NCBI GenBank assembly: GCA_019637265.1
Contig: JAHBVY010000002.1
Coordinates: forward strand, 434,001-498,000
From: Polyangiaceae bacterium
GTDB taxonomy: Bacteria; Myxococcota_A; Polyangia; Polyangiales; Polyangiaceae
Direction of reading: 5' to 3'
DNA: 64,000 nt
This document shows positions 1-64,000 of this stretch, piece after piece. Every line of letters starts with the position of its first letter. Within the stretch, counting starts at the first letter, position 1. Below the pieces are notes generated by a model. The model did not search any database. It had not been told where the DNA came from and saw nothing but the letters and a program-made list of their open reading frames with translations. Position numbers and translations under genes: made by a program.

Positions 1-1991
1 CCGGCGACAACCCGCGGCTCCCGCGCCCGGAGGGCTCCCTCGTCCCGCTGATCGCTGGCTCGGTGCACTACTTCCGCATGGCCCCCGAGACCTGGGCGCC
101 GGCGCTCCAGGCCATCCGCACCCTCGGCTGCCACTTGGTGGATGTCTACATCCCGTGGAGCGTCCACGAGCTGCGCCGCGGTCAGCTCGACTTCGGCCGC
201 GTGGATCCGCGGCTCGACTTGGCGCGCTTCCTGCGCCTGGCCGAGGAGATCGGGCTCTTTGCCATCGCGCGCCCGGGGCCGCACATCAACGCCGAGCTCA
301 CCTACTTCGGGATACCCAAGCGAGTCATCTGGGACACTGACTGTCAGGCGCGCTCACCCTCTGGGGAGCCCGTGGCGCTGCCGATGCTGCCGCTCAGCTT
401 CCCGGTGCCGAGCTACGCCAGCCAGGCGTTCCGCGAGGAGGCGCGCGAGTGGCTGCGCGCGGTGACACCCGAGCTGAGCCCGCTGTGCTGGCCGAGCGGC
501 CCGGTGGTGATGGTCCAGGTGGACAACGAGGCCTCGTTCTACTTCCGCGACGGCGTCTATGATCAGGACTACCACCCGGACGCCGTCGCCGCATACCGCG
601 AGCACCTGCGGCGCGAGTATGGCAGCGACGAAGCGCTCAGGCGCGCGCACCTTGACGAGGCGCTCAGCCTGAGCACCCTCACGCCGCCCACCGCCCTCAC
701 CGCGGAGCACTGTGACGAGCTCACGCCCCACGTCGACTGGGCGCGGTTTCAAGAGGAGCTGCTCGGGAGCGCCGTCGGCGGCTTCGCGGCGCTGCTACGG
801 GAAGCGGGCCTCCCTGGGGTGCCGCTCTCGCACAACCTCCCGCCGGCGGATCTGGCGACGCCGCTCGACCCCGCGCGGCTGCTCCAAGAGATCGACTTGG
901 TGGGCGCGGATTACTACCACCACGCCACCCCCGAGCAGCTGCGCGCCATCGCCTACCGCACCAGCGCCTTGGCGGCGCTGACGGATGAACGTCAGCTTCC
1001 CTGCTTTGCAGCGGAGCTGGGCGTCGGCTTCCCGCCATTCGCGCCGCCGCTCCGTCCTCGAGACAACGCCTTCGCAGCGCTCAGCGCGCTCGCGTACGGG
1101 CTGCGGGCGTTCAACCTCTACATGGCCGTGGATCGCGATCGCTGGATCGGCGCGCTCTTCACTCAGGAGGGCGACCCACGGCCCGAGGCCAGCTTCTGGC
1201 GGCGCCTGATCGACGCGCTCTCGCGGCTCCGCTTCAGGGAGCTCGAGCGCCGCGTGGAGGTGAGCATCGTGGTGCCGCGGAGCTTCCGTCGCCTGGCGCG
1301 GGTGCTGCACGCCTTCGGGCCCGTCAGTCAGACGCTGCTTCAGCTCACGGGGCGCGGGATCGACCAGGCGGTGTTGGAAGGTGGGGTGGACCGCGCGGGC
1401 AGCTCCATCGTCGCCGCCAGTGAGCTCATCGACCAGCTGTGGGACGCGCTGGAGGCGCGCGGGGTGGCGACGGAGCTCATCAGCGACGAGCAGCTCGACC
1501 GCGCGCTCGAGCGTTCCCGCTGGGTGGTGGTGGTGTGCTCGGGCGCGCTGGAGCCCGCGCTCGCCGAGCGCGCTCGCGCAGCGTACGCGAGCGGCAAGGC
1601 CGTGAGCGTGGGGCCCTTCCTCCCGACGCGCGACGAGCGCATGCGCGGCGCGGCGCACCCCATCCCGAGCGGTGGGGTGGTGCCGTGGCAGCTCTCGAGC
1701 GCTCGCGTGGCGGAGCAGGTCACCGAGCTCACAGAGGCGCTGAGTCTGACGCGAGCGCCCATCGACGCGCCGCTGCGCCTCACGCTGCACAGCGACCAGG
1801 CGGGCGTGCCGCGAGTCGCTTTCGTCATCAATCCGTCGCACGAAGCGGCGCGCGGGGTGCTCCGGCCAGGCTCCGCGGTGGCGGCGAAAGACGCGCTGGA
1901 TGGCGCGCCCATCGAGGTGAGCTCCGGGGAGATCGCGCTCACGGTGCCCGCTTCTAGCGTACGCGTAGTGGAGCTTCTGCACGAAGCGTAG
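1..1991 (+). CDS. Glycoside hydrolase family 35 beta-galactosidase, 5' end outside window
   Basis: The frame is open from base 3, and the GSVHYFR motif characteristic of the GH35 N-terminus is read through upstream of the GTG at 63, so the true start lies left of the window. GH35 enzymes release terminal beta-galactose from glycans with retention. The acid/base Glu is in VQVDNE (codon 528-530) and the likely nucleophile is the Glu of FAAELGVG (codon 1014-1016). The TIM barrel runs to about base 1200. After it comes an alpha/beta segment with hydrophobic strands such as SRWVVVVC, then a beta-rich tail ending in a TAG at 1989. No signal peptide can be judged because the start is missing. A YciO-type gene follows 15 bases later. 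The family call is firm; the substrate is inferred. Confidence 0.87.
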   Translation, partial: GDNPRLPRPEGSLVPLIAGSVHYFRMAPETWAPALQAIRTLGCHLVDVYIPWSVHELRRGQLDFGRVDPRLDLARFLRLAEEIGLFAIARPGPHINAELTYFGIPKRVIWDTDCQARSPSGEPVALPMLPLSFPVPSYASQAFREEAREWLRAVTPELSPLCWPSGPVVMVQVDNEASFYFRDGVYDQDYHPDAVAAYREHLRREYGSDEALRRAHLDEALSLSTLTPPTALTAEHCDELTPHVDWARFQEELLGSAVGGFAALLREAGLPGVPLSHNLPPADLATPLDPARLLQEIDLVGADYYHHATPEQLRAIAYRTSALAALTDERQLPCFAAELGVGFPPFAPPLRPRDNAFAALSALAYGLRAFNLYMAVDRDRWIGALFTQEGDPRPEASFWRRLIDALSRLRFRELERRVEVSIVVPRSFRRLARVLHAFGPVSQTLLQLTGRGIDQAVLEGGVDRAGSSIVAASELIDQLWDALEARGVATELISDEQLDRALERSRWVVVVCSGALEPALAERARAAYASGKAVSVGPFLPTRDERMRGAAHPIPSGGVVPWQLSSARVAEQVTELTEALSLTRAPIDAPLRLTLHSDQAGVPRVAFVINPSHEAARGVLRPGSAVAAKDALDGAPIEVSSGEIALTVPASSVRVVELLHEA

Positions 1992-2006
1992 TAAAGCGCC
2001 GCCCCC

Positions 2007-2612
2007 ATGTTGCTCGAGATCAACCCAACCCACCCCGAGCCCCGGAAGATCCGCCGCGCGGTGGACACCTTGGAGGCCGGCGGCATCATCGGCTACCCGA
2101 CGGACACCGTGTATGGCCTCGGCTGCGATCTCTTCAACAAGAAGGCGATCGATCGCCTGCACCAAGCCAAGGCCATGCCCAAGGACAAGCGGCTCGCCTT
2201 CGTCTGCCCCGATCTGAGCGAGGCGGCGAAATACGTCGTGATGGATGACTACGCCTACCGCATCCTGAAGAAGTACCTGCCAGGGCCCTACTGCTTCATC
2301 TTGGAGGCCACGCGCGAGGTCCCGAAGATAGTCCAGACCAACCGCAAGACGGTCGGCGTGCGCATCCCGGACAACGCCATCGCGCAGGCGCTGACGCGCG
2401 AATTGGGGCGCCCCATCATCTCCACCACCGCCGCGCGTGAGGGTGAAGATCCTTCCCCCGATCCGCACGAGGTGGCGCTGGCCTTCCCTCAAGCGGAGCT
2501 GGTGCTCGACGGTGGCCCCGGCGGCCTCGACCCCACGTCGGTCATCGACCTGACCGGCAGTGAGCCCGTGGTGATCCGCGAAGGCGCGGGGGACGTCAGC
2601 CCGTTCACTTGA
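2007..2612 (+). CDS. yciO: YciO/Sua5/YrdC family protein (threonylcarbamoyl-AMP synthase-like)
   Basis: This 201-residue single-domain protein has the YrdC fold. The N-terminal GGIIGYPTDTVYGLGCD loop, the KR and SxxA-type ATP/threonine-binding region (DKRLAFVC) and the C-terminal PTSVIDLTG...VIREGAGD are all present. Overall layout and length match the YciO subfamily (about 206 residues, starting with PxNPxPRxI) better than TsaC or Sua5. TsaC/Sua5 make L-threonylcarbamoyl-AMP for the t6A modification of tRNA; activity of YciO members is less certain. It lies 15 bases after the galactosidase gene and may be cotranscribed. It is probably cytosolic. Confidence 0.85.
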   Translation: MLLEINPTHPEPRKIRRAVDTLEAGGIIGYPTDTVYGLGCDLFNKKAIDRLHQAKAMPKDKRLAFVCPDLSEAAKYVVMDDYAYRILKKYLPGPYCFILEATREVPKIVQTNRKTVGVRIPDNAIAQALTRELGRPIISTTAAREGEDPSPDPHEVALAFPQAELVLDGGPGGLDPTSVIDLTGSEPVVIREGAGDVSPFT

Positions 2613-2781
2613 GGCGCGATGAGTCAGCTACGCTGATCTACTCCTCGACACGGCGCGCGGCGGCGATCAGTCCGCCAAGCTGACTTCGCCACTCGCTCAG
2701 GGTTTTGGGGGTTTGGCAGTGAGCCTGTCCAGCGCGAGATCTGTAGCGAACCGCAGGGACAGCCTTCAGGCTCCCTGAGGC
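2613..2781. other. Intergenic region between convergent genes
   Basis: This gap separates the YciO-type gene (plus) from the lipoprotein gene (minus). It holds one G-rich dispersed repeat at 2701-2717. An imperfect inverted repeat of CCTTCAGG and CCTGAGG lies near 2763-2780, beside the stop of the minus-strand gene, and could act as a terminator. No gene is visible. Confidence 0.5.
2701..2717 (+). repeat. G-rich dispersed repeat, copy A
   Basis: Sequence GGTTTTGGGGGTTTGGC. It is almost identical to the copy at 38279-38296 and shares the TTGGGGGTTTGG core with copies at 25881 and 62831 (opposite strand). It lies between convergent genes. Confidence 0.7.
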
Positions 2782-3912
2782 TCAGGGGATGTCCACGTCG
2801 AGGTCGCTCGGGAGCCCTTGCTGCGCCTCCGCTGCGGCGGCGGCCTCCAGGAGCTGCTTACCGCGATCACCCAGCACCACTTGAGCGCCGCCCTGCATGC
2901 TCATCTGCTTGCTGGTGTCGGCGCTGTCGTGCATCACCACGGCGGTGGAGAGGTTGCTGATCCCCTCCGGGGCGGGCTTGCCCGCCTCGAGCAGGATCAT
3001 CCCCTGCCCCTCGGAGCGGAACTGCACCATCACGGGGTTGAGGCCCGGCGGGATCCCTGGGCGACGGATGGAGCTGTCCGCCGCGTAGTACTTGGACTTC
3101 ACCTCGAGCTCCACCACGGTGCTCGGGCCGCCGTCACCGGTGATCTTCTTCACCGTGACCATGCGGTAAGCCAGCGCGTCCGTCCCCTGGTGCGGGCCGC
3201 GACTCGAGGACATCCACACCGCGCCCTCCCCCACCGGCTTGTCAGGGAAGCTCACCTGACTGGCGACGACGTTCTCCGCGACGCTGCGCAGCAGATCCTC
3301 CAGATCGGCCGGCGCGCCCTTGGCGAGCTCCACCTCGAGCCCCAAAGCGCCGCCGCCCTCCGCGAGTAGATAGCGGATCTTACTGTTCTTCAGCTGGGCT
3401 AGCTGCTTCGGGAGATCTCCCCCAACCCCCGGCCCTGGCTGCACGTCAGTCGTCTGAATCAAAACCGGGAGCTCCGCCTTCCCCTCGGCGGGCTTCTGCA
3501 CCTCGAACGACAGCTCGAACCTCACCTCGACCGGCGGCACCCGCGGGCCCGGTTGGAACGCGAGCACCACCGGCACCCGCTGCTTGGTGCCGGGCTTGGG
3601 CAGCAGGCTGCGCAAGGCGATCTTGGCGCCGCTCCCCTCACCCCCGAGCTCCACCTGAGGCATCGTGCCCTTCGCGATGCGGCCATCCGCGGCGCCCGGC
3701 GTGAACACCCCAGAGGCAGGCGGGCCATCCTGAGCGGCGGTCGGCGCGGCCGAGGCGACCGCCATCGCGCGCGCGACGTTCGGATCCACCGCGGGCTTCA
3801 CCGGGCCCGCGTCCACCTCGGACGCAGGCACCGTCTTCGTCTGATCCTCCTCACACCCGAGGGTGGGACCGAGGAGCAACAGGGCCAGGATCGAGGTCTG
3901 TAGGCGCGTCAT
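2782..3912 (-). CDS. Predicted lipoprotein of unknown function
   Basis: The 376-residue product starts with a lipoprotein signal peptide: a basic MTR, a hydrophobic stretch and a cysteine at about residue 20 in GPTLGCEED. A Pro/Ala/Asp-rich linker (about 21-100) follows, typical of surface lipoproteins in this genome. The rest (about 100-350) is predicted beta-rich, with repeated short strands such as RVPVVLAFQPG and STVVELEVKSKYY. I recognise no catalytic motif. The layout faintly recalls DUF6263-type secreted proteins, but I cannot confirm that. It lies just downstream of the penicillin-binding protein gene on the same strand, 68 bases away, so an envelope role is plausible. Confidence 0.7.
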   Translation of the reverse strand: MTRLQTSILALLLLGPTLGCEEDQTKTVPASEVDAGPVKPAVDPNVARAMAVASAAPTAAQDGPPASGVFTPGAADGRIAKGTMPQVELGGEGSGAKIALRSLLPKPGTKQRVPVVLAFQPGPRVPPVEVRFELSFEVQKPAEGKAELPVLIQTTDVQPGPGVGGDLPKQLAQLKNSKIRYLLAEGGGALGLEVELAKGAPADLEDLLRSVAENVVASQVSFPDKPVGEGAVWMSSSRGPHQGTDALAYRMVTVKKITGDGGPSTVVELEVKSKYYAADSSIRRPGIPPGLNPVMVQFRSEGQGMILLEAGKPAPEGISNLSTAVVMHDSADTSKQMSMQGGAQVVLGDRGKQLLEAAAAAEAQQGLPSDLDVDIP

Positions 3913-3980
3913 GAGCGGCTTTTCTACCCGCTCGCTCGGGGCTGTCCAGCGCTATGGACCGCGCGGCACGCAGCACCGCT

Positions 3981-6900
3981 CTAGAACTCGGGCAACGGTG
4001 GCAGCAAGAGGGCGGCGTCCGGCTCGGGCAGCACCCCCGCGTCGCGACCACTCGGAGGCGTCGACTCGACGCTCTCGCTGGCTTCGACCGGATCGGGCCG
4101 CTCCGCGAGCACCGGCGCGCCCGCGTCCTCTTCCGAGGGCTCGGCGCCCGCGTCCTCGGGCGCGCCCGCGTCGAGCTCCGCGGTCTCCGTCGGGATCGTG
4201 CCCTCCAAGAACTCCTCCTCGAAGGCGTCCGTTTGCCCCACGTAGGCGAGCTTGCCGGTGGCTGGGTCGATGTTGACCAGCGTGATCCCCGAAGGCCGCG
4301 CGAAGCCCGTCTTCGGGCGCCCCTCGTGCGCCGCCTTCATGAAGCTCACCCACGCGGGTAGTGAGCTCACCGCCCCTTGCTCGCCCCACCCGAGCGGCGC
4401 GTTGTCGTCGTACCCGGTCCACACCGCGGCCACCAGCTCCGTGGAGTAGCCGGCGAACCACGCGTCGCGCGCCTGGTTCGAGGTGCCCGTCTTCCCCGCC
4501 ACCGAGCGCCCGAGCGCGAGCGCGCGGCGCCCCGTGCCCTCCTTCACCACGCTCGTCATCAGGCTGGTGATCAGGTAGGCCTCCGCCGGGTCCATCACGC
4601 GCCGCTTCGGTGGCGCAGGCGGCAGCGGCAGCTTGTTTCCGCTCGGATCCACGATCTCCGTCACCACGCTCCACGGCGCGAGCTCACCGCCGCTCGCAAA
4701 GGTCGCGTAGGCGTTGCAGAGCTCCACCGGCGTCACCTCGTAGGCGCCGAGCGCCGCCGACAAATCCGGCTTCACCTCCGACTGAATCCCCACCGCCTTC
4801 GCCCACTCCACCACGTTCACCGGGCCCACTTGGCGGAACACCTGGTGCGCGGCGTCGTTGTCGCTCTGCGCCAGCGCGGCGCGGAGCAAAATACTGCGCC
4901 CCTCGGGGTGCGCCTTGCTCGCCGGGAAGGTCAGCTGAGTTGCCGGTGTCATCCGCCGCGAGTGCAGCGCGTAGCTGTACACGAAGGGCTTGAACGCCGA
5001 GGCTGGCTGGCGCAGGGCGCGCGTCGCGCGATCCAAGCCGCCGAGCACCGCCTCATAACCACCCACCAGCGCCACCACCTGACGCGACTTCGGGTCAATC
5101 GCCACCAACGCCGACTGCGGGCCCAGCTCGAGCCGTAAGGCGGCTTTACCACCTGCCTCTGGCTCGGCGACGAGCCGCACCCGGAGCAGCGCGCCCACCT
5201 GCGTGAAGCCGCTCGGCGGCAGGCGCTGATGATTGAAGCGCTGCTCGCGATCCAGCTGGACCTCACCGAGCACGTCGCCTACCTGCACCTCCACCGTGCG
5301 CGCGGCGTCGTTCACCTTCTTCACCACGCCGGTGTAAATCCGGTTCGGCTTGGGCTCGCCTTGGAACGGCTCGCCCCACAGCCGCCGCTTGTTCAAGGTG
5401 TAGGGCGGCGCGAGCTTCTGACGCTTCATGTACGCGTCCAGGCTCTCGCGCACCGCCTGCCTCGCCGCGAGCTGGAGCTTGGGGTCGATGCTGGTCTTCA
5501 CGGTGTAGCCGCCGCGGCGCGCCCGCGCGCCCGCCACCTGCGAGAGCACCTGCGTCACCTGCGCCACCACCTCGGGCGCGAGCTCACTGTCGGCGTCCGC
5601 GCTCGAGGCGATGTGGAGCGGCGCCTTCAGCGCGTCGTCGTGCAAGTCTTGAGTGATGAAGCGCTTGGCCAGCATCTGCCCCAGCACGTAGCGGCGCCGG
5701 TCGGCGTTCTTCTCGGGGCCGCGGCGCGGTGAGTAGCGCTCCGGGGAGGCGACGAGGCCCGCCAGCGCCACGGCCTCCGTCAGGTTCAGCTCCTGAGTCG
5801 GCTTGCCGAAGTAAAAGCGCGCCGCCTCCTCCACGCCGTAGCGGCCGTGCCCCAGGTAGATGTGGTTCAGGTACAGCGAGAAGATCTCGTCCTTGGAGAG
5901 GTGCTGCTCCAGGCGCCGCGCGAGGATCGTCTCGCGCATCTTGCGCTCGTAGGACCGAGTGGAGTCGAGCAGCAGGTTCTTGATCACCTGCTGGGTGATG
6001 GTGCTGCCGCCTTGCACCGTCTTCCCGGCGCGTAGGTTCGCCGCCAGGGCGCGCAGCATCCCCAGGTAGTTCAGCCCCTCGTGCTCGTAGAAATGCGCGT
6101 CCTCCGCCGCCAAGAACGCGAGCTTCACGTGATCGGGCACGCGAGTGAGCGGGATCACGGTGCGCCGCTCGGTGAACAAGCTCGCCAGCTCGGTGCCGTC
6201 CTTCGCGAGGATCTTGGTGACCTGCGGCGGATCGTAGCCCTTCCGAAGGTCAGCCACGCTGGGCAAATCACGGGAGTAATACTCCACCGAGCCTATCACC
6301 CCCAGCACTCCCAGCGCGGCGCACAGGATCCCGAACACCACCGCGCGCTTGAACCAGCGTAGCACCCTACCCTCACCCTTCTTATCGTTCGGTGGCCTGC
6401 CCGCAGGCGGCGCGCCGCCGCGAGCGCGGAGCAGCTGACTCGCCAAGATGGGCGCCGCGTGCTCCGCGCGCGCCGGCCGCACCGCAGGCGGCGCCTCACG
6501 CACCGCAGGCCGCGATGACGTCTCCTCCGCGTGAACCGGCCGCGCCTCACGCACCGCAGGCCGCGATGACGCCCGAGGTGCTGCGGCGTCAGGCGGCGGC
6601 GCCTGCGACGCAGGTCGCGGAAACATTTCCACGCGGATAGTATCGTGACTCGGCGCCAGCTCACTCCGCACCGTGTCCCGCGGCACACTTCCGCTCGGCG
6701 CCAGCTCACTGCGCACGGTATCGCGGGGCGCGCTCGGCGCCAGCTCACTCTGCACCGTGTCCCGCGGCACACCTCCGCTCGGCGCCAGCTCGCTGCGCAC
6801 GGTATCGCGGGGCGCGCTCGGCGCCAGCTCACTCTGCACCGTGTCCCGCGGCACACCCGCGCTCGGCTCGTCCGCCCAGGGGAGCCGTTGATCGAGCTGT

Positions 6901-7040
6901 GTCAAGAGCGCGTCTTGCTCAGTCGCGCCTCGCTCGGCGGCGCCGCCCGGCTCGGCGCTCGAGCCCCGCTCAGTCGCTGCGGCGGGCAGCTCAGGATCCG
7001 AAGGGGTGCGGCTCACGCGGGGTGTCCTAGCACGACCCAC
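3981..7040 (-). CDS. mrcA: Class A penicillin-binding protein (PBP1A-type transglycosylase/transpeptidase)
   Basis: This bifunctional peptidoglycan synthase polymerises glycan strands and cross-links stem peptides in the periplasm. Order of parts in 1019 residues: a cytoplasmic N-terminus with a tandem PRDTVxSELAPS repeat (about 64-132), a Pro/Ala/Arg-rich linker, one membrane helix (about 230-252), the GT51 domain with catalytic Glu in LAAEDAHFYEHEG and the GGSTITQQ motif (about 305-480), an OB-like insert, and the transpeptidase domain. The latter has SAFK (near 680), SDN (near 727) and KTGT (near 847). A Glu/Asp/Pro-rich tail follows. The N-terminal repeat is unusual for the family, which normally starts shortly before the membrane helix. 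The symbol reflects family membership, not proven orthology. Confidence 0.93.
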   Translation of the reverse strand: MGRARTPRVSRTPSDPELPAAATERGSSAEPGGAAERGATEQDALLTQLDQRLPWADEPSAGVPRDTVQSELAPSAPRDTVRSELAPSGGVPRDTVQSELAPSAPRDTVRSELAPSGSVPRDTVRSELAPSHDTIRVEMFPRPASQAPPPDAAAPRASSRPAVREARPVHAEETSSRPAVREAPPAVRPARAEHAAPILASQLLRARGGAPPAGRPPNDKKGEGRVLRWFKRAVVFGILCAALGVLGVIGSVEYYSRDLPSVADLRKGYDPPQVTKILAKDGTELASLFTERRTVIPLTRVPDHVKLAFLAAEDAHFYEHEGLNYLGMLRALAANLRAGKTVQGGSTITQQVIKNLLLDSTRSYERKMRETILARRLEQHLSKDEIFSLYLNHIYLGHGRYGVEEAARFYFGKPTQELNLTEAVALAGLVASPERYSPRRGPEKNADRRRYVLGQMLAKRFITQDLHDDALKAPLHIASSADADSELAPEVVAQVTQVLSQVAGARARRGGYTVKTSIDPKLQLAARQAVRESLDAYMKRQKLAPPYTLNKRRLWGEPFQGEPKPNRIYTGVVKKVNDAARTVEVQVGDVLGEVQLDREQRFNHQRLPPSGFTQVGALLRVRLVAEPEAGGKAALRLELGPQSALVAIDPKSRQVVALVGGYEAVLGGLDRATRALRQPASAFKPFVYSYALHSRRMTPATQLTFPASKAHPEGRSILLRAALAQSDNDAAHQVFRQVGPVNVVEWAKAVGIQSEVKPDLSAALGAYEVTPVELCNAYATFASGGELAPWSVVTEIVDPSGNKLPLPPAPPKRRVMDPAEAYLITSLMTSVVKEGTGRRALALGRSVAGKTGTSNQARDAWFAGYSTELVAAVWTGYDDNAPLGWGEQGAVSSLPAWVSFMKAAHEGRPKTGFARPSGITLVNIDPATGKLAYVGQTDAFEEEFLEGTIPTETAELDAGAPEDAGAEPSEEDAGAPVLAERPDPVEASESVESTPPSGRDAGVLPEPDAALLLPPLPEF
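6646..6862 (-). repeat. 84-bp tandem repeat in the PBP N-terminal coding region
   Basis: The block contains units of 84 bp (28 codons), each made of two similar half-units encoding PRDTVQSELAPS and PRDTVRSELAPS. For example, the segment starting CAGCTCACTCTGCACC occurs at 6741 and again at 6825. The copies are nearly identical at DNA level, which points to recent expansion and a likely length polymorphism in the cytoplasmic tail. Confidence 0.8.
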
Positions 7041-7071
7041 GGATGGGCGTTCACCGCGCTCGAACCGACAA

Positions 7072-8199
7072 CTAGCTCGCGAGCAGCGCCATGGCCACCA
7101 CCGCGATCACCACGCCGACCGCCACGCAGCCGACCGCCACGGCGATCAACAAACCCCGGCTGACGCCCCCCTTCACCAGCGCCGGCGCTTGCTGCGCCGC
7201 GCCGAGCGGCTGCGGCGACGCCATGGGCTGTGACCCCAGGGGCACGCCTCCGGGGACCGAGTGCGGCGCCATGGACTGCGCACCTGACGATGCCAGCGGC
7301 GGCACGCTGCCAGAAGGGACACCCTGCCCAAACGCCGCCAAGGCCTCGGCGAATTCCTGCGCCGTCTGGAAGCGATCCGCCGGCTTCTTCGCGAGCGCCT
7401 TCTCCAGCGCGGCCCCGAGCCCGGGAGCGAACGTCAGCCCCGGGACGCGATCACTCAGGGGGATGGGCGGCGTGGTCACGTGCTTCTGGATGTACTCCAT
7501 CGGCGTCTTCGCGGAGAACGGCAGCTTACCCGTCAGGGCTTCGTACAAAATCACCGCGAGCGAGTAGATGTCGCTGCGCGCGTCCAGCGTCTGCCCCTGC
7601 GCCTGCTCCGGGCTCATGAACTCGGGCGTGCCGAACACCATGCCCTCCTGCGTCAAGATCAGCGAGCCGGGGCGCATCTGACGCTCGGTGACCTTGGCGA
7701 GGCCGAAGTCGAGCACCTTGGGGAACTCCTTCAGCCCCCCTTGATTGCAAATGAAGATGTTCTCCGGCTTGAGGTCGCGATGCACGATCCCCATGTCGTG
7801 CGCCTCTTGGAGCGCGCCGCACACCTGAATCAAAATCGGGATCGCGCGCTCCGCGCTCATGGGGCCGCCGCGCCGCACCGTCTGGTTCAGGTTCTTGCCC
7901 TCGAGGTACTCCATCACGATGTAGAGGGAGCCGTCGTCCTCCAGCTCACCGTACATGAACACCTTCACGGTGTTCGGGTGGGTCAGCTGGCTCATGGCGC
8001 GCGCTTCCCTGCGGAAACGCGAGGTCAAGTCCTTCCTGCCCGCGAGCTTCGGGTGGAGGATCTTGATCGCCACCATCCGGTTCATTTCGGGCTGCGAGGC
8101 CTTGTAGACGGACCCCATCCCCCCGGTCCCAATCCGCTGCAGGACCTTGAACTGACCGCCGAGGATCTCCCGGCCAATGAACGGATCGGTGTCCGACAT
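7072..8199 (-). CDS. Membrane-anchored Ser/Thr protein kinase
   Basis: The 375-residue protein starts at the ATG at 8199 (MSDTDPFIG). The frame stays open further upstream, but that extension is low-complexity and spans a dispersed repeat. The Hanks-type kinase domain occupies about 17-285: the glycine loop GTGGMGSVYK, VAIK with Lys46, HRDLKPEN with Asp142, and DFG with Asp164. An SPEQ motif typical of the bacterial activation segment is present. A Pro/Ser/Ala-rich linker (about 290-345) leads to one C-terminal membrane helix, with almost nothing outside. Such kinases are abundant in myxobacteria and usually autophosphorylate; the substrate is unknown. It follows divergently from the PgeF-type gene at 8463. 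Confidence 0.9.
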   Translation of the reverse strand: MSDTDPFIGREILGGQFKVLQRIGTGGMGSVYKASQPEMNRMVAIKILHPKLAGRKDLTSRFRREARAMSQLTHPNTVKVFMYGELEDDGSLYIVMEYLEGKNLNQTVRRGGPMSAERAIPILIQVCGALQEAHDMGIVHRDLKPENIFICNQGGLKEFPKVLDFGLAKVTERQMRPGSLILTQEGMVFGTPEFMSPEQAQGQTLDARSDIYSLAVILYEALTGKLPFSAKTPMEYIQKHVTTPPIPLSDRVPGLTFAPGLGAALEKALAKKPADRFQTAQEFAEALAAFGQGVPSGSVPPLASSGAQSMAPHSVPGGVPLGSQPMASPQPLGAAQQAPALVKGGVSRGLLIAVAVGCVAVGVVIAVVAMALLAS

Positions 8200-8462
8200 G
8201 CGACCGCCATCTCTACCAGTGTTTGCGCCTCGACACGAGCAAACACCACGGAGGATCGGGGTTTGGGGGTTCGGAAGCCCTGCGCGTCTCCGCGCCTGCC
8301 ACGTCGGCACCCAAGCCCGCCGCGAGGCTCGCCACCCCAAGGTGCCACCCGCGCAGCCGCGCCAGCACCGCAGCCCAGCACCGCAGCCCAGCACCACAGC
8401 GCCGAGCACCTCACGCCACGAGCCGCCTTCACGCCCGAGCCCTTCGAGGTTACGTCCGCCCG
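8200..8462. other. Divergent intergenic region, kinase and PgeF-type gene
   Basis: This region separates divergently transcribed genes and must hold both promoters. It includes a dispersed G-rich repeat (8257-8274) and, at 8350-8410, reiterated CAGCACCGCAGCCCAGCACC-like short repeats. No clear -10/-35 pair can be called by eye. Confidence 0.45.
8257..8274 (+). repeat. G-rich dispersed repeat, copy B
   Basis: Sequence CGGGGTTTGGGGGTTCGG, preceded by GGAT. The reverse strand of copy L (62831-62852) carries a closely similar GATCGGGGATTGGGGG segment. Confidence 0.65.
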
Positions 8463-9254
8463 ATGGATAGCGCCCTATCAACGGAGGGCCTGGGCAACCT
8501 AGCCCGTACGAGCCCGCTGCTCACCGCCGCTGGGTTCCGCCACGCCTTCTTCGCCCGCCGCGGCGGTGTATCCACGGGGAAATACGCTTCGCTCAACTTC
8601 TCGTCTGCGACGGGGGACAGTCAGGAGAACGTGCTCGAGAACCTGAGCCGCGCGGCGCGTGCCCTGGGGGTCGCGAGCGAGCGGGTGTATTTCCTCACCC
8701 AGGTCCACGGCGTCGAGGTCCACGAGGTCACCCGCGCGAGCGACCGCGAGCGCGTGCTGCATCGAGAGGGCGACGCGCTGGTGAGCCTGGACCCAGAGGT
8801 CGCCTGCGGCGTGCGCACCGCGGACTGCGTGCCGGTGCTGGTCGCCGATCGGGTGAGCGGCGGGGTCGCCGCGATCCACGCGGGGTGGCGCGGCGTGGCC
8901 GCGGGAGCCGTGGCGAGCGGCGTCGCGGCGCTCAGGCGCTTGGCAGGCGCCGAAGGGGAGCTGATCGCGGCCATCGGGCCCCACATCTCGGCGCGCGCGT
9001 TCGAGGTGTCGCCAGAGATCGCCGAGGAGCTGAGCCGCGCGGCGCCCGGTGTGGACGTGGTGACGCGCGCCGAGGCGCGGCCGCACGTGGACCTGCGGCG
9101 CATCGTGCGGCACCAGCTCCGCCAGCTCGGCCTCGCCGAGGGCGCGATCGACGACGTCCCCGGGTGCACCGTGCTGGAGCCGGGAGACTGGTTCAGCTTC
9201 CGCCGCGACGGCGCCGAGAGCGGCCGGCACCTGAGCGCCATCGTCGCGCGGTGA
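8463..9254 (+). CDS. pgeF: PgeF/YlmD (DUF152, laccase-domain) family protein
   Basis: The start chosen is ATG 8463 (MDSALSTEG), giving 263 residues, the usual length; the open frame upstream is low-complexity. Family signatures are present: a GVSTGKYASLNF segment, TQVHG, RTADCVPV with the metal-binding Cys, and IHAGWRG with the metal-binding His. These enzymes, formerly called polyphenol oxidases, include purine nucleoside phosphorylases and, for E. coli YfiH, a protein that keeps D-Ala and L-Ser misincorporation out of peptidoglycan. The nearby class A PBP makes a wall-related role thinkable, but this is inference. It is probably cytosolic. Confidence 0.88.
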   Translation: MDSALSTEGLGNLARTSPLLTAAGFRHAFFARRGGVSTGKYASLNFSSATGDSQENVLENLSRAARALGVASERVYFLTQVHGVEVHEVTRASDRERVLHREGDALVSLDPEVACGVRTADCVPVLVADRVSGGVAAIHAGWRGVAAGAVASGVAALRRLAGAEGELIAAIGPHISARAFEVSPEIAEELSRAAPGVDVVTRAEARPHVDLRRIVRHQLRQLGLAEGAIDDVPGCTVLEPGDWFSFRRDGAESGRHLSAIVAR

Positions 9255-9351
9255 CCCGCGCGGCGTATCTGCTCGCGCCAGCAAGACAGCGCACCTGACG
9301 CTGATCTCATCGGGCTCGCGGTAGGCGATAATCAAATTGACTGACGATTCC

Positions 9352-9897
9352 CTACAGAGCCCGCTCGAGGCGCCGCAGCACCTCCGCCAGGCGCTTGGCC
9401 CGCGCGGCCAAGCGCCGCGCCTCCGCCTCGGACAGCTCCCCCGCGCGCTGGAGATCCGCCGTGAGGTCGAGGCGCCCGTCGTCGAACGGCGCGAGCGCGC
9501 GCAGCGCGAGCTGAAACCCGGCGATGGTGCTCACCCCCTTACGCCCGCGGACCAGGCGCTCGAGCTGCTTGGCGCTGAGGTCCTCCTTCACGACCCGCCG
9601 CGCGAGCGCCCGCTGCTCCGCCGGGGGCAGGTGATCGATCTGCCGCAGGTGCGCGAAGCTCAACGGTGAGGTCTCGGGGGCGATGCCCAGCGCGCGCAGC
9701 ACGCGGTACGCCGCGCGCGCCCGCACCAAGGTCACGTGGCTCAGGGCCAGCCCCTCACGCGCGGGCAGCTTCCGGATCGATTGATCGGCGAAGCACGTCT
9801 CGATCAGCTCACCACAGCGGTAAGCGTCCACGAGCGACAAGCCACGCCCCGCGCCCTCATAGGCCGCCGCCGGCCACTTCAGCTTGGTCTTCGCCAT
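9352..9897 (-). CDS. Hypothetical protein with ParB-like helical segment (paralogue 1)
   Basis: The 181-residue, all-helical product is clearly paralogous to the next gene upstream (10005-10622). Both start MAKxxxxxLxWP, have an LxxVTLxRxxAxYRVLRxLG segment (about 50-75), then LxFAxxRQxDxLPxxxQRALxxxV and a LxxKxLExxxR segment, and end in Arg/Leu helices. The middle part resembles the three-helix DNA-binding module of ParB/KorB proteins (GHARALL...LSVRQxE). A nucleic-acid-binding role is therefore possible but unproven. I know no named family. Ending DNA is basic-rich (RRLAARAKRLAEVLRRLERAL). The two genes are 107 bases apart on the same strand. Confidence 0.6.
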   Translation of the reverse strand: MAKTKLKWPAAAYEGAGRGLSLVDAYRCGELIETCFADQSIRKLPAREGLALSHVTLVRARAAYRVLRALGIAPETSPLSFAHLRQIDHLPPAEQRALARRVVKEDLSAKQLERLVRGRKGVSTIAGFQLALRALAPFDDGRLDLTADLQRAGELSEAEARRLAARAKRLAEVLRRLERAL

Positions 9898-10004
9898 CGC
9901 CCTTCACCCGTGACGCCTTCGCGCGTCGTCAGTTCACCTGCCTCGAGCTCCGACATCACCGCCCCGCGCCTCCGGGGCCATCATATGTCGTCAGCTCATC
10001 TGAC
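9898..10004. other. Spacer between the two paralogues
   Basis: This 107-base spacer contains CGTCAGTTCACCTG and, 60 bases on, CGTCAGCTCATCTGACT. The second has imperfect dyad symmetry (GTCAG/CTGAC). It could be a regulatory site for the downstream paralogue. No gene is visible. Confidence 0.3.
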
Positions 10005-10622
10005 TCAATCCTCGGCATCGCCACCCCGCGCCCCACGTCGGCCCCCTTGGAGCACCCGGTGGACTCGCTCGAGTCGGGCAGCGACGCGCCCGGCGCGCTC
10101 CCGGAGCTCACGCCGCGTCGCTCCGTCGAGCTGCTCGGCGAGATCCCAGTCCGCCTCCAAGGCGTAGTCCCCGCGCTCGAACGGCCCGAGCCGGCGCATG
10201 GCGAGCTCGAAACCGAGCAGGCGCCTCGCGTTGTTCGACGGCCGCGGGAGCCCCGCGCGGAGCGCGCGGATCCTGAGCTCGAGGCGCTTGGCGGCGAGGC
10301 CGCGCTCGACCTCCTCCAGCAGCGCGCGTTGGTGCTTGCGCGGTAGTCCATCCAACTGACGAGCCGTCGCGAAGTTGAGGCAGGTGCTGCCCGGGTCCTC
10401 CCCCAAGTCACGCAGCACCCGGTACACCGCCAGGCAACGCCGCAAGGTGACGCGCGTCAGCGACAGCCCCTCGCTCTTCAAGATCTCCGGCATGGGCGTG
10501 GAGGGGAAGCGCTCCGCCGCCACCTTGCCGATCTCATAGGCGTCAGCCAGCTGGAGCTCACTCGGCGGCTGCCGCTTCGCGATCTCCGGCCAACGCAGTC
10601 CTGCTCTCGATGGCTTGGCCAC
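10005..10622 (-). CDS. Hypothetical protein with ParB-like helical segment (paralogue 2)
   Basis: The 205-residue product aligns along its whole length with the 181-residue product of 9352-9897. Shared features include the MAK start, the LSLTRVTLRRCLAVYRVLRDLG segment, the RQLDGLPRKHQRALLEEV segment and the closing GFELAMRRLGPFERGDYALEADWDLAEQL region. It has a longer C-terminal tail rich in Arg and Gly (RVHRVLQGGRRGARGGDAED), which suits nucleic acid binding. No catalytic motif, signal peptide or membrane helix is visible. The pair looks like a local tandem duplication that has since diverged. Function unknown. Confidence 0.6.
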   Translation of the reverse strand: MAKPSRAGLRWPEIAKRQPPSELQLADAYEIGKVAAERFPSTPMPEILKSEGLSLTRVTLRRCLAVYRVLRDLGEDPGSTCLNFATARQLDGLPRKHQRALLEEVERGLAAKRLELRIRALRAGLPRPSNNARRLLGFELAMRRLGPFERGDYALEADWDLAEQLDGATRRELRERAGRVAARLERVHRVLQGGRRGARGGDAED

Positions 10623-10998
10623 GATCCGTCAGCCTAGTGGCCTCCGCACCGGATCTCAATTTGTGACGGGCGGCGGCTCTTAACCCTCGATTATCATATG
10701 GGTTTTCCGTTTTCGCGCCGGCGCCGGGATGGGCGACGCGGCGCGGCGCCGAGCGCTCGAAGGGCCGAGGCTCACACGGCCTCCGCGACGCCTGTGGCAC
10801 CGCCGGCTGCCGCCCCAGCTCTACCAACCCCCAAAAATCCCAGCACCTCTTCAGCACCAAGAGCACCGACCCATTCGCGCTCCGGTGCGAGGGCCACGAG
10901 CGCCCGCGCTTCACCCTGAGCGGCGACCGTCGATCGCGCCGCCGCCCACGCCGAGGATCCCTCGTTCGCGCTCAGGTCAGCGCTACTGACGTGCTCTG
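10623..10998. other. Intergenic region, 376 bases
   Basis: No convincing gene. Open frames here lack recognisable domains and are rich in Ala/Arg/Pro. It holds dispersed repeat copy C at 10821-10840. An AT-rich patch near 10684-10705 (GATTATCATATGGG) lies upstream of the minus-strand gene ending at 10005 and could be its promoter. Confidence 0.4.
10821..10840 (-). repeat. G-rich dispersed repeat, copy C
   Basis: Plus-strand sequence CTACCAACCCCCAAAAATCC. It shares CTACCAACCCCCAAA with copy F at 21546, which has the same orientation. Confidence 0.65.
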
Positions 10999-12576
10999 CT
11001 AGTGACGTGAGCCGCGCCGCGCCCGACGGAGCGCCCACGCCACCCCGAGCAGCGAGAGCCAACCGAGCGGCGAAGCGCCTCCCCGCGCTGCCCCCACCGA
11101 GCAACCCGAATCGTCACCCGAGCTGCCGTTCGACTTCGGCGCAGCGCCCGCGGCGCCCGCGATGCCGCCGACCCCTGCCGCGCCGCCCGTGCCCGCTGCG
11201 CCACCCTGGCCCGCGGCACCGGATGAGCCCGCCACGCCTGCTGCACCGGCCGCGCCCGCCGCGCCCCCCGTGGACGGCGCTCCACCCGTGCCACCCACGC
11301 CTGGCGGCTCCTCGCAGACGGCGCACACATCGGCGCACGAGGTAGCGCACGTGCAACCGAGCAAGGTGCGGTACGCCGCCTCACCGCTCGGCGCGTCCGC
11401 GACGCAGGCCTCACGGCAGGCGTCGTCATCAGGCAGGCAAGCTGACGCACAGCGCGCGATGTCGAGGCAAGCGCCGCTGCGCGCGCAGTCCTGCATCCGA
11501 AGCCGACACTGGTGCACCTGACACCCGAAGCAGCTGCCGTCGTCAGGCACTGGATCGCACAGCGGCGTCTCCACCCGCTCGCCGTAGATCTCGAAGCCGC
11601 TCTCCACGCACAGCGAGCCGGCGGGGCAGGCGGAGCCCGACGGGGTGCACATCTCGGTGCAGAGCCCGTTCGGATTGCAGACGTGCCCCAGGCACTCCCA
11701 GCCCGAGCTGCAAGCCTCCCCCGTGGCGCGCGTCTTGGTGGGCACCGCTGGCGTTCCCTCATTCACGAGCGGGTGACCCGCGGCGGCGAAGGCCTGATGG
11801 ATCAGCGCGGTGTGCCCCGCTAGCGCCGTGCTGATGAGCGGACCCACGTCGCAGTCACCCACGCGCGAGGAGATGCCGAGCACCGCGCCCGAGGTGGCGT
11901 GGAAGGCGGGCCCGCCGGAGTCACCCGAGCACCCCGACACGCTGAGCTGCAGCTCCGAGCTGCCGAGCAGCAGGTTCCAGTCTTTGCCCGCGGCGAGCAC
12001 CTCCACCTGCTCCCGGCGCCGCCTCACGCCGGAGCCGCCGCCACCATCCGAGGTGATCCCGTAGCCCACCACCGTCGCGCGCTCACCCGGGACGGGGAGG
12101 TGACTGAGCCGGAGCGGCGCGGGGGTGATCCCGGTGATGTCGCGATCCAGGAGCAGCAGCGCGATGTCGCGATCGCAAAGGTTACGCCCGCTGGGGTGGA
12201 AGATCTGCGCGCCGCGCGCCGCGGCGGGGCCGCTCGGGTTCACGCCGGTGCGGACGCGAATCTCGCTCGGGTCGTCGTCCGGGCCCACGTGGTCCCCGTT
12301 CAGGGAGTTGCCGTCCGCGTCGCAGCCGATGCCTTGCACCGCCATCGGCGCGACGCAGTGCCACGCGGTGAGCACGAGGTTCGGCGCCACCAGGGTCCCG
12401 CTGCAAATCGACCCGCCGCCCGAGAGCATCACCACGTGCGGGTGCGCGCCGGCGCCGTCGTCCAACACGCCGCCGACGATGGGGCTCTGCAAGGTGCCCG
12501 GCTCCCGTGGGAGCTCGCGCTCGGAGGAGCAGGCCAGGAGCAACGCGGGGACGAGCAGGGCGAGTGAGGGGCGCAT
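10999..12576 (-). CDS. Trypsin-like serine protease with lipobox and MYXO-CTERM-like tail
   Basis: The 525-residue secreted S1 protease has an N-terminal lipoprotein-type signal (cysteine 16 in LLLACSS), an IVGG at 33-36 that would form the mature N-terminus after zymogen cleavage, and the full triad: His73 (LTAWHC), Asp137 (RDIALL) and Ser220 (GDSGGP). After about residue 290 there is a Cys-rich region, then a Gly/Ala/Thr repeat linker (about 430-485). The tail is a Cys (GCSVG), a membrane helix and an Arg-rich end, matching the MYXO-CTERM sorting signal. Having both a lipobox and a C-terminal sorting signal is odd; IVGG cleavage would free the catalytic part from the lipid anchor. Confidence 0.9.
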   Translation of the reverse strand: MRPSLALLVPALLLACSSERELPREPGTLQSPIVGGVLDDGAGAHPHVVMLSGGGSICSGTLVAPNLVLTAWHCVAPMAVQGIGCDADGNSLNGDHVGPDDDPSEIRVRTGVNPSGPAAARGAQIFHPSGRNLCDRDIALLLLDRDITGITPAPLRLSHLPVPGERATVVGYGITSDGGGGSGVRRRREQVEVLAAGKDWNLLLGSSELQLSVSGCSGDSGGPAFHATSGAVLGISSRVGDCDVGPLISTALAGHTALIHQAFAAAGHPLVNEGTPAVPTKTRATGEACSSGWECLGHVCNPNGLCTEMCTPSGSACPAGSLCVESGFEIYGERVETPLCDPVPDDGSCFGCQVHQCRLRMQDCARSGACLDIARCASACLPDDDACREACVADAPSGEAAYRTLLGCTCATSCADVCAVCEEPPGVGGTGGAPSTGGAAGAAGAAGVAGSSGAAGQGGAAGTGGAAGVGGIAGAAGAAPKSNGSSGDDSGCSVGAARGGASPLGWLSLLGVAWALRRARRGSRH

Positions 12577-12853
12577 GGAGCTCCGAAGCTAAAAGTAAGC
12601 TGAACGAACCAAGGTGCGACGTGCACGACGGTCGCGCCCACAGGGTGCCACCTCCATCGCCTGTGAGCGACCGTTCAGTGCACTGCGCATCTGCTTAGTG
12701 CTCGCTCGGCTGCGCGCGGCGTCTTGCTGCTGCGCGTGGTGAGGCGCTCACGTCGCACGCAAGTGAGCGCGAGCGCGCTCGAACAGGGCACCCATGAGCG
12801 GAAGCAGCCAAGAATGCCGACCCTCCTCAGTCCTCGGTGTACGCTTTCGGCGC
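12577..12853. other. Divergent intergenic region, protease and GltJ-like gene
   Basis: This gap separates divergent genes and should contain both promoters. AT-rich short stretches such as GCTAAAAGTAAGC lie next to the protease start. I see no gene and no strong palindrome. Confidence 0.35.
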
Positions 12854-14899
12854 ATGCCTTCTGCTGTCACCTGTGGGGACTGTGGCGCCCAGTTCGAGCT
12901 CACCCAGACGTTCTGGGAAGAGCGCGTCGCGCGCCGCGTGGTGGCCGTGCGCTGCAAGCGCTGCGGAGCGAAGATCCGCGTCGACGGGCGGAACCCGGAG
13001 GACGCGCCCGAGCACTCCAAGCCGCCTTCCCCCAGCGTGCGCGAGCGCCTCACCAGCGTGGTGGAGGTGGAGCAAGACGATCCCGAGGGGGTGCTCCCCA
13101 CGGCGACCTACGTCCCTCCCCCCGACGCGCCGGACGAGCCCACGCTGTGGCTGGTCTCCTACAGCGATGACGACGATCGTGAGCTGACCCAGGCGCAGAT
13201 CGCGGCGGCGCTGGCGAAGGGTGAGATCACGCTGGACACCATCGCCTGGCGCGATGGCATGGACGGCTGGGTGCCGCTCCGCGACATCCCCGCTTTGAGC
13301 GCGCTCTCTCAGCCGGTGGGCGCCGCAGCGGGGGCGGCGCTGTCCGGCCTCGCGCTCACACCGACACCTACACTGACCACCGCGCGGCCCGTCGTCACCG
13401 CGCCGAAGGCAGCGCCCCAGGCCAAGCCCCCACGTGAAGCCACCCCGGGAGCCTCCGAGGTGAAGCCCAGCTCTCAGGCGATCACGGATACCGACGATGA
13501 GCCGCCGGTATCGCTCGCCCCCGAGTCGCTCGATCCCGAGTCGCTGGACCCTGTGTCCTTGGCCGCGAACGAGCCGCCCGCCGCGCGGCCTTCACCGCCC
13601 ACCCCGCCGCCGCGGCGTATCCCCGCGGCAACGGGCGCCAAGCCCCAGCCACCCATCCCCGGACGCCCGGCGCCGCCAGGCCGGCGCCTCCCCAAGCCGC
13701 CGCCCGCGCCACCGCGCACCAAGGCCGACTTCTTGGTGGCCTCGGACCCGAACGCGAGCGACGAGCCGCCGCGCACCGCGGCGCCCACCCAACAGGTCAA
13801 CAAACCTGATGATGCGCCGATCGACTCGGTCCCCAACCTGAGTAAGCTCACGGCCAGCGAAGAGCCCTTGCCGGAGCCCTCCTCTGGCACCGCGGCGCTG
13901 CTCGATCTCCACGTCGACGTGAGCGAGCTGGGCCTCGACACGGATACGGTGGCAGGCCCCCCTTCCATCGATCTCTCGAACCTCGAACCGGACCTCGAGG
14001 CTGAGCCAAAGCTCACGAGCCGCGTCAAACCCCAAGCCCCCAAGCGAGACAAACCGCGGAGCTTGGAGCGCGCGGAGACGACGACGCGCGATCCGAACGA
14101 CGCCGCGGAGGGTGATGCCACCGCGAGCGTGGCGCCGCTCTCCACGGCGGCCAAGGCGGACGCCGCCAGCGAGGAGCCGCGACGCTCGAAGCTCGGCTTC
14201 ATGATCGGCCTCGCCGCCGCGGCGGCGTTCACGATCTACTGGTTCGGGGTGCGACCCAGTGAGGAGCCCATGCCCGCGGCGCAGGGCGAATCGATCACCG
14301 TCAAGACGCCAGCCAACGCGGGAGCACAGGAGCCCGTCAGCCAAGCTGATCAGCCTGAGGCGCCCGCCGAGCCCACGGCGACCAACGACCACGCGGAGCC
14401 CAGCGCGCCGAGTCAGCCTCCCGAACCAACCAAGGCCCCGATTCGAGCCGCCGAGCCGACCCGCGAGCCCACCCAAGCCGCCGAGCCCACCAAGACAGCG
14501 GAGCCGACTAAAACGGCCGAGCCCGTGGAGCCGAGCAAGACCGCCGAACCCACCAAGACAGCGGAGCCGACTAAAACGGCCGAGCCCACCAAGGAGCCCG
14601 TCAAGGCCCCGGAGCCGGGCGACCCTGGCGCCGAGTTCAACGTCGCCGCCGCGCGCGACGCGCTGAACGGCGCCGCTGCCCAGGCCTCGTCGTGCCGTAA
14701 GGATGGCGATCCATCTGGCGTCGCGCACGTCACCATCACCTTCGCGCCCAGCGGCCGCGCCACCAGCGCCAACATCAGCGGCCCGCCGTTCGCGGGCACC
14801 GCCACCGGCGGCTGCATCGCGTCCACCATGCGCCGCGCGCAGGTCCCACCGTTCGGCGGGGGTCACCGCACCGTCACCAAGACCGTCGTGATCCAGTAG
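12854..14899 (+). CDS. gltJ: GltJ/AgmX-like protein: zinc ribbon, GYF domain, TM helix, TonB-like C-terminus
   Basis: The start is ATG 12854 (MPSAVTC), placing a MJ0042-type zinc ribbon at the very N-terminus (Cys7, Cys10, Cys34, Cys37). A GYF_2 domain follows (about 95-150, WRDGMDGWVPLRDIPAL). Then comes a long Pro/Glu/Ala linker, one membrane helix (about 446-467), EPTKTA repeats (about 530-590) and a TonB/AgmX-type C-terminal domain (about 595-681) with two Cys. Myxococcus GltJ has the same order and links cytoplasmic MglA/AglZ signalling to the periplasmic gliding machinery. An AglZ/FrzS-like protein is encoded at 39285. The domain order is seen; orthology is inferred, because other myxobacterial proteins share it. 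Confidence 0.75.
   Translation: MPSAVTCGDCGAQFELTQTFWEERVARRVVAVRCKRCGAKIRVDGRNPEDAPEHSKPPSPSVRERLTSVVEVEQDDPEGVLPTATYVPPPDAPDEPTLWLVSYSDDDDRELTQAQIAAALAKGEITLDTIAWRDGMDGWVPLRDIPALSALSQPVGAAAGAALSGLALTPTPTLTTARPVVTAPKAAPQAKPPREATPGASEVKPSSQAITDTDDEPPVSLAPESLDPESLDPVSLAANEPPAARPSPPTPPPRRIPAATGAKPQPPIPGRPAPPGRRLPKPPPAPPRTKADFLVASDPNASDEPPRTAAPTQQVNKPDDAPIDSVPNLSKLTASEEPLPEPSSGTAALLDLHVDVSELGLDTDTVAGPPSIDLSNLEPDLEAEPKLTSRVKPQAPKRDKPRSLERAETTTRDPNDAAEGDATASVAPLSTAAKADAASEEPRRSKLGFMIGLAAAAAFTIYWFGVRPSEEPMPAAQGESITVKTPANAGAQEPVSQADQPEAPAEPTATNDHAEPSAPSQPPEPTKAPIRAAEPTREPTQAAEPTKTAEPTKTAEPVEPSKTAEPTKTAEPTKTAEPTKEPVKAPEPGDPGAEFNVAAARDALNGAAAQASSCRKDGDPSGVAHVTITFAPSGRATSANISGPPFAGTATGGCIASTMRRAQVPPFGGGHRTVTKTVVIQ
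14488..14590 (+). repeat. Short tandem repeats in the GltJ-like gene
   Basis: A segment encoding EPTKTAEPTKTAEP occurs twice 63 bp apart (CACCAAGACA starts at 14488 and at 14551) with near-identical codons. It forms part of the periplasmic Pro/Thr/Lys linker and probably varies in length between strains. Confidence 0.65.
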
Positions 14900-14991
14900 C
14901 CGCGCGTCAGCGGGAGCAACCACCCAAAGCGCCTGACGGAGCGTCCAAGGACGCGCCACGGCTCAGCCGTAGGCTCACGTTGCGCGAGGGC

Positions 14992-15012
14992 GTGGGGGTT
15001 AGACGGCACCGC
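14992..15012 (+). repeat. G-rich dispersed repeat, copy D (partial)
   Basis: GTGGGGGTTAGACGGCACCG is a partial match to copies H and K, which read GGGGGTTGGACGGCACCG. It lies between the GltJ-like gene and pgi. Confidence 0.55.
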
Positions 15013-15041
15013 AGCGTGAGGCGATGTCTGGCAGCGCGGCG

Positions 15042-15076
15042 TGCGCTGAGCGCACACGCTTGCGCTGAGCGCACAC
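15042..15076. promoter_or_regulatory. Twin palindromic sites upstream of pgi
   Basis: TGCGCTGAGCGCACAC occurs at 15042-15057 and identically at 15061-15076. Each contains the palindrome TGCGCTgAGCGCA. The 19-bp spacing places the two sites about two helical turns apart, on the same face of DNA. They lie 80-115 bases before the pgi start. This looks like an operator for a dimeric regulator binding side by side; the regulator is unknown. Confidence 0.55.
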
Positions 15077-15155
15077 CCAACGCGCGCCGCGCTCACCGCG
15101 AAGTGCCCTCGCCGGCGCTTGACGGCCGCGGCACCTGACGTCCACCCTGGAGCGC

Positions 15156-16820
15156 ATGACGCTCGAGAGTGAAACGCCCATCGCTAGTCAGAGGTTCTAC
15201 CTCGGAGACGCGGAGGGCGCGGTGGTGGGCGCACTTCAGACCTTGGCGGCGGAGCGCGCCAGCGCGCGGCTGTGGGCAGGCGACGCCACGCTGTTCAGCG
15301 ACGATCCGGCGCACGCCGCCTCGGTGGCGACGCGCCTCGGCTGGCTGCGCTCACCCGCCGCCATGCAGCGGGAGCAGGAGCAGCTCATAGCGTTCGCGCG
15401 TGAGGCTCACGCGCGCGGGCTCCGGCGCGCCCTGGTGCTCGGCATGGGCGGCTCCGCGCTGTGCCCGGAGGTGCTGGCCAAGGTCTACGGTAGCTCGTCA
15501 GAATCACTGACGCTGCGGGTGCTCGACACGACGGACCCCACCTATGTGCTCGAAGCCGCTCGCTTCGCCGAGCCACGGGAGACGCTGTTCATCGTCGCCA
15601 GCAAGAGCGGCAGCACCATCGAGGTGAGCGCGCTGGAGGCCACCTTCTTCGAGCGCGCACAGGCGGCGCTCGGCGCGGGCGCGGCGCAGCACTTCATCGC
15701 GATCACGGATCCTGGCTCACCCCTCACGGAGCTGGCTAACGCGCGCGGCTATGCGCGCGTGTTCGAGAACGATCCAAACATCGGCGGCCGCTACTCCGCG
15801 CTCAGCCACTTCGGGCTGGTGCCGGCCGCACTGGCGGGGGTCGATCTGAAGGCGCTGCTCCAGAGCGCCGAGGCCATGGTGGCCCACTGTTCGCCGGAGG
15901 TGCCGGACGCTGAGAACCCGGGGCTCCAGCTCGGCGCGTTCATCGGTGGCCTCGCGCGCGCAGGGCGCGACAAGCTCAGCTTGATCGCCTCGCCCGAGGT
16001 GGCGCCGCTCGGCGCGTGGATCGAGCAGCTGGTCGCGGAGAGCACCGGGAAGCAGGGCGTCGGGGTGGTGCCCGTCGATCAGGAGCCGCTCGCCGACGCG
16101 GCGAGCTATGGCGCCGACCGCGCCTTCGTCTACCTCCGCTACGGCGCTCAGGACGTCACAGCGCTCGACGCGCGGGTGGAGCAGCTCCTCGCCGCAGGGC
16201 ACCCCGTGGCGCGCATCGATCTCACGGCGAAGCACGAGCTGGGCGGCGAATTTTTCCGCTGGGAAATTGCGACGAGCCTCGCGAGCGCGCTGCTCCGCGT
16301 GAACCCCTTCGACGAGCCCAACGTCACCGAGGCCAAGCGCGAGACGGCGCGCTTCATCCAGGAGCTAATCGAGCAGGGCGCGCTCCCGGAGCGCCCCGGC
16401 CTCGCGCCCACCGCCCCGGAAGTCGGCGCCTTCCTCCGCGACGTCAGTCCACCAAACTACTTAGCCATCTGCGCCTACCTCACCCCCAGCCAGGCCCTGG
16501 ACGCGCGCCTCGCCACACTCCGCGCCTTCGTACAAGGCCACACGAGGAGCGCGACCACCACCGGCTACGGCCCGCGCTTCCTCCACTCCACCGGCCAGCT
16601 CCACAAAGGCGGCCCCCCCAGCGGGCGCTTCTTGGTGCTCACCATGGACGATCCCCACGTGGCAATCCCCGGCCTACCCTACAGCTTCGGTCAGCTGAAG
16701 CGCGCCCAAGCCCTCGGAGACCTCGCGGTGCTCGAACGCCGCGGCCGCACCGCCTGCCACGTGCACCTAGGGAGTGACCCCGTGGCAGGCCTGGAGGCGC
16801 TGCTAAGCGCTTTGCGCTGA
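15156..16820 (+). CDS. pgi: Glucose-6-phosphate isomerase
   Basis: The enzyme interconverts glucose 6-phosphate and fructose 6-phosphate in glycolysis and gluconeogenesis. The 554-residue product carries the PGI family landmarks: GMGGSALCPEV (sugar-phosphate loop), VASKSGSTIEV, the ENDPNIGGRYSALSHFGLVPA signature and a late GQLKRAQ segment. It is of the divergent type that in some bacteria is fused to transaldolase; here it stands alone. No upstream gene is close enough to be cotranscribed. Twin palindromes precede it. Confidence 0.92.
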   Translation: MTLESETPIASQRFYLGDAEGAVVGALQTLAAERASARLWAGDATLFSDDPAHAASVATRLGWLRSPAAMQREQEQLIAFAREAHARGLRRALVLGMGGSALCPEVLAKVYGSSSESLTLRVLDTTDPTYVLEAARFAEPRETLFIVASKSGSTIEVSALEATFFERAQAALGAGAAQHFIAITDPGSPLTELANARGYARVFENDPNIGGRYSALSHFGLVPAALAGVDLKALLQSAEAMVAHCSPEVPDAENPGLQLGAFIGGLARAGRDKLSLIASPEVAPLGAWIEQLVAESTGKQGVGVVPVDQEPLADAASYGADRAFVYLRYGAQDVTALDARVEQLLAAGHPVARIDLTAKHELGGEFFRWEIATSLASALLRVNPFDEPNVTEAKRETARFIQELIEQGALPERPGLAPTAPEVGAFLRDVSPPNYLAICAYLTPSQALDARLATLRAFVQGHTRSATTTGYGPRFLHSTGQLHKGGPPSGRFLVLTMDDPHVAIPGLPYSFGQLKRAQALGDLAVLERRGRTACHVHLGSDPVAGLEALLSALR

Positions 16821-16918
16821 GTAGCCAACCGGACTGCTCACTGACACTGCCGAGTCTATCATGTAGACGTCGGCCCGAGGCGCTACCCACGCTTCGAGCC
16901 GGCAAACAGAGAGACTGT

Positions 16919-17377
16919 TCAGAAGCCGCTATTCGCGCCGGAAGGTCGCCAATCCGGTCCGGGGGTGGTGTTGACCATCCACGGCACCCCGAAGCGGTCG
17001 ATCACGTTGCCATAGCCAGGCGACCAGAACGTCTCCGCGAACGGCATCACCGCCTGCCCACCTTCTGCCAAGGCGTCGTACCAAGCCTTGGCTTGCTCAA
17101 GGCTCTCCGTGTGCAGGGTGACATCGAACCCGTTCTTCGGCTTATCGATGTTCGGGGCCCACATCACGTCCATATCAGCCCCCATGATGGCTTGGTCGCC
17201 CACCTCGAGCCAACAGTGCATCAGCCAGTCTTGGTACTTCTCATCGGTGATGGGCATACCCGGGGGCGCCGCGCTGTAGGGCATCGCCGTGGTGATCTTA
17301 CCCCCCAACACCTTGGCGTAGAACTCGAACGCCTCGCGGCACTGGCCACGGAAACTCAAGCTGGTCACGATCTTCAT
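16919..17377 (-). CDS. PhnB-like VOC family protein
   Basis: The 152-residue protein has the PhnB/glyoxalase-like fold: a YLSF-type start (IVTSLSFRGQCREAFEFYAKVLGG), a middle GDQAIMGAD, and a WSPGYGNVIDRFGVPWMVN ending. The start is decided by the ribosome site: AGGAG directly abuts the ATG at 17383 but sits 6 bases before the ATG at 17377, so 17377 is preferred. PhnB itself has no proven enzymatic role; relatives bind metal and small ligands. The SRPBCC gene just upstream on the same strand is a common partner. Confidence 0.85.
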   Translation of the reverse strand: MKIVTSLSFRGQCREAFEFYAKVLGGKITTAMPYSAAPPGMPITDEKYQDWLMHCWLEVGDQAIMGADMDVMWAPNIDKPKNGFDVTLHTESLEQAKAWYDALAEGGQAVMPFAETFWSPGYGNVIDRFGVPWMVNTTPGPDWRPSGANSGF

Positions 17378-17425
17378 CGTCATCTCCTATTCACTCGTTG
17401 ATTGATAGGCTGTCAGCCAAACTCC

Positions 17426-17926
17426 TCACAGCGTGCCGAGCAGCTCAGCCAGCTGGTCCGCGGCGAGCCCCCAGCCCTCGTGAAAGCCCATCGCCTCATG
17501 CTGCTTCAAGGCCTCTTCGCTCCAATGGCTGGCGATAGCGACGTACTCCGTCTTTCCATCGTCGGTTGGCCTCATCTCTACCGAGCTGACCATGAACGGT
17601 TGACCCGCCGGCTTCCAATCCGGCGTGAAGGCGTCCGTCGTCACCAGTCGCCTCCCCGGCACCACCTCCAGCACCACGCCAGAGCTCGGCATCTTCTCGC
17701 CGTCTGGCCCGTGCATCATGAAGTTGAAGCGCCCACCGACACGCAGCTCGACGACCGCGTCCGTGATGTACCAAGGCTTCGGGCAGAACCACTTCGAGAG
17801 CAGCTCAGGGTCGGTGTACGCCCGCCACACCAGCTCCGGGGGCGCGTCGAGCACCCGACGGAGCGTGAGCTCATAGGGGTGCGCCACGCCATCTGTCTCA
17901 CACGGATTTTTATCAGCTTCACTCAT
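17426..17926 (-). CDS. SRPBCC/AHSA1-type START-like domain protein
   Basis: The 166-residue protein belongs to the AHSA1-related SRPBCC family: RVLDAPPELVWRAYTDPELLSKWFCP at the start, VGGRFNFMMHGPDG in the middle, and an [26 protein letters not shown] helix at the end that closes a hydrophobic pocket. Such proteins bind small lipophilic ligands in the cytosol. AGGAGGAG lies about 10 bases before the ATG. The PhnB-like gene follows 48 bases downstream, so they probably form a two-gene operon. Such pairs often come with a YciI protein and an ECF sigma factor; neither is here. Confidence 0.87.
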   Translation of the reverse strand: MSEADKNPCETDGVAHPYELTLRRVLDAPPELVWRAYTDPELLSKWFCPKPWYITDAVVELRVGGRFNFMMHGPDGEKMPSSGVVLEVVPGRRLVTTDAFTPDWKPAGQPFMVSSVEMRPTDDGKTEYVAIASHWSEEALKQHEAMGFHEGWGLAADQLAELLGTL

Positions 17927-18070
17927 TACCTAAGTCTCCTCCTGAACGAGCCGCCTGCCCGCCACAGCCACGAACTGATTGGTCAAAAGTCAGTCATGCT
18001 CACTCGCTGCGAGTCTTCTCAAGGTCAAATACACGGTGCGGCAAGGCCCATCAACGCCTTCGCTCGCGGT

Positions 18071-18086
18071 CTGGGGGTTTGCCTGC
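18071..18086 (+). repeat. G-rich dispersed repeat, copy E (partial)
   Basis: CTGGGGGTTTGCCTGC. The GGGGGTTTGCCTGC part recurs, on the opposite strand, in copy N at 31681. Confidence 0.55.
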
Positions 18087-18289
18087 ACCCCGCCGGGGCC
18101 CCCCGCGCAGAGGCTTGCGCGCCGTGAGCCCATCCGATCCACGCGCGGCGCAGCGCGTCAAGACCACCCCAGGGGAGGCTCGTGCGCCGTAAGTCTCCGA
18201 AATCGCCATAGAAAACAGCGTTGCTGTCCTCTGCGTTGGCGCCCAGCCCGAACGCGAGTCGTGCGACGACGACAACCATGGCAGCCTCG

Positions 18290-18312
18290 CGGGGGCGGGG
18301 GTTGACCCTGCC
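18290..18312 (+). repeat. G-rich dispersed repeat, copy E2 (partial)
   Basis: It reads GCGGGGGCGGGGGTTGACC, close to the reverse strand of copy N (GCGGGGGCGGGGGTTTGCC). It lies about 85 bases before the lipoprotein start. Confidence 0.5.
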
Positions 18313-18394
18313 AAGCACCTCTGAGAAACCTACCACAATGACTTCGGGACCGAGGCCACCGAAGTTTAGGAGCCCCACGAAGACCGTGCGCGCC

Positions 18395-18997
18395 ATGACG
18401 ACATCCAAGCAGTGGCTCCACGCACTGGCCTGGCTCGCGCTTGCAGGCGGGTGCTCCGGAAGTGACGGAGATCCCGATGATTCGGCCCCATCAGGCCTCG
18501 CTGGCGAGTGCACCACACCCATCTTCTTTGACCCTTACGGTGAATGGCACAGCAACCCCACCCAGCTCGTCAGCTGCCCTGGGGATGTGAATAGGTTTGC
18601 CCCGCGCGTCGACCTACTGGGGAGCCCCGTGTCAGGCAGGCTCGATGAGCCCTGCACACCGGGACCGCGGCGAGCTGAGTGCCAGGATGACTGTCAATCT
18701 GACGCTGACTGTGAGAGCGGTCAGTTGTGCACGGCAATAGGACCTGTAATGGCGTCGGGGGCAGCTGGCACCCGCTATGGCACACGATGCCTCCCCGCTG
18801 AATGCACGTCCCCCACCGATTGCGGCGGCTACGCTTGTGGAGTCAGCTTCGACACCTGCGGCCGGGTCGACGGCTACTATTGCCGATCAGAAAAGGACAA
18901 GTGCCATTCGGATCTCGATTGCACGGAGGTCATGAAAGGTTGTCGCTACATGACCGACCATTTTCGTTGCGCCACGAAGGCGAACAACTGTGAATAG
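18395..18997 (+). CDS. Cys-rich lipoprotein, copy 1
   Basis: The start is ATG 18395 (MTTSKQWLH), which opens a lipoprotein signal peptide with the lipid-bearing Cys in LALAGGCSGSDG. After a short Asp/Ser linker the 200-residue protein carries about 14 further cysteines in a spaced pattern (CTTPIFF, LVSCPGD, CQDDCQSDADCESGQLC, CTSPTDCGGYACGVSFDTCG, YYCRSEKDKCHSDLDC). This suggests a disulfide-knotted extracellular domain. The spacing recalls the DxDCxxGxxC repeats of many myxobacterial surface proteins. A second copy follows 49 bases later. Function unknown. Confidence 0.75.
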   Translation: MTTSKQWLHALAWLALAGGCSGSDGDPDDSAPSGLAGECTTPIFFDPYGEWHSNPTQLVSCPGDVNRFAPRVDLLGSPVSGRLDEPCTPGPRRAECQDDCQSDADCESGQLCTAIGPVMASGAAGTRYGTRCLPAECTSPTDCGGYACGVSFDTCGRVDGYYCRSEKDKCHSDLDCTEVMKGCRYMTDHFRCATKANNCE

Positions 18998-19045
18998 CCC
19001 ACAGCGCGCCGCCCCACAACGGCGGAACCAGATGAAGAACACCCC

Positions 19046-19724
19046 GTGACAACCTCCAAACAATGGCTCCTCGGGCTCGGATGGCTTGCGCTCGCCGTCG
19101 GGTGCTCGGAGACTGACAACGGAGTCCAGGCCCCCGACGCTGGAGCCCAGATCCCCGACGTGGGTGAGCTCCCTGACGGCTCGGTCGATGCTGCTGACGC
19201 GGCAGCTGATGTCGAGAGCGGCCACTCTGGCCTCGCCGGTGAGTGCACTTCACCCATCTTCTTCGACCGCTACCCGAACCAGACGAGCCCCACCCAGCTC
19301 GTGAGCTGCCCCGGGGACAAGAGGGGCGCCGCGCCGCGGGTCGATCTGGTGGGCAGCCGTGTCGGGCAGGCTCGACGAACCCTGCACGGTGGAGCCTCGA
19401 CGGGATGAATGTCATGATGACTGTCGATCTGACGCCGACTGCGAGAGCAGTGAGCTGTGCACCGCGGTGGGGTTCGTTTCATCCTTGGGGACGACGAGCA
19501 CCCGCTATGGCACTCGGTGTCTCCCTGCCGAATGCACGTCCCCCGCCGACTGCAAAGGCTACGCCTGTGGGGTGAGCTTCAACGACTGCGGCCGGATCGA
19601 CGGTTACTATTGCCGCTCAGGGCAGGACGAGTGCCAATCGGATCTCGAGTGTGAGGACGTGAAGGGTTGTCGCTACATAGACGGTCGCTTTCGCTGTGAC
19701 TTCAAGGTGACTAACTGTGAGTAG
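19046..19724 (+). pseudogene. Cys-rich lipoprotein, copy 2, frameshifted
   Basis: It is a tandem paralogue of 18395-18997 starting at GTG 19046 (MTTSKQWLLGLGWLALAVGCSE). The first frame follows copy 1 up to VDLVGSRV and is then lost; the copy-1 sequence resumes one frame over from SGRLDEPC and continues to the stop at 19724. Comparison shows why: copy 1 has AGCCCCGTGTC where copy 2 has AGCCGTGTC, a loss of two C near 19356. All Cys of the C-terminal domain are kept in the second frame, so the break is recent, or a sequencing error. Copy 2 has a longer Asp/Ala linker after the lipobox. Confidence 0.75.
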
Positions 19725-19843
19725 CCAAACGCCCGGCGCCTTCGGCTAGCGCGCGTCGTGCCGTGTCCTGATGGGCAGGCGCTCGCACAGTGGGCGGATT
19801 CGCATGGCGCGCTCGGTGACGCCTCGCGCTGCGGCCTTGTCGG

Positions 19844-21253
19844 TCAGGCTAGCAGGCTCTGCTCCACGGGCTCTAGGCGAGCAGTGAAGTGGCGGAGTAG
19901 GGGCGGGGCCTCCACGATGCGGAGGCCGCGCACGCGCTCGCGCAGGGAGCCGACGTGCAGCAGCACCTCCGCCAGGTAGTCCACGTGGCTCTGGGTGTAG
20001 GTGCGGCGGGGGAACGCCAGGCGTACTAGCTCGAGGGGCGCGGGGCGCTCGCTACCATCAGGTTGGCGTCCGAACATCACGGAGCCGATCTCCACCGAGC
20101 GCACGCCGCCTTCGAGGTAGAGCACGCAGGAGAGCGCCCAGGCGGGGTACTCCCTGGCGGGGAGGTGGGGGAGCAATTTCCCTGCGTCAATGTACACCGC
20201 GTGGCCGCCAGTGGGCTGGATGATGGGGATATTCGCCTGGAGCAGCCGCTCACCGAGGTACTCGATGGAGCGCAGCCGGTACTGGAGGTAGGGCTCTTCG
20301 AGCGCCTCCTGGAAGCCCACCGCGAGCGCGTCGAGGTCGTAGCCAGCGAGCCCACCGTAGGTTGGGAAGCCCTCCCCCAAGATGAGCAGGTTCTGCGCAG
20401 CCTGCGCCATGACGTCGTCGTTCATGGCCAGGAAGCCGCCGATGTTCGCCATGCCGTCCTTCTTCGCGCTCATGGTCGCGCCGTCGACGTAGCTGAACAT
20501 CTCCTGAGCGATCTCGCGCGGGGTGCGCTCGGCGTAGCCTGGTTCGCGCAGCTTGATGAAGTAGGCGTTCTCCGCGTAGCGGCAGCAGTCGAGGAACAGC
20601 GGCACCCCAAACTCGCGACACACGGCGCTCACCTCGCGCACGTTGGCGAGCGACACCGGCTGGCCGCCGCCCGAGTTGTTGGTCACCGTCAGCATCACCA
20701 GCGGCACCTGCTCACGTCGTGACGTGAGCAGCGCGCGCAGCGCGGGGACATCCAGGTTGCCCTTGAAGGGGTGCAGCGCCTCCGGCTGACGCGCCTCCGC
20801 GATGGGAAGATCCAGCGCCTCCGCACCCACGGCCTCGATGTTGGCGCGCGTGGTATCGAAGTGCGTGTTGTTGGGCACCACGTCACCGCGCTTCAGCGCC
20901 ACCCCACACAAAATGCGCTCGGCGGCGCGCCCTTGGTGAGTGGGGAAGATGTGCTTCAACCCAGTGATCCCTTTCACCGCTGCCTCGAAGCGATCGAAGG
21001 AGCGGCTCCCGGCGTAGCTCTCGTCGCCGCGCATCATCGCCGCCCACTGCTCGCTCGACATCGCACCGGTGCCCGAGTCGGTGAGCAAGTCGATGAGGAC
21101 GTCGCTCGCGTGCAAGCGGAACAGGTTGTAGCCGGCGGCTTCGAGCGCGCGCGCCCGCTGGGCGCGCGTGGTGTAGCGGATGGGCTCCACCGACTTGATG
21201 CGGAAGGGCTCGATGATGGTCTTGAACTGAGGCTCGGGTCGCTCGTGAGGCAT
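19844..21253 (-). CDS. tnaA: Tryptophanase family PLP-dependent beta-eliminating lyase
   Basis: The start is ATG 21253 (MPHERPEPQFK) with GGAG about 6 bases before it; the frame upstream is not protein-like. The 469-residue product matches the tryptophanase/tyrosine phenol-lyase family: IDLLTDSGTGAMS, PTHQGRAAERI, VTNNSGGGQPVSLANV, the PLP-binding lysine in MSAKKDG, and EGFPTYGGLAGYDL. In tyrosine phenol-lyase the late motif reads RSMERG; here it is RSVEIGS as in tryptophanase, so indole, pyruvate and ammonia from tryptophan is the likelier reaction. The N-terminus (EPFRIKSVEPI) is closer to the phenol-lyase side. The enzyme is cytosolic. Confidence 0.82.
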   Translation of the reverse strand: MPHERPEPQFKTIIEPFRIKSVEPIRYTTRAQRARALEAAGYNLFRLHASDVLIDLLTDSGTGAMSSEQWAAMMRGDESYAGSRSFDRFEAAVKGITGLKHIFPTHQGRAAERILCGVALKRGDVVPNNTHFDTTRANIEAVGAEALDLPIAEARQPEALHPFKGNLDVPALRALLTSRREQVPLVMLTVTNNSGGGQPVSLANVREVSAVCREFGVPLFLDCCRYAENAYFIKLREPGYAERTPREIAQEMFSYVDGATMSAKKDGMANIGGFLAMNDDVMAQAAQNLLILGEGFPTYGGLAGYDLDALAVGFQEALEEPYLQYRLRSIEYLGERLLQANIPIIQPTGGHAVYIDAGKLLPHLPAREYPAWALSCVLYLEGGVRSVEIGSVMFGRQPDGSERPAPLELVRLAFPRRTYTQSHVDYLAEVLLHVGSLRERVRGLRIVEAPPLLRHFTARLEPVEQSLLA

Positions 21254-21645
21254 CGGGGCTCCGGTGATGTTCGTCAGTATCACTGTGTGATTAGGGCACG
21301 CGGCTCGGCGCGGGCGCGGACGAAGCGCGCCAGCGCGAGCGCAGCAGGTGCAAGGAGCGTGCATCAGCGCCGGCGCTCCATGGCGAGCTGAGTGGCGCGA
21401 CAGAGCGACGCACGACGCAATCGATGCGGCGGTACGAACAGCGCCTCGTCCAGGGGCGCAATTCGCGCGCCTCGTGTGCGTGGCCGCGCAAGGTTTGCTG
21501 AAGTTGCCTCTCAGCGACTGTGTCACCGCGCGGCGCGCTCGGGCGCTACCAACCCCCAAACCCGAGAGACCCTTCGCGTGCAGGACGTGACGTGCTCGCG
21601 AGGGCTCCTGCTCCCAGGACCGAATGAGCGGAGTCGGAGCGCCAG
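21254..21645. other. Divergent intergenic region, 392 bases
   Basis: It lies between the tryptophanase-family gene (minus) and the radical SAM gene (plus) and contains dispersed repeat copy F at 21546-21568. I looked for a tnaC-like leader peptide with a single Trp before the lyase gene and did not find a convincing one. Confidence 0.4.
21546..21568 (-). repeat. G-rich dispersed repeat, copy F
   Basis: Plus strand begins CTACCAACCCCCAAACCCGA. The reverse strand reads TCGGGTTTGGGGGTTGG, matching the core. It lies about 80-100 bases before the radical SAM gene. Confidence 0.7.
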
Positions 21646-22788
21646 GTGGCAACAGGAGCCCTAAGCACCAGGCCACTGGAGATCGGTCGCGCGCCCGTGC
21701 GTGGCATGACGATTGCCCTGGCTCATCTCGTGAAGTTCGATGACCGCCCGTTCATCGCGATTTGGGAGCTGACCCAAGCCTGCGATTTGGTGTGCAAGCA
21801 CTGCCGGGCCTGCGCTCAGCCGCTTCGCGATCCGCTCGAGCTGAGCTTCGAGGAGGGGGCGAGGCTCCTCGATCAGCTCGCCGCGGCGCGCGTCCCGCTC
21901 GTGGTGCTCACCGGTGGCGATCCAGCCAAGCGACCTGACTTGGTGGAGCTCATCGCGCACGGCACGCGGGCAGGGCTGCACATGGGGCTCACGCCATCGG
22001 CTACGCCGCTCGTCACGGAGGAGCTGATCCGTGAGCTGGCGGACGCGAAGCTCGCGCGCCTCGCGGTGAGCATCGATGGTCACGACGCGAGCGTGCACGA
22101 CCGGTTCCGCGGGGTGGAGGGTAGCTTCGCTGACGCGGAGCGCATCCTGCGGATGGCGCGGGCGCACGGCATCGCGACGCAGGTGAACACCTCGGTGCAC
22201 GCCGGGAGCATCCATCACCTGCGAGAGATCGCGGAGGTGGTCAGGGAGCTAGACTGTGCCCTGTGGAGCGTGTTCTACCTGGTGCCCACCGGGCGCGCGC
22301 AGCGTCACATGCTACCGACGGACGAGGCGGTGGAGGCCTCCTTACTGGAGCTCGCGGACATCGCGGAGAGCGTGCCGTTCGCCGTGAAGACCACGGCCGC
22401 GCAGCACTACCGGCGCGTGCTGGCGCAACGCAAGGCCGCGGCCGGCGCCGCGCCGACGCACGGCGTGTACGGGAAAGACGCGATTCGCATCAACGATGGG
22501 CGCGGCTTCCTGTTCGTCTCGCACCGCGGCGAGATATTTCCGAGCGGATTTTTACCGCAGCTGTGCGGCAACGTGCGGAGCGAGAACCCCATCGACGTGT
22601 ACCGCGACCACCCCACGTTCCGCGCGCTGCGCGACACCAACCTGCTGCGCGGGAAATGCGGCGCGTGTGAGTACCGGCAGCTGTGCGGCGGCTCGCGGGC
22701 GCGCGCCTACTCGCTCACGGGGGACATGCTGGGGTCGGATCCGCTGTGCTCCTACGTCCCGCCTAGCTTGATGCGCGCGTCGGCGTGA
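21646..22788 (+). CDS. Radical SAM/SPASM domain protein
   Basis: The radical SAM cluster motif is CDLVCKHCRAC (about residues 45-55), followed by TGGDPAKRPDL and SIDGHDASVHDRFRG typical of the AdoMet barrel. The C-terminal SPASM region has cysteines in QLCGN, KCGACEYRQLCGG and DPLC and should bind auxiliary 4Fe-4S clusters. The layout resembles the TIGR04053 group and heme-type NirJ/AhbC-like enzymes, or peptide-modifying enzymes; the substrate is not evident and no short precursor peptide gene is seen nearby. Two starts are possible: GTG 21646, with GGAG six bases upstream, and ATG 21706, without one. Confidence 0.85.
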   Translation: MATGALSTRPLEIGRAPVRGMTIALAHLVKFDDRPFIAIWELTQACDLVCKHCRACAQPLRDPLELSFEEGARLLDQLAAARVPLVVLTGGDPAKRPDLVELIAHGTRAGLHMGLTPSATPLVTEELIRELADAKLARLAVSIDGHDASVHDRFRGVEGSFADAERILRMARAHGIATQVNTSVHAGSIHHLREIAEVVRELDCALWSVFYLVPTGRAQRHMLPTDEAVEASLLELADIAESVPFAVKTTAAQHYRRVLAQRKAAAGAAPTHGVYGKDAIRINDGRGFLFVSHRGEIFPSGFLPQLCGNVRSENPIDVYRDHPTFRALRDTNLLRGKCGACEYRQLCGGSRARAYSLTGDMLGSDPLCSYVPPSLMRASA

Positions 22789-22828
22789 CACGGCACGGCC
22801 TAGTTATGCGGGTGGAGTCGTCGTGCGA

Positions 22829-22849
22829 GGGCGGGTTTGAAACCCGCCC
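22829..22849. repeat. REP-like palindrome with adjacent CTAC
   Basis: GGGCGGGTTT and AAACCCGCCC form a perfect 10-bp stem around a single G, followed by CCTACC. A hairpin with a flanking CTAC (GTAG on the other strand) is the format of REP elements mobilised by REP-associated tyrosine transposases. Palindromes of this very type recur in many bacterial phyla. It may also serve as a terminator for the radical SAM gene. Confidence 0.65.
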
Positions 22850-22931
22850 CTACCAGGTCGAGGTGGAGAACCTGCCAGGCCTTGAGCGCCTGCACCGTGC
22901 GGGGATTGCGCGGTGTGGGTAAGCTCGGCGC

Positions 22932-23843
22932 ATGACGCGTGGCGCTTGGGTGCTCGGGCTCGTGGTGGTGGCTTGCGGTGGCGCGGCGGCGCCGCATGCT
23001 CCGAGTGGCTCGCTGGGGGACGCGGATGGCGCTGGAGCAGGCGCCGAGACGAGCGCGCCTGGACTGTGCAGCGATGAAGACAGCGCCGCTGTCGGTCACT
23101 CGGATCACGTCAGCTCACCTGACGGTGCGGCGGTCCACGTCGGACAATGCAGCGCCAAGCCCGCTCCGGGCGCCACGAAGAGCGCCAAGCCGGCTCCAGG
23201 CGTAGCCAAGAGCAGCTCCGAAGCGGAGAACGCCAAACCCCCTGAAAAAGACCCGCTGCACACCGCGATCGTGCAAGCGGGGCACGCCGTGCTCCGGGAG
23301 CGCGCCAAGGAGGTGCCGATCGAGCAGATCCGCACACCGGAGTTTCAGGCGTTGCTCGAGCGCATGAAGGAGAGCATGCGCGCGGCGCCGGGCGTCGGTA
23401 TCGCGGCGCCGCAAATTGGGGTGCCGCTTCGGGTGTTCTTGGTGGAGGACCGTGAGGAGTACCTCGCGCGCATGGCCGAGGTGGAGGTGACGGAGCGCGA
23501 GCGCACGCCGGTGCCGCTCCGCGTGTTCATCAACCCCAAGGTGACGCCCATCGGCAAGGAGAAGGTGACGTTCTTCGAGGGTTGCTTGTCGGTGAACGGT
23601 TGGTCAGCGCTGGTGACGCGCGCCCGAGAGGTGTCCGTGGAGGCGCTCGATGAGCGTGGGGAGAAGGTGAGCTGGCGGGTGCGCGGCTGGCCCGCGCGCA
23701 TCCTTCAGCACGAGATGGATCACCTCGAAGGCACGCTCTACATCGACCGCATGCACACGCGCTCCTTCGCGACCCACGCCGCGGTGAAGGAGCGCTTCGC
23801 GGGTAAGCCCGCGCGCGAGGTGCTTCACGCGCACGGTTTGTGA
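22932..23843 (+). CDS. def: Peptide deformylase with lipoprotein signal peptide
   Basis: The C-terminal domain (about 108-303) is a full peptide deformylase: GVGIAAPQ (154-161), EGCLS with metal ligand Cys218, and QHEMDHLEG with ligands His260 and His264 and catalytic Glu261. Deformylases remove formyl from nascent proteins in the cytosol at about 170-190 residues. This one has about 107 extra N-terminal residues that start as a lipoprotein signal (MTRGAWVLGLVVVACGG, Cys15) and continue as an Ala/Pro/Lys-rich linker with two SAKPAPG repeats. The first internal Met is residue 145, inside the domain, so a normal short start is not available in ATG form. Export to the envelope is inferred. Confidence 0.85.
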   Translation: MTRGAWVLGLVVVACGGAAAPHAPSGSLGDADGAGAGAETSAPGLCSDEDSAAVGHSDHVSSPDGAAVHVGQCSAKPAPGATKSAKPAPGVAKSSSEAENAKPPEKDPLHTAIVQAGHAVLRERAKEVPIEQIRTPEFQALLERMKESMRAAPGVGIAAPQIGVPLRVFLVEDREEYLARMAEVEVTERERTPVPLRVFINPKVTPIGKEKVTFFEGCLSVNGWSALVTRAREVSVEALDERGEKVSWRVRGWPARILQHEMDHLEGTLYIDRMHTRSFATHAAVKERFAGKPAREVLHAHGL

Positions 23844-24011
23844 TCGCGCGCGTTCTTCGGCCTCGCAGTCGATCCACTCGAGCGCCCGACCACGCGTTGG
23901 CGCGCGCCATGCATCGCACGACGACGCGCGCCTCGCGTCGCAGCGAAGCGCGCAAACCCTCGTATCGAGGCGCAGCGCCAAGCGCGCGACACCAAGAGCA
24001 CACCGCAGCCC

Positions 24012-25355
24012 GTGACCCTCTCCGCGATGCTCCCCAACCCAGCCCCCGCCGTGCTGCCTCGGCCGGCCGCCCCAGCCGCGACCCTGGCCATGGGCGACGC
24101 CCCCTCCCCGTGGCTGCCGGGGCTGCACTTCGCGGTCGCGCTCACCTACTTCGTGCTGGGGAGCGGCGCGCTAGTCCTGTATTCTGACCACCTCGCGCGA
24201 GGCAGCTTCTTCATGCCTCAGGTCGCCGCGGCGACGCACCTGTTCGCGCTCGGGTGGATCATGCTGTCGATCTTCGGCGCGCTGTACCAGTTCCTCCCCG
24301 TCGCGGTGGGGCAGCCCCTGCGCTTCACGTCGCTCGCCTACGTCGGGCTCGCCGCGCACACGCTGGGGCTCATGGGCTTCATCGGCGGCCTGGTGAGCGG
24401 CGCCCGCGGGCTGCTCTACCTGGGCGCCTGCGGGCTCAGCAGCTCATTCATCAGTGTGGCGTTCAATCTCGTGGCGACGCTCCGCCGCGCGGATGAGAGG
24501 CCTCTCACCTGGTGGGCGCTCCTGGGCTCAGCGCTGTTCTTGGTGGTCACGCCGGCTTACGGATTGGCGCTGGGGCTCAACCTGCACGGTGACCTCAGCC
24601 TCAGCCAGCGCTTCGTCACCGTGGCCTCCCACGCGCACGTGGCGCTGGTGGGCATCGTGCTGCTCGTGATGGTGGGCGTGGCGCACCGCCTGCTCCCCAT
24701 GTTTCTGCTCTCGCATGGCGCCAGCGAGCGGCCCGCCTGGGCGGCGCTGGCGCTGCTGTTCGGCGGCGCGCTGATGCTCTCTATTCCATATAGAAATACA
24801 TTTTACCTGACGGCGGCCTACGCCATGAGCGGCCTCGGCGCCCTCGCGTTCCTCATCCAGGCCGCGCTGTTCTTCAAGCGCCGCGTGCGGCGCGCTATCG
24901 ATCCGGGGATGCGGCTCGCCGGCGCAGGGCTCATCGGGCTGACCGTAGCGCTCCTCATCGCGCCCTTCGCGCTCTCACGCGGCACGAGCCACCCACCGCT
25001 CCTCAGCGCCTACTTCGTGGCCTTGCTCGGCGCCATCTCGCTGTTCATCGCCGGCCACTACTACAAGATCGTGCCCTTCATCGTGTGGTACCACCGCTAT
25101 GGGCCGCTCGTGGGGCTCCAGAAGGTGCCCAAGGTGGCCGAGCTCTACTCCGAGAAGCTCGCGCTCCTGAGCGGCGCGCTGCTGGCGCTGGGCTGGCTTG
25201 GCCTGGTCGTGCTCACCTTCGTCGGTAGCCGGCTTGGCGTATGGATCGCGTCACTGACGTTATTGACGGGCGCCTGCCTGGAGGCCCTCATCATCACCCG
25301 TGTCGCGCTCGTTGCTCGTTTGAGCGCAGCAAACGGTGGCCGTTCGCCGCGCTGA
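24012..25355 (+). CDS. Polytopic membrane protein, heme-copper oxidase subunit I-like
   Basis: The 447-residue protein has about 11-12 membrane helices. Histidines fall where heme/copper ligands sit in oxidase-like or NnrS-like proteins: AATHLFALGW, ASHAHVALVG and the later AGHYYKIVPFIVWYH. It is shorter and more divergent than true subunit I and lacks a clear full set of copper ligands, so redox activity is not assured. The GTG start at 24012 is uncertain; ATG 24027 is in frame. It leads an operon with the DUF59 gene (13 bases later) and the DUF1858/DUF2249 gene. That grouping is known beside NO and denitrification genes in other bacteria; here no NO reductase is in view. Confidence 0.7.
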   Translation: MTLSAMLPNPAPAVLPRPAAPAATLAMGDAPSPWLPGLHFAVALTYFVLGSGALVLYSDHLARGSFFMPQVAAATHLFALGWIMLSIFGALYQFLPVAVGQPLRFTSLAYVGLAAHTLGLMGFIGGLVSGARGLLYLGACGLSSSFISVAFNLVATLRRADERPLTWWALLGSALFLVVTPAYGLALGLNLHGDLSLSQRFVTVASHAHVALVGIVLLVMVGVAHRLLPMFLLSHGASERPAWAALALLFGGALMLSIPYRNTFYLTAAYAMSGLGALAFLIQAALFFKRRVRRAIDPGMRLAGAGLIGLTVALLIAPFALSRGTSHPPLLSAYFVALLGAISLFIAGHYYKIVPFIVWYHRYGPLVGLQKVPKVAELYSEKLALLSGALLALGWLGLVVLTFVGSRLGVWIASLTLLTGACLEALIITRVALVARLSAANGGRSPR

Positions 25356-25368
25356 GGAGGAGGCTCGC

Positions 25369-25662
25369 ATGACGACCCAAGAGCACACTGAAGATCACGT
25401 GTGGCGCGCGCTGAGCGCCGTGATCGACCCTGAGATAGGCCTCGACATCGTGACCCTGGGGCTCGTCTACGATGTTCAGGTAGCCGAACGAATCGCCACG
25501 GTGACCTTCACCCTCACCACCCCCGGCTGCCCCATGGAGCACATCATTCAGAGCGGCATCCAGCGCGCAGCGAGTGAGGTGGAGGGAGTGACCGAAGTGC
25601 GAACCCAGCTCGTGTGGGAGCCGCGCTGGCACCCCGGTATGGCGCAGCGAGGCATGCTGTGA
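25369..25662 (+). CDS. DUF59/MIP18 family metal-sulfur cluster assembly protein
   Basis: The ATG at 25369 follows a strong GAGGAGGAGG five bases upstream, deciding the start. The 97-residue protein is a single DUF59 domain: VIDPEIGLDIVTLGLVYDV and the conserved Cys in TTPGCPMEHII. Relatives (PaaD, SufT, MIP18) help mature iron-sulfur proteins or metal centres. It overlaps the next gene by four bases (GTGA), implying translational coupling, and so likely matures a target linked to the oxidase-like protein or the DUF2249 protein. It is probably cytosolic. Confidence 0.9.
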   Translation: MTTQEHTEDHVWRALSAVIDPEIGLDIVTLGLVYDVQVAERIATVTFTLTTPGCPMEHIIQSGIQRAASEVEGVTEVRTQLVWEPRWHPGMAQRGML

Positions 25663-26510
25663 CGGGCAGCGCGAAGCCCGTCACAGCGAGTGACCGCGTC
25701 GCTTCGGTGCTCGCGCGGGACGAGGCGCTCATCGACGTGTTCGAGTCGCTCTCGCCTGCCTTCAAGCTGCTGCGTAACCCGCTGCGGCGGAAGACGATGG
25801 CCAAGCTCGTCACCCTGAGCCAAGCCGCACGCATCGCCGGGGTGGACGCAGCGGAGCTGGTCAGTCGCTTGAATCAAGCGCTCGGGTTGGGGGTTTGGCA
25901 AGTGACGGAGCCGCTGTCCGCTGCGCCCGCCCTCCGCAGCGCCGCCTCACGCCCAGGTGTGCCGCCGCCCGGCCTCCTCGAGACCCCACCGGAGCGCCGG
26001 GTGGAGCTGGATGTCCATGAGGCGCTGAACGCGGGTGAAGAGCCGCTCCGCCTCATCTTGGCGGCGGCCAAGGCGCTGCCACGAGGCTCGGTGCTCCTCC
26101 TACGCGCCCCGTTCGAGCCAGTGCCGCTGTTCGGCGTGCTCGCCAAGCAGGGCTTCGCTCACTACACGGAGCAGCTAGGAGCCCAAGACTGGCGCGCCTG
26201 GTTCTACCGCGACCTCGCCGCGCTCACCGCCGGCGCGGCCGCGCCGCGGCCGATGGACAATCTACCTAACGATGTGCTCTCTGAGGCGGACGACGTCATC
26301 ATCCTCGACGTGCGCGGGCTGGAGCCGCCAGAGCCGATGGAGCTCACCCTCACCGCGCTGGCGTCGCTTCCGCGCGGCAAGGTGCTGATCCAGATCAATG
26401 AGCGCGTCCCGAGATTCCTGATCCCCAGGCTGAAGGAGCGCGGCTTCAGCTACGAAGTGCACGAGCAGCAGCCCGGCGTGGTCCGCCTCTTCATCCGCCA
26501 CGCGGAGTGA
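25659..26510 (+). CDS. DUF1858 plus tandem DUF2249 domain protein
   Basis: GTG 25659 overlaps the previous stop as GTGA, which fixes the start and gives 283 residues. An N-terminal DUF1858-type helical domain (about 10-75, TLSQAARIAGVDAAELVSRLNQALG) is followed by two DUF2249 domains (about 115-190 and 205-283): VELDVHEALNAGEEPLRLILAAAKALPRGSV, then VIILDVRGLEPPEPMELTLTALASLPRG. DUF2249 resembles the TusA-like sulfur-carrier fold, and such proteins cluster with NO/denitrification or hemerythrin genes. A G-rich dispersed repeat is embedded in the linker after the first domain and read as LGLGVWQV. Confidence 0.85.
   Translation: MTGSAKPVTASDRVASVLARDEALIDVFESLSPAFKLLRNPLRRKTMAKLVTLSQAARIAGVDAAELVSRLNQALGLGVWQVTEPLSAAPALRSAASRPGVPPPGLLETPPERRVELDVHEALNAGEEPLRLILAAAKALPRGSVLLLRAPFEPVPLFGVLAKQGFAHYTEQLGAQDWRAWFYRDLAALTAGAAAPRPMDNLPNDVLSEADDVIILDVRGLEPPEPMELTLTALASLPRGKVLIQINERVPRFLIPRLKERGFSYEVHEQQPGVVRLFIRHAE
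25881..25908 (+). repeat. G-rich dispersed repeat, copy G, inside a coding region
   Basis: It begins CTCGGGTTGGGGGTTTGGCA and sits in the linker between the DUF1858 and DUF2249 domains of 25659-26510. It shows that the repeat can be carried in frame where the protein tolerates it. Confidence 0.65.
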
Positions 26511-26617
26511 CACCAGCGCCCAGCAGCGCCAAGGTGGTGCGTAGGTCTTGAAGCGCGCTGCTAATCCCCCCAAATGAACGGCGCCCCAGCGGCGCGCCCT
26601 TGGCGTATAACCGCCGC

Positions 26618-28369
26618 ATGCCCCACGACTACGCGAGCTTCGCGAGCGCCTTCCACGCCCACCGTACCCAGAGCCCGAACCAGCGCGCGGCGTTGGGGCT
26701 CACGGAGCGGTTAGGCGAGCTGCCTGATCCGAGCGTCCAGGCGGCGGAGGCGCGGTTTCAGCGGGCCGAAGCGCTGCGCGAGGCAGCACGCCGGCTACGC
26801 GGCGCTGACCTGACGGGCTCCGAGCAGCAGACCAGCGGAGCGCCCAGGCTCGACTTCGATCAGGCGCTGGATCTCGAGCTGGCCGAGCTCGCCCTCAGCG
26901 CCGAGGTCTTGAAAGATCGCGTCACCTCCGGCGGTGGCGAGCGGCTCAGGAGCTGGCCCAGCGCCGGCGACGATCTCGGTGACGGTCTGTTCGGCTTGTT
27001 CATCAACGATCCGCGACCCGCCGCGGAGCGCCTGGCGGACGCCGTGAGCAAGCTCGAGGCGGTGCCGGACTACCTCGCGAGCTTGCTCGGGAGGCTCGAG
27101 CGCCCGGTGGCTCGCTGGGTCGCGATGGATCAGAGCAAGGTGAGCGGCCTACCGGAGCTCTTCGGGCACCTCGAGGCTTGGTCAGCGAGCGAGGCGTTCG
27201 CCGATCACGAGCGCCTGGTGCGCGCTGGAGCGAAGGCGCAGGGCGCGCTCACCAGCTACCACCAGCGCCTGGGGGAGCTCCCCTCCACCCCGGATATTCA
27301 CGTGGGTGAGGAGGCGGCGGAGGCGATCATCCGCTCACGCGGCGTATTCCTCTCACCGGCCGAGCTGCACGGCGTGGCCAAGGATTTCCTCAAGAAAATC
27401 GCCGAGCAGCTCGAGGTGCTGCGAGGCCGCTTGGTCAGTAAATATGACCTACCCAAGGACACCACCGAGGAGGCGCTCCAACAGTTCCTGGCGGAGCGCT
27501 ACCGCGTGCCGCTCCAGAACGGGAAGCTGGAGGACATCCTCACGCGCTATCAGGCGGAGCGCGAGCGCATCCTCGGCTTCATCCGCGAGCGCGAGCTGTT
27601 CCCGATCCCGGAGGATCAAGACATGCTCATCCTCCGCACGCCGAGCTTCCTCACGCCCACCATCCCGGCAGGCGCCATGACCTCCCCGCCGCCGTTTCGG
27701 AGCGGCACCAAGCGCAGCTTGGTCTACCTCACCTTGAGCGAGGAGCTGGTGGCGGAGCACACCGAGCTCAGCATCCCGGGCATGATGATCCACGAAGGGA
27801 TCCCAGGGCACCACCTGCAGCTCAGCTGGGGCGCGCTGCACTCGTCGGTCATCCGTCGCCACATCGACGCCATGGACCACGCCGAGGGTTGGACCACCAT
27901 GCTGGAGGACTACATGCTCGACGTCGGCTACGCGGCGGAGCTCGCTGACGAGGTGCGCTTCAGCACCAAGCGCGACATCGCGCGCATCGGGGCGCGCGTC
28001 GCCATCGATCTCTTCTTCATGTCGGGCAACAAGAGCTACTTGGAGGTCGGCGTGAAAAGCGACCTGAGCCCTGACGATCCGTTCGTCGCCGCCGGGAACC
28101 TGCTCGCGGCGGTGACCGGCTTCGTCCCCGGGCGCGTGCAGGCGGAGCTCAACTGGTACTCGCAGGAGCGCGGGTACCCGTTGTCTTACCTCGCCGGCAA
28201 TCACCTGGTGTGGCAGCTCAAGCGCGACCTCGAGGCGGCGCAGACTGGGCGGCTCGCTGGCGCTGCGCTGGATCGCGAGTTTCACCGCGTGTACCTCGAG
28301 TCGGGCAACATGCCGGTCGCCTTCTTGCGCCGCGTGTTCGAGCACCAGGGTCTGCTCGGCGCGGGCTGA
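26618..28369 (+). CDS. DUF885 family predicted zinc metallopeptidase
   Basis: The 583-residue protein has the DUF885 hallmark HEGIPGHH (His392, Glu393, His398, His399), the zinc-binding and catalytic segment of this mostly helical gluzincin-like family. ATG 26618 is chosen over a TTG 18 bases upstream. The conserved C-terminal [35 protein letters not shown] region is present. There is no signal peptide, so it may be cytosolic; many DUF885 relatives are exported. Peptidase activity is inferred from the motif. The thiolase gene follows 104 bases later. Confidence 0.87.
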
Positions 28370-28473
28370 TTTCCGCCCGGGGTCACGCGCCCAGCTGTGC
28401 TAGGTTCCGCGCCGGTTTCACCCGCTCGCGCTGCGAGCGGGCCCACGAAAAGACCAGCACTGGAGGAACCCCG

Positions 28474-29706
<1,233 letters not shown>

Positions 29707-29734
29707 TCGGAGGCGGGGTCGGAAGCGATGTGCC

Positions 29735-29757
29735 GGGCACCCCGTGAGAGGGTGCCC
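29735..29757 (+). terminator. Terminator-like hairpin after the thiolase gene
   Basis: GGGCACCC and GGGTGCCC form an 8-bp perfect stem with a 7-base loop, 29 bases after the stop. There is no T-run, as is common in GC-rich genomes. Confidence 0.55.
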
Positions 29758-29880
29758 CGGTGACTTCGCGTGGCGATGGGACGTGAGGCCCACAGCCGGC
29801 GGCTCGCGTCCGTCTCGGATTGGCCCACCTGAGCGGGCTCAGGGGGCAGCAGGGGCGCGCGGCTTCCGCCGCATTTTCTT

Positions 29881-29913
29881 GGGGGGGTTGGACGGCACCG
29901 CGCTGGGTTTTGG
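29881..29913 (+). repeat. G-rich dispersed repeat, copy H (long form)
   Basis: The segment starts with seven G, then TTGGACGGCACCGCGCTGGG, and ends in TTTTGG. About 25 bases, from the G-run to CGCTGGG, are identical to copy K 30 kb away (opposite strand), so the repeat extends beyond its G-rich core. Confidence 0.75.
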
Positions 29914-30015
29914 CGGGTCGCTCTCGAAAATGGAGGCGCGGGGTGGCGCGTCCCCCGTGGCGACTTACGCTGAGCCAGTCTGCTGCCTCGCGCAGCCCCT
30001 TCAGGAACCTAAGCC

Positions 30016-30387
30016 ATGTTCGACCGCCTGTTCGCGACCTTCCGGTTCTTCATGGATCCTCGCGGCTCCCTGTCCGTGAAGCTCCTGTTCCTCGGCGCCC
30101 TGGCGTACCTGTTCTGGCCGCTGGATTTGGTCCCCGACCTAGTCCCGGTGCTGGGCTGGCTGGATGACTTGGGTGTGGTGGGCATCGCCTCGGCGTTCTT
30201 GCTCTCGTCGATCCAGCCGTACCGAAAGGGCGGCAGCCCCAAGGCGCCAGAGGAGCCCCCGCCGCTGCTCCCCAAGCAGCGTCAGCGCCCCACGGTGACC
30301 GAGGTGTGGTCGAAGGGCTACCCCGCGAAGGGCACCTGGGGCCACTTCCGCGGCCCCATGGTGCAGGTGGACGGACGCGAGAAGTAG
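30016..30387 (+). CDS. DUF1232 (YkvA-like) membrane protein
   Basis: The 123-residue protein has the DUF1232 signature: a hydrophobic LFLGALAYLFWPLDLVPDLVPVLGWLDDLGVVG segment spanning about residues 25-58, with the DxxPD and LDD motifs. The remainder is a Pro/Lys/Gln-rich cytosolic tail ending FRGPMVQVDGREK. The function of DUF1232 is unknown. It stands alone between a thiolase gene and a convergent lipoprotein gene. Confidence 0.85.
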   Translation: MFDRLFATFRFFMDPRGSLSVKLLFLGALAYLFWPLDLVPDLVPVLGWLDDLGVVGIASAFLLSSIQPYRKGGSPKAPEEPPPLLPKQRQRPTVTEVWSKGYPAKGTWGHFRGPMVQVDGREK

Positions 30388-30424
30388 GGGCGCCCCCGTG
30401 GGTGCCCACGCCACCGATCGCCGC

Positions 30425-30452
30425 GCGTCTATTCCCATGAGGGAATAGACGC
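30425..30452. terminator. REP-like hairpin between convergent genes
   Basis: GCGTCTATTCCC and GGGAATAGACGC form a perfect 12-bp stem with an ATGA loop, followed at once by CTAC, whose CTA is the stop codon of the minus-strand gene. The hairpin-plus-CTAC format is that of a REP element, and the position between converging genes suits bidirectional termination. Confidence 0.7.
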
Positions 30453-31562
30453 CTACGGACAGACGGGCGGGGTGATGCGCAGGTCGTCGATGTACCAGCC
30501 GGGCGTCCGCGGGAAGCACGGGTCCGACTCGTAGCTCGCGAAGCGGAAGCGCACCTGGAAGCTCGCGTGCGCGTAGGCGGAGATGTCGATGTTCGCCTCG
30601 ATCCAGCCGCCGCTGGAGCCAGCGAACACGGGGGTGCCGTCCAGCTCGCAAGGGGCGCAGACATCGCCGTCGCTGCTGGTGCTGTAGCACTCCGCCCGCG
30701 GGCCGCTGGTGGGCGCGAGCCGCACCCATTGGCCCGCAGCGTTCTTCACGTCGATGGCGCCGCCGGAGTAGCGCTCGTTCTGGGTCAACTGACACGGCAA
30801 GCCGCAGAGCCCACCCAGGCCGCCCGGGTTACAAGTCTGGAAGCTGAACCAATGCCAGAACTTGAGCCGCAAGGGACCCCCCGCGCTCAGATCGATCTCA
30901 GGGGACTCCAGGTAGGAGTCGACGCAGGTCCCTGAGTTGCCGCCGAGGTTCGTCGCCCACAGCGAGCCGCCGCCCGTGTGGTCCGATCCTGGTCCACTCG
31001 TGGGCGGGCCACAGGCCCAGTCAGTGCGGTTGCCGTAGTGAGCCCAACCCTCACCGCAGCCGTCGAAGTCGTAGCTCACCACATCACAGGTGGGTGAGCC
31101 GCCGCTGCCGCCCGCACCAGAGCCCCCCGCGCCGGAGCCACCCGCTGCGCTGCCACCCGCGCCACCGGCGCCGCTCCCACCGGCACCTGAGCCACCCGCG
31201 CCTACCCCTGCGCTGCCACCCACCCCACCAGCGCTACCGCCCACGCCGCCGACACCCCCCGCCCCGGCCGCGCCACCGACGGCACCCGAGCCCCCAGCAC
31301 CAGAGCCACCCGCGCCGCTGGTGCCCGACACGCCAGCCGCACCACCCTGCGCGCCGGCGCCACCACTCGCGCCCGAGCTCGAGCCAGCCTGCGTCCCACC
31401 GGAGCCCGACGTGGCTCCATCACCACCGCTGGCTCCCTGACCACTCGTGCCGCCCTGCCCGATGGGCGCCTGACCAATCGCGCCCGACTCCGCGCAGCCC
31501 ACCCAGGCTCCAAGCGACCCAACGACGCAAACAGACACCCAACGCCCAACAGCACGCGCCAT
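30453..31562 (-). CDS. Secreted lipoprotein with Gly/Ala/Ser linker and C-terminal beta-sandwich
   Basis: The 369-residue protein begins at ATG 31562 (MARAVGRWVSVCVVG) with a lipobox in GAWVGCAES. Residues about 30-160 are a long low-complexity GAGGSGAGG linker typical of Polyangia surface proteins. The C-terminal 200 residues form a Cys-containing jelly-roll-like domain, with WHWFSFQ and the closing GWYIDDLRITPP motif shared with MAM/immune-inhibitor-A type carbohydrate- or protein-binding modules. It is probably displayed outside the cell. It follows the two cytochrome-type genes on the same strand, 157 bases after the last. Confidence 0.8.
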   Translation of the reverse strand: MARAVGRWVSVCVVGSLGAWVGCAESGAIGQAPIGQGGTSGQGASGGDGATSGSGGTQAGSSSGASGGAGAQGGAAGVSGTSGAGGSGAGGSGAVGGAAGAGGVGGVGGSAGGVGGSAGVGAGGSGAGGSGAGGAGGSAAGGSGAGGSGAGGSGGSPTCDVVSYDFDGCGEGWAHYGNRTDWACGPPTSGPGSDHTGGGSLWATNLGGNSGTCVDSYLESPEIDLSAGGPLRLKFWHWFSFQTCNPGGLGGLCGLPCQLTQNERYSGGAIDVKNAAGQWVRLAPTSGPRAECYSTSSDGDVCAPCELDGTPVFAGSSGGWIEANIDISAYAHASFQVRFRFASYESDPCFPRTPGWYIDDLRITPPVCP

Positions 31563-31680
31563 GGCCTCACGTTTTATCGCCAGGCCGGTCCGCTGGCCAA
31601 CGCATTCTGGGCCCTGGCGATGACGTGTGCTTTTTACGGAGCGCTCCGCAAGCGCGCGCCGCCTGGACAGCGACGCGCCG

Positions 31681-31707
31681 CGCAGGCAAACCCCCGCCCC
31701 CGCTCCA
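31681..31707 (-). repeat. G-rich dispersed repeat, copy N (partial)
   Basis: Plus strand CGCAGGCAAACCCCCGCCCC. It matches copies E and E2 when reversed and lies between two minus-strand genes. Confidence 0.5.
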
Positions 31708-31719
31708 GGATTGCGCGGC

Positions 31720-34700
31720 TCAATCGAACGGCGGCGGGAGCGATGAACCTTGAGGACGCAGCTCGGCGGCGGGGCCCTCCTTGGCGGCCACGCGGGAGGC
31801 GGCGGTGAGCACGTCCGGGTTGAGCGCGCTCTCCTTCTCCAGGCCGGAGACCGAGCCGTGGCAGGTGCCGCACATCCCGTTGAAGAGCTCCTTGCGGAAC
31901 GACTGGTGCGCCCACTCCCCAGGGTAGAACTGCATCTCCTCGCGCTGGAAGCGGGTGCGCGGCGCGCTGTCGTCAGCCAGCTGGACCGTGGGCGCCAGCA
32001 CGATGGGCATTCCACCCGGAATTTGGAACTTCGCGGAGCCGTCCGCGTGAGGCAGCACCACGCCCATCAGGCGCCGGCGCACGTACTGCGGGCCGAAGTC
32101 ATCCACCGTGATGAACGCGCCGCCGCCATCGAGTGAGGTGACGCCAGGCTCCGGCGGCATGCTCTCATAGACCCCGAGCGGGCTCTGGTTGGCGGTGAGC
32201 GGGCGACCCCCGCGCGTGTTCTGGAAGATCAAGCTGCCCAAGACGGGCACGTCCAAGATGGTGATCTCGGAGAGGCCCGCGCGGGCGGCGTCGGTATACA
32301 CCTTGACGTTGCCGTTGGCTTCGTCAGGGCGACTGTGAAACACCGGCCGCTCCTGACGCGGGAACACCGCCACGCCCCACTCGATGTCTTGGGCGTCCGA
32401 CACCAGCACGCGCCGCGCGCCGGTCAATGGATCGACCTCCACCAAGCTGAAGTGGCTGGTGTAATTCGCGAGGTCCGTCACGCCCGCGGCGTAGCCCACC
32501 ATCACGTTGCCGTTCGGCAACGGATAAGGCGAGCGGTAGGCGCCGTCCGTCCCCGTCAGGCGACCCGTGGCGCGACGGTCAGGGAAGCTGATTGACCGCT
32601 GGAAGAACGCCGGGTTGGCGAACGTCATCGCCGCGGGATCGTGCGGGTAGTCCTCCGGCCGGTCGCTGATCTGATCGATGCCGAGGCTGCGGTTGACGAT
32701 GCCGAGCGTGCCGCCGCCGTGAGAAGCGCCGCGATCGCTGTAGATGGCGGCCAGGTTCTTGTCGAGCAGCTCCACTGACTCGGTGTACTGGTTGTACCCG
32801 ATGGAGCCACGCTGGCCGAACAGCGGGTGGTAATCACCCCCGTCGATGTTCTGGCGCCTACCGGCGAGCTGGTAGAACCCAGGCGCGCGCTTCTCCGCGG
32901 TGAAAATCAGCCGCCCGTCGCTCATGAACGCCGGGAACAGCTCCTGGTTCAATACGAAGGTGAGCTGACGAAGTCGGCCCTGCTCCAAGATGTAGAGGTT
33001 CGCGTTGAGCTTGCTCGGGTCCGCCGGGGTGCGCTGCGGGCCTTGGTAAGAGAAGGCCGCGGTGTTCATGATGTTGCCGCGGGTGGAGGCGAACACGAGC
33101 CGCCCATCCGTCGTGAACGCCGGGTCGAAGTTGTGGACCAGCTCCCCGTTGGTATCGATGCGGTCGCCGCGATCGTTCGTCGGCGGCGCGTCGATGGTGG
33201 GCTCCACGGAGCAACCCGCGCTGTCGATCACGTACACGCGGAACGGCTCGCTCGCGCTGCTCCGCGCCGCGAACGCCAGGCGCTCAGCGTCCCACGACAC
33301 CGCGGGGCGACGCAGATCCACCGTGGCCGAATCGAGACCGCAGCCCGAAAGCAGGCTCTCCTCCGTGTCGTCCACCGTGATGCTGCCGTCCGCGCCGAGC
33401 GTCGCCGCGCGCCGCACCAAATCCGACCCACCGCGGTAAGTCGCCCAGTCTTGCGTCGTGCGGCGCCCGCTGGTGGGGGGCCGCTTGATGTACACCAGGC
33501 CCGTCAGCGAGCGGCCACCGAGGCGCTCTTGCTTCTCGAGATCATACCAGGCGCTGATCACACAATACGGATCTTGTTCGTCGAGCGGACCGTTCGCCGC
33601 CGCGTCGGCATCGCAGGCATCGGGATCCGCGCCGCCGCGCGCGAGGAGCGCGCCGCCGCGATGCAAGAGGCCACCCTGAGAGCCAGGGTCCAGGTTCTTC
33701 CGCACCAGGCGCGAGAGGTTCGGGCTGTGCGCCTCCACCGCCAGCTGATCGAGGGTGAGCTCGTAGTTGCGGCGGGTGGCGGGCAAACCGAAGTGCCCAC
33801 CGCTGCCGCCGCGGAGGCGGTAGTCGTGGAACATGGCCGGCGAGTGACAGCCGACGATCATGCAGCCCTTCTTGGCGAGCATCGGCTGCACCCGGCGCGC
33901 GAAGAACTCGAAGCCTGGTTCCGTGGGGATATGACTGGGGCCGCCGCGCTGCTCCGCCCAGGTGAGGATCGCCTGGTAGCCGCTGGCGCTGGTGGTGGGG
34001 AAGATGGCCCCGCCTTCGTGGTAAGTGCCGCCCTGGTTCGGCGCCAAGGTGCGCCGCAAGATCTCGCTGGCGGTGGCGTCCACCGACACGTAACCGGAGG
34101 CCGCGAAGTAGTTCCACCGGAGCTGCTCTTGGGTGGTGCCGCAGGTGAGGTACAGCGAGTTCGAGGTGTTGCCGTGGCAATTGCCGGCGGAGCAGCTCTC
34201 CGCCAAGACCGGCGCCACGCGATCGCGGAACACCGCGAAATCCGCGTCCGCAGGATCCGCGCTGGGGTCGAACGCCGCTTCGGTGCCGAGCACCGTGGAG
34301 CACGGCATCAGCTGCACCTCGGGCTCGACGCGCTGCGCGTTGTTCTCCGTGGCGCCGCGCTCGATCCAGCGCAGGAGCTGGAGGAACGAGGGGCTGGTGC
34401 GGTCGAGGATGGAGCCGCCGCCGTGGGGGATGTCGGTGGTGATGATCTCCACCTCACCATCCCAGCTGGAGAGCCGCATTTGGTAGGGCGGCACCGACTT
34501 CAAGAGCAGGTTCGGGAGACCGTAGGGGCCGTAGTCGATCAGCAGATCGCGCCGCAGCATGACGTCAGCGTAGCTGTCGAAGCTGAGGTTCCCCAGCGCG
34601 TTGCCGCGATCGTCCGCGGTCACGTGACACAGCGAGCCCGAGGGGCTCGTCGCGCAGCTCTGCGTGAGCGTGGGCGCGATGGTCCGATCGTAAAAGGTGG

Positions 34701-34785
34701 TCCTGGCCTCGGTCGGCTCCGTCGAACAGCTCGTCGCCGAGGCAACGACCGCGAGGCAACAAGCCGCGGTGAGAACGTGCCGCAT
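31720..34785 (-). CDS. Large secreted cytochrome c/propeller protein, HzsA-related
   Basis: The start is ATG 34785 (MRHVLTAACC), giving a lipoprotein-type signal peptide (Cys in SATSCST) and 1021 residues. One canonical heme site (CGTCH) lies near the C-terminus. Two further sites read CSAGNCH and CMIVGCH, i.e. CX4CH rather than CXXCH, and an N-terminal CATSPSGSLCH is a looser candidate. The middle (about 430-750) has WD/TolB-like strands (FDPAFTTDGRLVFASTRG). This plan fits proteins annotated as related to the hydrazine synthase alpha subunit middle domain. Hydrazine chemistry is not implied; an extracytoplasmic redox role is the safer reading. A HEAT-repeat gene and a second such cytochrome lie upstream. 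Confidence 0.75.
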   Translation of the reverse strand: MRHVLTAACCLAVVASATSCSTEPTEARTTFYDRTIAPTLTQSCATSPSGSLCHVTADDRGNALGNLSFDSYADVMLRRDLLIDYGPYGLPNLLLKSVPPYQMRLSSWDGEVEIITTDIPHGGGSILDRTSPSFLQLLRWIERGATENNAQRVEPEVQLMPCSTVLGTEAAFDPSADPADADFAVFRDRVAPVLAESCSAGNCHGNTSNSLYLTCGTTQEQLRWNYFAASGYVSVDATASEILRRTLAPNQGGTYHEGGAIFPTTSASGYQAILTWAEQRGGPSHIPTEPGFEFFARRVQPMLAKKGCMIVGCHSPAMFHDYRLRGGSGGHFGLPATRRNYELTLDQLAVEAHSPNLSRLVRKNLDPGSQGGLLHRGGALLARGGADPDACDADAAANGPLDEQDPYCVISAWYDLEKQERLGGRSLTGLVYIKRPPTSGRRTTQDWATYRGGSDLVRRAATLGADGSITVDDTEESLLSGCGLDSATVDLRRPAVSWDAERLAFAARSSASEPFRVYVIDSAGCSVEPTIDAPPTNDRGDRIDTNGELVHNFDPAFTTDGRLVFASTRGNIMNTAAFSYQGPQRTPADPSKLNANLYILEQGRLRQLTFVLNQELFPAFMSDGRLIFTAEKRAPGFYQLAGRRQNIDGGDYHPLFGQRGSIGYNQYTESVELLDKNLAAIYSDRGASHGGGTLGIVNRSLGIDQISDRPEDYPHDPAAMTFANPAFFQRSISFPDRRATGRLTGTDGAYRSPYPLPNGNVMVGYAAGVTDLANYTSHFSLVEVDPLTGARRVLVSDAQDIEWGVAVFPRQERPVFHSRPDEANGNVKVYTDAARAGLSEITILDVPVLGSLIFQNTRGGRPLTANQSPLGVYESMPPEPGVTSLDGGGAFITVDDFGPQYVRRRLMGVVLPHADGSAKFQIPGGMPIVLAPTVQLADDSAPRTRFQREEMQFYPGEWAHQSFRKELFNGMCGTCHGSVSGLEKESALNPDVLTAASRVAAKEGPAAELRPQGSSLPPPFD

Positions 34786-34892
34786 CCCGGTGATCATAGC
34801 AAAAACCACCGCCACGCGGGGAATGCTTACGACTGGAATCGATCCCGCGAGGCTGGGGCGACCGCTCTTGGTCGCCCCCACCACTCGGGGCC

Positions 34893-35816
34893 TCAGAGCC
34901 GACGCAGAGCGACGCGCGCGGCGTCCCGCACGAAGGAGTCGGAGTCGCTCAGCGCCTCCGTGAGCTCCGGGCGCGCCGAACGATCCCCAATGGCGCCGAG
35001 CGCCGCTGCCGCCGCCTTGCGCACCCCCGGGTCGCTATCCTGACGAAGCAGCGCGATCAACCCGCCCACCGCGTCCCGAGCGCCGAGCGCGCCGAGCGTC
35101 TCCACCGCGCGAGTGCGCACCCGCACCGAGGAGTCGTCGATGCGCTCGAGCACCGCCTCCGGCGCGGAGAACACGTTCACCCGGATCGCGCCGCGCAGCG
35201 CCGCCATCCGCACCTCTTCGTCAGAGTCACTGATTGCTTCGGCGAGCTCGCGCTGCGGTCCCTCCGTGTTGAGCCGCACCAGCGCCTTCACCGACGCCAG
35301 CCGCACCTCGGGCGCTGGATCCTCGATCGCCGCGCGCGCCACGTGCTTCACCCCGGCGTGCGACAGGAACTCACCGAGCGCCTCCGCGGCGTAAGCGCGT
35401 TGCATCGTCGGCGTGCTCGGGTCATTCAGGCGCTCCACCGTCTGCGCGTAGACTTGCCCTGGGCCGAACACCCCGAGCACTCGGCGCCGCAGCCACCACG
35501 CGCTGATCTCACGCGTCTTCGGGTGGCCGTCCATGAGCAGCTCGGCGACGTGCGGGATGCAGCTCAGGCACTCCACGCGCTCACCGTGCTCCAGCACCCG
35601 CCAGATCTCCATGGGCGCGGTGTTGCCGCGCGTCACGGCCTTGATGCGCGTGGGGGAGCTCAGCTTCTCCAGCGACTCCGGGTTCAGGTTCTTGTACACG
35701 CTGGCGCGGCCCGCGTGCACGCTCTGGTGATTCGTGTCCGCAGCGCCTGGGCCCGCCCACGACGAGGCGACCAGCGCGCCCGCCACCATCAGCCAACTCT
35801 TGAGGGTGATTCTCAT
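34893..35816 (-). CDS. Secreted HEAT-repeat protein
   Basis: The 307-residue protein has a Sec signal peptide (MRITLKSWLMVAGALVASSWAGPGAAD). Mature residues form about six HEAT/PBS-like repeats, for example DSDEEVRMAALRGAIRVN, DSSVRVRTRAVETLGALGA and DSDPGVRKAAAAALGAIGD. There is a CLSC motif near residue 85, lacking the His of a heme site. Such repeats form protein-binding solenoids. It sits between two large cytochrome-type genes with 17 and about 107 bases of spacing, so it may scaffold or help assemble them in the periplasm (inference). Confidence 0.85.
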   Translation of the reverse strand: MRITLKSWLMVAGALVASSWAGPGAADTNHQSVHAGRASVYKNLNPESLEKLSSPTRIKAVTRGNTAPMEIWRVLEHGERVECLSCIPHVAELLMDGHPKTREISAWWLRRRVLGVFGPGQVYAQTVERLNDPSTPTMQRAYAAEALGEFLSHAGVKHVARAAIEDPAPEVRLASVKALVRLNTEGPQRELAEAISDSDEEVRMAALRGAIRVNVFSAPEAVLERIDDSSVRVRTRAVETLGALGARDAVGGLIALLRQDSDPGVRKAAAAALGAIGDRSARPELTEALSDSDSFVRDAARVALRRL

Positions 35817-35833
35817 GGCTTGCTCCTCGAGGC

Positions 35834-38179
35834 TCAGTACTGCCGCCCTGCCACCGGGTCATTGGCGTAGGGCTGGAAATCGGTGTTTTGACGCGCATAG
35901 AACTGCGCACCGAGGTCAATCGCGCGGATCAGCATGGTGCGCTCCTCGCGGGTGAGGATGATGCCGACGTCGTCGGGGTGCAGGGTGCGCGTGCCGCCGC
36001 GAATATCGGTGCTGAACGGCTGCCCGAGCGGCCACGCCGTGCGGTCCGAGTTGAACACGCTGGTCATGTTCAGCTTCTCGATCAGCGCGCTGCCTCGCGC
36101 GTCGCTCGGCACGCCCCAGGTGGGCGGGATCACGCCCGTGATGCTCACGTCACCCATGCCCATCTCCATCTCCAGCGCCGCTGGGTAGAAGATGGAGACG
36201 TAAGAGGCCGGCCACGCCCGCGTCTCGTTGTCGTAAGTCACCGTGATGGGCGTGTCGCTCAAGTCCATGCGCGGCAAGCGGTACACCGTGCTCTCGCCGG
36301 TGAGCTCGTTCGCCATCGTGATCTCGTAGAACTCCTGCGGGCCGTCGCCGTTGGTGGTGCCGTTGTGGCAAGAGACGCACTTGGAGTTGAGCAGCGACTG
36401 GATCTCGTTCGGGTTGCCCGCTTCCGTCGCGTAGGCCCAGGGGTACTCCACGCGATCTTGAATCGCGACCATGAAGTCCTCGGCGCCGAACGCCGCTGCC
36501 GCCGTCTGCTGCTGCTCGCCAGGCAGGTTGGACTCCGTGCGGCGCTCATGGCAGCCGCCACACACACGGTCCTCACCCGGCATGCCCTGGATCCACGTGG
36601 TCTGATTGCGGATCGCCAGCTCGAACTCATCCACCGCTTGGAGGTGCACTGGGATGTAAGGTGGGATGGCCGCGAGCCAGCTACCATCGGAGCGCACCGT
36701 GGCCTCACCGAGGATCGCCGCGCCCTCCGCCATCGTCAGGCCGAACATCGTCGCCCCGGGCGCCGCCTCCGAGGAGAAGCCCTCGATGATGCGCACCTTG
36801 ACCGCGGCGTGCAGCGCCTCATCCAGAGGGGTGTTGTCGAACTGCGCGCCGCTCACGCGATCCCCATGCAGGCTGAACAGCGACGTGCGCACCACGTCGA
36901 TCGAGCCGAGCACCACGGGGATGGTGGCGTCTTGCGTGTTCTGAATCGACGAGCGCACCGGCGGCTCCGTCCGCTTCACGATCGGCCGCGCGTAGAGCTC
37001 CCAGCTGTCCTCGTAGTTGACGACCAGCTCGTTACGCTGCGTCTTCGAGTTGAAGATGTAGATGCCGAAGTCCGGCGGCGTGAGCGCCAGCTCGTCCATC
37101 TCGTTCACGGTGCCGTCGGCCCACGACGTGAGGATGCGCCCGTCGGGCAGCACCACCGGCGCGCGGTAGCGCCCCACCGGCGATGGATCCATCCCCCGCG
37201 GCACGCTCGGCGTCAGCACCTCGTAAGAGGCGGTGTCCTCATCGAAGATCTCCGGGCGGCCATCCGCCTGCGCGTTGATGCGGATCAGCGCGCCCGCCTG
37301 GATCGTGTTCTCGCGATCCGTGCCCACGCCGATGAACACGTTCGGCTCGTTCGTCTCCACCACCTGCACCAGGCTGTTCGCCGGCTTACCGTGCTGCCCC
37401 GCGATGGCCACCATCTGCGTGCAGTCCGGGTTCATCGCGAAGATCTTCACGTCGTTGACGTTCTCCAGGTGCTCCCACCGCGAGAACGCGATCTGCCCTG
37501 ACTTCATCGCCCACAGGGTGACGGTGTGCGAGAGGTTCTGGGAGCACAGGCGCCGGTCCGCGTCGCCACCCGACTCCGTGACGGTGGCGATCTGCGTCAC
37601 CTCGCGGGGGTGGTTGTACTCGTCAGCCCGGGTGCCCATCTCCGTGTAGGGCTGGTTGGTGATGAACGCGATGCGACCCCCGGCGACCCACACCGGGTTC
37701 ATGTCGTCGGCGGGGCCGAAGGTGAGCTGGTGGATGTTGAAGCCGTCAGGCCCCCGCTCCAAATCCGCGACGTAGAGGTGGTAGTGGTCGTCCGAGCTCA
37801 GCTTCATGCTGAAGACGACCTTCTTCGCGTCGAAGCTCACGTCCAGGCTCGAGATGTCGGCCCGCGCGAAGCGCTCGCCCGCGATGATGTTCTCCACCTT
37901 CCCCGTGGAGAGGTCGCGCACCTCGAGCCGCGCGCCCGGGTTGTAGCGCAGGTAGTCCATCACCTGACCCATCCCCCCGGCGACGTCGATGCTCACGCGG
38001 TCTCCGTTGACCGTGGTGTGCTGACGCACCGCGTAGATGATCTTCTGGAACGCCTCACCGGTGGGCTCCTCCGACGGCTCACTGCTGCAGCTGACCGTGG
38101 TGGGCGCCATCAGGCCAAGGGCCGCGGCGACGGGGAGGGCGGCTATCAGCGCGGTGCGGGTTGCGAAGCTGCGTGCCAT
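35834..38179 (-). CDS. Secreted diheme cytochrome/propeller protein, HzsA-related
   Basis: The 781-residue protein begins with a lipoprotein-like signal (MARSFATRTALIAALPVAAA, Cys in TVSCSSEP). AGGAG lies 7 bases before the ATG. A beta-propeller-like region (about 50-400) carries TolB-type strands (DVSFDAKKVVFSMKLSSDDHYHLYVADL). Two CXXCH heme sites follow: CGGCH (about 545) and CVSCH (about 602). The plan fits HzsA-related proteins of unknown activity. It is the first gene of a minus-strand set with the HEAT gene and the larger cytochrome, suggesting one envelope redox complex. Confidence 0.78.
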   Translation of the reverse strand: MARSFATRTALIAALPVAAALGLMAPTTVSCSSEPSEEPTGEAFQKIIYAVRQHTTVNGDRVSIDVAGGMGQVMDYLRYNPGARLEVRDLSTGKVENIIAGERFARADISSLDVSFDAKKVVFSMKLSSDDHYHLYVADLERGPDGFNIHQLTFGPADDMNPVWVAGGRIAFITNQPYTEMGTRADEYNHPREVTQIATVTESGGDADRRLCSQNLSHTVTLWAMKSGQIAFSRWEHLENVNDVKIFAMNPDCTQMVAIAGQHGKPANSLVQVVETNEPNVFIGVGTDRENTIQAGALIRINAQADGRPEIFDEDTASYEVLTPSVPRGMDPSPVGRYRAPVVLPDGRILTSWADGTVNEMDELALTPPDFGIYIFNSKTQRNELVVNYEDSWELYARPIVKRTEPPVRSSIQNTQDATIPVVLGSIDVVRTSLFSLHGDRVSGAQFDNTPLDEALHAAVKVRIIEGFSSEAAPGATMFGLTMAEGAAILGEATVRSDGSWLAAIPPYIPVHLQAVDEFELAIRNQTTWIQGMPGEDRVCGGCHERRTESNLPGEQQQTAAAAFGAEDFMVAIQDRVEYPWAYATEAGNPNEIQSLLNSKCVSCHNGTTNGDGPQEFYEITMANELTGESTVYRLPRMDLSDTPITVTYDNETRAWPASYVSIFYPAALEMEMGMGDVSITGVIPPTWGVPSDARGSALIEKLNMTSVFNSDRTAWPLGQPFSTDIRGGTRTLHPDDVGIILTREERTMLIRAIDLGAQFYARQNTDFQPYANDPVAGRQY

Positions 38180-38278
38180 ACGAGACTCCTGGCTGAGCTA
38201 TGACGAGCTCGGGGGCGAGCTCGAAGCGAGCCCGGCCTGTTATTGGAAGCAGGTTTTGGGCCACACGTCGATTGCCTA

Positions 38279-38296
38279 GTTTTGGGGGGTTTGGCA
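38279..38296 (+). repeat. G-rich dispersed repeat, copy I
   Basis: GTTTTGGGGGGTTTGGCA, nearly the same as copy A at 2701. It lies in the divergent gap before hisIE. Confidence 0.7.
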
Positions 38297-38370
38297 TGGC
38301 ACTTGGGGCGCTGAGCCCCAAGACGGTGGGTCCCGGTTGGGGTCGCTGCACCCCAACTCCCAGTGACTAC

Positions 38371-38396
38371 CCGTCCAACCCCCAACCCCCCCTTCC
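38371..38396 (-). repeat. G-rich dispersed repeat, copy J
   Basis: Plus strand begins CCGTCCAACCCCCAACCCCC. It is nearly identical to the same part of copy K (59884-59920), with one extra C. It lies 30-55 bases before the hisIE start. Confidence 0.75.
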
Positions 38397-38424
38397 CTCC
38401 TTCGAGCTCCTGTAGGCTGTGCGG

Positions 38425-39078
38425 ATGGAGCTCAAGTACGACGCGGCGGGGCTGATCCCGGTCGTGGTTCAAGACCAGCTCACGGGGCAGGTCCGGATGG
38501 TGGCGTGGATGAACGCCGAGGCGCTCGCCCGCACTCGAGAAGAGGGTGAGGTGTGCTTCTACAGCCGCTCACGCCAGGCCCTGTGGCGGAAGGGCGAGAC
38601 GTCGGGGAACACCTTGGCGCTGCGTCAGCTGGCGGTGGACTGCGACGGCGACACGCTGCTCGCCCTGGTGGATCCGCGCGGACCGAGCTGCCACACCGGC
38701 GAGCAGAGCTGTTTCTATCGAGCGCTCGACGCGCGAGACGACGCGCCCATCGAGCCACGGCCTGGACCCGTCCTCGAGCAGCTCAGCGAGCTGATCGGCG
38801 CCCGCGCCCGGGCCAGCGCCGAGACGAGCTACACCCGACGGTTGCTCGACGGCGGTCCGGAGGCGATCGCCGCCAAGCTCCAAGAAGAGGCGGCCGAGCT
38901 GAGTCAGGCGCTCGCTTCGGAGAGTGAGGAGCGGGTAGCCAGCGAAGCGGCCGACGTCCTCTACCACCTGATGGTGGGGCTCGAGCTGCGCGGGGTGCCG
39001 CTCTGCGACGTCCTCGGCACCTTGGGCGCACGCCTGGGGGTGAGCGGCCTCGTCGAGAAGGCGAGCCGCGGCACTTAG
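38425..39078 (+). CDS. hisI: Bifunctional phosphoribosyl-AMP cyclohydrolase/phosphoribosyl-ATP pyrophosphatase
   Basis: The 217-residue HisIE fusion performs steps 2 and 3 of histidine synthesis. The N-terminal HisI domain (1-115) has [28 protein letters not shown] and the zinc/active-site [14 protein letters not shown]. The C-terminal HisE domain (about 120-217) has [13 protein letters not shown] and [11 protein letters not shown], the acidic residues that bind magnesium. ATG 38425 is preferred over GTG 38419. No other his gene is nearby, so the his genes are scattered. Its promoter region holds two dispersed repeats. Confidence 0.93.
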
Positions 39079-39284
39079 CGAAGTGAACGAGGAGCCGCCC
39101 GGAGGCTCCGATGCTGCCGTCGCGATCGTCGAGACCCGAGGTCGGCCGTCGAGGAGTCACCGCGTGAGCCTGCGTCCGCTCTTGGTGTCCGTTGACCCTG
39201 AAACGCCGCCTCAATATGGTGCGCAGCCGAGCGCGGCGCGGCGCCCGTTTAGCCCCGACCCTCCTCCCGGAAGCGAACGCTGAG

Positions 39285-42200
39285 ATGCCCAAGGTACTGG
39301 TTTTTGAGAGCGACCCCGACTTCGCAGCCCAGCTCCGCGAGGCGCTGACCGAGCGCGGGGCCACCCCGACCATCGTGGACGACGCGAACGAGGGGCTGCA
39401 GGTCGCTGCGACCGACCGCCCAGACCTCATCTTGCTCGCCATCGAGCTGCCGCGCATGAACGGTTTTTCCGTGTGCAATAAGCTCAAGCGCGACCCCGGC
39501 TTGAAGGACGTGCCGCTCATCATCCTGAGCAGCGACAGCACGGAGGAGACCTTCGAGCAGCATCGGCGGCTCCGCACCCGCGCGGAGGAGTACCTCCACA
39601 AGCCCGTGAACCTGGAGCTCTTGCTCGAGCGCGTCGGCGCGCGCATCCCGCTCGAGGCGCCCGCCGCCATGGAGGAGGACATCCTGATCGAGGATGACAT
39701 CGACTTCGATGACGCCGAGCCGCTCGCGATCGGTGACGACTTCGAGGCCGAGGGCACGCAGATCATGGACGCCCCGCCGATCTCCGGGGAGCCAGTCAAT
39801 GTGGATGACGAGGTGGACAGCTTCACTGAGGCTGCCTTCGACGCCTTGGTGGGTGAGCCCGAGCCCACCCCGGCGCCCGTCTCTGTGGCGCCCGAGTCCA
39901 TCGAGCCCGAGTCGGAGCCCGTGGAGTCGATCGAGCCGGAGTCTGCCGAGGGTGACTCCGCGGCGCCCGAGTCGCTCGCCTTCGAGTCGGTGGCGCCGGA
40001 GTCCGCGCGTGAGTCGGACGCGCCCGCCATCCCACCGCCACCGCGAGCTCCGGCTGAGTCGTCAGCGGCGCTGTCCGACGTCCCGCGCGCTGCCCGCGCG
40101 CCCACCAGCATCCCCCCGCGCCCACTCGAGAGCGGCGAGGCTGCGCGGCTGCGCGAGGAGCTGAACAAGGCCAAGGCGCGCGTCGGCGAGCTGGAGGCGC
40201 AGGCCGTGGAGAGCCGCGCGCGCATCACGGAGCTGGAAGATCAAGCCGGGCGCGACGCCGCGCGCGACGCGGAGGTGCAGCGCCTGCGCCGCGAGGTGGA
40301 CGAGGCCAAGGCGAAGGCGGCGGCCGGCAGCAAGGGCGGCGGCTCCGCGCGCGAGTTCCTCGACCTTCGCGAGGCGCTCAACAAGAAGGACAAGGAGATC
40401 CTCGATCTCCGCGATCAGCTCACCCACAAGGACAAAGACCTGCTGGGCCTGCGCGACGCGTCGCTCGGCCTGGAGCGTGAGAAGGCCGACCTGAACGACA
40501 AGATCCTCGCGGTGGAGCGCGAGCTCCACGACGAGCGCAAGCTGCGCGAAGCGGCCACCGCCGACAAAGAGCAAGCGAGCAAGCGAGCTGACGACTTCAA
40601 GCGCAAGACAGAGAAGCTGACCTCCGAGCTCGAGGCGCGGAGCACGGAGCTGGCCGAGGCGCGCACGGCGAGCGAGGCCGCGCTCGCCGAGAAGGACGCC
40701 CAACGGGAGGCGCTGGAGGCTGAGCACCGCGAGGCGCTGGCGCGCGCCGCCGAGGAGCACCAAGCGGCGACGGAGCGAGCCGCCGTAGCTCACAGCGCGG
40801 CGCTCGCGGCAGCAGAAGAAGCCGCGCAGAACCGTCAGGCGGAGGCGCTCGCCGAAGCGGAGGCGGCGAGCAACGCGGCGCTGGCCGAGGCGCTGCAAGT
40901 GGCCGCCCAAGAGGCGAGCGAGGCGCAGGCCGCGGCGATCACCGCGCGCGAAGAGGAGCTGGAGCGTGAGCACACGGCGAAGCTCGCGGCGCTGCACCGC
41001 GCCGGGGAAGAGGCGCAGAACAAGCTGAGGGAGGAGCACAGCGCGGCGCTGGCCGCCGCCGCGGCCGTGCTCACGGCGCGCGAGCAGGAGCTGAAGGAAG
41101 AGCGCGAGACGCTGGAGCAAGAGCTCCGCGCGGCTCACCAGCAGACGCGTGACGAGCTCGCGGCGCTCAGCGCCGCCAAGGAGGAGGGCGAGGCGACGCG
41201 CGACGCGAAGATCGCCGCGCTGACGGCGGACCTCCAGGAGAAGACGGAGCGCGGCGCCGAGCTAGAGCAGCAGCTGAGCGAGACGCAGAGTAGGCTCGAG
41301 GAGACGAGCAGCGAGCTCACCGGGGCGCGCGAGCGCATCACGGAGCAGGACGCGCAGCTCGCCGAGCTCAGGGAGAAGAAGAGCAGCCTCACCGCCGACT
41401 TGGAGACCGCCAACGCGAGCATCGCAGAGAAAAATCAGACGATCAGCGAGGCCGAGCAGCGCATCAGCGAGCTGAGTGAGCAGCAGAGCCACCTCACCTC
41501 GGAGCTCGCCGGGGCGCGCGTCACCATCACCGAGAAGGAGGCTCAGGTAGCTGAGCTGACGGAGTCGAAGAGCAGCCTCACCACCGACTTGGAGACGGCC
41601 AACGCGAGCATCGCAGAGAAAACTCAGGCGATCGCCGAGCTCAGCGAGGAGAAGAGCAGCCTCACCGCTGACTTGGAGACGGCCAACGCGAGCATCGCAG
41701 AGAAAACTCAGACGATCGCCGAGCTCAGTGAGGAGAAGAGCAGCCTCACGGCGGAGCTCGAAGCAGCGCGCGCCACGATCGAAGACAAGGAGCGCCGCCT
41801 CACGGAGCTCACCGGCGAGCGCGATACCTTGAGCGAGAACCTGGCACGCGCGAGCACCATCATCACCGAGAAAGATCAGTCGATCAGCGAGATCACCGAC
41901 GCGCGCGACGCCTTGAGCGCGGAGCTGGTCGTGGCGGGCAACCAGCGCGAGGAGCTGGAGCAACGCATCCGCGAGCTCACGGGGGAGCGAGACCAGCGCA
42001 CCGAGGAGCTCGCCGCAGCGAACGCCACCCTCGCCGAACGGGACGGCACCATCGAGGGCCTGAACGGCGACCTCGAACAGGCGCGCGGCACCCTCGCCGA
42101 GCGCGAGCGCACCCTCGAGCAGCGCGAGGGGCGCATCGCCACCCTGGAGGCCGAGCTAGCCCACACCCGTGAGGAGCTTCAGAGCACCCAGGGCAAGCTC

Positions 42201-42335
42201 ACCACCGAGCAAGGCCGCACCGCCCGCGCCGTCGCCAAGTGGACCAATGACCGCGCCTCCCTGGAGCACGCCAAGGACGCCCTCGCCATCGCCCTAGCCC
42301 GCATCGAAGAGGCCGAGGAGCGCGAGCTGGAGTAG
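39285..42335 (+). CDS. AglZ/FrzS-like protein: pseudo-receiver domain plus long coiled coil
   Basis: The start is ATG 39285 (MPKVLVFESD), giving 1016 residues. Residues 1-120 form a response-regulator receiver fold ending in AEEYLHKPVN, but the phospho-acceptor position is Ala52 (LILLAIELP), so it should not be phosphorylated there. An acidic Pro/Glu linker (about 125-290) leads to a continuous coiled coil to the C-terminus. AglZ and FrzS of Myxococcus share this plan and act at cell poles and motility complexes with the GTPase MglA. Part of the coiled coil consists of 28-residue repeats (four heptads). Which of the two proteins it matches cannot be decided from sequence alone. Confidence 0.8.
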   Translation: MPKVLVFESDPDFAAQLREALTERGATPTIVDDANEGLQVAATDRPDLILLAIELPRMNGFSVCNKLKRDPGLKDVPLIILSSDSTEETFEQHRRLRTRAEEYLHKPVNLELLLERVGARIPLEAPAAMEEDILIEDDIDFDDAEPLAIGDDFEAEGTQIMDAPPISGEPVNVDDEVDSFTEAAFDALVGEPEPTPAPVSVAPESIEPESEPVESIEPESAEGDSAAPESLAFESVAPESARESDAPAIPPPPRAPAESSAALSDVPRAARAPTSIPPRPLESGEAARLREELNKAKARVGELEAQAVESRARITELEDQAGRDAARDAEVQRLRREVDEAKAKAAAGSKGGGSAREFLDLREALNKKDKEILDLRDQLTHKDKDLLGLRDASLGLEREKADLNDKILAVERELHDERKLREAATADKEQASKRADDFKRKTEKLTSELEARSTELAEARTASEAALAEKDAQREALEAEHREALARAAEEHQAATERAAVAHSAALAAAEEAAQNRQAEALAEAEAASNAALAEALQVAAQEASEAQAAAITAREEELEREHTAKLAALHRAGEEAQNKLREEHSAALAAAAAVLTAREQELKEERETLEQELRAAHQQTRDELAALSAAKEEGEATRDAKIAALTADLQEKTERGAELEQQLSETQSRLEETSSELTGARERITEQDAQLAELREKKSSLTADLETANASIAEKNQTISEAEQRISELSEQQSHLTSELAGARVTITEKEAQVAELTESKSSLTTDLETANASIAEKTQAIAELSEEKSSLTADLETANASIAEKTQTIAELSEEKSSLTAELEAARATIEDKERRLTELTGERDTLSENLARASTIITEKDQSISEITDARDALSAELVVAGNQREELEQRIRELTGERDQRTEELAAANATLAERDGTIEGLNGDLEQARGTLAERERTLEQREGRIATLEAELAHTREELQSTQGKLTTEQGRTARAVAKWTNDRASLEHAKDALAIALARIEEAEERELE
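41568..41760 (+). repeat. 84-bp tandem repeat in the coiled-coil gene
   Basis: AAGAGCAGCCTC starts at 41568, 41652 and 41736, an exact 84-bp period, with an older copy at 41379. Each unit encodes 28 residues (four heptads), so adding or losing units keeps the coiled-coil register. Confidence 0.8.
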
Positions 42336-42358
42336 CCCGTGCTCTGTGAGGGGCGAGG

Positions 42359-43570
42359 TCACCGTCCTACCCAGTGCGCCACTGGTTGCGAGAGGAACGA
42401 CTCGACCGACACGCCATCACTCCCTACGAGCAGCGTGCGGTGAGGTTTGAATGCCTGAGCGAAGGCTAAGCTGCCCGAGTGAGCTCTGGGCGCTCGGCCG
42501 CTCTTGACCTCGATCGCCGTCAGGCGCCGACCAGCCTTCACGACGAAGTCCACCTCGTGCTGCCGCTCGCGCCAGTAGAAGACCTCGCACACGCCCGCCG
42601 CCTCCGCGTTGGCAAGGTGCGCGCCCACCGCCGACTCGACGAGGCGCCCCCAGAACTCAGTGTCCGCGCGCGCCTCTGCGGGAGACAAGCCCGACATCGC
42701 GCTCATGAGCGCCGTGTTGAGCACCTGGAGCTTGGGGCTGGATCCTCGTCGCCGCGCGACGTCGCCAGCGTACTTGGGCAGCGCTCGAACCATCCCAGCG
42801 CCTGCTAGGAGGTCCAGGTAGTGCGCTAGCGTGGTGGTGTTGCCAGCGTCTTGTAGCTGACCGAGCATCTTGGTGTACGAGAGCACCTGCCCCGAATACT
42901 GACACGCCAGATCGAACAACCGGCGCAGCAGCGCTGGTTTATCCACACGAGAAAGCAGCAGCACGTCGCGAGCGATCGAGGTCTCGATCAGGCTGTCCAC
43001 CACGTACCGAGTCCAGCGCGCAGCGTCGCCAGCGAGCGGAGCAGCGCCCGGATAGCCGCCGTAGAACAAGTATTCGTCCAGCCCCCAACCGAACGCGCCC
43101 TGCATCTCCGCGTACGTCCAGTGCGGCAAGTGCAGCGTCTCGAAGCGCCCAGCCAGGCTCTCCGTGAGCCCGCGAGCCAGCAGCAGCGGCGCCGACCCAA
43201 GGAGCACCACCTTCAGCGGGGTCCTCGCGCGGGTGTCTTCGTCCCAGGTGCGCTTGACCGTCTCCGACCACGCCGGGATCTTCTGAACCTCATCCAGCAC
43301 GAGCAACGCGCCCTCGCCCGCCAGCTCCGCCTCACGGCGAGCTGCGTCCCACTGCTGCCCAATCCACCCCTCGGCGCGCAGCGTGGGCTCGTCGGCGCTC
43401 GCGTAGCGCACCGGGGAGCCCAAGCCTTCGGTCACCTGCTGCACCAACGTGGACTTGCCCACCTGCCGGGCGCCGGTGACCACCTGCATGAAGCGACGCG
43501 GCTCGCTCAACCGAGCCGAGAGCACCTCCGCCTGAGGGCGACGGTAGCCAGCCTCCGGTTTACTCACCAT
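42359..43570 (-). CDS. AAA_14/DUF4143 ATPase
   Basis: The 403-residue protein has an AAA_14 domain with Walker A TGARQVGKST (Lys39) and Walker B LLVLDEVQKIP (about 88-98), then LLGSAPLLL (sensor-like). The C-terminal DUF4143 domain ends with EVDFVV and AIEVKSG, the acidic/Lys pattern of a PD-(D/E)XK nuclease fold. This abundant family has no firm function; members are often found in defence islands and genomic islands. It lies at the left edge of the island. Its start is flanked by four TGAGTAA heptamers, implying tight control, perhaps by itself. Confidence 0.88.
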   Translation of the reverse strand: MVSKPEAGYRRPQAEVLSARLSEPRRFMQVVTGARQVGKSTLVQQVTEGLGSPVRYASADEPTLRAEGWIGQQWDAARREAELAGEGALLVLDEVQKIPAWSETVKRTWDEDTRARTPLKVVLLGSAPLLLARGLTESLAGRFETLHLPHWTYAEMQGAFGWGLDEYLFYGGYPGAAPLAGDAARWTRYVVDSLIETSIARDVLLLSRVDKPALLRRLFDLACQYSGQVLSYTKMLGQLQDAGNTTTLAHYLDLLAGAGMVRALPKYAGDVARRRGSSPKLQVLNTALMSAMSGLSPAEARADTEFWGRLVESAVGAHLANAEAAGVCEVFYWRERQHEVDFVVKAGRRLTAIEVKSGRAPRAHSGSLAFAQAFKPHRTLLVGSDGVSVESFLSQPVAHWVGR

Positions 43571-43601
43571 CTTGAGTAATTTTACTCAGTACATTGAGTA
43601 A
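43560..43601. promoter_or_regulatory. TGAGTAA operator array at the AAA_14 gene start
   Basis: The heptamer TGAGTAA occurs four times with alternating direction: reverse at 43560-43566 (inside codons 2-4), forward at 43573-43579, reverse at 43582-43588 and forward at 43595-43601. The middle pair forms a perfect 16-bp palindrome, TGAGTAATTTTACTCA. The AT content is far above the surroundings. It probably overlaps the promoter and acts as an operator. Confidence 0.65.
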
Positions 43602-43830
43602 ATTGCAAGCGGGCGCCCGAATTGATCGAGGATACCCCCATCTCTCCTAACCCAGACGAACCGCCCGCCGCTGAGCCGGAAGCCGCTGACACCTCGGAGT
43701 AACTGGCTGCCACTACGAGCCCAGCGACTTCAGCCACCTTGCCGGCAAGGAGGTTGCCCGAGACTCGGGGCCGCTGGCTGCGGTGGGAGGGGCACATTCA
43801 GTTGCGGAGCGCATCCTGGTGTCGCTGATC

Positions 43831-43857
43831 GGTCACCTCAAGAGCGCTCAGGTGACC
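43831..43857. terminator. Hairpin at the end of the AlbA_2-like remnant
   Basis: GGTCACCT and AGGTGACC pair over an 11-base loop containing GAGCGCTC. The right arm overlaps the stop of the remnant gene on the minus strand. It may end transcription of the island. Confidence 0.45.
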
Positions 43858-44075
43858 GCCGGAGGCCCCCCTGCCCAGATGGTGAGGTGCAGCTCCGCGT
43901 CGTCGATCAGCTCGTAGTCAGATAGCCTGCCTGAGAGGCGCACGCTGCGCTCGAGGATGGTCGGCACCCCTTCGCCTCGACGGTCCATGTACCGCGGGGA
44001 GGCGCTCGAGGTAAGCAGCCTTGGTAGGAACCAGACGGCCCCCCCGCTCGCTTCGAAGCCAAGGAGGCGCCAATG
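43848..44075 (-). pseudogene. 3' remnant of an AlbA_2/RecG-like ATP-binding regulator
   Basis: The minus strand encodes MDRRGEGVPTILERS followed by a beta-strand segment ending ELIDDAELHLTIWAGG. These features match the C-terminal end of AlbA_2/RecG-like ATP-binding proteins, which place RxGxG before a short closing domain. The AlbA_2 domain and ATPase part are missing; the homologous reading fades near base 44075, next to the stop of the HNH gene. I read it as the surviving end of a gene cut off when the HNH gene or its operon arrived. Confidence 0.45.
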
Positions 44076-44086
44076 TGGATCACAGT

Positions 44087-44854
44087 TCACTCGGAGCGCC
44101 TGAAGACGCGCTCGCGGTGCCAGGGGAGGTAGCTGCGATGGCCTTCGGTGATGCCGCGCACGCACAGTGGTTGATCCAAGCCAAGGATCCTGCGGGAGCT
44201 GGCGGTGAGCGCATCGCTGACGGTGAGCGCTCCGTCGTCCTCCAGCGTGATGAAGCCTCGATCGAAGGCGGCGTCGAGGTGGGGCGCGAGCAGGAGGCCG
44301 TTGTAGACATCGAGTCGCTCGGCATCGGTCTCGCAGTCTGCCCAGGGCTTGATGTGGCTCGCGCGCAGGAGCTCAGGAACGGCTAGGCCGGTGACGGCGC
44401 AGCGGCCTTCCCAGAGGTCGAGGAGGCCCGCTCTGAACAGGTCCTGCCCGACGCGCTGAACGACGAGCCGTTCGGCCTCCGTCGTCTTGGGCAGGGTGAC
44501 GACTCGCTGCTCGAAGGTGCGGAGCAGCTCGTTTGGCAGCGCCTTGGACAGCTGGAAGGCGCGCCGAAGCAGCTGATGCAGTGCGGCCACGTCGGGCACG
44601 GTGCGCCCTCCCGCGGCGCCGCCCGGCATGGGCGCCACCATGGGCGTGCCGTACTCACCCAGCGCGCGCGCCACGTTCAGCTGAGAGAACGCCGCTAACA
44701 GCACCGCATCGCCGAAGGCCCCCAACCACACGCAGAGCGGGCACTGCGTGCTAGCGAAGACGAGCCAGTCGCCCTCCGGCGCGAGCGCGCGGTCGAAGCC
44801 GTTGTCCGTCGCGGCCTTCTCGAGGCGCGTCAGCATCAACGGCGAGAGGCTCAT
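44087..44854 (-). CDS. HNH endonuclease (HNH_2 type), third gene of a Septu-like operon
   Basis: ATG 44854 overlaps the upstream stop as ATGA and has GAAGG five bases before it. In 255 residues the C-terminal nuclease domain (about 150-245) has C152, the SHIKPW motif (166-171), N185 and H192 in NGLLLAPHLDAAFD, as in HNH_2 restriction endonucleases. The N-terminal 140 residues carry a CPLC pair and no known domain and may read a target. Its tight coupling to the PtuA/PtuB-like pair suggests a second effector nuclease; standard Septu has only two genes. Confidence 0.85.
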   Translation of the reverse strand: MSLSPLMLTRLEKAATDNGFDRALAPEGDWLVFASTQCPLCVWLGAFGDAVLLAAFSQLNVARALGEYGTPMVAPMPGGAAGGRTVPDVAALHQLLRRAFQLSKALPNELLRTFEQRVVTLPKTTEAERLVVQRVGQDLFRAGLLDLWEGRCAVTGLAVPELLRASHIKPWADCETDAERLDVYNGLLLAPHLDAAFDRGFITLEDDGALTVSDALTASSRRILGLDQPLCVRGITEGHRSYLPWHRERVFRRSE

Positions 44855-45612
44855 CTTGCCTTCCCCAGTGAGCGATCGAGCCACCGCGCGCGAATGCTCA
44901 CGAACGGCTGAAGTGGGTGCTCACCGAGCAGCGCCGTCTTGCGCGCTTCGCGTTCGGCGCGGGTGGCCGTCTTGCCCTTGTACTGCCGCTCGAGCCGGGT
45001 TCGCTCACTGTCGAGCGCTGCGCTCCGCGCTGCCACGAGTTTGGGGTGGTTGAGGTTCAATACCCCACTGTTCTTGACCTGGTCATCGTGCGGCGCGCCC
45101 AGGGCGTGCACCAACGCTCGACGCTGTGGGTCAGTGAGCGGCGCGTCACCCCCGACGTACACCTCCCCCAAGCTGGTGAACCCGACGCTACGCTCATAGG
45201 CGTGATCCACCGGCCATGGCAGGTCAGCTTCTGTGACGTCACCCTTGAGCGGGCGCTCATGCTTGTGAGCGTCGCAAGTCTCCTCCGTCGCGCAGGACAG
45301 GTAGAGGTTCTTCCAATGCAGCGCGAGCTGAGGCTCCGCACTCAGTGGTCTCCAGTGGTCGATGCGAGGTAGCGGCGCGCCTTCACTGACAGGGCGCTCA
45401 CAGTAGACACAGAGAGCACCCTGCTCCTGGTACATGACGGCGCGCAGCTTGCGCTTCTCCATCGAGTCGAAGGCGGCCCGCGCGTGAGCGGAGCGGTCGG
45501 CCGCAGCACCTAAGCCCTCTAAGAACTCCGCCTCAGCCTGCCTCCAGGTTCGCGTCTCCTGTCCCTCGGGGGAGACATCTGCCGGCGGCCACGGCTTCCT
45601 CAACCCTCGCAT
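44851..45612 (-). CDS. ptuB: PtuB-like HNH nuclease of a Septu-like system
   Basis: The ATG at 45612 shares one base with the upstream stop (TGATG). The 253-residue protein matches the PtuB/TIGR02646-type HNH family: CVYC (68-71), RIDHWRPLS with the HNH His (84-92), HWKNLYLSC (99-107) and C113. In Septu, PtuB is the nuclease effector recruited by PtuA ATPase oligomers and cuts nucleic acid on phage infection. A basic C-terminal half (LERQYKGKTATRAEREARKTALL) may contact nucleic acid. It sits between ptuA-like and another HNH gene. Confidence 0.82.
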   Translation of the reverse strand: MRGLRKPWPPADVSPEGQETRTWRQAEAEFLEGLGAAADRSAHARAAFDSMEKRKLRAVMYQEQGALCVYCERPVSEGAPLPRIDHWRPLSAEPQLALHWKNLYLSCATEETCDAHKHERPLKGDVTEADLPWPVDHAYERSVGFTSLGEVYVGGDAPLTDPQRRALVHALGAPHDDQVKNSGVLNLNHPKLVAARSAALDSERTRLERQYKGKTATRAEREARKTALLGEHPLQPFVSIRARWLDRSLGKAR

Positions 45613-46850
45613 CACCCCTCCCAATCGAAGAGCCCGCGGGCCCGCACGAGCGCTGGGTCCAAGCCGCCCCACTTGGCCTCGAGCTGGGTAAGCAGCTGCT
45701 CCGCTGCCTCTCGCTCACCTTGATCGATCGCGTCGTGGAGCTCGCGTAGCATTGCCTGACCGTCAGCATCGCGATCGTTCGTGTCCATCAGGTCGCGGAG
45801 AATCGCGTTGGTGTCACGCCCCTCGACGAACACGCCATCTCGCTGCAGCTCACCCTTCGCTAGCCTCCGCACCTGGCGGTTGAGCGCGCTGCTCAGCACC
45901 TGAGGCGAGTGAGTAGTCACCACGAACTGCAGCCGTGGGAAGACGTTGCGGAGGCCCTCGAGGACAACGCGCTGCCAGCGCGGGTGCAGGTGCAGATCGA
46001 TCTCGTCGATCAGCACCACTCCCTCAATCTTGCTGGGGGCCTCACCCCCGTCTTGCTCGTTCAACATCACCGCGCGGCGGGCGAGGTCGGACACGAGCGA
46101 GAGGTAGACGTGGAAGCCGTCCGACAGCTCCTTCCACGTCGCAACCTCTCCGCTCTCGAAGCGCACCACGGGGCTCCGCTCGCTCGGATCATACCAAGCG
46201 CGCTCCACTCCCGGCGTCGCCTGCGCGATGGCGTCCATGACAGCCGCCGCCACGCCACGCTCGGGCTCCCCATTCTGCCGGCGCACGGTGTCCGCGAGGA
46301 TCTCCTCGAGCAACCAGGTGAGCAAGGTGGAGTCATCCTGAGCTGGATCGAGCGCCTGCGCGTAACCCTCCCAGCGATCAGGCCCGGTCGACGCCGAGTG
46401 AGTCGACGCCCTACCTCGGCCTAGCCTATTCACCCCATAGAACGCGAAGAGCGGCCAACGCGCGCCGGGCACTCGCACCCGCTCGATCGCTGCGAGCACC
46501 GCGGCATGTTCGCTGCTCTTCCGGTTCGAGGCTGGCTGCAGTGTGTCCGACCAGCTGACTATTTCTCCGCCAACCTCTGCGGTCCACTTGAGGGCGCAGG
46601 GACCCGCAGCCTCGCGGCGCCCACGGTCATCAAGCGCGACCTTCCGCACGTCCCGCTGAGCCTCCAGCACGAGCGTAGGCGGCGCGCTCCCCTGAAAGGG
46701 CGTCAGCCCCATGGCGAGCGCCGTGAGGATGGCTGTCTTACCGCCACCGTTCTCCGCGAAGATGACCGTCAGATCGCCTTCGAGCGAAAGCTCGAGGTGC
46801 TCGAAGCAACGGAACTGCTCGAGCATGAGGCTCTTAAACACGAATGTCAT
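45612..46850 (-). CDS. ptuA: PtuA-like AAA ATPase of a Septu-like system
   Basis: The 412-residue ABC/SMC-like ATPase has Walker A ENGGGKT (33-39), an insertion of about 150 residues, a signature-like ELSDGFHVYLSL region (about 242-252), Walker B VVLIDEID (278-285) with LHPRWQR, and THSPQVL (switch His). These traits fit PtuA, the sensor of Septu anti-phage systems and retron-associated relatives. It overlaps the PtuB-like gene by one base and lies 15 bases after the truncated DUF1016 gene. A retron is not evident: no reverse transcriptase gene is in the window. Confidence 0.85.
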   Translation of the reverse strand: MTFVFKSLMLEQFRCFEHLELSLEGDLTVIFAENGGGKTAILTALAMGLTPFQGSAPPTLVLEAQRDVRKVALDDRGRREAAGPCALKWTAEVGGEIVSWSDTLQPASNRKSSEHAAVLAAIERVRVPGARWPLFAFYGVNRLGRGRASTHSASTGPDRWEGYAQALDPAQDDSTLLTWLLEEILADTVRRQNGEPERGVAAAVMDAIAQATPGVERAWYDPSERSPVVRFESGEVATWKELSDGFHVYLSLVSDLARRAVMLNEQDGGEAPSKIEGVVLIDEIDLHLHPRWQRVVLEGLRNVFPRLQFVVTTHSPQVLSSALNRQVRRLAKGELQRDGVFVEGRDTNAILRDLMDTNDRDADGQAMLRELHDAIDQGEREAAEQLLTQLEAKWGGLDPALVRARGLFDWEG

Positions 46851-46977
46851 GATGCGCTCTCCATCTCAGCCCCCAAAGCAGCCACCTTGGAATTGCCCAA
46901 TGGGGCAGCGGGCTGCTGCCCGATTCGGCCGGGTCGCCGCTCGGCGAGGTCGGTCATTTCTTGCTCCCCCCTCTTCT

Positions 46978-46995
46978 GCCACGCTTCGGCGTGGC
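46978..46995. terminator. TTCG-loop hairpin
   Basis: GCCACGC and GCGTGGC pair perfectly around a TTCG tetraloop on the plus strand (CGAA on the minus). It lies inside the abnormal 3' end of the DUF1016 remnant, about 130 bases before the PtuA-like start, and may attenuate transcription between the two systems. No T-run. Confidence 0.45.
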
Positions 46996-47131
46996 GGCCC
47001 TCTCCTCGCGCGCGACCAGTTCTCGCGCTCGGCCTCGATCTCGTAGAAGGCGCGCGCTTCGGGCTCGCGGACCTTGCTGAGCGCGAGGTAGTGCGACCAT
47101 GCCAAGGTCCCCGAAAAACCCGGCCGTTCAA

Positions 47132-47196
47132 ATTCGGCAGATGCCGTGTGCCGAATCTCGGCGGCGGCAGGATTCGGAAGATGCCGTCTGCCGAAT
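47132..47196. repeat. Two 25-bp palindrome-ended direct repeats in the DUF1016 gene
   Basis: Copies at 47132-47156 and 47172-47196 agree at 23 of 25 positions. Each begins ATTCGG and ends TGCCGAAT, so the first has 8-bp terminal inverted repeats. The 40-bp offset is not a multiple of three, so the copies are translated in different frames. Confidence 0.7.
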
Positions 47197-47578
47197 TCAG
47201 CAGCCTCCTGGAGGATGACTGGTGGACGGTCTGCGTAGGCGAGGTAGAAGCTGCGGAAGTTCCTCAGATTCCGCAGAGAGTAGCCGCGCCCAACGCGCTC
47301 GGTGAGCTTCGCCGCCAGGTCTTCGAGAACCTGTTCGCCGTGCTCGGCCCGCTTGGCGCCGCGCTGCACGTACTCGACGATCTCACGGCCGATGTGCCAG
47401 TTCGACAGCACCATCTCGCTGTTGACGGTGCGGAGCACGCGCCCGCGGGCCTCTTCGATGAGGGTGACGACGCGCTCGACGAGCGCGCCGAGATCACTCG
47501 CTTGGGTGAGCGCCTTCGTCGGTCGCTTTGGGGTCGTGGCCTCCTTGGGGCGCGTCTTTGCTGGCTTCTTCTTCGCGC

Positions 47579-50500
47579 TCACGAGGAGGCCCTCCGCGGT
47601 GGGCCGAGGGGTGAGACGTAGGGCGTGTCACTGACTATCGCGGCCGCGAGGGCGTCGTAGCGTTCGAGCACGAGGCGCTTGGTGCGGTACTCGCCGTGGG
47701 CCTTCTCGTCGTTTTTCTTCACGATGGGGAAGGTGTCGAGGATGTAGTCGGTGTCCTCCTTGGAGAGGCCGTACAGGTGGAAGAAGGCGGCGTCGAGCTC
47801 ACTGCGGAGCAGGGAGCGGCGCTCAGGGTCCCACAGGTAGGGCGCGCCTTCATCACCCACGTCCCGAGCGAAGGGCTCAAGGTCCCACGCGGTGTAGGTC
47901 AGCTCGAGGACACGCGGGAGCAGCCAGTCGCGGAGCGGGGTGCCAGGGTGCCAGGGGGTGTCGGCGGTGTAGACGGAGGGGGCGAGGACGGGGAGTTGCT
48001 TCAAGTAGCTATACGTCAGGTGCGTGCCGCCAACCTTCTGGCGTGCGGCGTAGTCGAGCGCGAAGCTGCAAAGACTCGCGTAGAGAGACGCGGTGAGTCG
48101 CGGTTCTGTTGACGGCATCGCGAGGGGGGTCGTGTGACCGACAGCGACGCGCGGGATCAGCGAGGCGATGACGGTGCGCTGGTCGGTGCTGCGGCAGATG
48201 TCGCGCCAACCGAGTAACCAGCCGCGCTCCCAGCGGTCCTTGAGGCGTGACGTGATCTCGTTTGCCTCGACCCAGTACCTCGGGTGTGTGAGCCGCGTCG
48301 GTTCCGCGTGCGCGGCATCATCAAACTCAGGGAGCTTGCCCTGATTGCCTTGTGCTTCTGTCTGGCCCTCGTAGGTGCCGAAGCGATGGTCATAGTGGTG
48401 TACCATCTTCGCCTCCATGAGCGGCAGGGCGCGCTGCTTGCCCTGCACGAAGTGGTTGCCCTTGAGCTGCCAACCGGCGGCCTCCAGCTCGGCGCGCGTG
48501 CGGAACAGGCCCGAGTCGGACGCCATGTTGAACACGCCCTGCATGAAGTGCAGGCCCCAGGGGTTGCCGTCGGGGTCGCCCTCGCGCCAGAGGATGCCCG
48601 CGCGCCGGTACATGGCGAGGTTGAGGTCGGCGTCGCGACGCGAGCGGAAGGTTGGGCAAGTGCGGGTGTTCGGATTGAGCGTCGCGAAGTCGGCGGGCGT
48701 GAGGCTGAAGTGCTTCTCCGGGTTCTCGAGGGCCGAGACCTGTCGAGCGAAGAACACGAGGTCTGCCTCCTCCGTGGTCTGCCCACGCGCGACAGTCATC
48801 AGGGCAAAGCGGAAAGCGTGATGCACGCCAGGGAAGACGAACTCCTCGTTCTCAAAGCTGTAGAACCGCGCCAGCTCGCGTTCCTTCACGAGCGTCCCAA
48901 AGTACTCTTTCGTCGTGTCGTCAGTCGCGATGCCCGTCGGCACAATGAACCCCGCGCGCCCCGTCGGCCCGAGCACGCTGCGGTTGTGCTCGGCGAAGAG
49001 GGCGTAGGTGTTGATGCGACCGCGCGCGCATAGCGGGTAGCGCCCTGACTCTCGAGCGAGGTGGTTCTCGCCATCGATGTTGCGAAGTGCGGCTGAGAAT
49101 TCGGCGTGCAGAGCGGGAGCACTGGTTTGCAACGCCGCGATCATTCGCTTGCGCGCCGCTGCGTTGGGTGCGCTGGCGATCTCCGGCATCCGCTGCGCGA
49201 ACCACTCCTGTTCCTTCAGTTCGACGTGCTCCCACGGCGGGTTGCCCAGCACCACGTCGAAGCCGCCGCCGCCCTCGCGCGCGGGGTTGAACACCTGCGG
49301 GAACTGAAGGTGCCAGTGGAAGAACTGGTACTGGCGCGCGAGCTCTTCCACCGTGGTCGTGGTCGACTGGGGCGCCGCGCCCGTGTCCCGCAGCTTGCGC
49401 CACACGTCGTTGGTCGGCGCGGCCTCCACGCTGGGGCCAGGCTGCTTGGGCCACACGAACGCGGCGCACCACGCGTCGGCGATCAGCTTCTGGTGCTGGT
49501 AGGCGCGCGAGGAGAGGATGCCGCCCCACTGCTCCTCCTTCTTGGCGAGCAAGGCGGCGTCGGCGTCGCTCTGCTCATCGAGCGCGGACACCGCCTGCGT
49601 GACGGCCTGAGCTTCATCCGCGCTGCGGGCGCCGAAGTCGAGCGTGCTCTGCTTGGCCTCCGCCTTGTTCCGCTTCTTGAGCGCGCTCGCGACCTTCTTG
49701 TCGTCCCCCTCGATCGGGGACCAGGCTTCGTCAGGGATGCTGCCTTCCATCAGCGCGGGCGTGGCGCCGAGCAGCGCGTTGCCGTGCTGGATGTGCGAGT
49801 CCAGGAAGGTGAGCGGCAGGCCAGGATCCACAGCCTCCATCCACAAGCTGACCTTGCACAGCTCGATGGCCATCGGGTTCAAGTCCACACCGAAGATGCA
49901 TTTGGCCACCACCTGCCGCAGCGCCCGCCGGTACTCCTCCGCGGACGGCGTGCCGTTCACCGACGCGCGCGCGACGTGGGTGGCGAGCCGGCGCGCGGCG
50001 GACAACAGGAAGTGCCCTGAGCCACAGGCTGGGTCCACAATGCACAGCTCCAAGAGCGCCTTCGCCGGCCGGCTCGGGTTCTTGGCTATCGTGTTTGAGA
50101 TGACGGGCTCGAGCGCGCTGTCGAGCAGCACGTTCACCAGGCTCTCCGGCGTGTAGTAGCTGCCCGAGGTCTTGCGCGCGTTGCCGCGGCTGTCACCCGC
50201 GAAGCTGAAGGCGCGGCCACCTTGCGTGATGTGCGGCTCCAGCTCGAGCAGCCCCTCGTAGATGTAGCCCAGCTCATCGGCGCCCATGTCGCGCCAGTTC
50301 ACGCGCGAGAGGCCGCTCGGCTCGCGCAGCCAACACAGCTTGAAGAGGGCGCCGAGCAGGGCGCGGCTGCTCAGCTGCGCGGCGTCCAGGTTGGGGCACT
50401 GGCTGAGCGCGAACAGGCCACCCAGCGCCGGCAGGCCCAGCGCCGGCTCACCCGACGACAGCCCACCGAAGACGATCTTCAGAGCCTCCCACAGGTCCCC

Positions 50501-51592
50501 GTGACGATCGTGAGCAGCCCGGCGCGAGGAGCGATCGCGGAGCCGCCGCACGCTGTAGCCGAGGGCGTAGCGCTCAGCGGCTTCTTTGGCGGTGCCCTTC
50601 GGGTGCAACAGCTCCCGCTCTTCGATCGCGAGCAGGAAGATGAGCCGGTACACGAGGCGCAGCAGCTCGCCGAAGTAGGCCCGCTTGTGGAGCGCGCCCT
50701 CCTGCAGGGCCTTGCGCAGCGCCTGGTTCGATGGGTGCTCAAGGAAGCCCTGGCCGAGCACCGCAATCGCCTCTTCAAAGCCGGCGCGCAGGCGCTCACG
50801 GGCGCGCGTGCCTTCCGCGCGAGCCGATGAGCGCCATGTTTCCAGGACACAACTCGCTGCCTCTTGGTCCGCGCGCCCGAAGCGGGAGCGGTGGAGCAGC
50901 AGCCAGGTGGCGGCGAAGTCGGGGTAGAGGCCCTCGGTGAAGATGCGGGCGAGATCGATCTCGATCCAGGCGGGGCGCGTGAGGCTCGCGTTGTCGCGCA
51001 CGATGCGCAGCGTGAGGCCGTCGCTCGCGACGCCCCACAGGGCGCCTCTCGAGGCGTTCAAGAACTCTTGCGCCAGGCCGAAGGCGCTGCGCTTGCGGTG
51101 CTCATCCCCCAGGTGACGATGGGGCGCGTCGAGCCCGCTGCCGGCGGGCGCGCACACCAGCGGCACGCGCCCTGCCGCGTCGATGGCGGTCAGCGGCCAA
51201 ACCCGACCCTCCAGCTCGAGCGGCTGGCGGTGCGGCTCCTCTGGGCCGCCTGCGAGCGCGGGCTCTGTCGCGCTGCGCTCGACAAGATCCCCGAAGGCGA
51301 ACGCGTCGCGCAACAGCGACAACACGAAGTGGCGCGCGAGCGCGCTGGGCTCCGCCTTCGCCTTGCGGCCCGCTTCAAACTCAGAGAAGTGCGCCTGCGC
51401 GATGCGCCAGGAGCGCGCGATCTCGTCGCGCAGCTCCAGGCCCTTCAACACGCCGTAGTCAGCCGGCGCCTGGTGTGGCGCCTCCAGCCGCGCCGCGCGC
51501 GACAACCAATCCGCGGCGAGCAAGCCACCCTCAATCGAGATGGCGTCGAACGCGAGCTGCGCTGCGCGCGCCGTGGGGGAACGTGGAGCCAA
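47579..51592 (-). CDS. N6-adenine DNA methyltransferase, DrmMI/Eco57I-like
   Basis: About 1337 residues from the TTG at 51592, which has GAAGG 9 bases upstream; an alternative TTG at 51619 would overlap the helicase gene. Motif I is VDPACGSGHFLL (about 520-531) and motif IV NPPW (about 783-786), the signature of gamma-class N6-adenine methylases; CIFGVDLNPMAIELCKVSLWMEA is typical of the Eco57I group. The C-terminal half resembles a TaqI-type target-recognition region. I see no clear PD-(D/E)XK nuclease motif at the N-terminus. With the two helicase genes upstream it corresponds to the methylase of class 1 DISARM-like systems, which marks host DNA. Confidence 0.85.
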   Translation of the reverse strand: MAPRSPTARAAQLAFDAISIEGGLLAADWLSRAARLEAPHQAPADYGVLKGLELRDEIARSWRIAQAHFSEFEAGRKAKAEPSALARHFVLSLLRDAFAFGDLVERSATEPALAGGPEEPHRQPLELEGRVWPLTAIDAAGRVPLVCAPAGSGLDAPHRHLGDEHRKRSAFGLAQEFLNASRGALWGVASDGLTLRIVRDNASLTRPAWIEIDLARIFTEGLYPDFAATWLLLHRSRFGRADQEAASCVLETWRSSARAEGTRARERLRAGFEEAIAVLGQGFLEHPSNQALRKALQEGALHKRAYFGELLRLVYRLIFLLAIEERELLHPKGTAKEAAERYALGYSVRRLRDRSSRRAAHDRHGDLWEALKIVFGGLSSGEPALGLPALGGLFALSQCPNLDAAQLSSRALLGALFKLCWLREPSGLSRVNWRDMGADELGYIYEGLLELEPHITQGGRAFSFAGDSRGNARKTSGSYYTPESLVNVLLDSALEPVISNTIAKNPSRPAKALLELCIVDPACGSGHFLLSAARRLATHVARASVNGTPSAEEYRRALRQVVAKCIFGVDLNPMAIELCKVSLWMEAVDPGLPLTFLDSHIQHGNALLGATPALMEGSIPDEAWSPIEGDDKKVASALKKRNKAEAKQSTLDFGARSADEAQAVTQAVSALDEQSDADAALLAKKEEQWGGILSSRAYQHQKLIADAWCAAFVWPKQPGPSVEAAPTNDVWRKLRDTGAAPQSTTTTVEELARQYQFFHWHLQFPQVFNPAREGGGGFDVVLGNPPWEHVELKEQEWFAQRMPEIASAPNAAARKRMIAALQTSAPALHAEFSAALRNIDGENHLARESGRYPLCARGRINTYALFAEHNRSVLGPTGRAGFIVPTGIATDDTTKEYFGTLVKERELARFYSFENEEFVFPGVHHAFRFALMTVARGQTTEEADLVFFARQVSALENPEKHFSLTPADFATLNPNTRTCPTFRSRRDADLNLAMYRRAGILWREGDPDGNPWGLHFMQGVFNMASDSGLFRTRAELEAAGWQLKGNHFVQGKQRALPLMEAKMVHHYDHRFGTYEGQTEAQGNQGKLPEFDDAAHAEPTRLTHPRYWVEANEITSRLKDRWERGWLLGWRDICRSTDQRTVIASLIPRVAVGHTTPLAMPSTEPRLTASLYASLCSFALDYAARQKVGGTHLTYSYLKQLPVLAPSVYTADTPWHPGTPLRDWLLPRVLELTYTAWDLEPFARDVGDEGAPYLWDPERRSLLRSELDAAFFHLYGLSKEDTDYILDTFPIVKKNDEKAHGEYRTKRLVLERYDALAAAIVSDTPYVSPLGPPRRASS

Positions 51593-51596
51593 GGGC

Positions 51597-54407
51597 TTAT
51601 ACCTTCGGGAGCAAAACAAAGACGCCGATGATGTCCGGGCGAGGGAGCGCCTCCACCCGGGCGCTGCGCTCCCGAGTGTCTGCCTTCTCGTCGCGGAACG
51701 CCGCGGCGCGGACGCGGAGATGATCTTCCAGGAGCGCGCTCGCCCGCTCCTTCGCGAAGCCTTCTAGCTCGGCGGAGCGCTCCTCGAGCCAGGCCACCGC
51801 CTTCGTCGCCTCGCGCTCGCGCAGGCCCTGTGTCACGTCCCCCACGGGGGGCGCCGTCAGCAGCCTGAGCACCTCCGCGCTGTCCACTGAAGCGCGCTTC
51901 GCGCCCGTGTTCCCCTCCCAAGCGATGGCGGTGGCCTCCTCCACCAGCAAGGTGCTGTCCCGGCGAGCCCGCCGGACGATGAGCTGGTGGCGCAATCGGA
52001 GCAGCGCGAGCGTGGTGCGGGCGGTCACCGCCCCCGACACCCAACAGCCAACCCGCCCCAGCGGGAGGAGTGAGCTCGCCCCCGTGGCCTCGCTCAGTGA
52101 GCGCTCGAGGAGCGTCTCTGCCAGCACCGCGATGAGCGGGTGGCTGCGCTGCACCGCGCGGCAAGGAGGCGGCGCGGGGTAGCGGAAGTCGATGCGCAAG
52201 GTGCCCGTCAGGCCCTCCGCCTCCAGGCGCTCGCGAACCTCAACAGGCAGGGAGGCGGTGGGCGCTTTGAAGCCGCGCTGCATCGGCTCGAGCCCGGCGC
52301 CGAACCGGGTGAGCGCTCGACCGGTGAAGCGCTGGACATCCTCGCGCCCGCCGATGGCCGTCAGGCTCTTTTCCCATTCAGGCAGCACGTCCTCAGGCTT
52401 GAGGCGGCGCTGCGCGAACAGGGTGCGGTTCGCCTTGGCTTTCTCCTCAGCGCTGGCCCACCCCTCCTCGAACAGGGCGAGCTGATCTTTCGGCATCGGC
52501 GCCCGCGCGTCTTTGCGGCGCAGCAACACCCCCTTCAACAGCGCCTGGGTGAGCGAGTGGCCTTCGTCAGGTACCGGTACTGGTACGCCCAGCTCCTTAC
52601 GGATGCGCTCCGCCTTGCGCAAGATGACCTCCAGCACGGCGCCATCGACTGGGTTGTTCACGCCGTACATCAAGGTGGCGCGGACGGTAGGGCTCGTCTG
52701 GCCGAAGCGATCCACGCGCCCCTCGCGCTGCTCGTGGCGCGTGGGGTTCCAGGAGAGGTCGTAGTGGATGACCGCGTCGAAGTGGTCTTGCAGGTTGATG
52801 CCCTCGGAGAGGCAGTCCGTCGCGACGAGCACGCGGTGCCCCTCGGCCTCACCCAGCTTGGCCACGCGCAGCTCACGCTCCTCAGGGGTCAGCTCACCGG
52901 TGATGACCTTCACGGCCGCCCCCGGGAGCAGCTCCTCAAGGTGCTTGCCGAGGTAGTGCGCCGTCGTGATGTAGCCGCAGAAGATGACTGGGTGATACGC
53001 GTGCTCCGGATCGGCGAGCAGCTCAGTGACATGCTCCGAGAGGACCTTGAGCTTCGGGTCGCCGCTGCGGCCCGCGAGCTTCTCGGCTCGAGCGACGAGC
53101 GCCGCGAGCGCTGGATCATCCGCGGCGGCCGGCGGCTCCACGTCGTCTTCCACCAGGCTGTCGGCGTCGCCATCGAACAGGCGGCTCAACAGCTCGCCGC
53201 GCTCCTCAGGCGACAGCTCCTCACCCGCGCGGGTGCGGAGCGCGAGCGCGGCGGCCATGGGGCTCGACGCCGCGCAGCGCAGCAGCGCGAGGGTGCCCCA
53301 GAAGCCCAGCCGCTGCGCCGAGCCGCTCCCCTCCTCATTCACGACCTTTTCCGCGCAGTAATCTAGTACGGCGTTGAAGAAGGCGTCCCACTCGCCCGTG
53401 AGCTTGTAGGTGAGCTCCCGCGTCTCACGCCCCGGGAACAGCCCGCCCTCCTTCCACTCGGCGATGTCAGCGCGGCGCCGCTGCACGAAGTGAGCGCCGA
53501 GGCGCTCGCGCAGGCGCTCGCGCTCTTTCCCTGTGGTGGCCTGGAGCGCCTCAAAACTCGAGTCTAACAGCCCCAGCAGGCGGTAGAACGCGGTGTCGTC
53601 CCCGCTGTGGGGCGTGGCCGTGAGCAAGACCAGGTGGCGCTCGGCGGAGTCCGCGAGCCCGCGCAGCAAATCGTACCGCTGATGGCGGCCTTGCCCGTTC
53701 CCGACGCAGGTGTGCGCTTCATCTACCACCACGAAATCTGGGCAGTGGTGGAGGAAGTGCGCGCGGCGCTCCTGGCTCTTGATGTAATCTAAGCTGACGA
53801 CCGTGTGGGGGTGGACCTGAAACAAGCTGACCCCAGGCGGGATGGTGCGCTCAAGGCGCTTGGCGCTCGAGGCGGTGACCGCCACGGCTTGCAGGTTGAA
53901 GCGCGCCTCCAGCTCGGTGACCCACTGCTCCACCAGGTGCGGTGGGCACAGCACGGCGCTCCGCTCCACGTCACCACGAGCGAGCATCTCACTCAAGATG
54001 AGCGCCGCCTCGATCGTCTTGCCGACGCCGACGTCGTCGGCGATGAGCAGGCGCACCGGGTCGAGCTTCAGCGCCATGAGCAGCGGCACGAGCTGGTAAG
54101 CCCGCGGCTCGACGGCGATCTGTCCGAAGCTGCGGAAGGGGCCGGCGCCCCGACGCGTCGAGAGCAAGAGCGCATCCCGCAGCAAGAGCGCGGCGTCATG
54201 CCCCCCGAGCTGGCTCGGCGTGGGGAGCGGGAAGCGGGCCTCCCGCACGCCTTGGCGTTCGAGCGGCAGGTAGATGAGCGTCTGATCTTCTTCTGAGCCG
54301 GAGATGGGGCGCACGCGCAGGGTGTCCGCGGTGCTCCCGGCCAGCACCATCCACTCACGGCCGCGCGCAGAGACTAGCGTCCCTGGGGTGAAGGCGGCGC
54401 CCGTCAT
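51597..54407 (-). CDS. SNF2-type helicase, DrmD-like
   Basis: ATG 54407 overlaps the previous stop as ATGA, fixing the start; 936 residues. The ATPase core has Walker A DDVGVGKT (124-131), VVVDEAHT (DEAH, 229-232) and LLTATPHSGDD. The helicase C part has TDCLSEGINLQDHFDAVIHYDLSWNPTRHEQREGRVDRFGQ (about 525-565) as in SNF2/RapA proteins. The long C-terminal third has no known domain. This matches DrmD, the SNF2 helicase of class 1 DISARM systems. Four bases separate it from the methylase start. Confidence 0.85.
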   Translation of the reverse strand: MTGAAFTPGTLVSARGREWMVLAGSTADTLRVRPISGSEEDQTLIYLPLERQGVREARFPLPTPSQLGGHDAALLLRDALLLSTRRGAGPFRSFGQIAVEPRAYQLVPLLMALKLDPVRLLIADDVGVGKTIEAALILSEMLARGDVERSAVLCPPHLVEQWVTELEARFNLQAVAVTASSAKRLERTIPPGVSLFQVHPHTVVSLDYIKSQERRAHFLHHCPDFVVVDEAHTCVGNGQGRHQRYDLLRGLADSAERHLVLLTATPHSGDDTAFYRLLGLLDSSFEALQATTGKERERLRERLGAHFVQRRRADIAEWKEGGLFPGRETRELTYKLTGEWDAFFNAVLDYCAEKVVNEEGSGSAQRLGFWGTLALLRCAASSPMAAALALRTRAGEELSPEERGELLSRLFDGDADSLVEDDVEPPAAADDPALAALVARAEKLAGRSGDPKLKVLSEHVTELLADPEHAYHPVIFCGYITTAHYLGKHLEELLPGAAVKVITGELTPEERELRVAKLGEAEGHRVLVATDCLSEGINLQDHFDAVIHYDLSWNPTRHEQREGRVDRFGQTSPTVRATLMYGVNNPVDGAVLEVILRKAERIRKELGVPVPVPDEGHSLTQALLKGVLLRRKDARAPMPKDQLALFEEGWASAEEKAKANRTLFAQRRLKPEDVLPEWEKSLTAIGGREDVQRFTGRALTRFGAGLEPMQRGFKAPTASLPVEVRERLEAEGLTGTLRIDFRYPAPPPCRAVQRSHPLIAVLAETLLERSLSEATGASSLLPLGRVGCWVSGAVTARTTLALLRLRHQLIVRRARRDSTLLVEEATAIAWEGNTGAKRASVDSAEVLRLLTAPPVGDVTQGLREREATKAVAWLEERSAELEGFAKERASALLEDHLRVRAAAFRDEKADTRERSARVEALPRPDIIGVFVLLPKV

Positions 54408-57400
54408 GTGGCCCCCAGGGCGCCTACCAGGCGCTCGAACGCAGCTTGCCACCCTGGGCGCGCCTCGAAACGGATGACCTCAAACCCTAACTCGTCAAGT
54501 CGACTGAGCACCCCTTCAGGCACCTGCTCTTGGAGCGCGACGACGTAGTGCCGCCGCCACACGAGCGGCAGCGCGGCCCCCTCGACCATGAGCGGCTCGG
54601 CGTCCGCTGGGGGGACCTGACGCGCGCTCGCCTCCGCTGCCCAGTCCCCTCCCCCACGCCAGGACGCCGACGCGGGGGGCGGCATCGTTATCGCGCCCTG
54701 CACCCGCGCCGCCGCCAAGCGGAGCAGCAGCTTTTGCACCGTCTCATCGCGACGATCGATGAGCTCATGGTCGGGTTGGTTGTAGTAGGACATGAGGCAG
54801 CGGTAGCAGGCCGCCACGCAGGCTGACTCAGGCTCATCAGCGAGCTGGCGGACGCTCTCAGGCAGGGTGCTCTCCTCCGTGACGTCGAAGTGCATCACCT
54901 GCAAGGCGCGGCGGGCCACCATGGCCAGGCTGCTCGGCTCCGAGAGGAGGCGCGCCAGCACCCCCGCGCCGCCTTCGGTCGCCTCATAGCAAAGGAAGCC
55001 AGTTCGCGCGTCCCGCGTGGGCATCGGCTCAGCCAAGATCTCCCCCTCCTCCAGCTGAAAAACAGCCTCCATCCCGCGCAGCAGCGCGTGCTGTAGGGTG
55101 GCGAAGCCGACCTCGGTGAGCGCCTCATCGAGCGGCGTGAAGAGGAGCGCGTTCTTGTGATCTTGCACGCTGGGGACGATCCACTGGCGCGGTGAGATGG
55201 TTGGGTCCCGCGGCTCCTTGCCTGGCTGGTCGCTCTGCCAGTACCCAGACACAGGATCGATCTTGAAGCCGAGCGTGGTTTTGTCTGCGCGGCGCCGGAG
55301 CCCCTTGTTAAGACGCGTGATCTCCGCGCCGGCGCCGTACGCGAGGCGCGCGATGTCCCCCGCCGCGTCGCTCACCGTGGCCACCCGGACGTCTGGCTCA
55401 TGATCGCGCTGCGCCCACCGGAAGGTCGTCTGAAGCTCGTAGCCCTGGCGCCGCCGCTCCTCGTCGTTCGCGGTGATGGCGTCCGTCTGCTGCGTCGCGA
55501 CGTTTTCTATACGGTAAACATTGTTGACGATCTCCGCCGTCCCGAGCGAAGTGCCGCAGGCGTGGCACATCGACGCTTGATCATCGAAGTGCCCCGCGCC
55601 GCACTGCGCGCAGATCCTCACGGACTTGGTGGGCAGCAGCACGTCTGGTGTGGAGGCGTCCCGTTGGCCCAGCGACAGCAGCGCGCGGACGACGCGGTAA
55701 GCGCGCCCCTCATGGTAGACGAGGCTGTTCGGCCCGAACTCGGAGAGCGCGAGGAAGCGCGGACGCTGGAGGTAGGTCTGCCGGCCCCGCTCGTTCCCTT
55801 TGGGCACGTACGCCATGAGCGGCAAACGCGGGAAGTTGTAGCCCGGGAGGAAGCCCTCGGTCGCCAGGTAGCGATAGGTGTAGAAGTCGCTCGAGGAGCT
55901 GCTCGTCCCGCGCTGAAGTAGGTCGAGCTGGTCCATCGCCTGGGCGTGGCGCGACTGCGCCGCGCGCTTCTCATTCTGAGGTGCGGCGTAGTCGTCCATG
56001 GTGCGGCGAGCTGCGTCGCGTTGCTCCTCAGCCGCGGCGAAGAGATCGCGCCAGCGATTGAACGCCTCGCTGAAGCGATCAGCCGCTGCGCTCGCGATGG
56101 AGGCCGCGTACGCCTCACGCCCGGTGTACCAAGGGGCGCTGTCGGGGGTGAGATCCTCAGCGATGAGATCGAGCACTTGCTCGATGCGCCCCACCGCGCG
56201 CTCACGCACGCGCGCTTCGTTGATCGCGCCCCGCAGATCTTCCCGCAGCGGCCGCGCGGGCTCCGCCAGCACGAGGAGGTTCGCGATGCTCGCGTCGAGG
56301 GGCTCCTCCACGCACGAGAGCCAGACCGCCTGCAGGTGGCTGTCGACCAGGTCTCGGTTGGCGAGGTCGAGGAGCGGCGCCTTCACCTCACCGTGCACCA
56401 TCGCGCGCGGCTCACGGAAGAAATACTGGTCGTGCGGGCTCTGCGCTGAGGCGTAGGTCAACACCAAGGCCGCCTGCCCGCTCCGCCCCGCGCGACCGCT
56501 GCGCTGCGCGTAGTTGGCGGGCGTCGGCGGCACGTTGCGCATGTGCACGACGTTGAGCGCCGAGATGTCCACCCCAAGCTCCATGGTGGGCGAGCAGAAC
56601 AGCACCGGCAGGAAGCGCTTCGCCTCCCCGATCTCGCGGAGGTGCTCCTCATCCGCGGAGAGCTCCTGTTGCTCCTTCTCACCGTAGCGGAAGCGCTTCT
56701 CGCGGAGGGCGCGGCGCTCACTGTCTACCTGCGCCGTGTGCTCGCGCGCCTCGAAGCCGAACAGCGGGTGCGACTGCGACGTGAGCAGCGACGCGAGGTT
56801 GCCGTACAGATCCCGGAAGAAGGCGTTCTCCTTGGATGAGCCGGCGCCGACCTCCGGCTCGCCGAGGTGGAACACCACGGCCTTATCGACCAATTGCCAC
56901 CCAGGCTGCTCGAAGGGCGTGGCGGCTTTGGAGACCAAGCCATGCACCGCCGCGGCGCGGAGCAGGTCCTCGATCAGCGTGTCCATCTCCTTTGACTTGA
57001 GGTTGCGGACCGCGTTGCTCCCGCCCCACAGGCGGCTCTCGCGCAGCGTGCGCCCGAGCCCGCTGCGCGAACCGCCACGAACGATGAGATCCAAATCGCC
57101 CCGACCATGCCCCTTGCGGCTAGGCGCCTCGAGCATCAACTGGCGAGCCCAGCGCGGCTTCTCCTCCGCGCTGAAGCCCCAGGGCGCGCGGATGCGACCG
57201 TGCGCCGCGTTCACCATCTGCTGAACCCCAGTCCTCTCCAACCCGCGGCTCTCGATCGCCATCCACTTGCGCAGGTGATCGAACAGCTCATGGAACAGGC
57301 CCGCGCGCACCTCCGGCGTGGCGTGCTTGAGCAGCGGGTGGGCGCTATCGAACGGCTCCTGGTCCGACGCGAGCTCATCGAGCCCCCGGTACACGATCCG

Positions 57401-59695
57401 CACCAGCCCCAGCTGCTCGAGGTTAGGGTTCGTGTATCGCCAGCCGCGGCGCTGGTCGTACCAAACGCGATAGGCGAGCACGTCCCTCAAGGTGCCCTCG
57501 GCGTCTTGAAGGTTGATGCCCCTCAGGTTCGGCTCCGCGAGCCACTCCGCCCGCACGTCTGGCGAGGCGCGGTCGAAGCCGAGCGCCCGCTGCACCGCCT
57601 CCCCGAGCCGCTCGCTGCGCAAACCCTCCGCGCCCGCTTGGCGCAGCGCCCCAAGCAGCCCCGCGCGGAGCAGGCTCACGAACAAGAAGTCGTTGAAGTG
57701 CCCCGCCTGAAGGGCGGCATCCTGACGATTATCGGTGAAGCCGAGGAGCTTACGCGTGTACCGGTCGAGCCCAGACTGCTCGCCGTGCATCCAGCGGAGC
57801 GCGCTGGCCACCAGCACGGTGGTCGCTGAGCTGCGCCCCTCCGCCGAGAGGGAGGCGAGCCGATTGCGATCACTCGCCGAGCTGCTCTGCGCGACGGCGC
57901 ATCGGAGGCAGAAGCGGAACCTGCCAGGGATGAACCATGCGCGAGCACCGGAGGGTGTGATGCGGCCGCTCGGGGTGACGGGGAGCTCCCGCGGGCGCAC
58001 ACCACGGTAGCTTCGCTTCAGCTTCGCGTTGCCGCTCGCGTCGTACTCCAGCCAAGTCTCTGGGTAGTCCTCGTCGCGGTCATTGAACGTGAACTCCGCG
58101 TCCCCCTGGGGGTGGAGGGTGAGGAAGCCTACCTGCTCTGCCCCGTCCCCGCCGTCCGTCGGCTCATCCTCATCCTCCTCCTTGACGGGCTGGGCATCAT
58201 CGATGCTGCGCGGGAGCGCGAGCTGCGCGCCTTGTTCGTCAGTGATACGAACCGGATGATACTCTTGCCCACACTCGCGGCAAAAGTGCAGGGGGTACAG
58301 CCGCTTCTCGGGTTGGTTGGGCAGGTACTGCTGGCCGTCTACGGTGACCACGCGCCGCCCGGGGGGCTCGAGCGTGGCGAAGGCGTGCCCCGCGCCGGAG
58401 ATGAACTGATGCAGCTTGAAGGCGAAGAAGCTGCGCCCGCTCGCCTGCTCCTGCCCAGTGCGGTCTCGCTCGGGGATGCTCGAAGCGAGGAGCAGCTCAC
58501 GAAGCGCCTCCCGGCAGGCGCGCTCTGGGCGCCCTGAAGCCTCTACCAAGGCCGCGACCGCCTCCGTGACCGTCATGGGACGCGCGCGAACCCAGCGTTG
58601 GTCTGTGTCAGAGAAGGTGACCCCGAGGCGCGTTTCGACCCAAATCGCGAGCGGGTGCTCGGCCAACTCAGCGTTGGTGAGCGTGCGCGGGATCTTCAGG
58701 TCGATGGTTGCGCTGAGCGCCGGCTCGACGGACTTCGCGGTCTCGAGCGGGTTCGTGATGCGCTCAAGCGTCTCGACGATGATGTTGCTGTCGAGGATGG
58801 TCGTCGCAAACAGCTTCGAGGCGACGCGCGCGACCACGCGCCGCTTGTCCTCGAGCGAGCCTTCGCTCGCCATCGTCGCCGAGGTGCCGATGCACTGCAG
58901 CTGGCGATCTGGGCTCAGCCGCTCGCGCACACGCCGCACCAGCAACGCGACGTCCGCCCCCTGGCGCCCCCGGTAGGTGTGCAGCTCATCCAGGACGAGG
59001 AAGCGAAGCCCCACGCAATGATCGATGACCTGACGATCTACCTCCTCCTGCCGCGTCATGAGCAGCTCGAGCATCATGAAGTTGGTCAGCAGGATGTCCG
59101 GCGGGTTCTCGGCGATGCGCCGGCGCTCCTCGATGTCCTCCTGCCCGGTGTATCGGGCGAAGGTGATGGGCGGCGCGCCGGGGACGTTCTCAACGAACTT
59201 GCCCAGCTCCTCCAGCTGCGAGTTCGCGAGCGCGTTCATCGGGTAGATGATGATCGCGCGCGTGCGCGCGGGGCCGCCCTGGCGCTTCTCCGCGAGCACC
59301 CAGTGCACGATGGGGATGAAGAAGCACAGCGACTTACCCGAGCCCGTCCCGGTGGTGACGACGTAGCTGTCGCCAGCAGCGGCGGCGGCGATCGCCTGCT
59401 CTTGGTGCTTGTAGAGCGAGAGCGGCGCGCCCTGCACCTGGAAGATGTCCTTGCACTTGGGGTCCAGCGCGCCTTGGTCAGCTAACTTGCCTACGTCGGT
59501 GGTGCGCTTGTAGGTCGGGTTGATCTGGATCAGCGGCTCCGGCCAGTAGCGCTCGTGGGCGTAGATGTCCCTGACCTGCCGCTGGATGTCCGCAGCAAAG
59601 ATGGTCGTGAATGAGGTCGCGAAGCGTTCGTACTCAGCGACGAGCGCGTCGCGGAGCGCGAAGACGTCGAGGCCAGGGGCTGGCTCAGAGTTCAT
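54404..59695 (-). CDS. DEAH helicase fused to DUF1998 (DrmA-DrmB-like fusion)
   Basis: At 1763 residues this is the largest protein in the window. The helicase N part has TGTGSGKS (115-122), DELHTYRG (DELH, 236-239) and SATMAS; the C part has MELGVDISALNVVH and YAQRSGRAGRSGQ (about 1040-1075). A CAQC...CHAC zinc pair lies near 1362. The C-terminal DUF1998 region includes CVAACYRCLMSYYNQPDH (about 1628), the usual Cys cluster. In DISARM these functions are split into DrmA (helicase) and DrmB (DUF1998), about 1200 and 600 residues, which add up to this length. It starts the island; no drmC (phospholipase D) follows. Confidence 0.85.
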   Translation of the reverse strand: MNSEPAPGLDVFALRDALVAEYERFATSFTTIFAADIQRQVRDIYAHERYWPEPLIQINPTYKRTTDVGKLADQGALDPKCKDIFQVQGAPLSLYKHQEQAIAAAAAGDSYVVTTGTGSGKSLCFFIPIVHWVLAEKRQGGPARTRAIIIYPMNALANSQLEELGKFVENVPGAPPITFARYTGQEDIEERRRIAENPPDILLTNFMMLELLMTRQEEVDRQVIDHCVGLRFLVLDELHTYRGRQGADVALLVRRVRERLSPDRQLQCIGTSATMASEGSLEDKRRVVARVASKLFATTILDSNIIVETLERITNPLETAKSVEPALSATIDLKIPRTLTNAELAEHPLAIWVETRLGVTFSDTDQRWVRARPMTVTEAVAALVEASGRPERACREALRELLLASSIPERDRTGQEQASGRSFFAFKLHQFISGAGHAFATLEPPGRRVVTVDGQQYLPNQPEKRLYPLHFCRECGQEYHPVRITDEQGAQLALPRSIDDAQPVKEEDEDEPTDGGDGAEQVGFLTLHPQGDAEFTFNDRDEDYPETWLEYDASGNAKLKRSYRGVRPRELPVTPSGRITPSGARAWFIPGRFRFCLRCAVAQSSSASDRNRLASLSAEGRSSATTVLVASALRWMHGEQSGLDRYTRKLLGFTDNRQDAALQAGHFNDFLFVSLLRAGLLGALRQAGAEGLRSERLGEAVQRALGFDRASPDVRAEWLAEPNLRGINLQDAEGTLRDVLAYRVWYDQRRGWRYTNPNLEQLGLVRIVYRGLDELASDQEPFDSAHPLLKHATPEVRAGLFHELFDHLRKWMAIESRGLERTGVQQMVNAAHGRIRAPWGFSAEEKPRWARQLMLEAPSRKGHGRGDLDLIVRGGSRSGLGRTLRESRLWGGSNAVRNLKSKEMDTLIEDLLRAAAVHGLVSKAATPFEQPGWQLVDKAVVFHLGEPEVGAGSSKENAFFRDLYGNLASLLTSQSHPLFGFEAREHTAQVDSERRALREKRFRYGEKEQQELSADEEHLREIGEAKRFLPVLFCSPTMELGVDISALNVVHMRNVPPTPANYAQRSGRAGRSGQAALVLTYASAQSPHDQYFFREPRAMVHGEVKAPLLDLANRDLVDSHLQAVWLSCVEEPLDASIANLLVLAEPARPLREDLRGAINEARVRERAVGRIEQVLDLIAEDLTPDSAPWYTGREAYAASIASAAADRFSEAFNRWRDLFAAAEEQRDAARRTMDDYAAPQNEKRAAQSRHAQAMDQLDLLQRGTSSSSSDFYTYRYLATEGFLPGYNFPRLPLMAYVPKGNERGRQTYLQRPRFLALSEFGPNSLVYHEGRAYRVVRALLSLGQRDASTPDVLLPTKSVRICAQCGAGHFDDQASMCHACGTSLGTAEIVNNVYRIENVATQQTDAITANDEERRRQGYELQTTFRWAQRDHEPDVRVATVSDAAGDIARLAYGAGAEITRLNKGLRRRADKTTLGFKIDPVSGYWQSDQPGKEPRDPTISPRQWIVPSVQDHKNALLFTPLDEALTEVGFATLQHALLRGMEAVFQLEEGEILAEPMPTRDARTGFLCYEATEGGAGVLARLLSEPSSLAMVARRALQVMHFDVTEESTLPESVRQLADEPESACVAACYRCLMSYYNQPDHELIDRRDETVQKLLLRLAAARVQGAITMPPPASASWRGGGDWAAEASARQVPPADAEPLMVEGAALPLVWRRHYVVALQEQVPEGVLSRLDELGFEVIRFEARPGWQAAFERLVGALGAT

Positions 59696-59800
59696 CGCCC
59701 ACCGCCGTGGGCGTGGTCAGCTTCCGTCATCATGGCTCCCGTCAGCATCGCCCATTCCGGCGCCCTCGAACAGGGCGCACGAGGCGCGCCACGCTTCTAA

Positions 59801-59820
59801 TCCCGTCGAATTCGACGGGA
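59801..59820. promoter_or_regulatory. 20-bp perfect palindrome upstream of the defence operon
   Basis: TCCCGTCGAATTCGACGGGA is its own reverse complement. It lies about 105 bases before the DrmA-B-like start and downstream of the btuF-like stop. With no loop it suits a dimeric regulator better than a terminator, although a short-loop hairpin is possible. Confidence 0.55.
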
Positions 59821-59883
59821 CTAGACTCTGAGCTGTTGAGCTGCTGCTCGCTCAGCGCGCCACGCCGCTCGTTCTCAGCGCCT

Positions 59884-59920
59884 CCCAGCGCGGTGCCGTC
59901 CAACCCCCAACCCCCCTTCC
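59884..59920 (-). repeat. G-rich dispersed repeat, copy K (long form)
   Basis: It includes CGGTGCCGTCCAACCCCCAA and a following run of C. About 25 bases match copy H exactly, and the C-rich half matches copy J. It lies between the purine operon and the defence operon. Confidence 0.75.
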
Positions 59921-59935
59921 AAGTCTCCACTAATC

Positions 59936-60808
59936 TCACACCTCGGACACGTCGAGCCCAATGGGGATGGCATCTTCTGGCGCTGGGCGGCCTGCCTCAA
60001 TGTCGCTGACGATGCTGCGGAAGGCTTGGACGCCGCTGATGAGGCGCGGTGAGGGGCGACCGAGGAAGGCCTCGGGTACGCGGTAAACGCGGCGCGCTTT
60101 CAGCGCTGGGAGCTCGGCCCATTCGGTGCGTTCATACACCACGCTCGGGCGGTATTTAGTCAGGTGTACGCCGCACCACGCGATCACCACGGCGTCGGGC
60201 TGCATCAGGGTGGCTTCTTGAAGCTCGATGGGGGAGCTCTTCACCGCGCGATCACCCATGGGGTTGATGGCGCCGGCGGCGGCGAGCTGTTGGTTCACCC
60301 AGCTGTCTTTTCCAGGCACGATCACGGGGCGCGGCCACCACTCCACTAGGATACGCGGTGGCCCTGACGACGGCGACGCCTCGCAGAGTGGCCCTGACGA
60401 CGGCAGCACAGAGCGGAGCGCGGCGCGAAGCTCAGCCACCACCGCCTGCGCTCGCTCCAAGGCGGGCTCGCCCCCGGGGAACCGAGCGAGGCGCTCGGCG
60501 ATTTGGATCACGTCGTCACACACATCAGCCACGCTGACTGGCTCGGTGACGAGCAGCGGGAGCCCCGCCTGGGTGAGTCGCTCCACCACCTGCTCGTGCC
60601 CAGGCACCGTGAGCGAAGCGAGCACCACGTCTGGCTCGAGCGCGGCGACGCGCGCCACGTCGATACCCAAGTCGGGACCCACCCGCGGCAGCTTGGCGAG
60701 TATGTCCTTCGGATAGTCGCTGTGATCGTCTACCCCCACCAAGCACTGACTCAGCTGCAGGCTGTGGACGATCTCCGTGTTTGAGCAGGTGAGGCTAACT
60801 AGGCGCAT
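59936..60808 (-). CDS. BtuF-like helical-backbone metal/cobalamin-binding protein
   Basis: The 290-residue protein is a Peripla_BP_2-type ligand-binding protein: MRLVSLTCSNTEIVHSLQ, VGVDDHSDYP, KLPRVGPDLGIDVARVAALEPDVVLAS and a C-terminal lobe starting near EWWPRPVIVPG. Family members deliver cobalamin or siderophores to ABC importers. This one has no signal peptide and no TonB/ABC partner in the window, so it may be cytosolic or depend on another export route. Cytosolic BtuF-like proteins are known but little studied. It ends the purine salvage operon, 9 bases after the lipoprotein gene. Confidence 0.82.
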   Translation of the reverse strand: MRLVSLTCSNTEIVHSLQLSQCLVGVDDHSDYPKDILAKLPRVGPDLGIDVARVAALEPDVVLASLTVPGHEQVVERLTQAGLPLLVTEPVSVADVCDDVIQIAERLARFPGGEPALERAQAVVAELRAALRSVLPSSGPLCEASPSSGPPRILVEWWPRPVIVPGKDSWVNQQLAAAGAINPMGDRAVKSSPIELQEATLMQPDAVVIAWCGVHLTKYRPSVVYERTEWAELPALKARRVYRVPEAFLGRPSPRLISGVQAFRSIVSDIEAGRPAPEDAIPIGLDVSEV

Positions 60809-60817
60809 ATCACCCGC

Positions 60818-61387
60818 TCACAGCTCGCCCGCGCCCCACACAGCGCCCTCATCACACCCGCTCGGCAGCCACAGGCACTCGTCCGTCTGAGCGTAGCGGT
60901 CGTTCTGCACGCACTGGACGTAGCGCCTGCGGCCTGCTGCGTTCATGCGCGAGGCGTGGCGTTGACACTGCTGCTGACGGTACCAATCCGACTCGTCATA
61001 CAAGAGCACGCCCTCACACTCTGGCACGGGCTCCGGGCGTCCCATGCTCAAGACCTCCGTGGTGCAGCGGTGAGCCGTGCATCGATCGCAGGCGGTGAGC
61101 CGCTCGAGGCACTCCACCCCGTCGCTCGCGGCCTCCGGCGTGAGCTCCTCGAGGTAGTGCTCGCACAGCTCGCGGAGCGAGTAACAGTCGCGGCCCGTCG
61201 CGAGCCGCGAGCAGCGCGCCGCGAGCGACGTGGGCGGCTCCCGCGGCAGCTCCACGCCCGCGTCCTGGTCCGCCCCGCCGCTCGGCGCCGCGATCAAGAT
61301 GTCCACCGTGGTCGGCCCCGGCGACCCCGAGTGACAACCCGCGAGCGCAGCCGTCAGGAACAAGAACCGTTCACGCTGGATCTTCAT
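60818..61387 (-). CDS. Small Cys-rich lipoprotein
   Basis: The 189-residue protein starts MKIQRERFLFLTAALAGCHS, a lipoprotein signal with the lipid Cys at about 18. The mature part has about 12 cysteines, including CDRCTAHRC and CSRLATGRDC, so disulfides are likely. No domain is recognised. It sits 9 bases from each neighbour in a metabolic operon, an odd partner for a deaminase gene. The function is unknown. Confidence 0.75.
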   Translation of the reverse strand: MKIQRERFLFLTAALAGCHSGSPGPTTVDILIAAPSGGADQDAGVELPREPPTSLAARCSRLATGRDCYSLRELCEHYLEELTPEAASDGVECLERLTACDRCTAHRCTTEVLSMGRPEPVPECEGVLLYDESDWYRQQQCQRHASRMNAAGRRRYVQCVQNDRYAQTDECLWLPSGCDEGAVWGAGEL

Positions 61388-61396
61388 GGGTTCCCC

Positions 61397-62872
61397 TCAA
61401 CTCACGCCGGCGCGACGTGCGAGGCGTTGGGCTTCTTTGGGTGCGGTGCGGCTCAGGCGGTCGGTGTCGAGGGTTTGTAGCTCGCCACCTCGCACCACCG
61501 GGCGGCCTCCGATGAAGACGTGGGTCACGTCGGTGGGGCGCGCGGCGTAGACCAGGGTGGTGATGGGGTCGAGCGCTGGGAGCAGGTGCGCCCCCGTGCG
61601 GCGCACGCAGATGAGGTCAGCGACCTTGCCTGGTTCCACGCTGCCTTGCTCTGCCTCGCGACCGAGCAGGCGCGCGCCGTCGATGGTGAGCAGGCGCAGC
61701 GCGCGGCGCGCGGTGAGCTCCCCTGGAGCCGCCGTGATGCTCGCGAGCTGCGCCGCCAAGCGGAGCTCACGCCACGGGTCCAGGTTGTTGTTGCAGGGCG
61801 CGCCGTCAGCCCCCACGCCGACCGTCACGCCCGCCGCCAAGAGCTTCGGCACCTGGGCGACGCCGCTGCCGAGCTTCAGGTTGGCGCTGGGGCAGTGAAC
61901 CACGCTGACTTCATCCTTCGCCAGCTGACGGATCTGCCGCGCCGTGAGCTGCACCCCGTGCGCGATGGAGCAGCGCCGCCCACGCATCCCGAAGCTCCGG
62001 AGCACGTCCACGTCGTCCGCGCCGAGCAAGGTGCGCACCGCCTCGCGCTCCCCCGCGTGCTCCGCCGCGTGAGTGTGAAACAGCGCGCCGCTCGCCTCCG
62101 CGCGCTCGAGCGCCCCGCGGATCTGCGCCTCCGTGCAGGAGAGGATGAAGCGCGGGATCCACGCGTAGCGCACGAGCCCCGAGGGGTGCGCGTTCCAACG
62201 CCGCTCGAGCTCCTCACCATCCCTCAGCGACGCCCGGGTGCTCTCCTTCAGCCGCCGCGGCACGCCCTCCCCGCGATCCATCAGGCTCTTCCCGCCGAAG
62301 GTACGCATCCCTGACTTCACGCAGGCCTCGAACACCGCGTCTTGGTGGTGCACGCTGCCCAAATCCAAGATGCTGGTGACGCCGCCGAGCAGCATCTCCG
62401 CGAGGCCCAGCTCGGCGCTCAGCCCCATGCTGTGCTCATCGTGCGCCGCCTCCAGCGGCCAAATCCGCTCACGGAGCCAGCTGAGGAGCGGCAAGTCGTC
62501 CGCCATGCCTCGTAAGAGCACCTGACAAAGGTGCACGTGCGCCATCACCAAGCCAGGCAGCACGATCGTGTCCTTCGCGTCCACCACCTGAGCGCCCGCC
62601 GAGGGCCGCACCTTGCCCACCTGCAGGATGCGATCGCCGCGCACCAGCACGTCCCCTTGGAGCACGCGATCTTCGTCATCACAGGTGACGATCGTCGCGC
62701 CCCTCAAGAGCAGCTCGGGCGCTGAAGCCGTAGCGGAGCCACGCCGCGCCTGCTCGGACGCTGACGCCTTCACGGAGCTTTGCTGCTTCGGCTCGGGCTG
62801 AGCAGGCGTCTTTGCAGCGCCGCGCACCGTCTTGCCAAACCCCCAATCCCCGATCGTGCGGCGCCTATTCAC
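61397..62872 (-). CDS. Amidohydrolase, 5'-deoxyadenosine/SAH deaminase-type
   Basis: The GTG at 62872 overlaps the PNP stop as GTGA. The 491-residue protein has the amidohydrolase barrel signatures: metal site HVHLCQ (from VMAHVH), the later THAAEHAGE, the SIAHGVQLTARQIRQL segment with a metal His, and the GADGAPCNNNLDPW loop with the catalytic Asp. Order and motifs match MtaD/DadD-type deaminases that act on 5'-deoxyadenosine, methylthioadenosine or S-adenosylhomocysteine. The first about 40 residues are low-complexity and include a dispersed repeat (IGDWGFGK); homology begins near LLLRGATIVTC. With PNP it would recycle purine nucleosides. Confidence 0.85.
   Translation of the reverse strand: MNRRRTIGDWGFGKTVRGAAKTPAQPEPKQQSSVKASASEQARRGSATASAPELLLRGATIVTCDDEDRVLQGDVLVRGDRILQVGKVRPSAGAQVVDAKDTIVLPGLVMAHVHLCQVLLRGMADDLPLLSWLRERIWPLEAAHDEHSMGLSAELGLAEMLLGGVTSILDLGSVHHQDAVFEACVKSGMRTFGGKSLMDRGEGVPRRLKESTRASLRDGEELERRWNAHPSGLVRYAWIPRFILSCTEAQIRGALERAEASGALFHTHAAEHAGEREAVRTLLGADDVDVLRSFGMRGRRCSIAHGVQLTARQIRQLAKDEVSVVHCPSANLKLGSGVAQVPKLLAAGVTVGVGADGAPCNNNLDPWRELRLAAQLASITAAPGELTARRALRLLTIDGARLLGREAEQGSVEPGKVADLICVRRTGAHLLPALDPITTLVYAARPTDVTHVFIGGRPVVRGGELQTLDTDRLSRTAPKEAQRLARRAGVS
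62831..62852 (-). repeat. G-rich dispersed repeat, copy L, inside a coding start
   Basis: The minus strand reads CGGGGATTGGGGGTTTGGCA. It lies within codons 7-14 of the amidohydrolase if the GTG at 62872 is used. Confidence 0.65.
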
Positions 62873-63744
62873 GCCCTCTCACCTGCTCCGCTATTTTCCG
62901 CGCGGACAAGCGCGCCGGCGCCCTCCACCCACGCCGCCAGCACGCCGGTGAAGGCGCCCCGCACGCGATCGGCCACCTCCTTCACCTCGTCGTGGCTGAG
63001 CTCGCCGCCGAGCCCCGCCGCCAAGTTCGTGATGCAGCTGAGCGCGCCCACGCGCACCCCACGGTGACGCAGCGCGATCACCTCGGGCACCGTGCTCATC
63101 CCCACCGCGTCAGCTCCCAGCGTGCGCAGCATGCGCACCTCAGCCGGCGTCTCGTAGCTCGGGCCCAGCACCGCGGCATACACCCCCTCGCGCAGCTCCA
63201 CGCTGGAGGCCTGCGCCGCCGCGCGCGCCAGCTGACACAGCTCCGGATCGTAAGCGCGGCTCATGTCAGGGAAGCGGGGGAACGGCTCCACGTTGGGGCC
63301 AATCAACGGGTTATTTCCCATCAGGTTCAGGTGATCGACGATCAGCATCAGATCACCCGCGCGAAACCCCTGTTTGATTCCGCCCGCCGCGTTCGTGATC
63401 AATACCGCGCGGCAACCCAGCTCCGCGAGCAGGCGCACCCCGAACACCACCGACGAGAACGCGTGCCCCTCGTACGCATGCACGCGCCCCTGTAGACAGG
63501 CAACCTGCGTTTCTCCGACGCGCCCCAGGCACAGGTTCCCCGCGTGCCCCGCCACGGTCGACTCCGCGAAATGCGGGATGCTCGCGTACGGCAGCCGCGT
63601 GAGCCCCTCCAGCGTGTCGCCGAACGCGCCGAGCCCCGAGCCGAGCACCACCCCCACCTCGGGCCGCGTCGTCACCGCGCCGAGCACCCGCTCCTTCGCC
63701 TCGCTCAGCTGCTTCGCTTCGTCCTTCGTCGCACCTTGCTGCAT
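62869..63744 (-). CDS. Purine nucleoside phosphorylase
   Basis: ATG 63744 (MQQGATKDEAK) gives 291 residues, the length of trimeric PNPs; a GTG at 63858 would add a non-homologous stretch. Motifs: VVLGSGLGAFGD (phosphate loop), CLQGRVHAYEGH, VLITNAAGGIKQGFRAGDLMLI, and the base-binding LGPSYETPAEVRMLRTLGADAVGMSTVPEVIA. It cleaves inosine/guanosine-type nucleosides with phosphate. It is the first gene of a four-gene operon: PNP, deaminase, lipoprotein, BtuF-like. Deaminase plus phosphorylase gives a route from adenosine-type to hypoxanthine-type products. Confidence 0.93.
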   Translation of the reverse strand: MQQGATKDEAKQLSEAKERVLGAVTTRPEVGVVLGSGLGAFGDTLEGLTRLPYASIPHFAESTVAGHAGNLCLGRVGETQVACLQGRVHAYEGHAFSSVVFGVRLLAELGCRAVLITNAAGGIKQGFRAGDLMLIVDHLNLMGNNPLIGPNVEPFPRFPDMSRAYDPELCQLARAAAQASSVELREGVYAAVLGPSYETPAEVRMLRTLGADAVGMSTVPEVIALRHRGVRVGALSCITNLAAGLGGELSHDEVKEVADRVRGAFTGVLAAWVEGAGALVRAENSGAGERA

Positions 63745-64000
63745 GCGCGCATCCTGACGCGACCCCGCCGCCCTTGGAAGCACGCGCTCAGTCGGCAGCG
63801 TCGCAGGCCGGCCCAGCTCCCGAGTCGCCCCGCGGCGTTCTCGAGCCCTCACCGTCACACCTTAGGCACGCCAAGGTAGGCTAGACCGGACGGCCGACCT
63901 TCTCTGGCCGTCGCCTCCAGCTACCTCTTCTTCGGGTGGCGCGGTGCGCCCTTTCGCTGGACGGCGAGGGCTGCGCTGCTATGGTGCCGGCCCTTCCGCT
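63745..64000. other. Right end of window, probable divergent promoter region
   Basis: No gene is seen. GCTGCTATGGTGCC near 63975 resembles a -10 box (TATGGT) for a plus-strand gene that would begin outside the window. Confidence 0.3.

Follow-up and report, generated by a model that had tools for sequence, protein, structure and literature searches.

Lying on the plus strand of the window (the whole stretch of 64,000 nucleotides analysed here), an open reading frame with an ATG start encodes a protein in which a peptide deformylase (PDF) domain is preceded by a predicted lipoprotein signal and a linker (Table 1).

Table 1. Features of the deformylase gene and its surroundings, in window coordinates
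Feature	Position	Strand	Evidence
Radical SAM/SPASM protein gene	21646-22788		TIGR04053, 421 bits (cut-off 395)
Palindromic repeat GGCGGGTTTGAAACCCGCCCCTA	22830-22852		97 exact genome copies (46 plus, 51 minus); 0 for the reversed control
Gene for putative lipoprotein-type peptide deformylase (Type 1A), 303 aa	22932-23843	+	ORF, Pfam, TIGR00079, homologs, tree
Predicted Sec/Lgt/LspA lipoprotein signal MTRGAWVLGLVVVA; lipobox Cys15 codon at 22974-22976	22932-22976	+	Lipobox rule; design recurs in 21 homologs
Ala/Pro/Ser/Gly-rich linker, 96 residues, predicted disordered	22977-23264	+	Codon scan; pLDDT <62
PF01327 peptide deformylase domain, residues 112-276	23265-23759	+	Pfam; AlphaFold2 pLDDT 91-99 over most
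Motif 1 GVGIAAPQ, residues 154-161	23391-23414	+	Sequence, alignment
Type 1A-characteristic long insertion EDREEYLARMAEVEVTERERTPVPL, residues 172-196	23445-23519	+	Gap-free against AtPDF1A and human PDF
Motif 2 EGCLS, residues 216-220; metal-ligand Cys218	23577-23591	+	Sequence, alignment
Motif 3 QHEMDH, residues 259-264; metal ligands His260 and His264, catalytic Glu261	23706-23723	+	Sequence, alignment
Multi-spanning membrane protein gene	24012-25355
Fe-S assembly protein gene	25336-25662
DUF1858/DUF2249 protein gene	25614-26510

Architecture and neighbourhood of the gene

The first 15 residues of the protein, MTRGAWVLGLVVVAC, satisfy the strict PROSITE-type lipobox rule, with Arg3 as the positively charged n-region, a hydrophobic core and a lipobox ending in the invariant Cys15, and cleavage is predicted between MTRGAWVLGLVVVA and this cysteine. 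The linker that follows (residues 16-111) contains no ATG, GTG or TTG codon, so a start inside it is ruled out for this protein; all start codons upstream of the domain (ATG at codon 1, GTG at codons 7 and 11-13) fall within the signal. With 96 residues, the linker is unusually long, compared with 14-34 residues in other lipoprotein members of the family. In the AlphaFold2 model most of residues 111-280 are placed with confidence, and the first 110 residues are disordered. The first-pass annotation had described an N-terminal lipobox signal, intact deformylase motifs, a linker of 90 residues and the absence of Met between signal and domain. The signal and all three motifs are present as described, the absence of Met extends to GTG and TTG, and the linker exists, although it is slightly longer than claimed.

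The gene upstream encodes a radical SAM/SPASM protein of a family related to haem b/d1 synthesis enzymes, and three further genes lie downstream. No functional link is claimed with the radical SAM, membrane, Fe-S or DUF2249 genes, which are absent near the homologs. When regions of about 16 kb at 20 lipoprotein members were compared, the only recurring neighbours were those shared by near relatives and common protein kinases, so the substrate cannot be read from gene context. A beta-eliminating lyase was found near the PDF gene in the window and at L178 only, among the loci compared. A palindromic repeat, a REP-like element dispersed in the genome, precedes the gene by about 80 bases. At another locus, the lipoprotein PDF gene lies near a gene (L179:4848-7088, plus strand) for a member of the protein-arginine deiminase family (PF03068, 296 bits), in a neighbourhood shared with L180 and L183, where related ORFs are found.

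Enzyme type and the other deformylases of the genome

The domain matches the Pfam family Pep_deformylase with 162 bits, and TIGR00079 with 116.7 bits, above its cut-off, and its motifs fit the three patterns of the family, GxGxAAxQ, EGC(L/x)S and HExxH/QHExDH. Among solved structures, the best phmmer matches were PDF1A from Arabidopsis (AtPDF1A, 3e-44) and human PDF (2e-38), the best bacterial match being the Leptospira enzyme (9e-30); the profile of the family ranked the same three proteins in the same order (238, 205 and 158 bits, respectively). Foldseek also returned the Type 1A structures AtPDF1A and human PDF as top matches, with a TM-score by target of about 0.9. A tree of 92 PDFs placed the family with three Streptomyces plasmid PDFs and two eukaryotic PDFs, apart from 33 others (support 100/97), these two being the only eukaryotic rows and the human PDF a long branch. 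A long insertion that narrows the entrance of the active site is a feature of Type 1A (PMC5591237), and the protein carries it. Type 1A also differs from Type 1B in the orientation of its C-domain, which is opposite; the bearing of our data on this trait is limited to the Foldseek ranking. Altogether, these comparisons point to a PDF of Type 1A, the mitochondrial kind, unlike the Type 1B usual in bacteria.

The protein thus resembles AtPDF1A (PDB 1ZXZ, 4JE6) and human PDF (3G5K) in sequence, fold, insertion and clade, but it is bacterial and carries a lipoprotein signal where they have an organelle transit peptide; human PDF, moreover, has EGCES instead of EGCLS. The gene being bacterial, no mitochondrial location is involved. 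Type 1A PDFs, formerly thought to be exclusive to eukaryotes, have been reported in different bacteria (PMC5591237), so that a mitochondrial location no longer defines the type and finding one in a bacterium is no novelty by itself. The Type 1B copy on contig C1 of the same genome (L001) shares the fold and the catalytic motifs but is predicted to be cytosolic, lacks the insertion and sits on a separate branch of the tree. As for the Streptomyces plasmid PDFs (L170-L172), no lipobox was found in them; they are encoded on large linear plasmids, where a role in self-protection against PDF inhibitors is possible. The idea that bacterial Type 1A PDFs are confined to this group, with a bearing on eukaryotic origins, is ruled out by these plasmid genes and by the published report. 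In the tree, human mitochondrial PDF was separated from Arabidopsis PDF1A and nested inside Type 1A PDFs of the Polyangiales-like kind (branches 97/87 and 98/90), a placement that bears on the origin of mitochondrial PDF and may be an artefact of its long branch and odd composition. Elsewhere, a scan of sequence collections returned only ordinary PDFs (identity at most 45%), phage PDFs gave distant matches only, and a profile run against 299 genomes from another phylum, without a positive control, had no hits at E <= 1e-45.

The genome (5.7 Mb, 98.5% complete) encodes three PDFs: the window gene, L001 on C1 and L003 on C15. The last two begin at the domain and exceed the cut-offs of the PDF models; they appear to be the ordinary cytosolic enzymes that fill the soluble role. 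The methionyl-tRNA formyltransferase gene fmt is present on C1 (TIGR00460, 268 bits; cut-off 201.5), and the genome also encodes LspA and four Lgt-family proteins. None of the three def genes adjoins fmt, the C1 copy lying at 90 kb and fmt at 515 kb, some 425 kb apart. In contrast to a housekeeping def, the window gene has neither its domain at the start nor fmt beside it. The earlier proposal that the lipoprotein PDF is not the housekeeping copy, which would have suffered had no other deformylase existed, therefore holds in a genome with two cytosolic PDFs, fmt, Lgt and LspA; the normal def expected next to fmt exists twice over but in neither case next to fmt, which is without consequence. 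Likewise, each genome with a lipoprotein PDF in a search of 183 genomes contained at least one further PDF match. A third formyltransferase-like match, partial and with 60 bits, was also noted besides fmt and a likely purN (L136, G000:C10:35321-35629).

No residue of the catalytic motifs varies among the members of the family, lipoprotein or soluble. In three pairs of near relatives, synonymous differences in the domain outnumber non-synonymous ones (21 vs 1, 39 vs 11 and 40 vs 16), and the signal and linker vary more freely than the domain. The intact catalytic motifs are thus under purifying selection.

Recurrence of the lipoprotein signal among relatives

Close homologs, 47-60% identical, were collected from the 183 genomes, all of the same order. 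Among 377 genomes of the phylum, the family scored 206-325 bits and all other PDFs at most 155, leaving a clear gap, and four additional members came from other families within the same class. In the comparison set of 54 Type 1A members, the window protein included, a lipobox was detected in 15 by the strict PROSITE-type rule and in 19 by a relaxed rule; judged by eye, and counting weaker forms, 22 carry a signal peptide with a lipobox. Codon-shuffled upstream regions (200 rounds) gave means of 0.4 (strict) and 0.6 (relaxed) with a maximum of 3, the two other reading frames of the upstream regions gave none, and none was found among 101 other PDFs. The lipobox of Type 1A PDFs therefore occurs beyond chance. 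Signals and linkers diverge in sequence across members, with the Cys and a hydrophobic stretch kept. The remaining members are soluble, most of them with a start only a few residues ahead of the domain; those of the same order (L098, L101, L102, L107, L109 and L113-L133) share 47-60% identity in the domain and every motif with the window protein but have neither signal nor lipobox.

The observation is thus real, and the design, recurrent in 21 related genomes, is no oddity of one genome. The search for lipobox-PDF fusions in relatives that the first-pass annotation had proposed accordingly yielded the same design in 21 homologs; its picture of a non-housekeeping lipoprotein PDF stands, and what it overlooked is the Type 1A nature of the enzyme and the existence of close homologs devoid of a signal. 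In the pair L103/L104, changes in the extension are mostly non-synonymous (6 vs 2), a pattern expected of a signal and linker that is no independent proof of translation. Cysteines other than the metal ligand are absent from the domain in all 22 lipoprotein members and present in 19 of the 32 soluble ones; this is loosely consistent with an oxidising compartment, the trait being clustered on the tree, not independent of descent and reducible to only two to four independent comparisons.

In the tree, lipoprotein members are scattered among soluble ones, and the lipoprotein state needs at least 4-5 changes, suggesting that the signal was gained or lost repeatedly, and one genome (G050) encodes both forms. 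Nine of the 22 lipoprotein members (L087, L091, L093-L097, L105 and L106) have an in-frame ATG 4-9 codons upstream of the domain, where soluble homologs begin, with no ATG elsewhere among 511 linker codons. These internal starts are either relics of a soluble ancestor or the mark of genes that produce two forms. The window protein lacks one, as do 12 other lipoprotein members, and should accordingly be made as a lipoprotein only, judging from its codons.

Several readings compete with that of an envelope-anchored, active deformylase. Long open frames occur in high-GC DNA, and the upstream frame might have been joined to the domain by chance, without biological meaning; the controls (at most 3 when codon-shuffled and 0 when frame-shifted, against 15) refute this for the family and leave the idea scarcely credible. 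Alternatively, the signal might go unused, with a GTG start at codon 11, 12 or 13 yielding a PDF that stays in the cytosol and has a long disordered tail. GTG codons are available there, and no strong Shine-Dalgarno sequence is apparent before the ATG. Nevertheless, such starts leave the Cys and a 100-residue tail unexplained, and the ATG-initiated lipobox recurs beyond chance in homologs with unrelated linkers, making this reading quite improbable.

A dual-localised enzyme, made as a lipoprotein from the upstream start and in a cytosolic form from an internal ATG, is better placed, yet still unlikely. It supposes that an old gene for a soluble enzyme acquired the signal at its 5' end and that some genes later lost one start, and both the nine internal ATGs in otherwise ATG-free linkers and the interleaving of the two states in the tree agree with it. 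However, it does not explain the window protein or the 12 others that share its lack of an internal start, and a Shine-Dalgarno-like stretch precedes the internal ATG only in L105 (AAAGGAG) and, more weakly, in L106 (GGAG), so that the ATG may be a relic. A further reading accepts export but denies catalysis: the domain would be a decoy that binds formyl-peptides or hydroxamate PDF inhibitors such as actinonin, with no deformylase activity in vivo. Its location away from known substrate and the occurrence of Type 1A homologs on Streptomyces plasmids speak in its favour, but the full catalytic set is conserved, including an invariant catalytic Glu that a pure binder would not need, and we consider it very improbable.

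Possible role in the cell envelope

The explanation that we favour, with a probability of about 0.6, is a Type 1A PDF made as a lipoprotein, anchored in the envelope and active on formyl-Met peptides or N-termini that have escaped cytosolic deformylation. We infer its export, lipidation, deformylase activity and substrate with differing assurance: an envelope location is very likely on the strength of the predicted signal, the enzyme is probably an active deformylase, and the chances that it acts on formyl-Met peptides, the cell's own or foreign, are about even. Two features of the window gene count against this explanation, namely the shortness of the signal, with its Cys already at position 15, and a third-position GC of 0.71 in the linker, below the 0.90 of the domain.

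In the proposed mechanism, the signal would direct the protein through Sec, Lgt would lipidate Cys15, LspA would cleave ahead of it, and the flexible linker would give the folded domain some distance from the membrane, on its periplasmic (or outer) side. At this site the enzyme would remove formyl groups from formyl-Met N-termini missed by the cytosolic enzymes, and aminopeptidases could then use the deformylated peptides. Candidate substrates are inner-membrane proteins of N-out topology, formylated signal peptides after their release, and formyl-peptides from lysed or preyed-on neighbours. A nascent membrane protein bound by SRP is out of reach of PDF, and the formyl group can persist on N-out proteins and on signal peptides after their release (PMC5454389); as SRP-bound chains escape PDF, formylated substrates should exist in the envelope. 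Formyl-peptides from lysed cells may be a second source of substrate, for bacteria that may feed on others. The first-pass annotation had suggested released formyl-peptides or small molecules as substrates; the analysis gave no sign of the latter. The mechanism is the most economical one, the family's own reaction being shifted to another compartment. More tentatively, and with less confidence than in the core explanation, we suggest a dedicated envelope deformylation by a lipid-anchored Type 1A enzyme, directed at exported or membrane N-termini or at foreign formyl-peptides, with the gene of some relatives possibly serving both compartments by means of two starts.

Deformylation is taught as a co-translational step of the cytosol (or of organelles), and we know of no job described for a deformylase in the cell envelope. 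Searches of open-licence papers turned up no PDF described as secreted, periplasmic or a lipoprotein. The novel part is thus a recurrent export signal on a known type of enzyme, unreported as far as could be searched. If the explanation is true, formyl groups would be removed outside the cytosol too. The family would then offer a handle on a question open in the literature, the fate of the formyl group on SRP-shielded N-out proteins and signal peptides (PMC5454389), and would provide a PDF that is by nature accessible, beyond the inner membrane, which matters for PDF inhibitors limited by cell entry.
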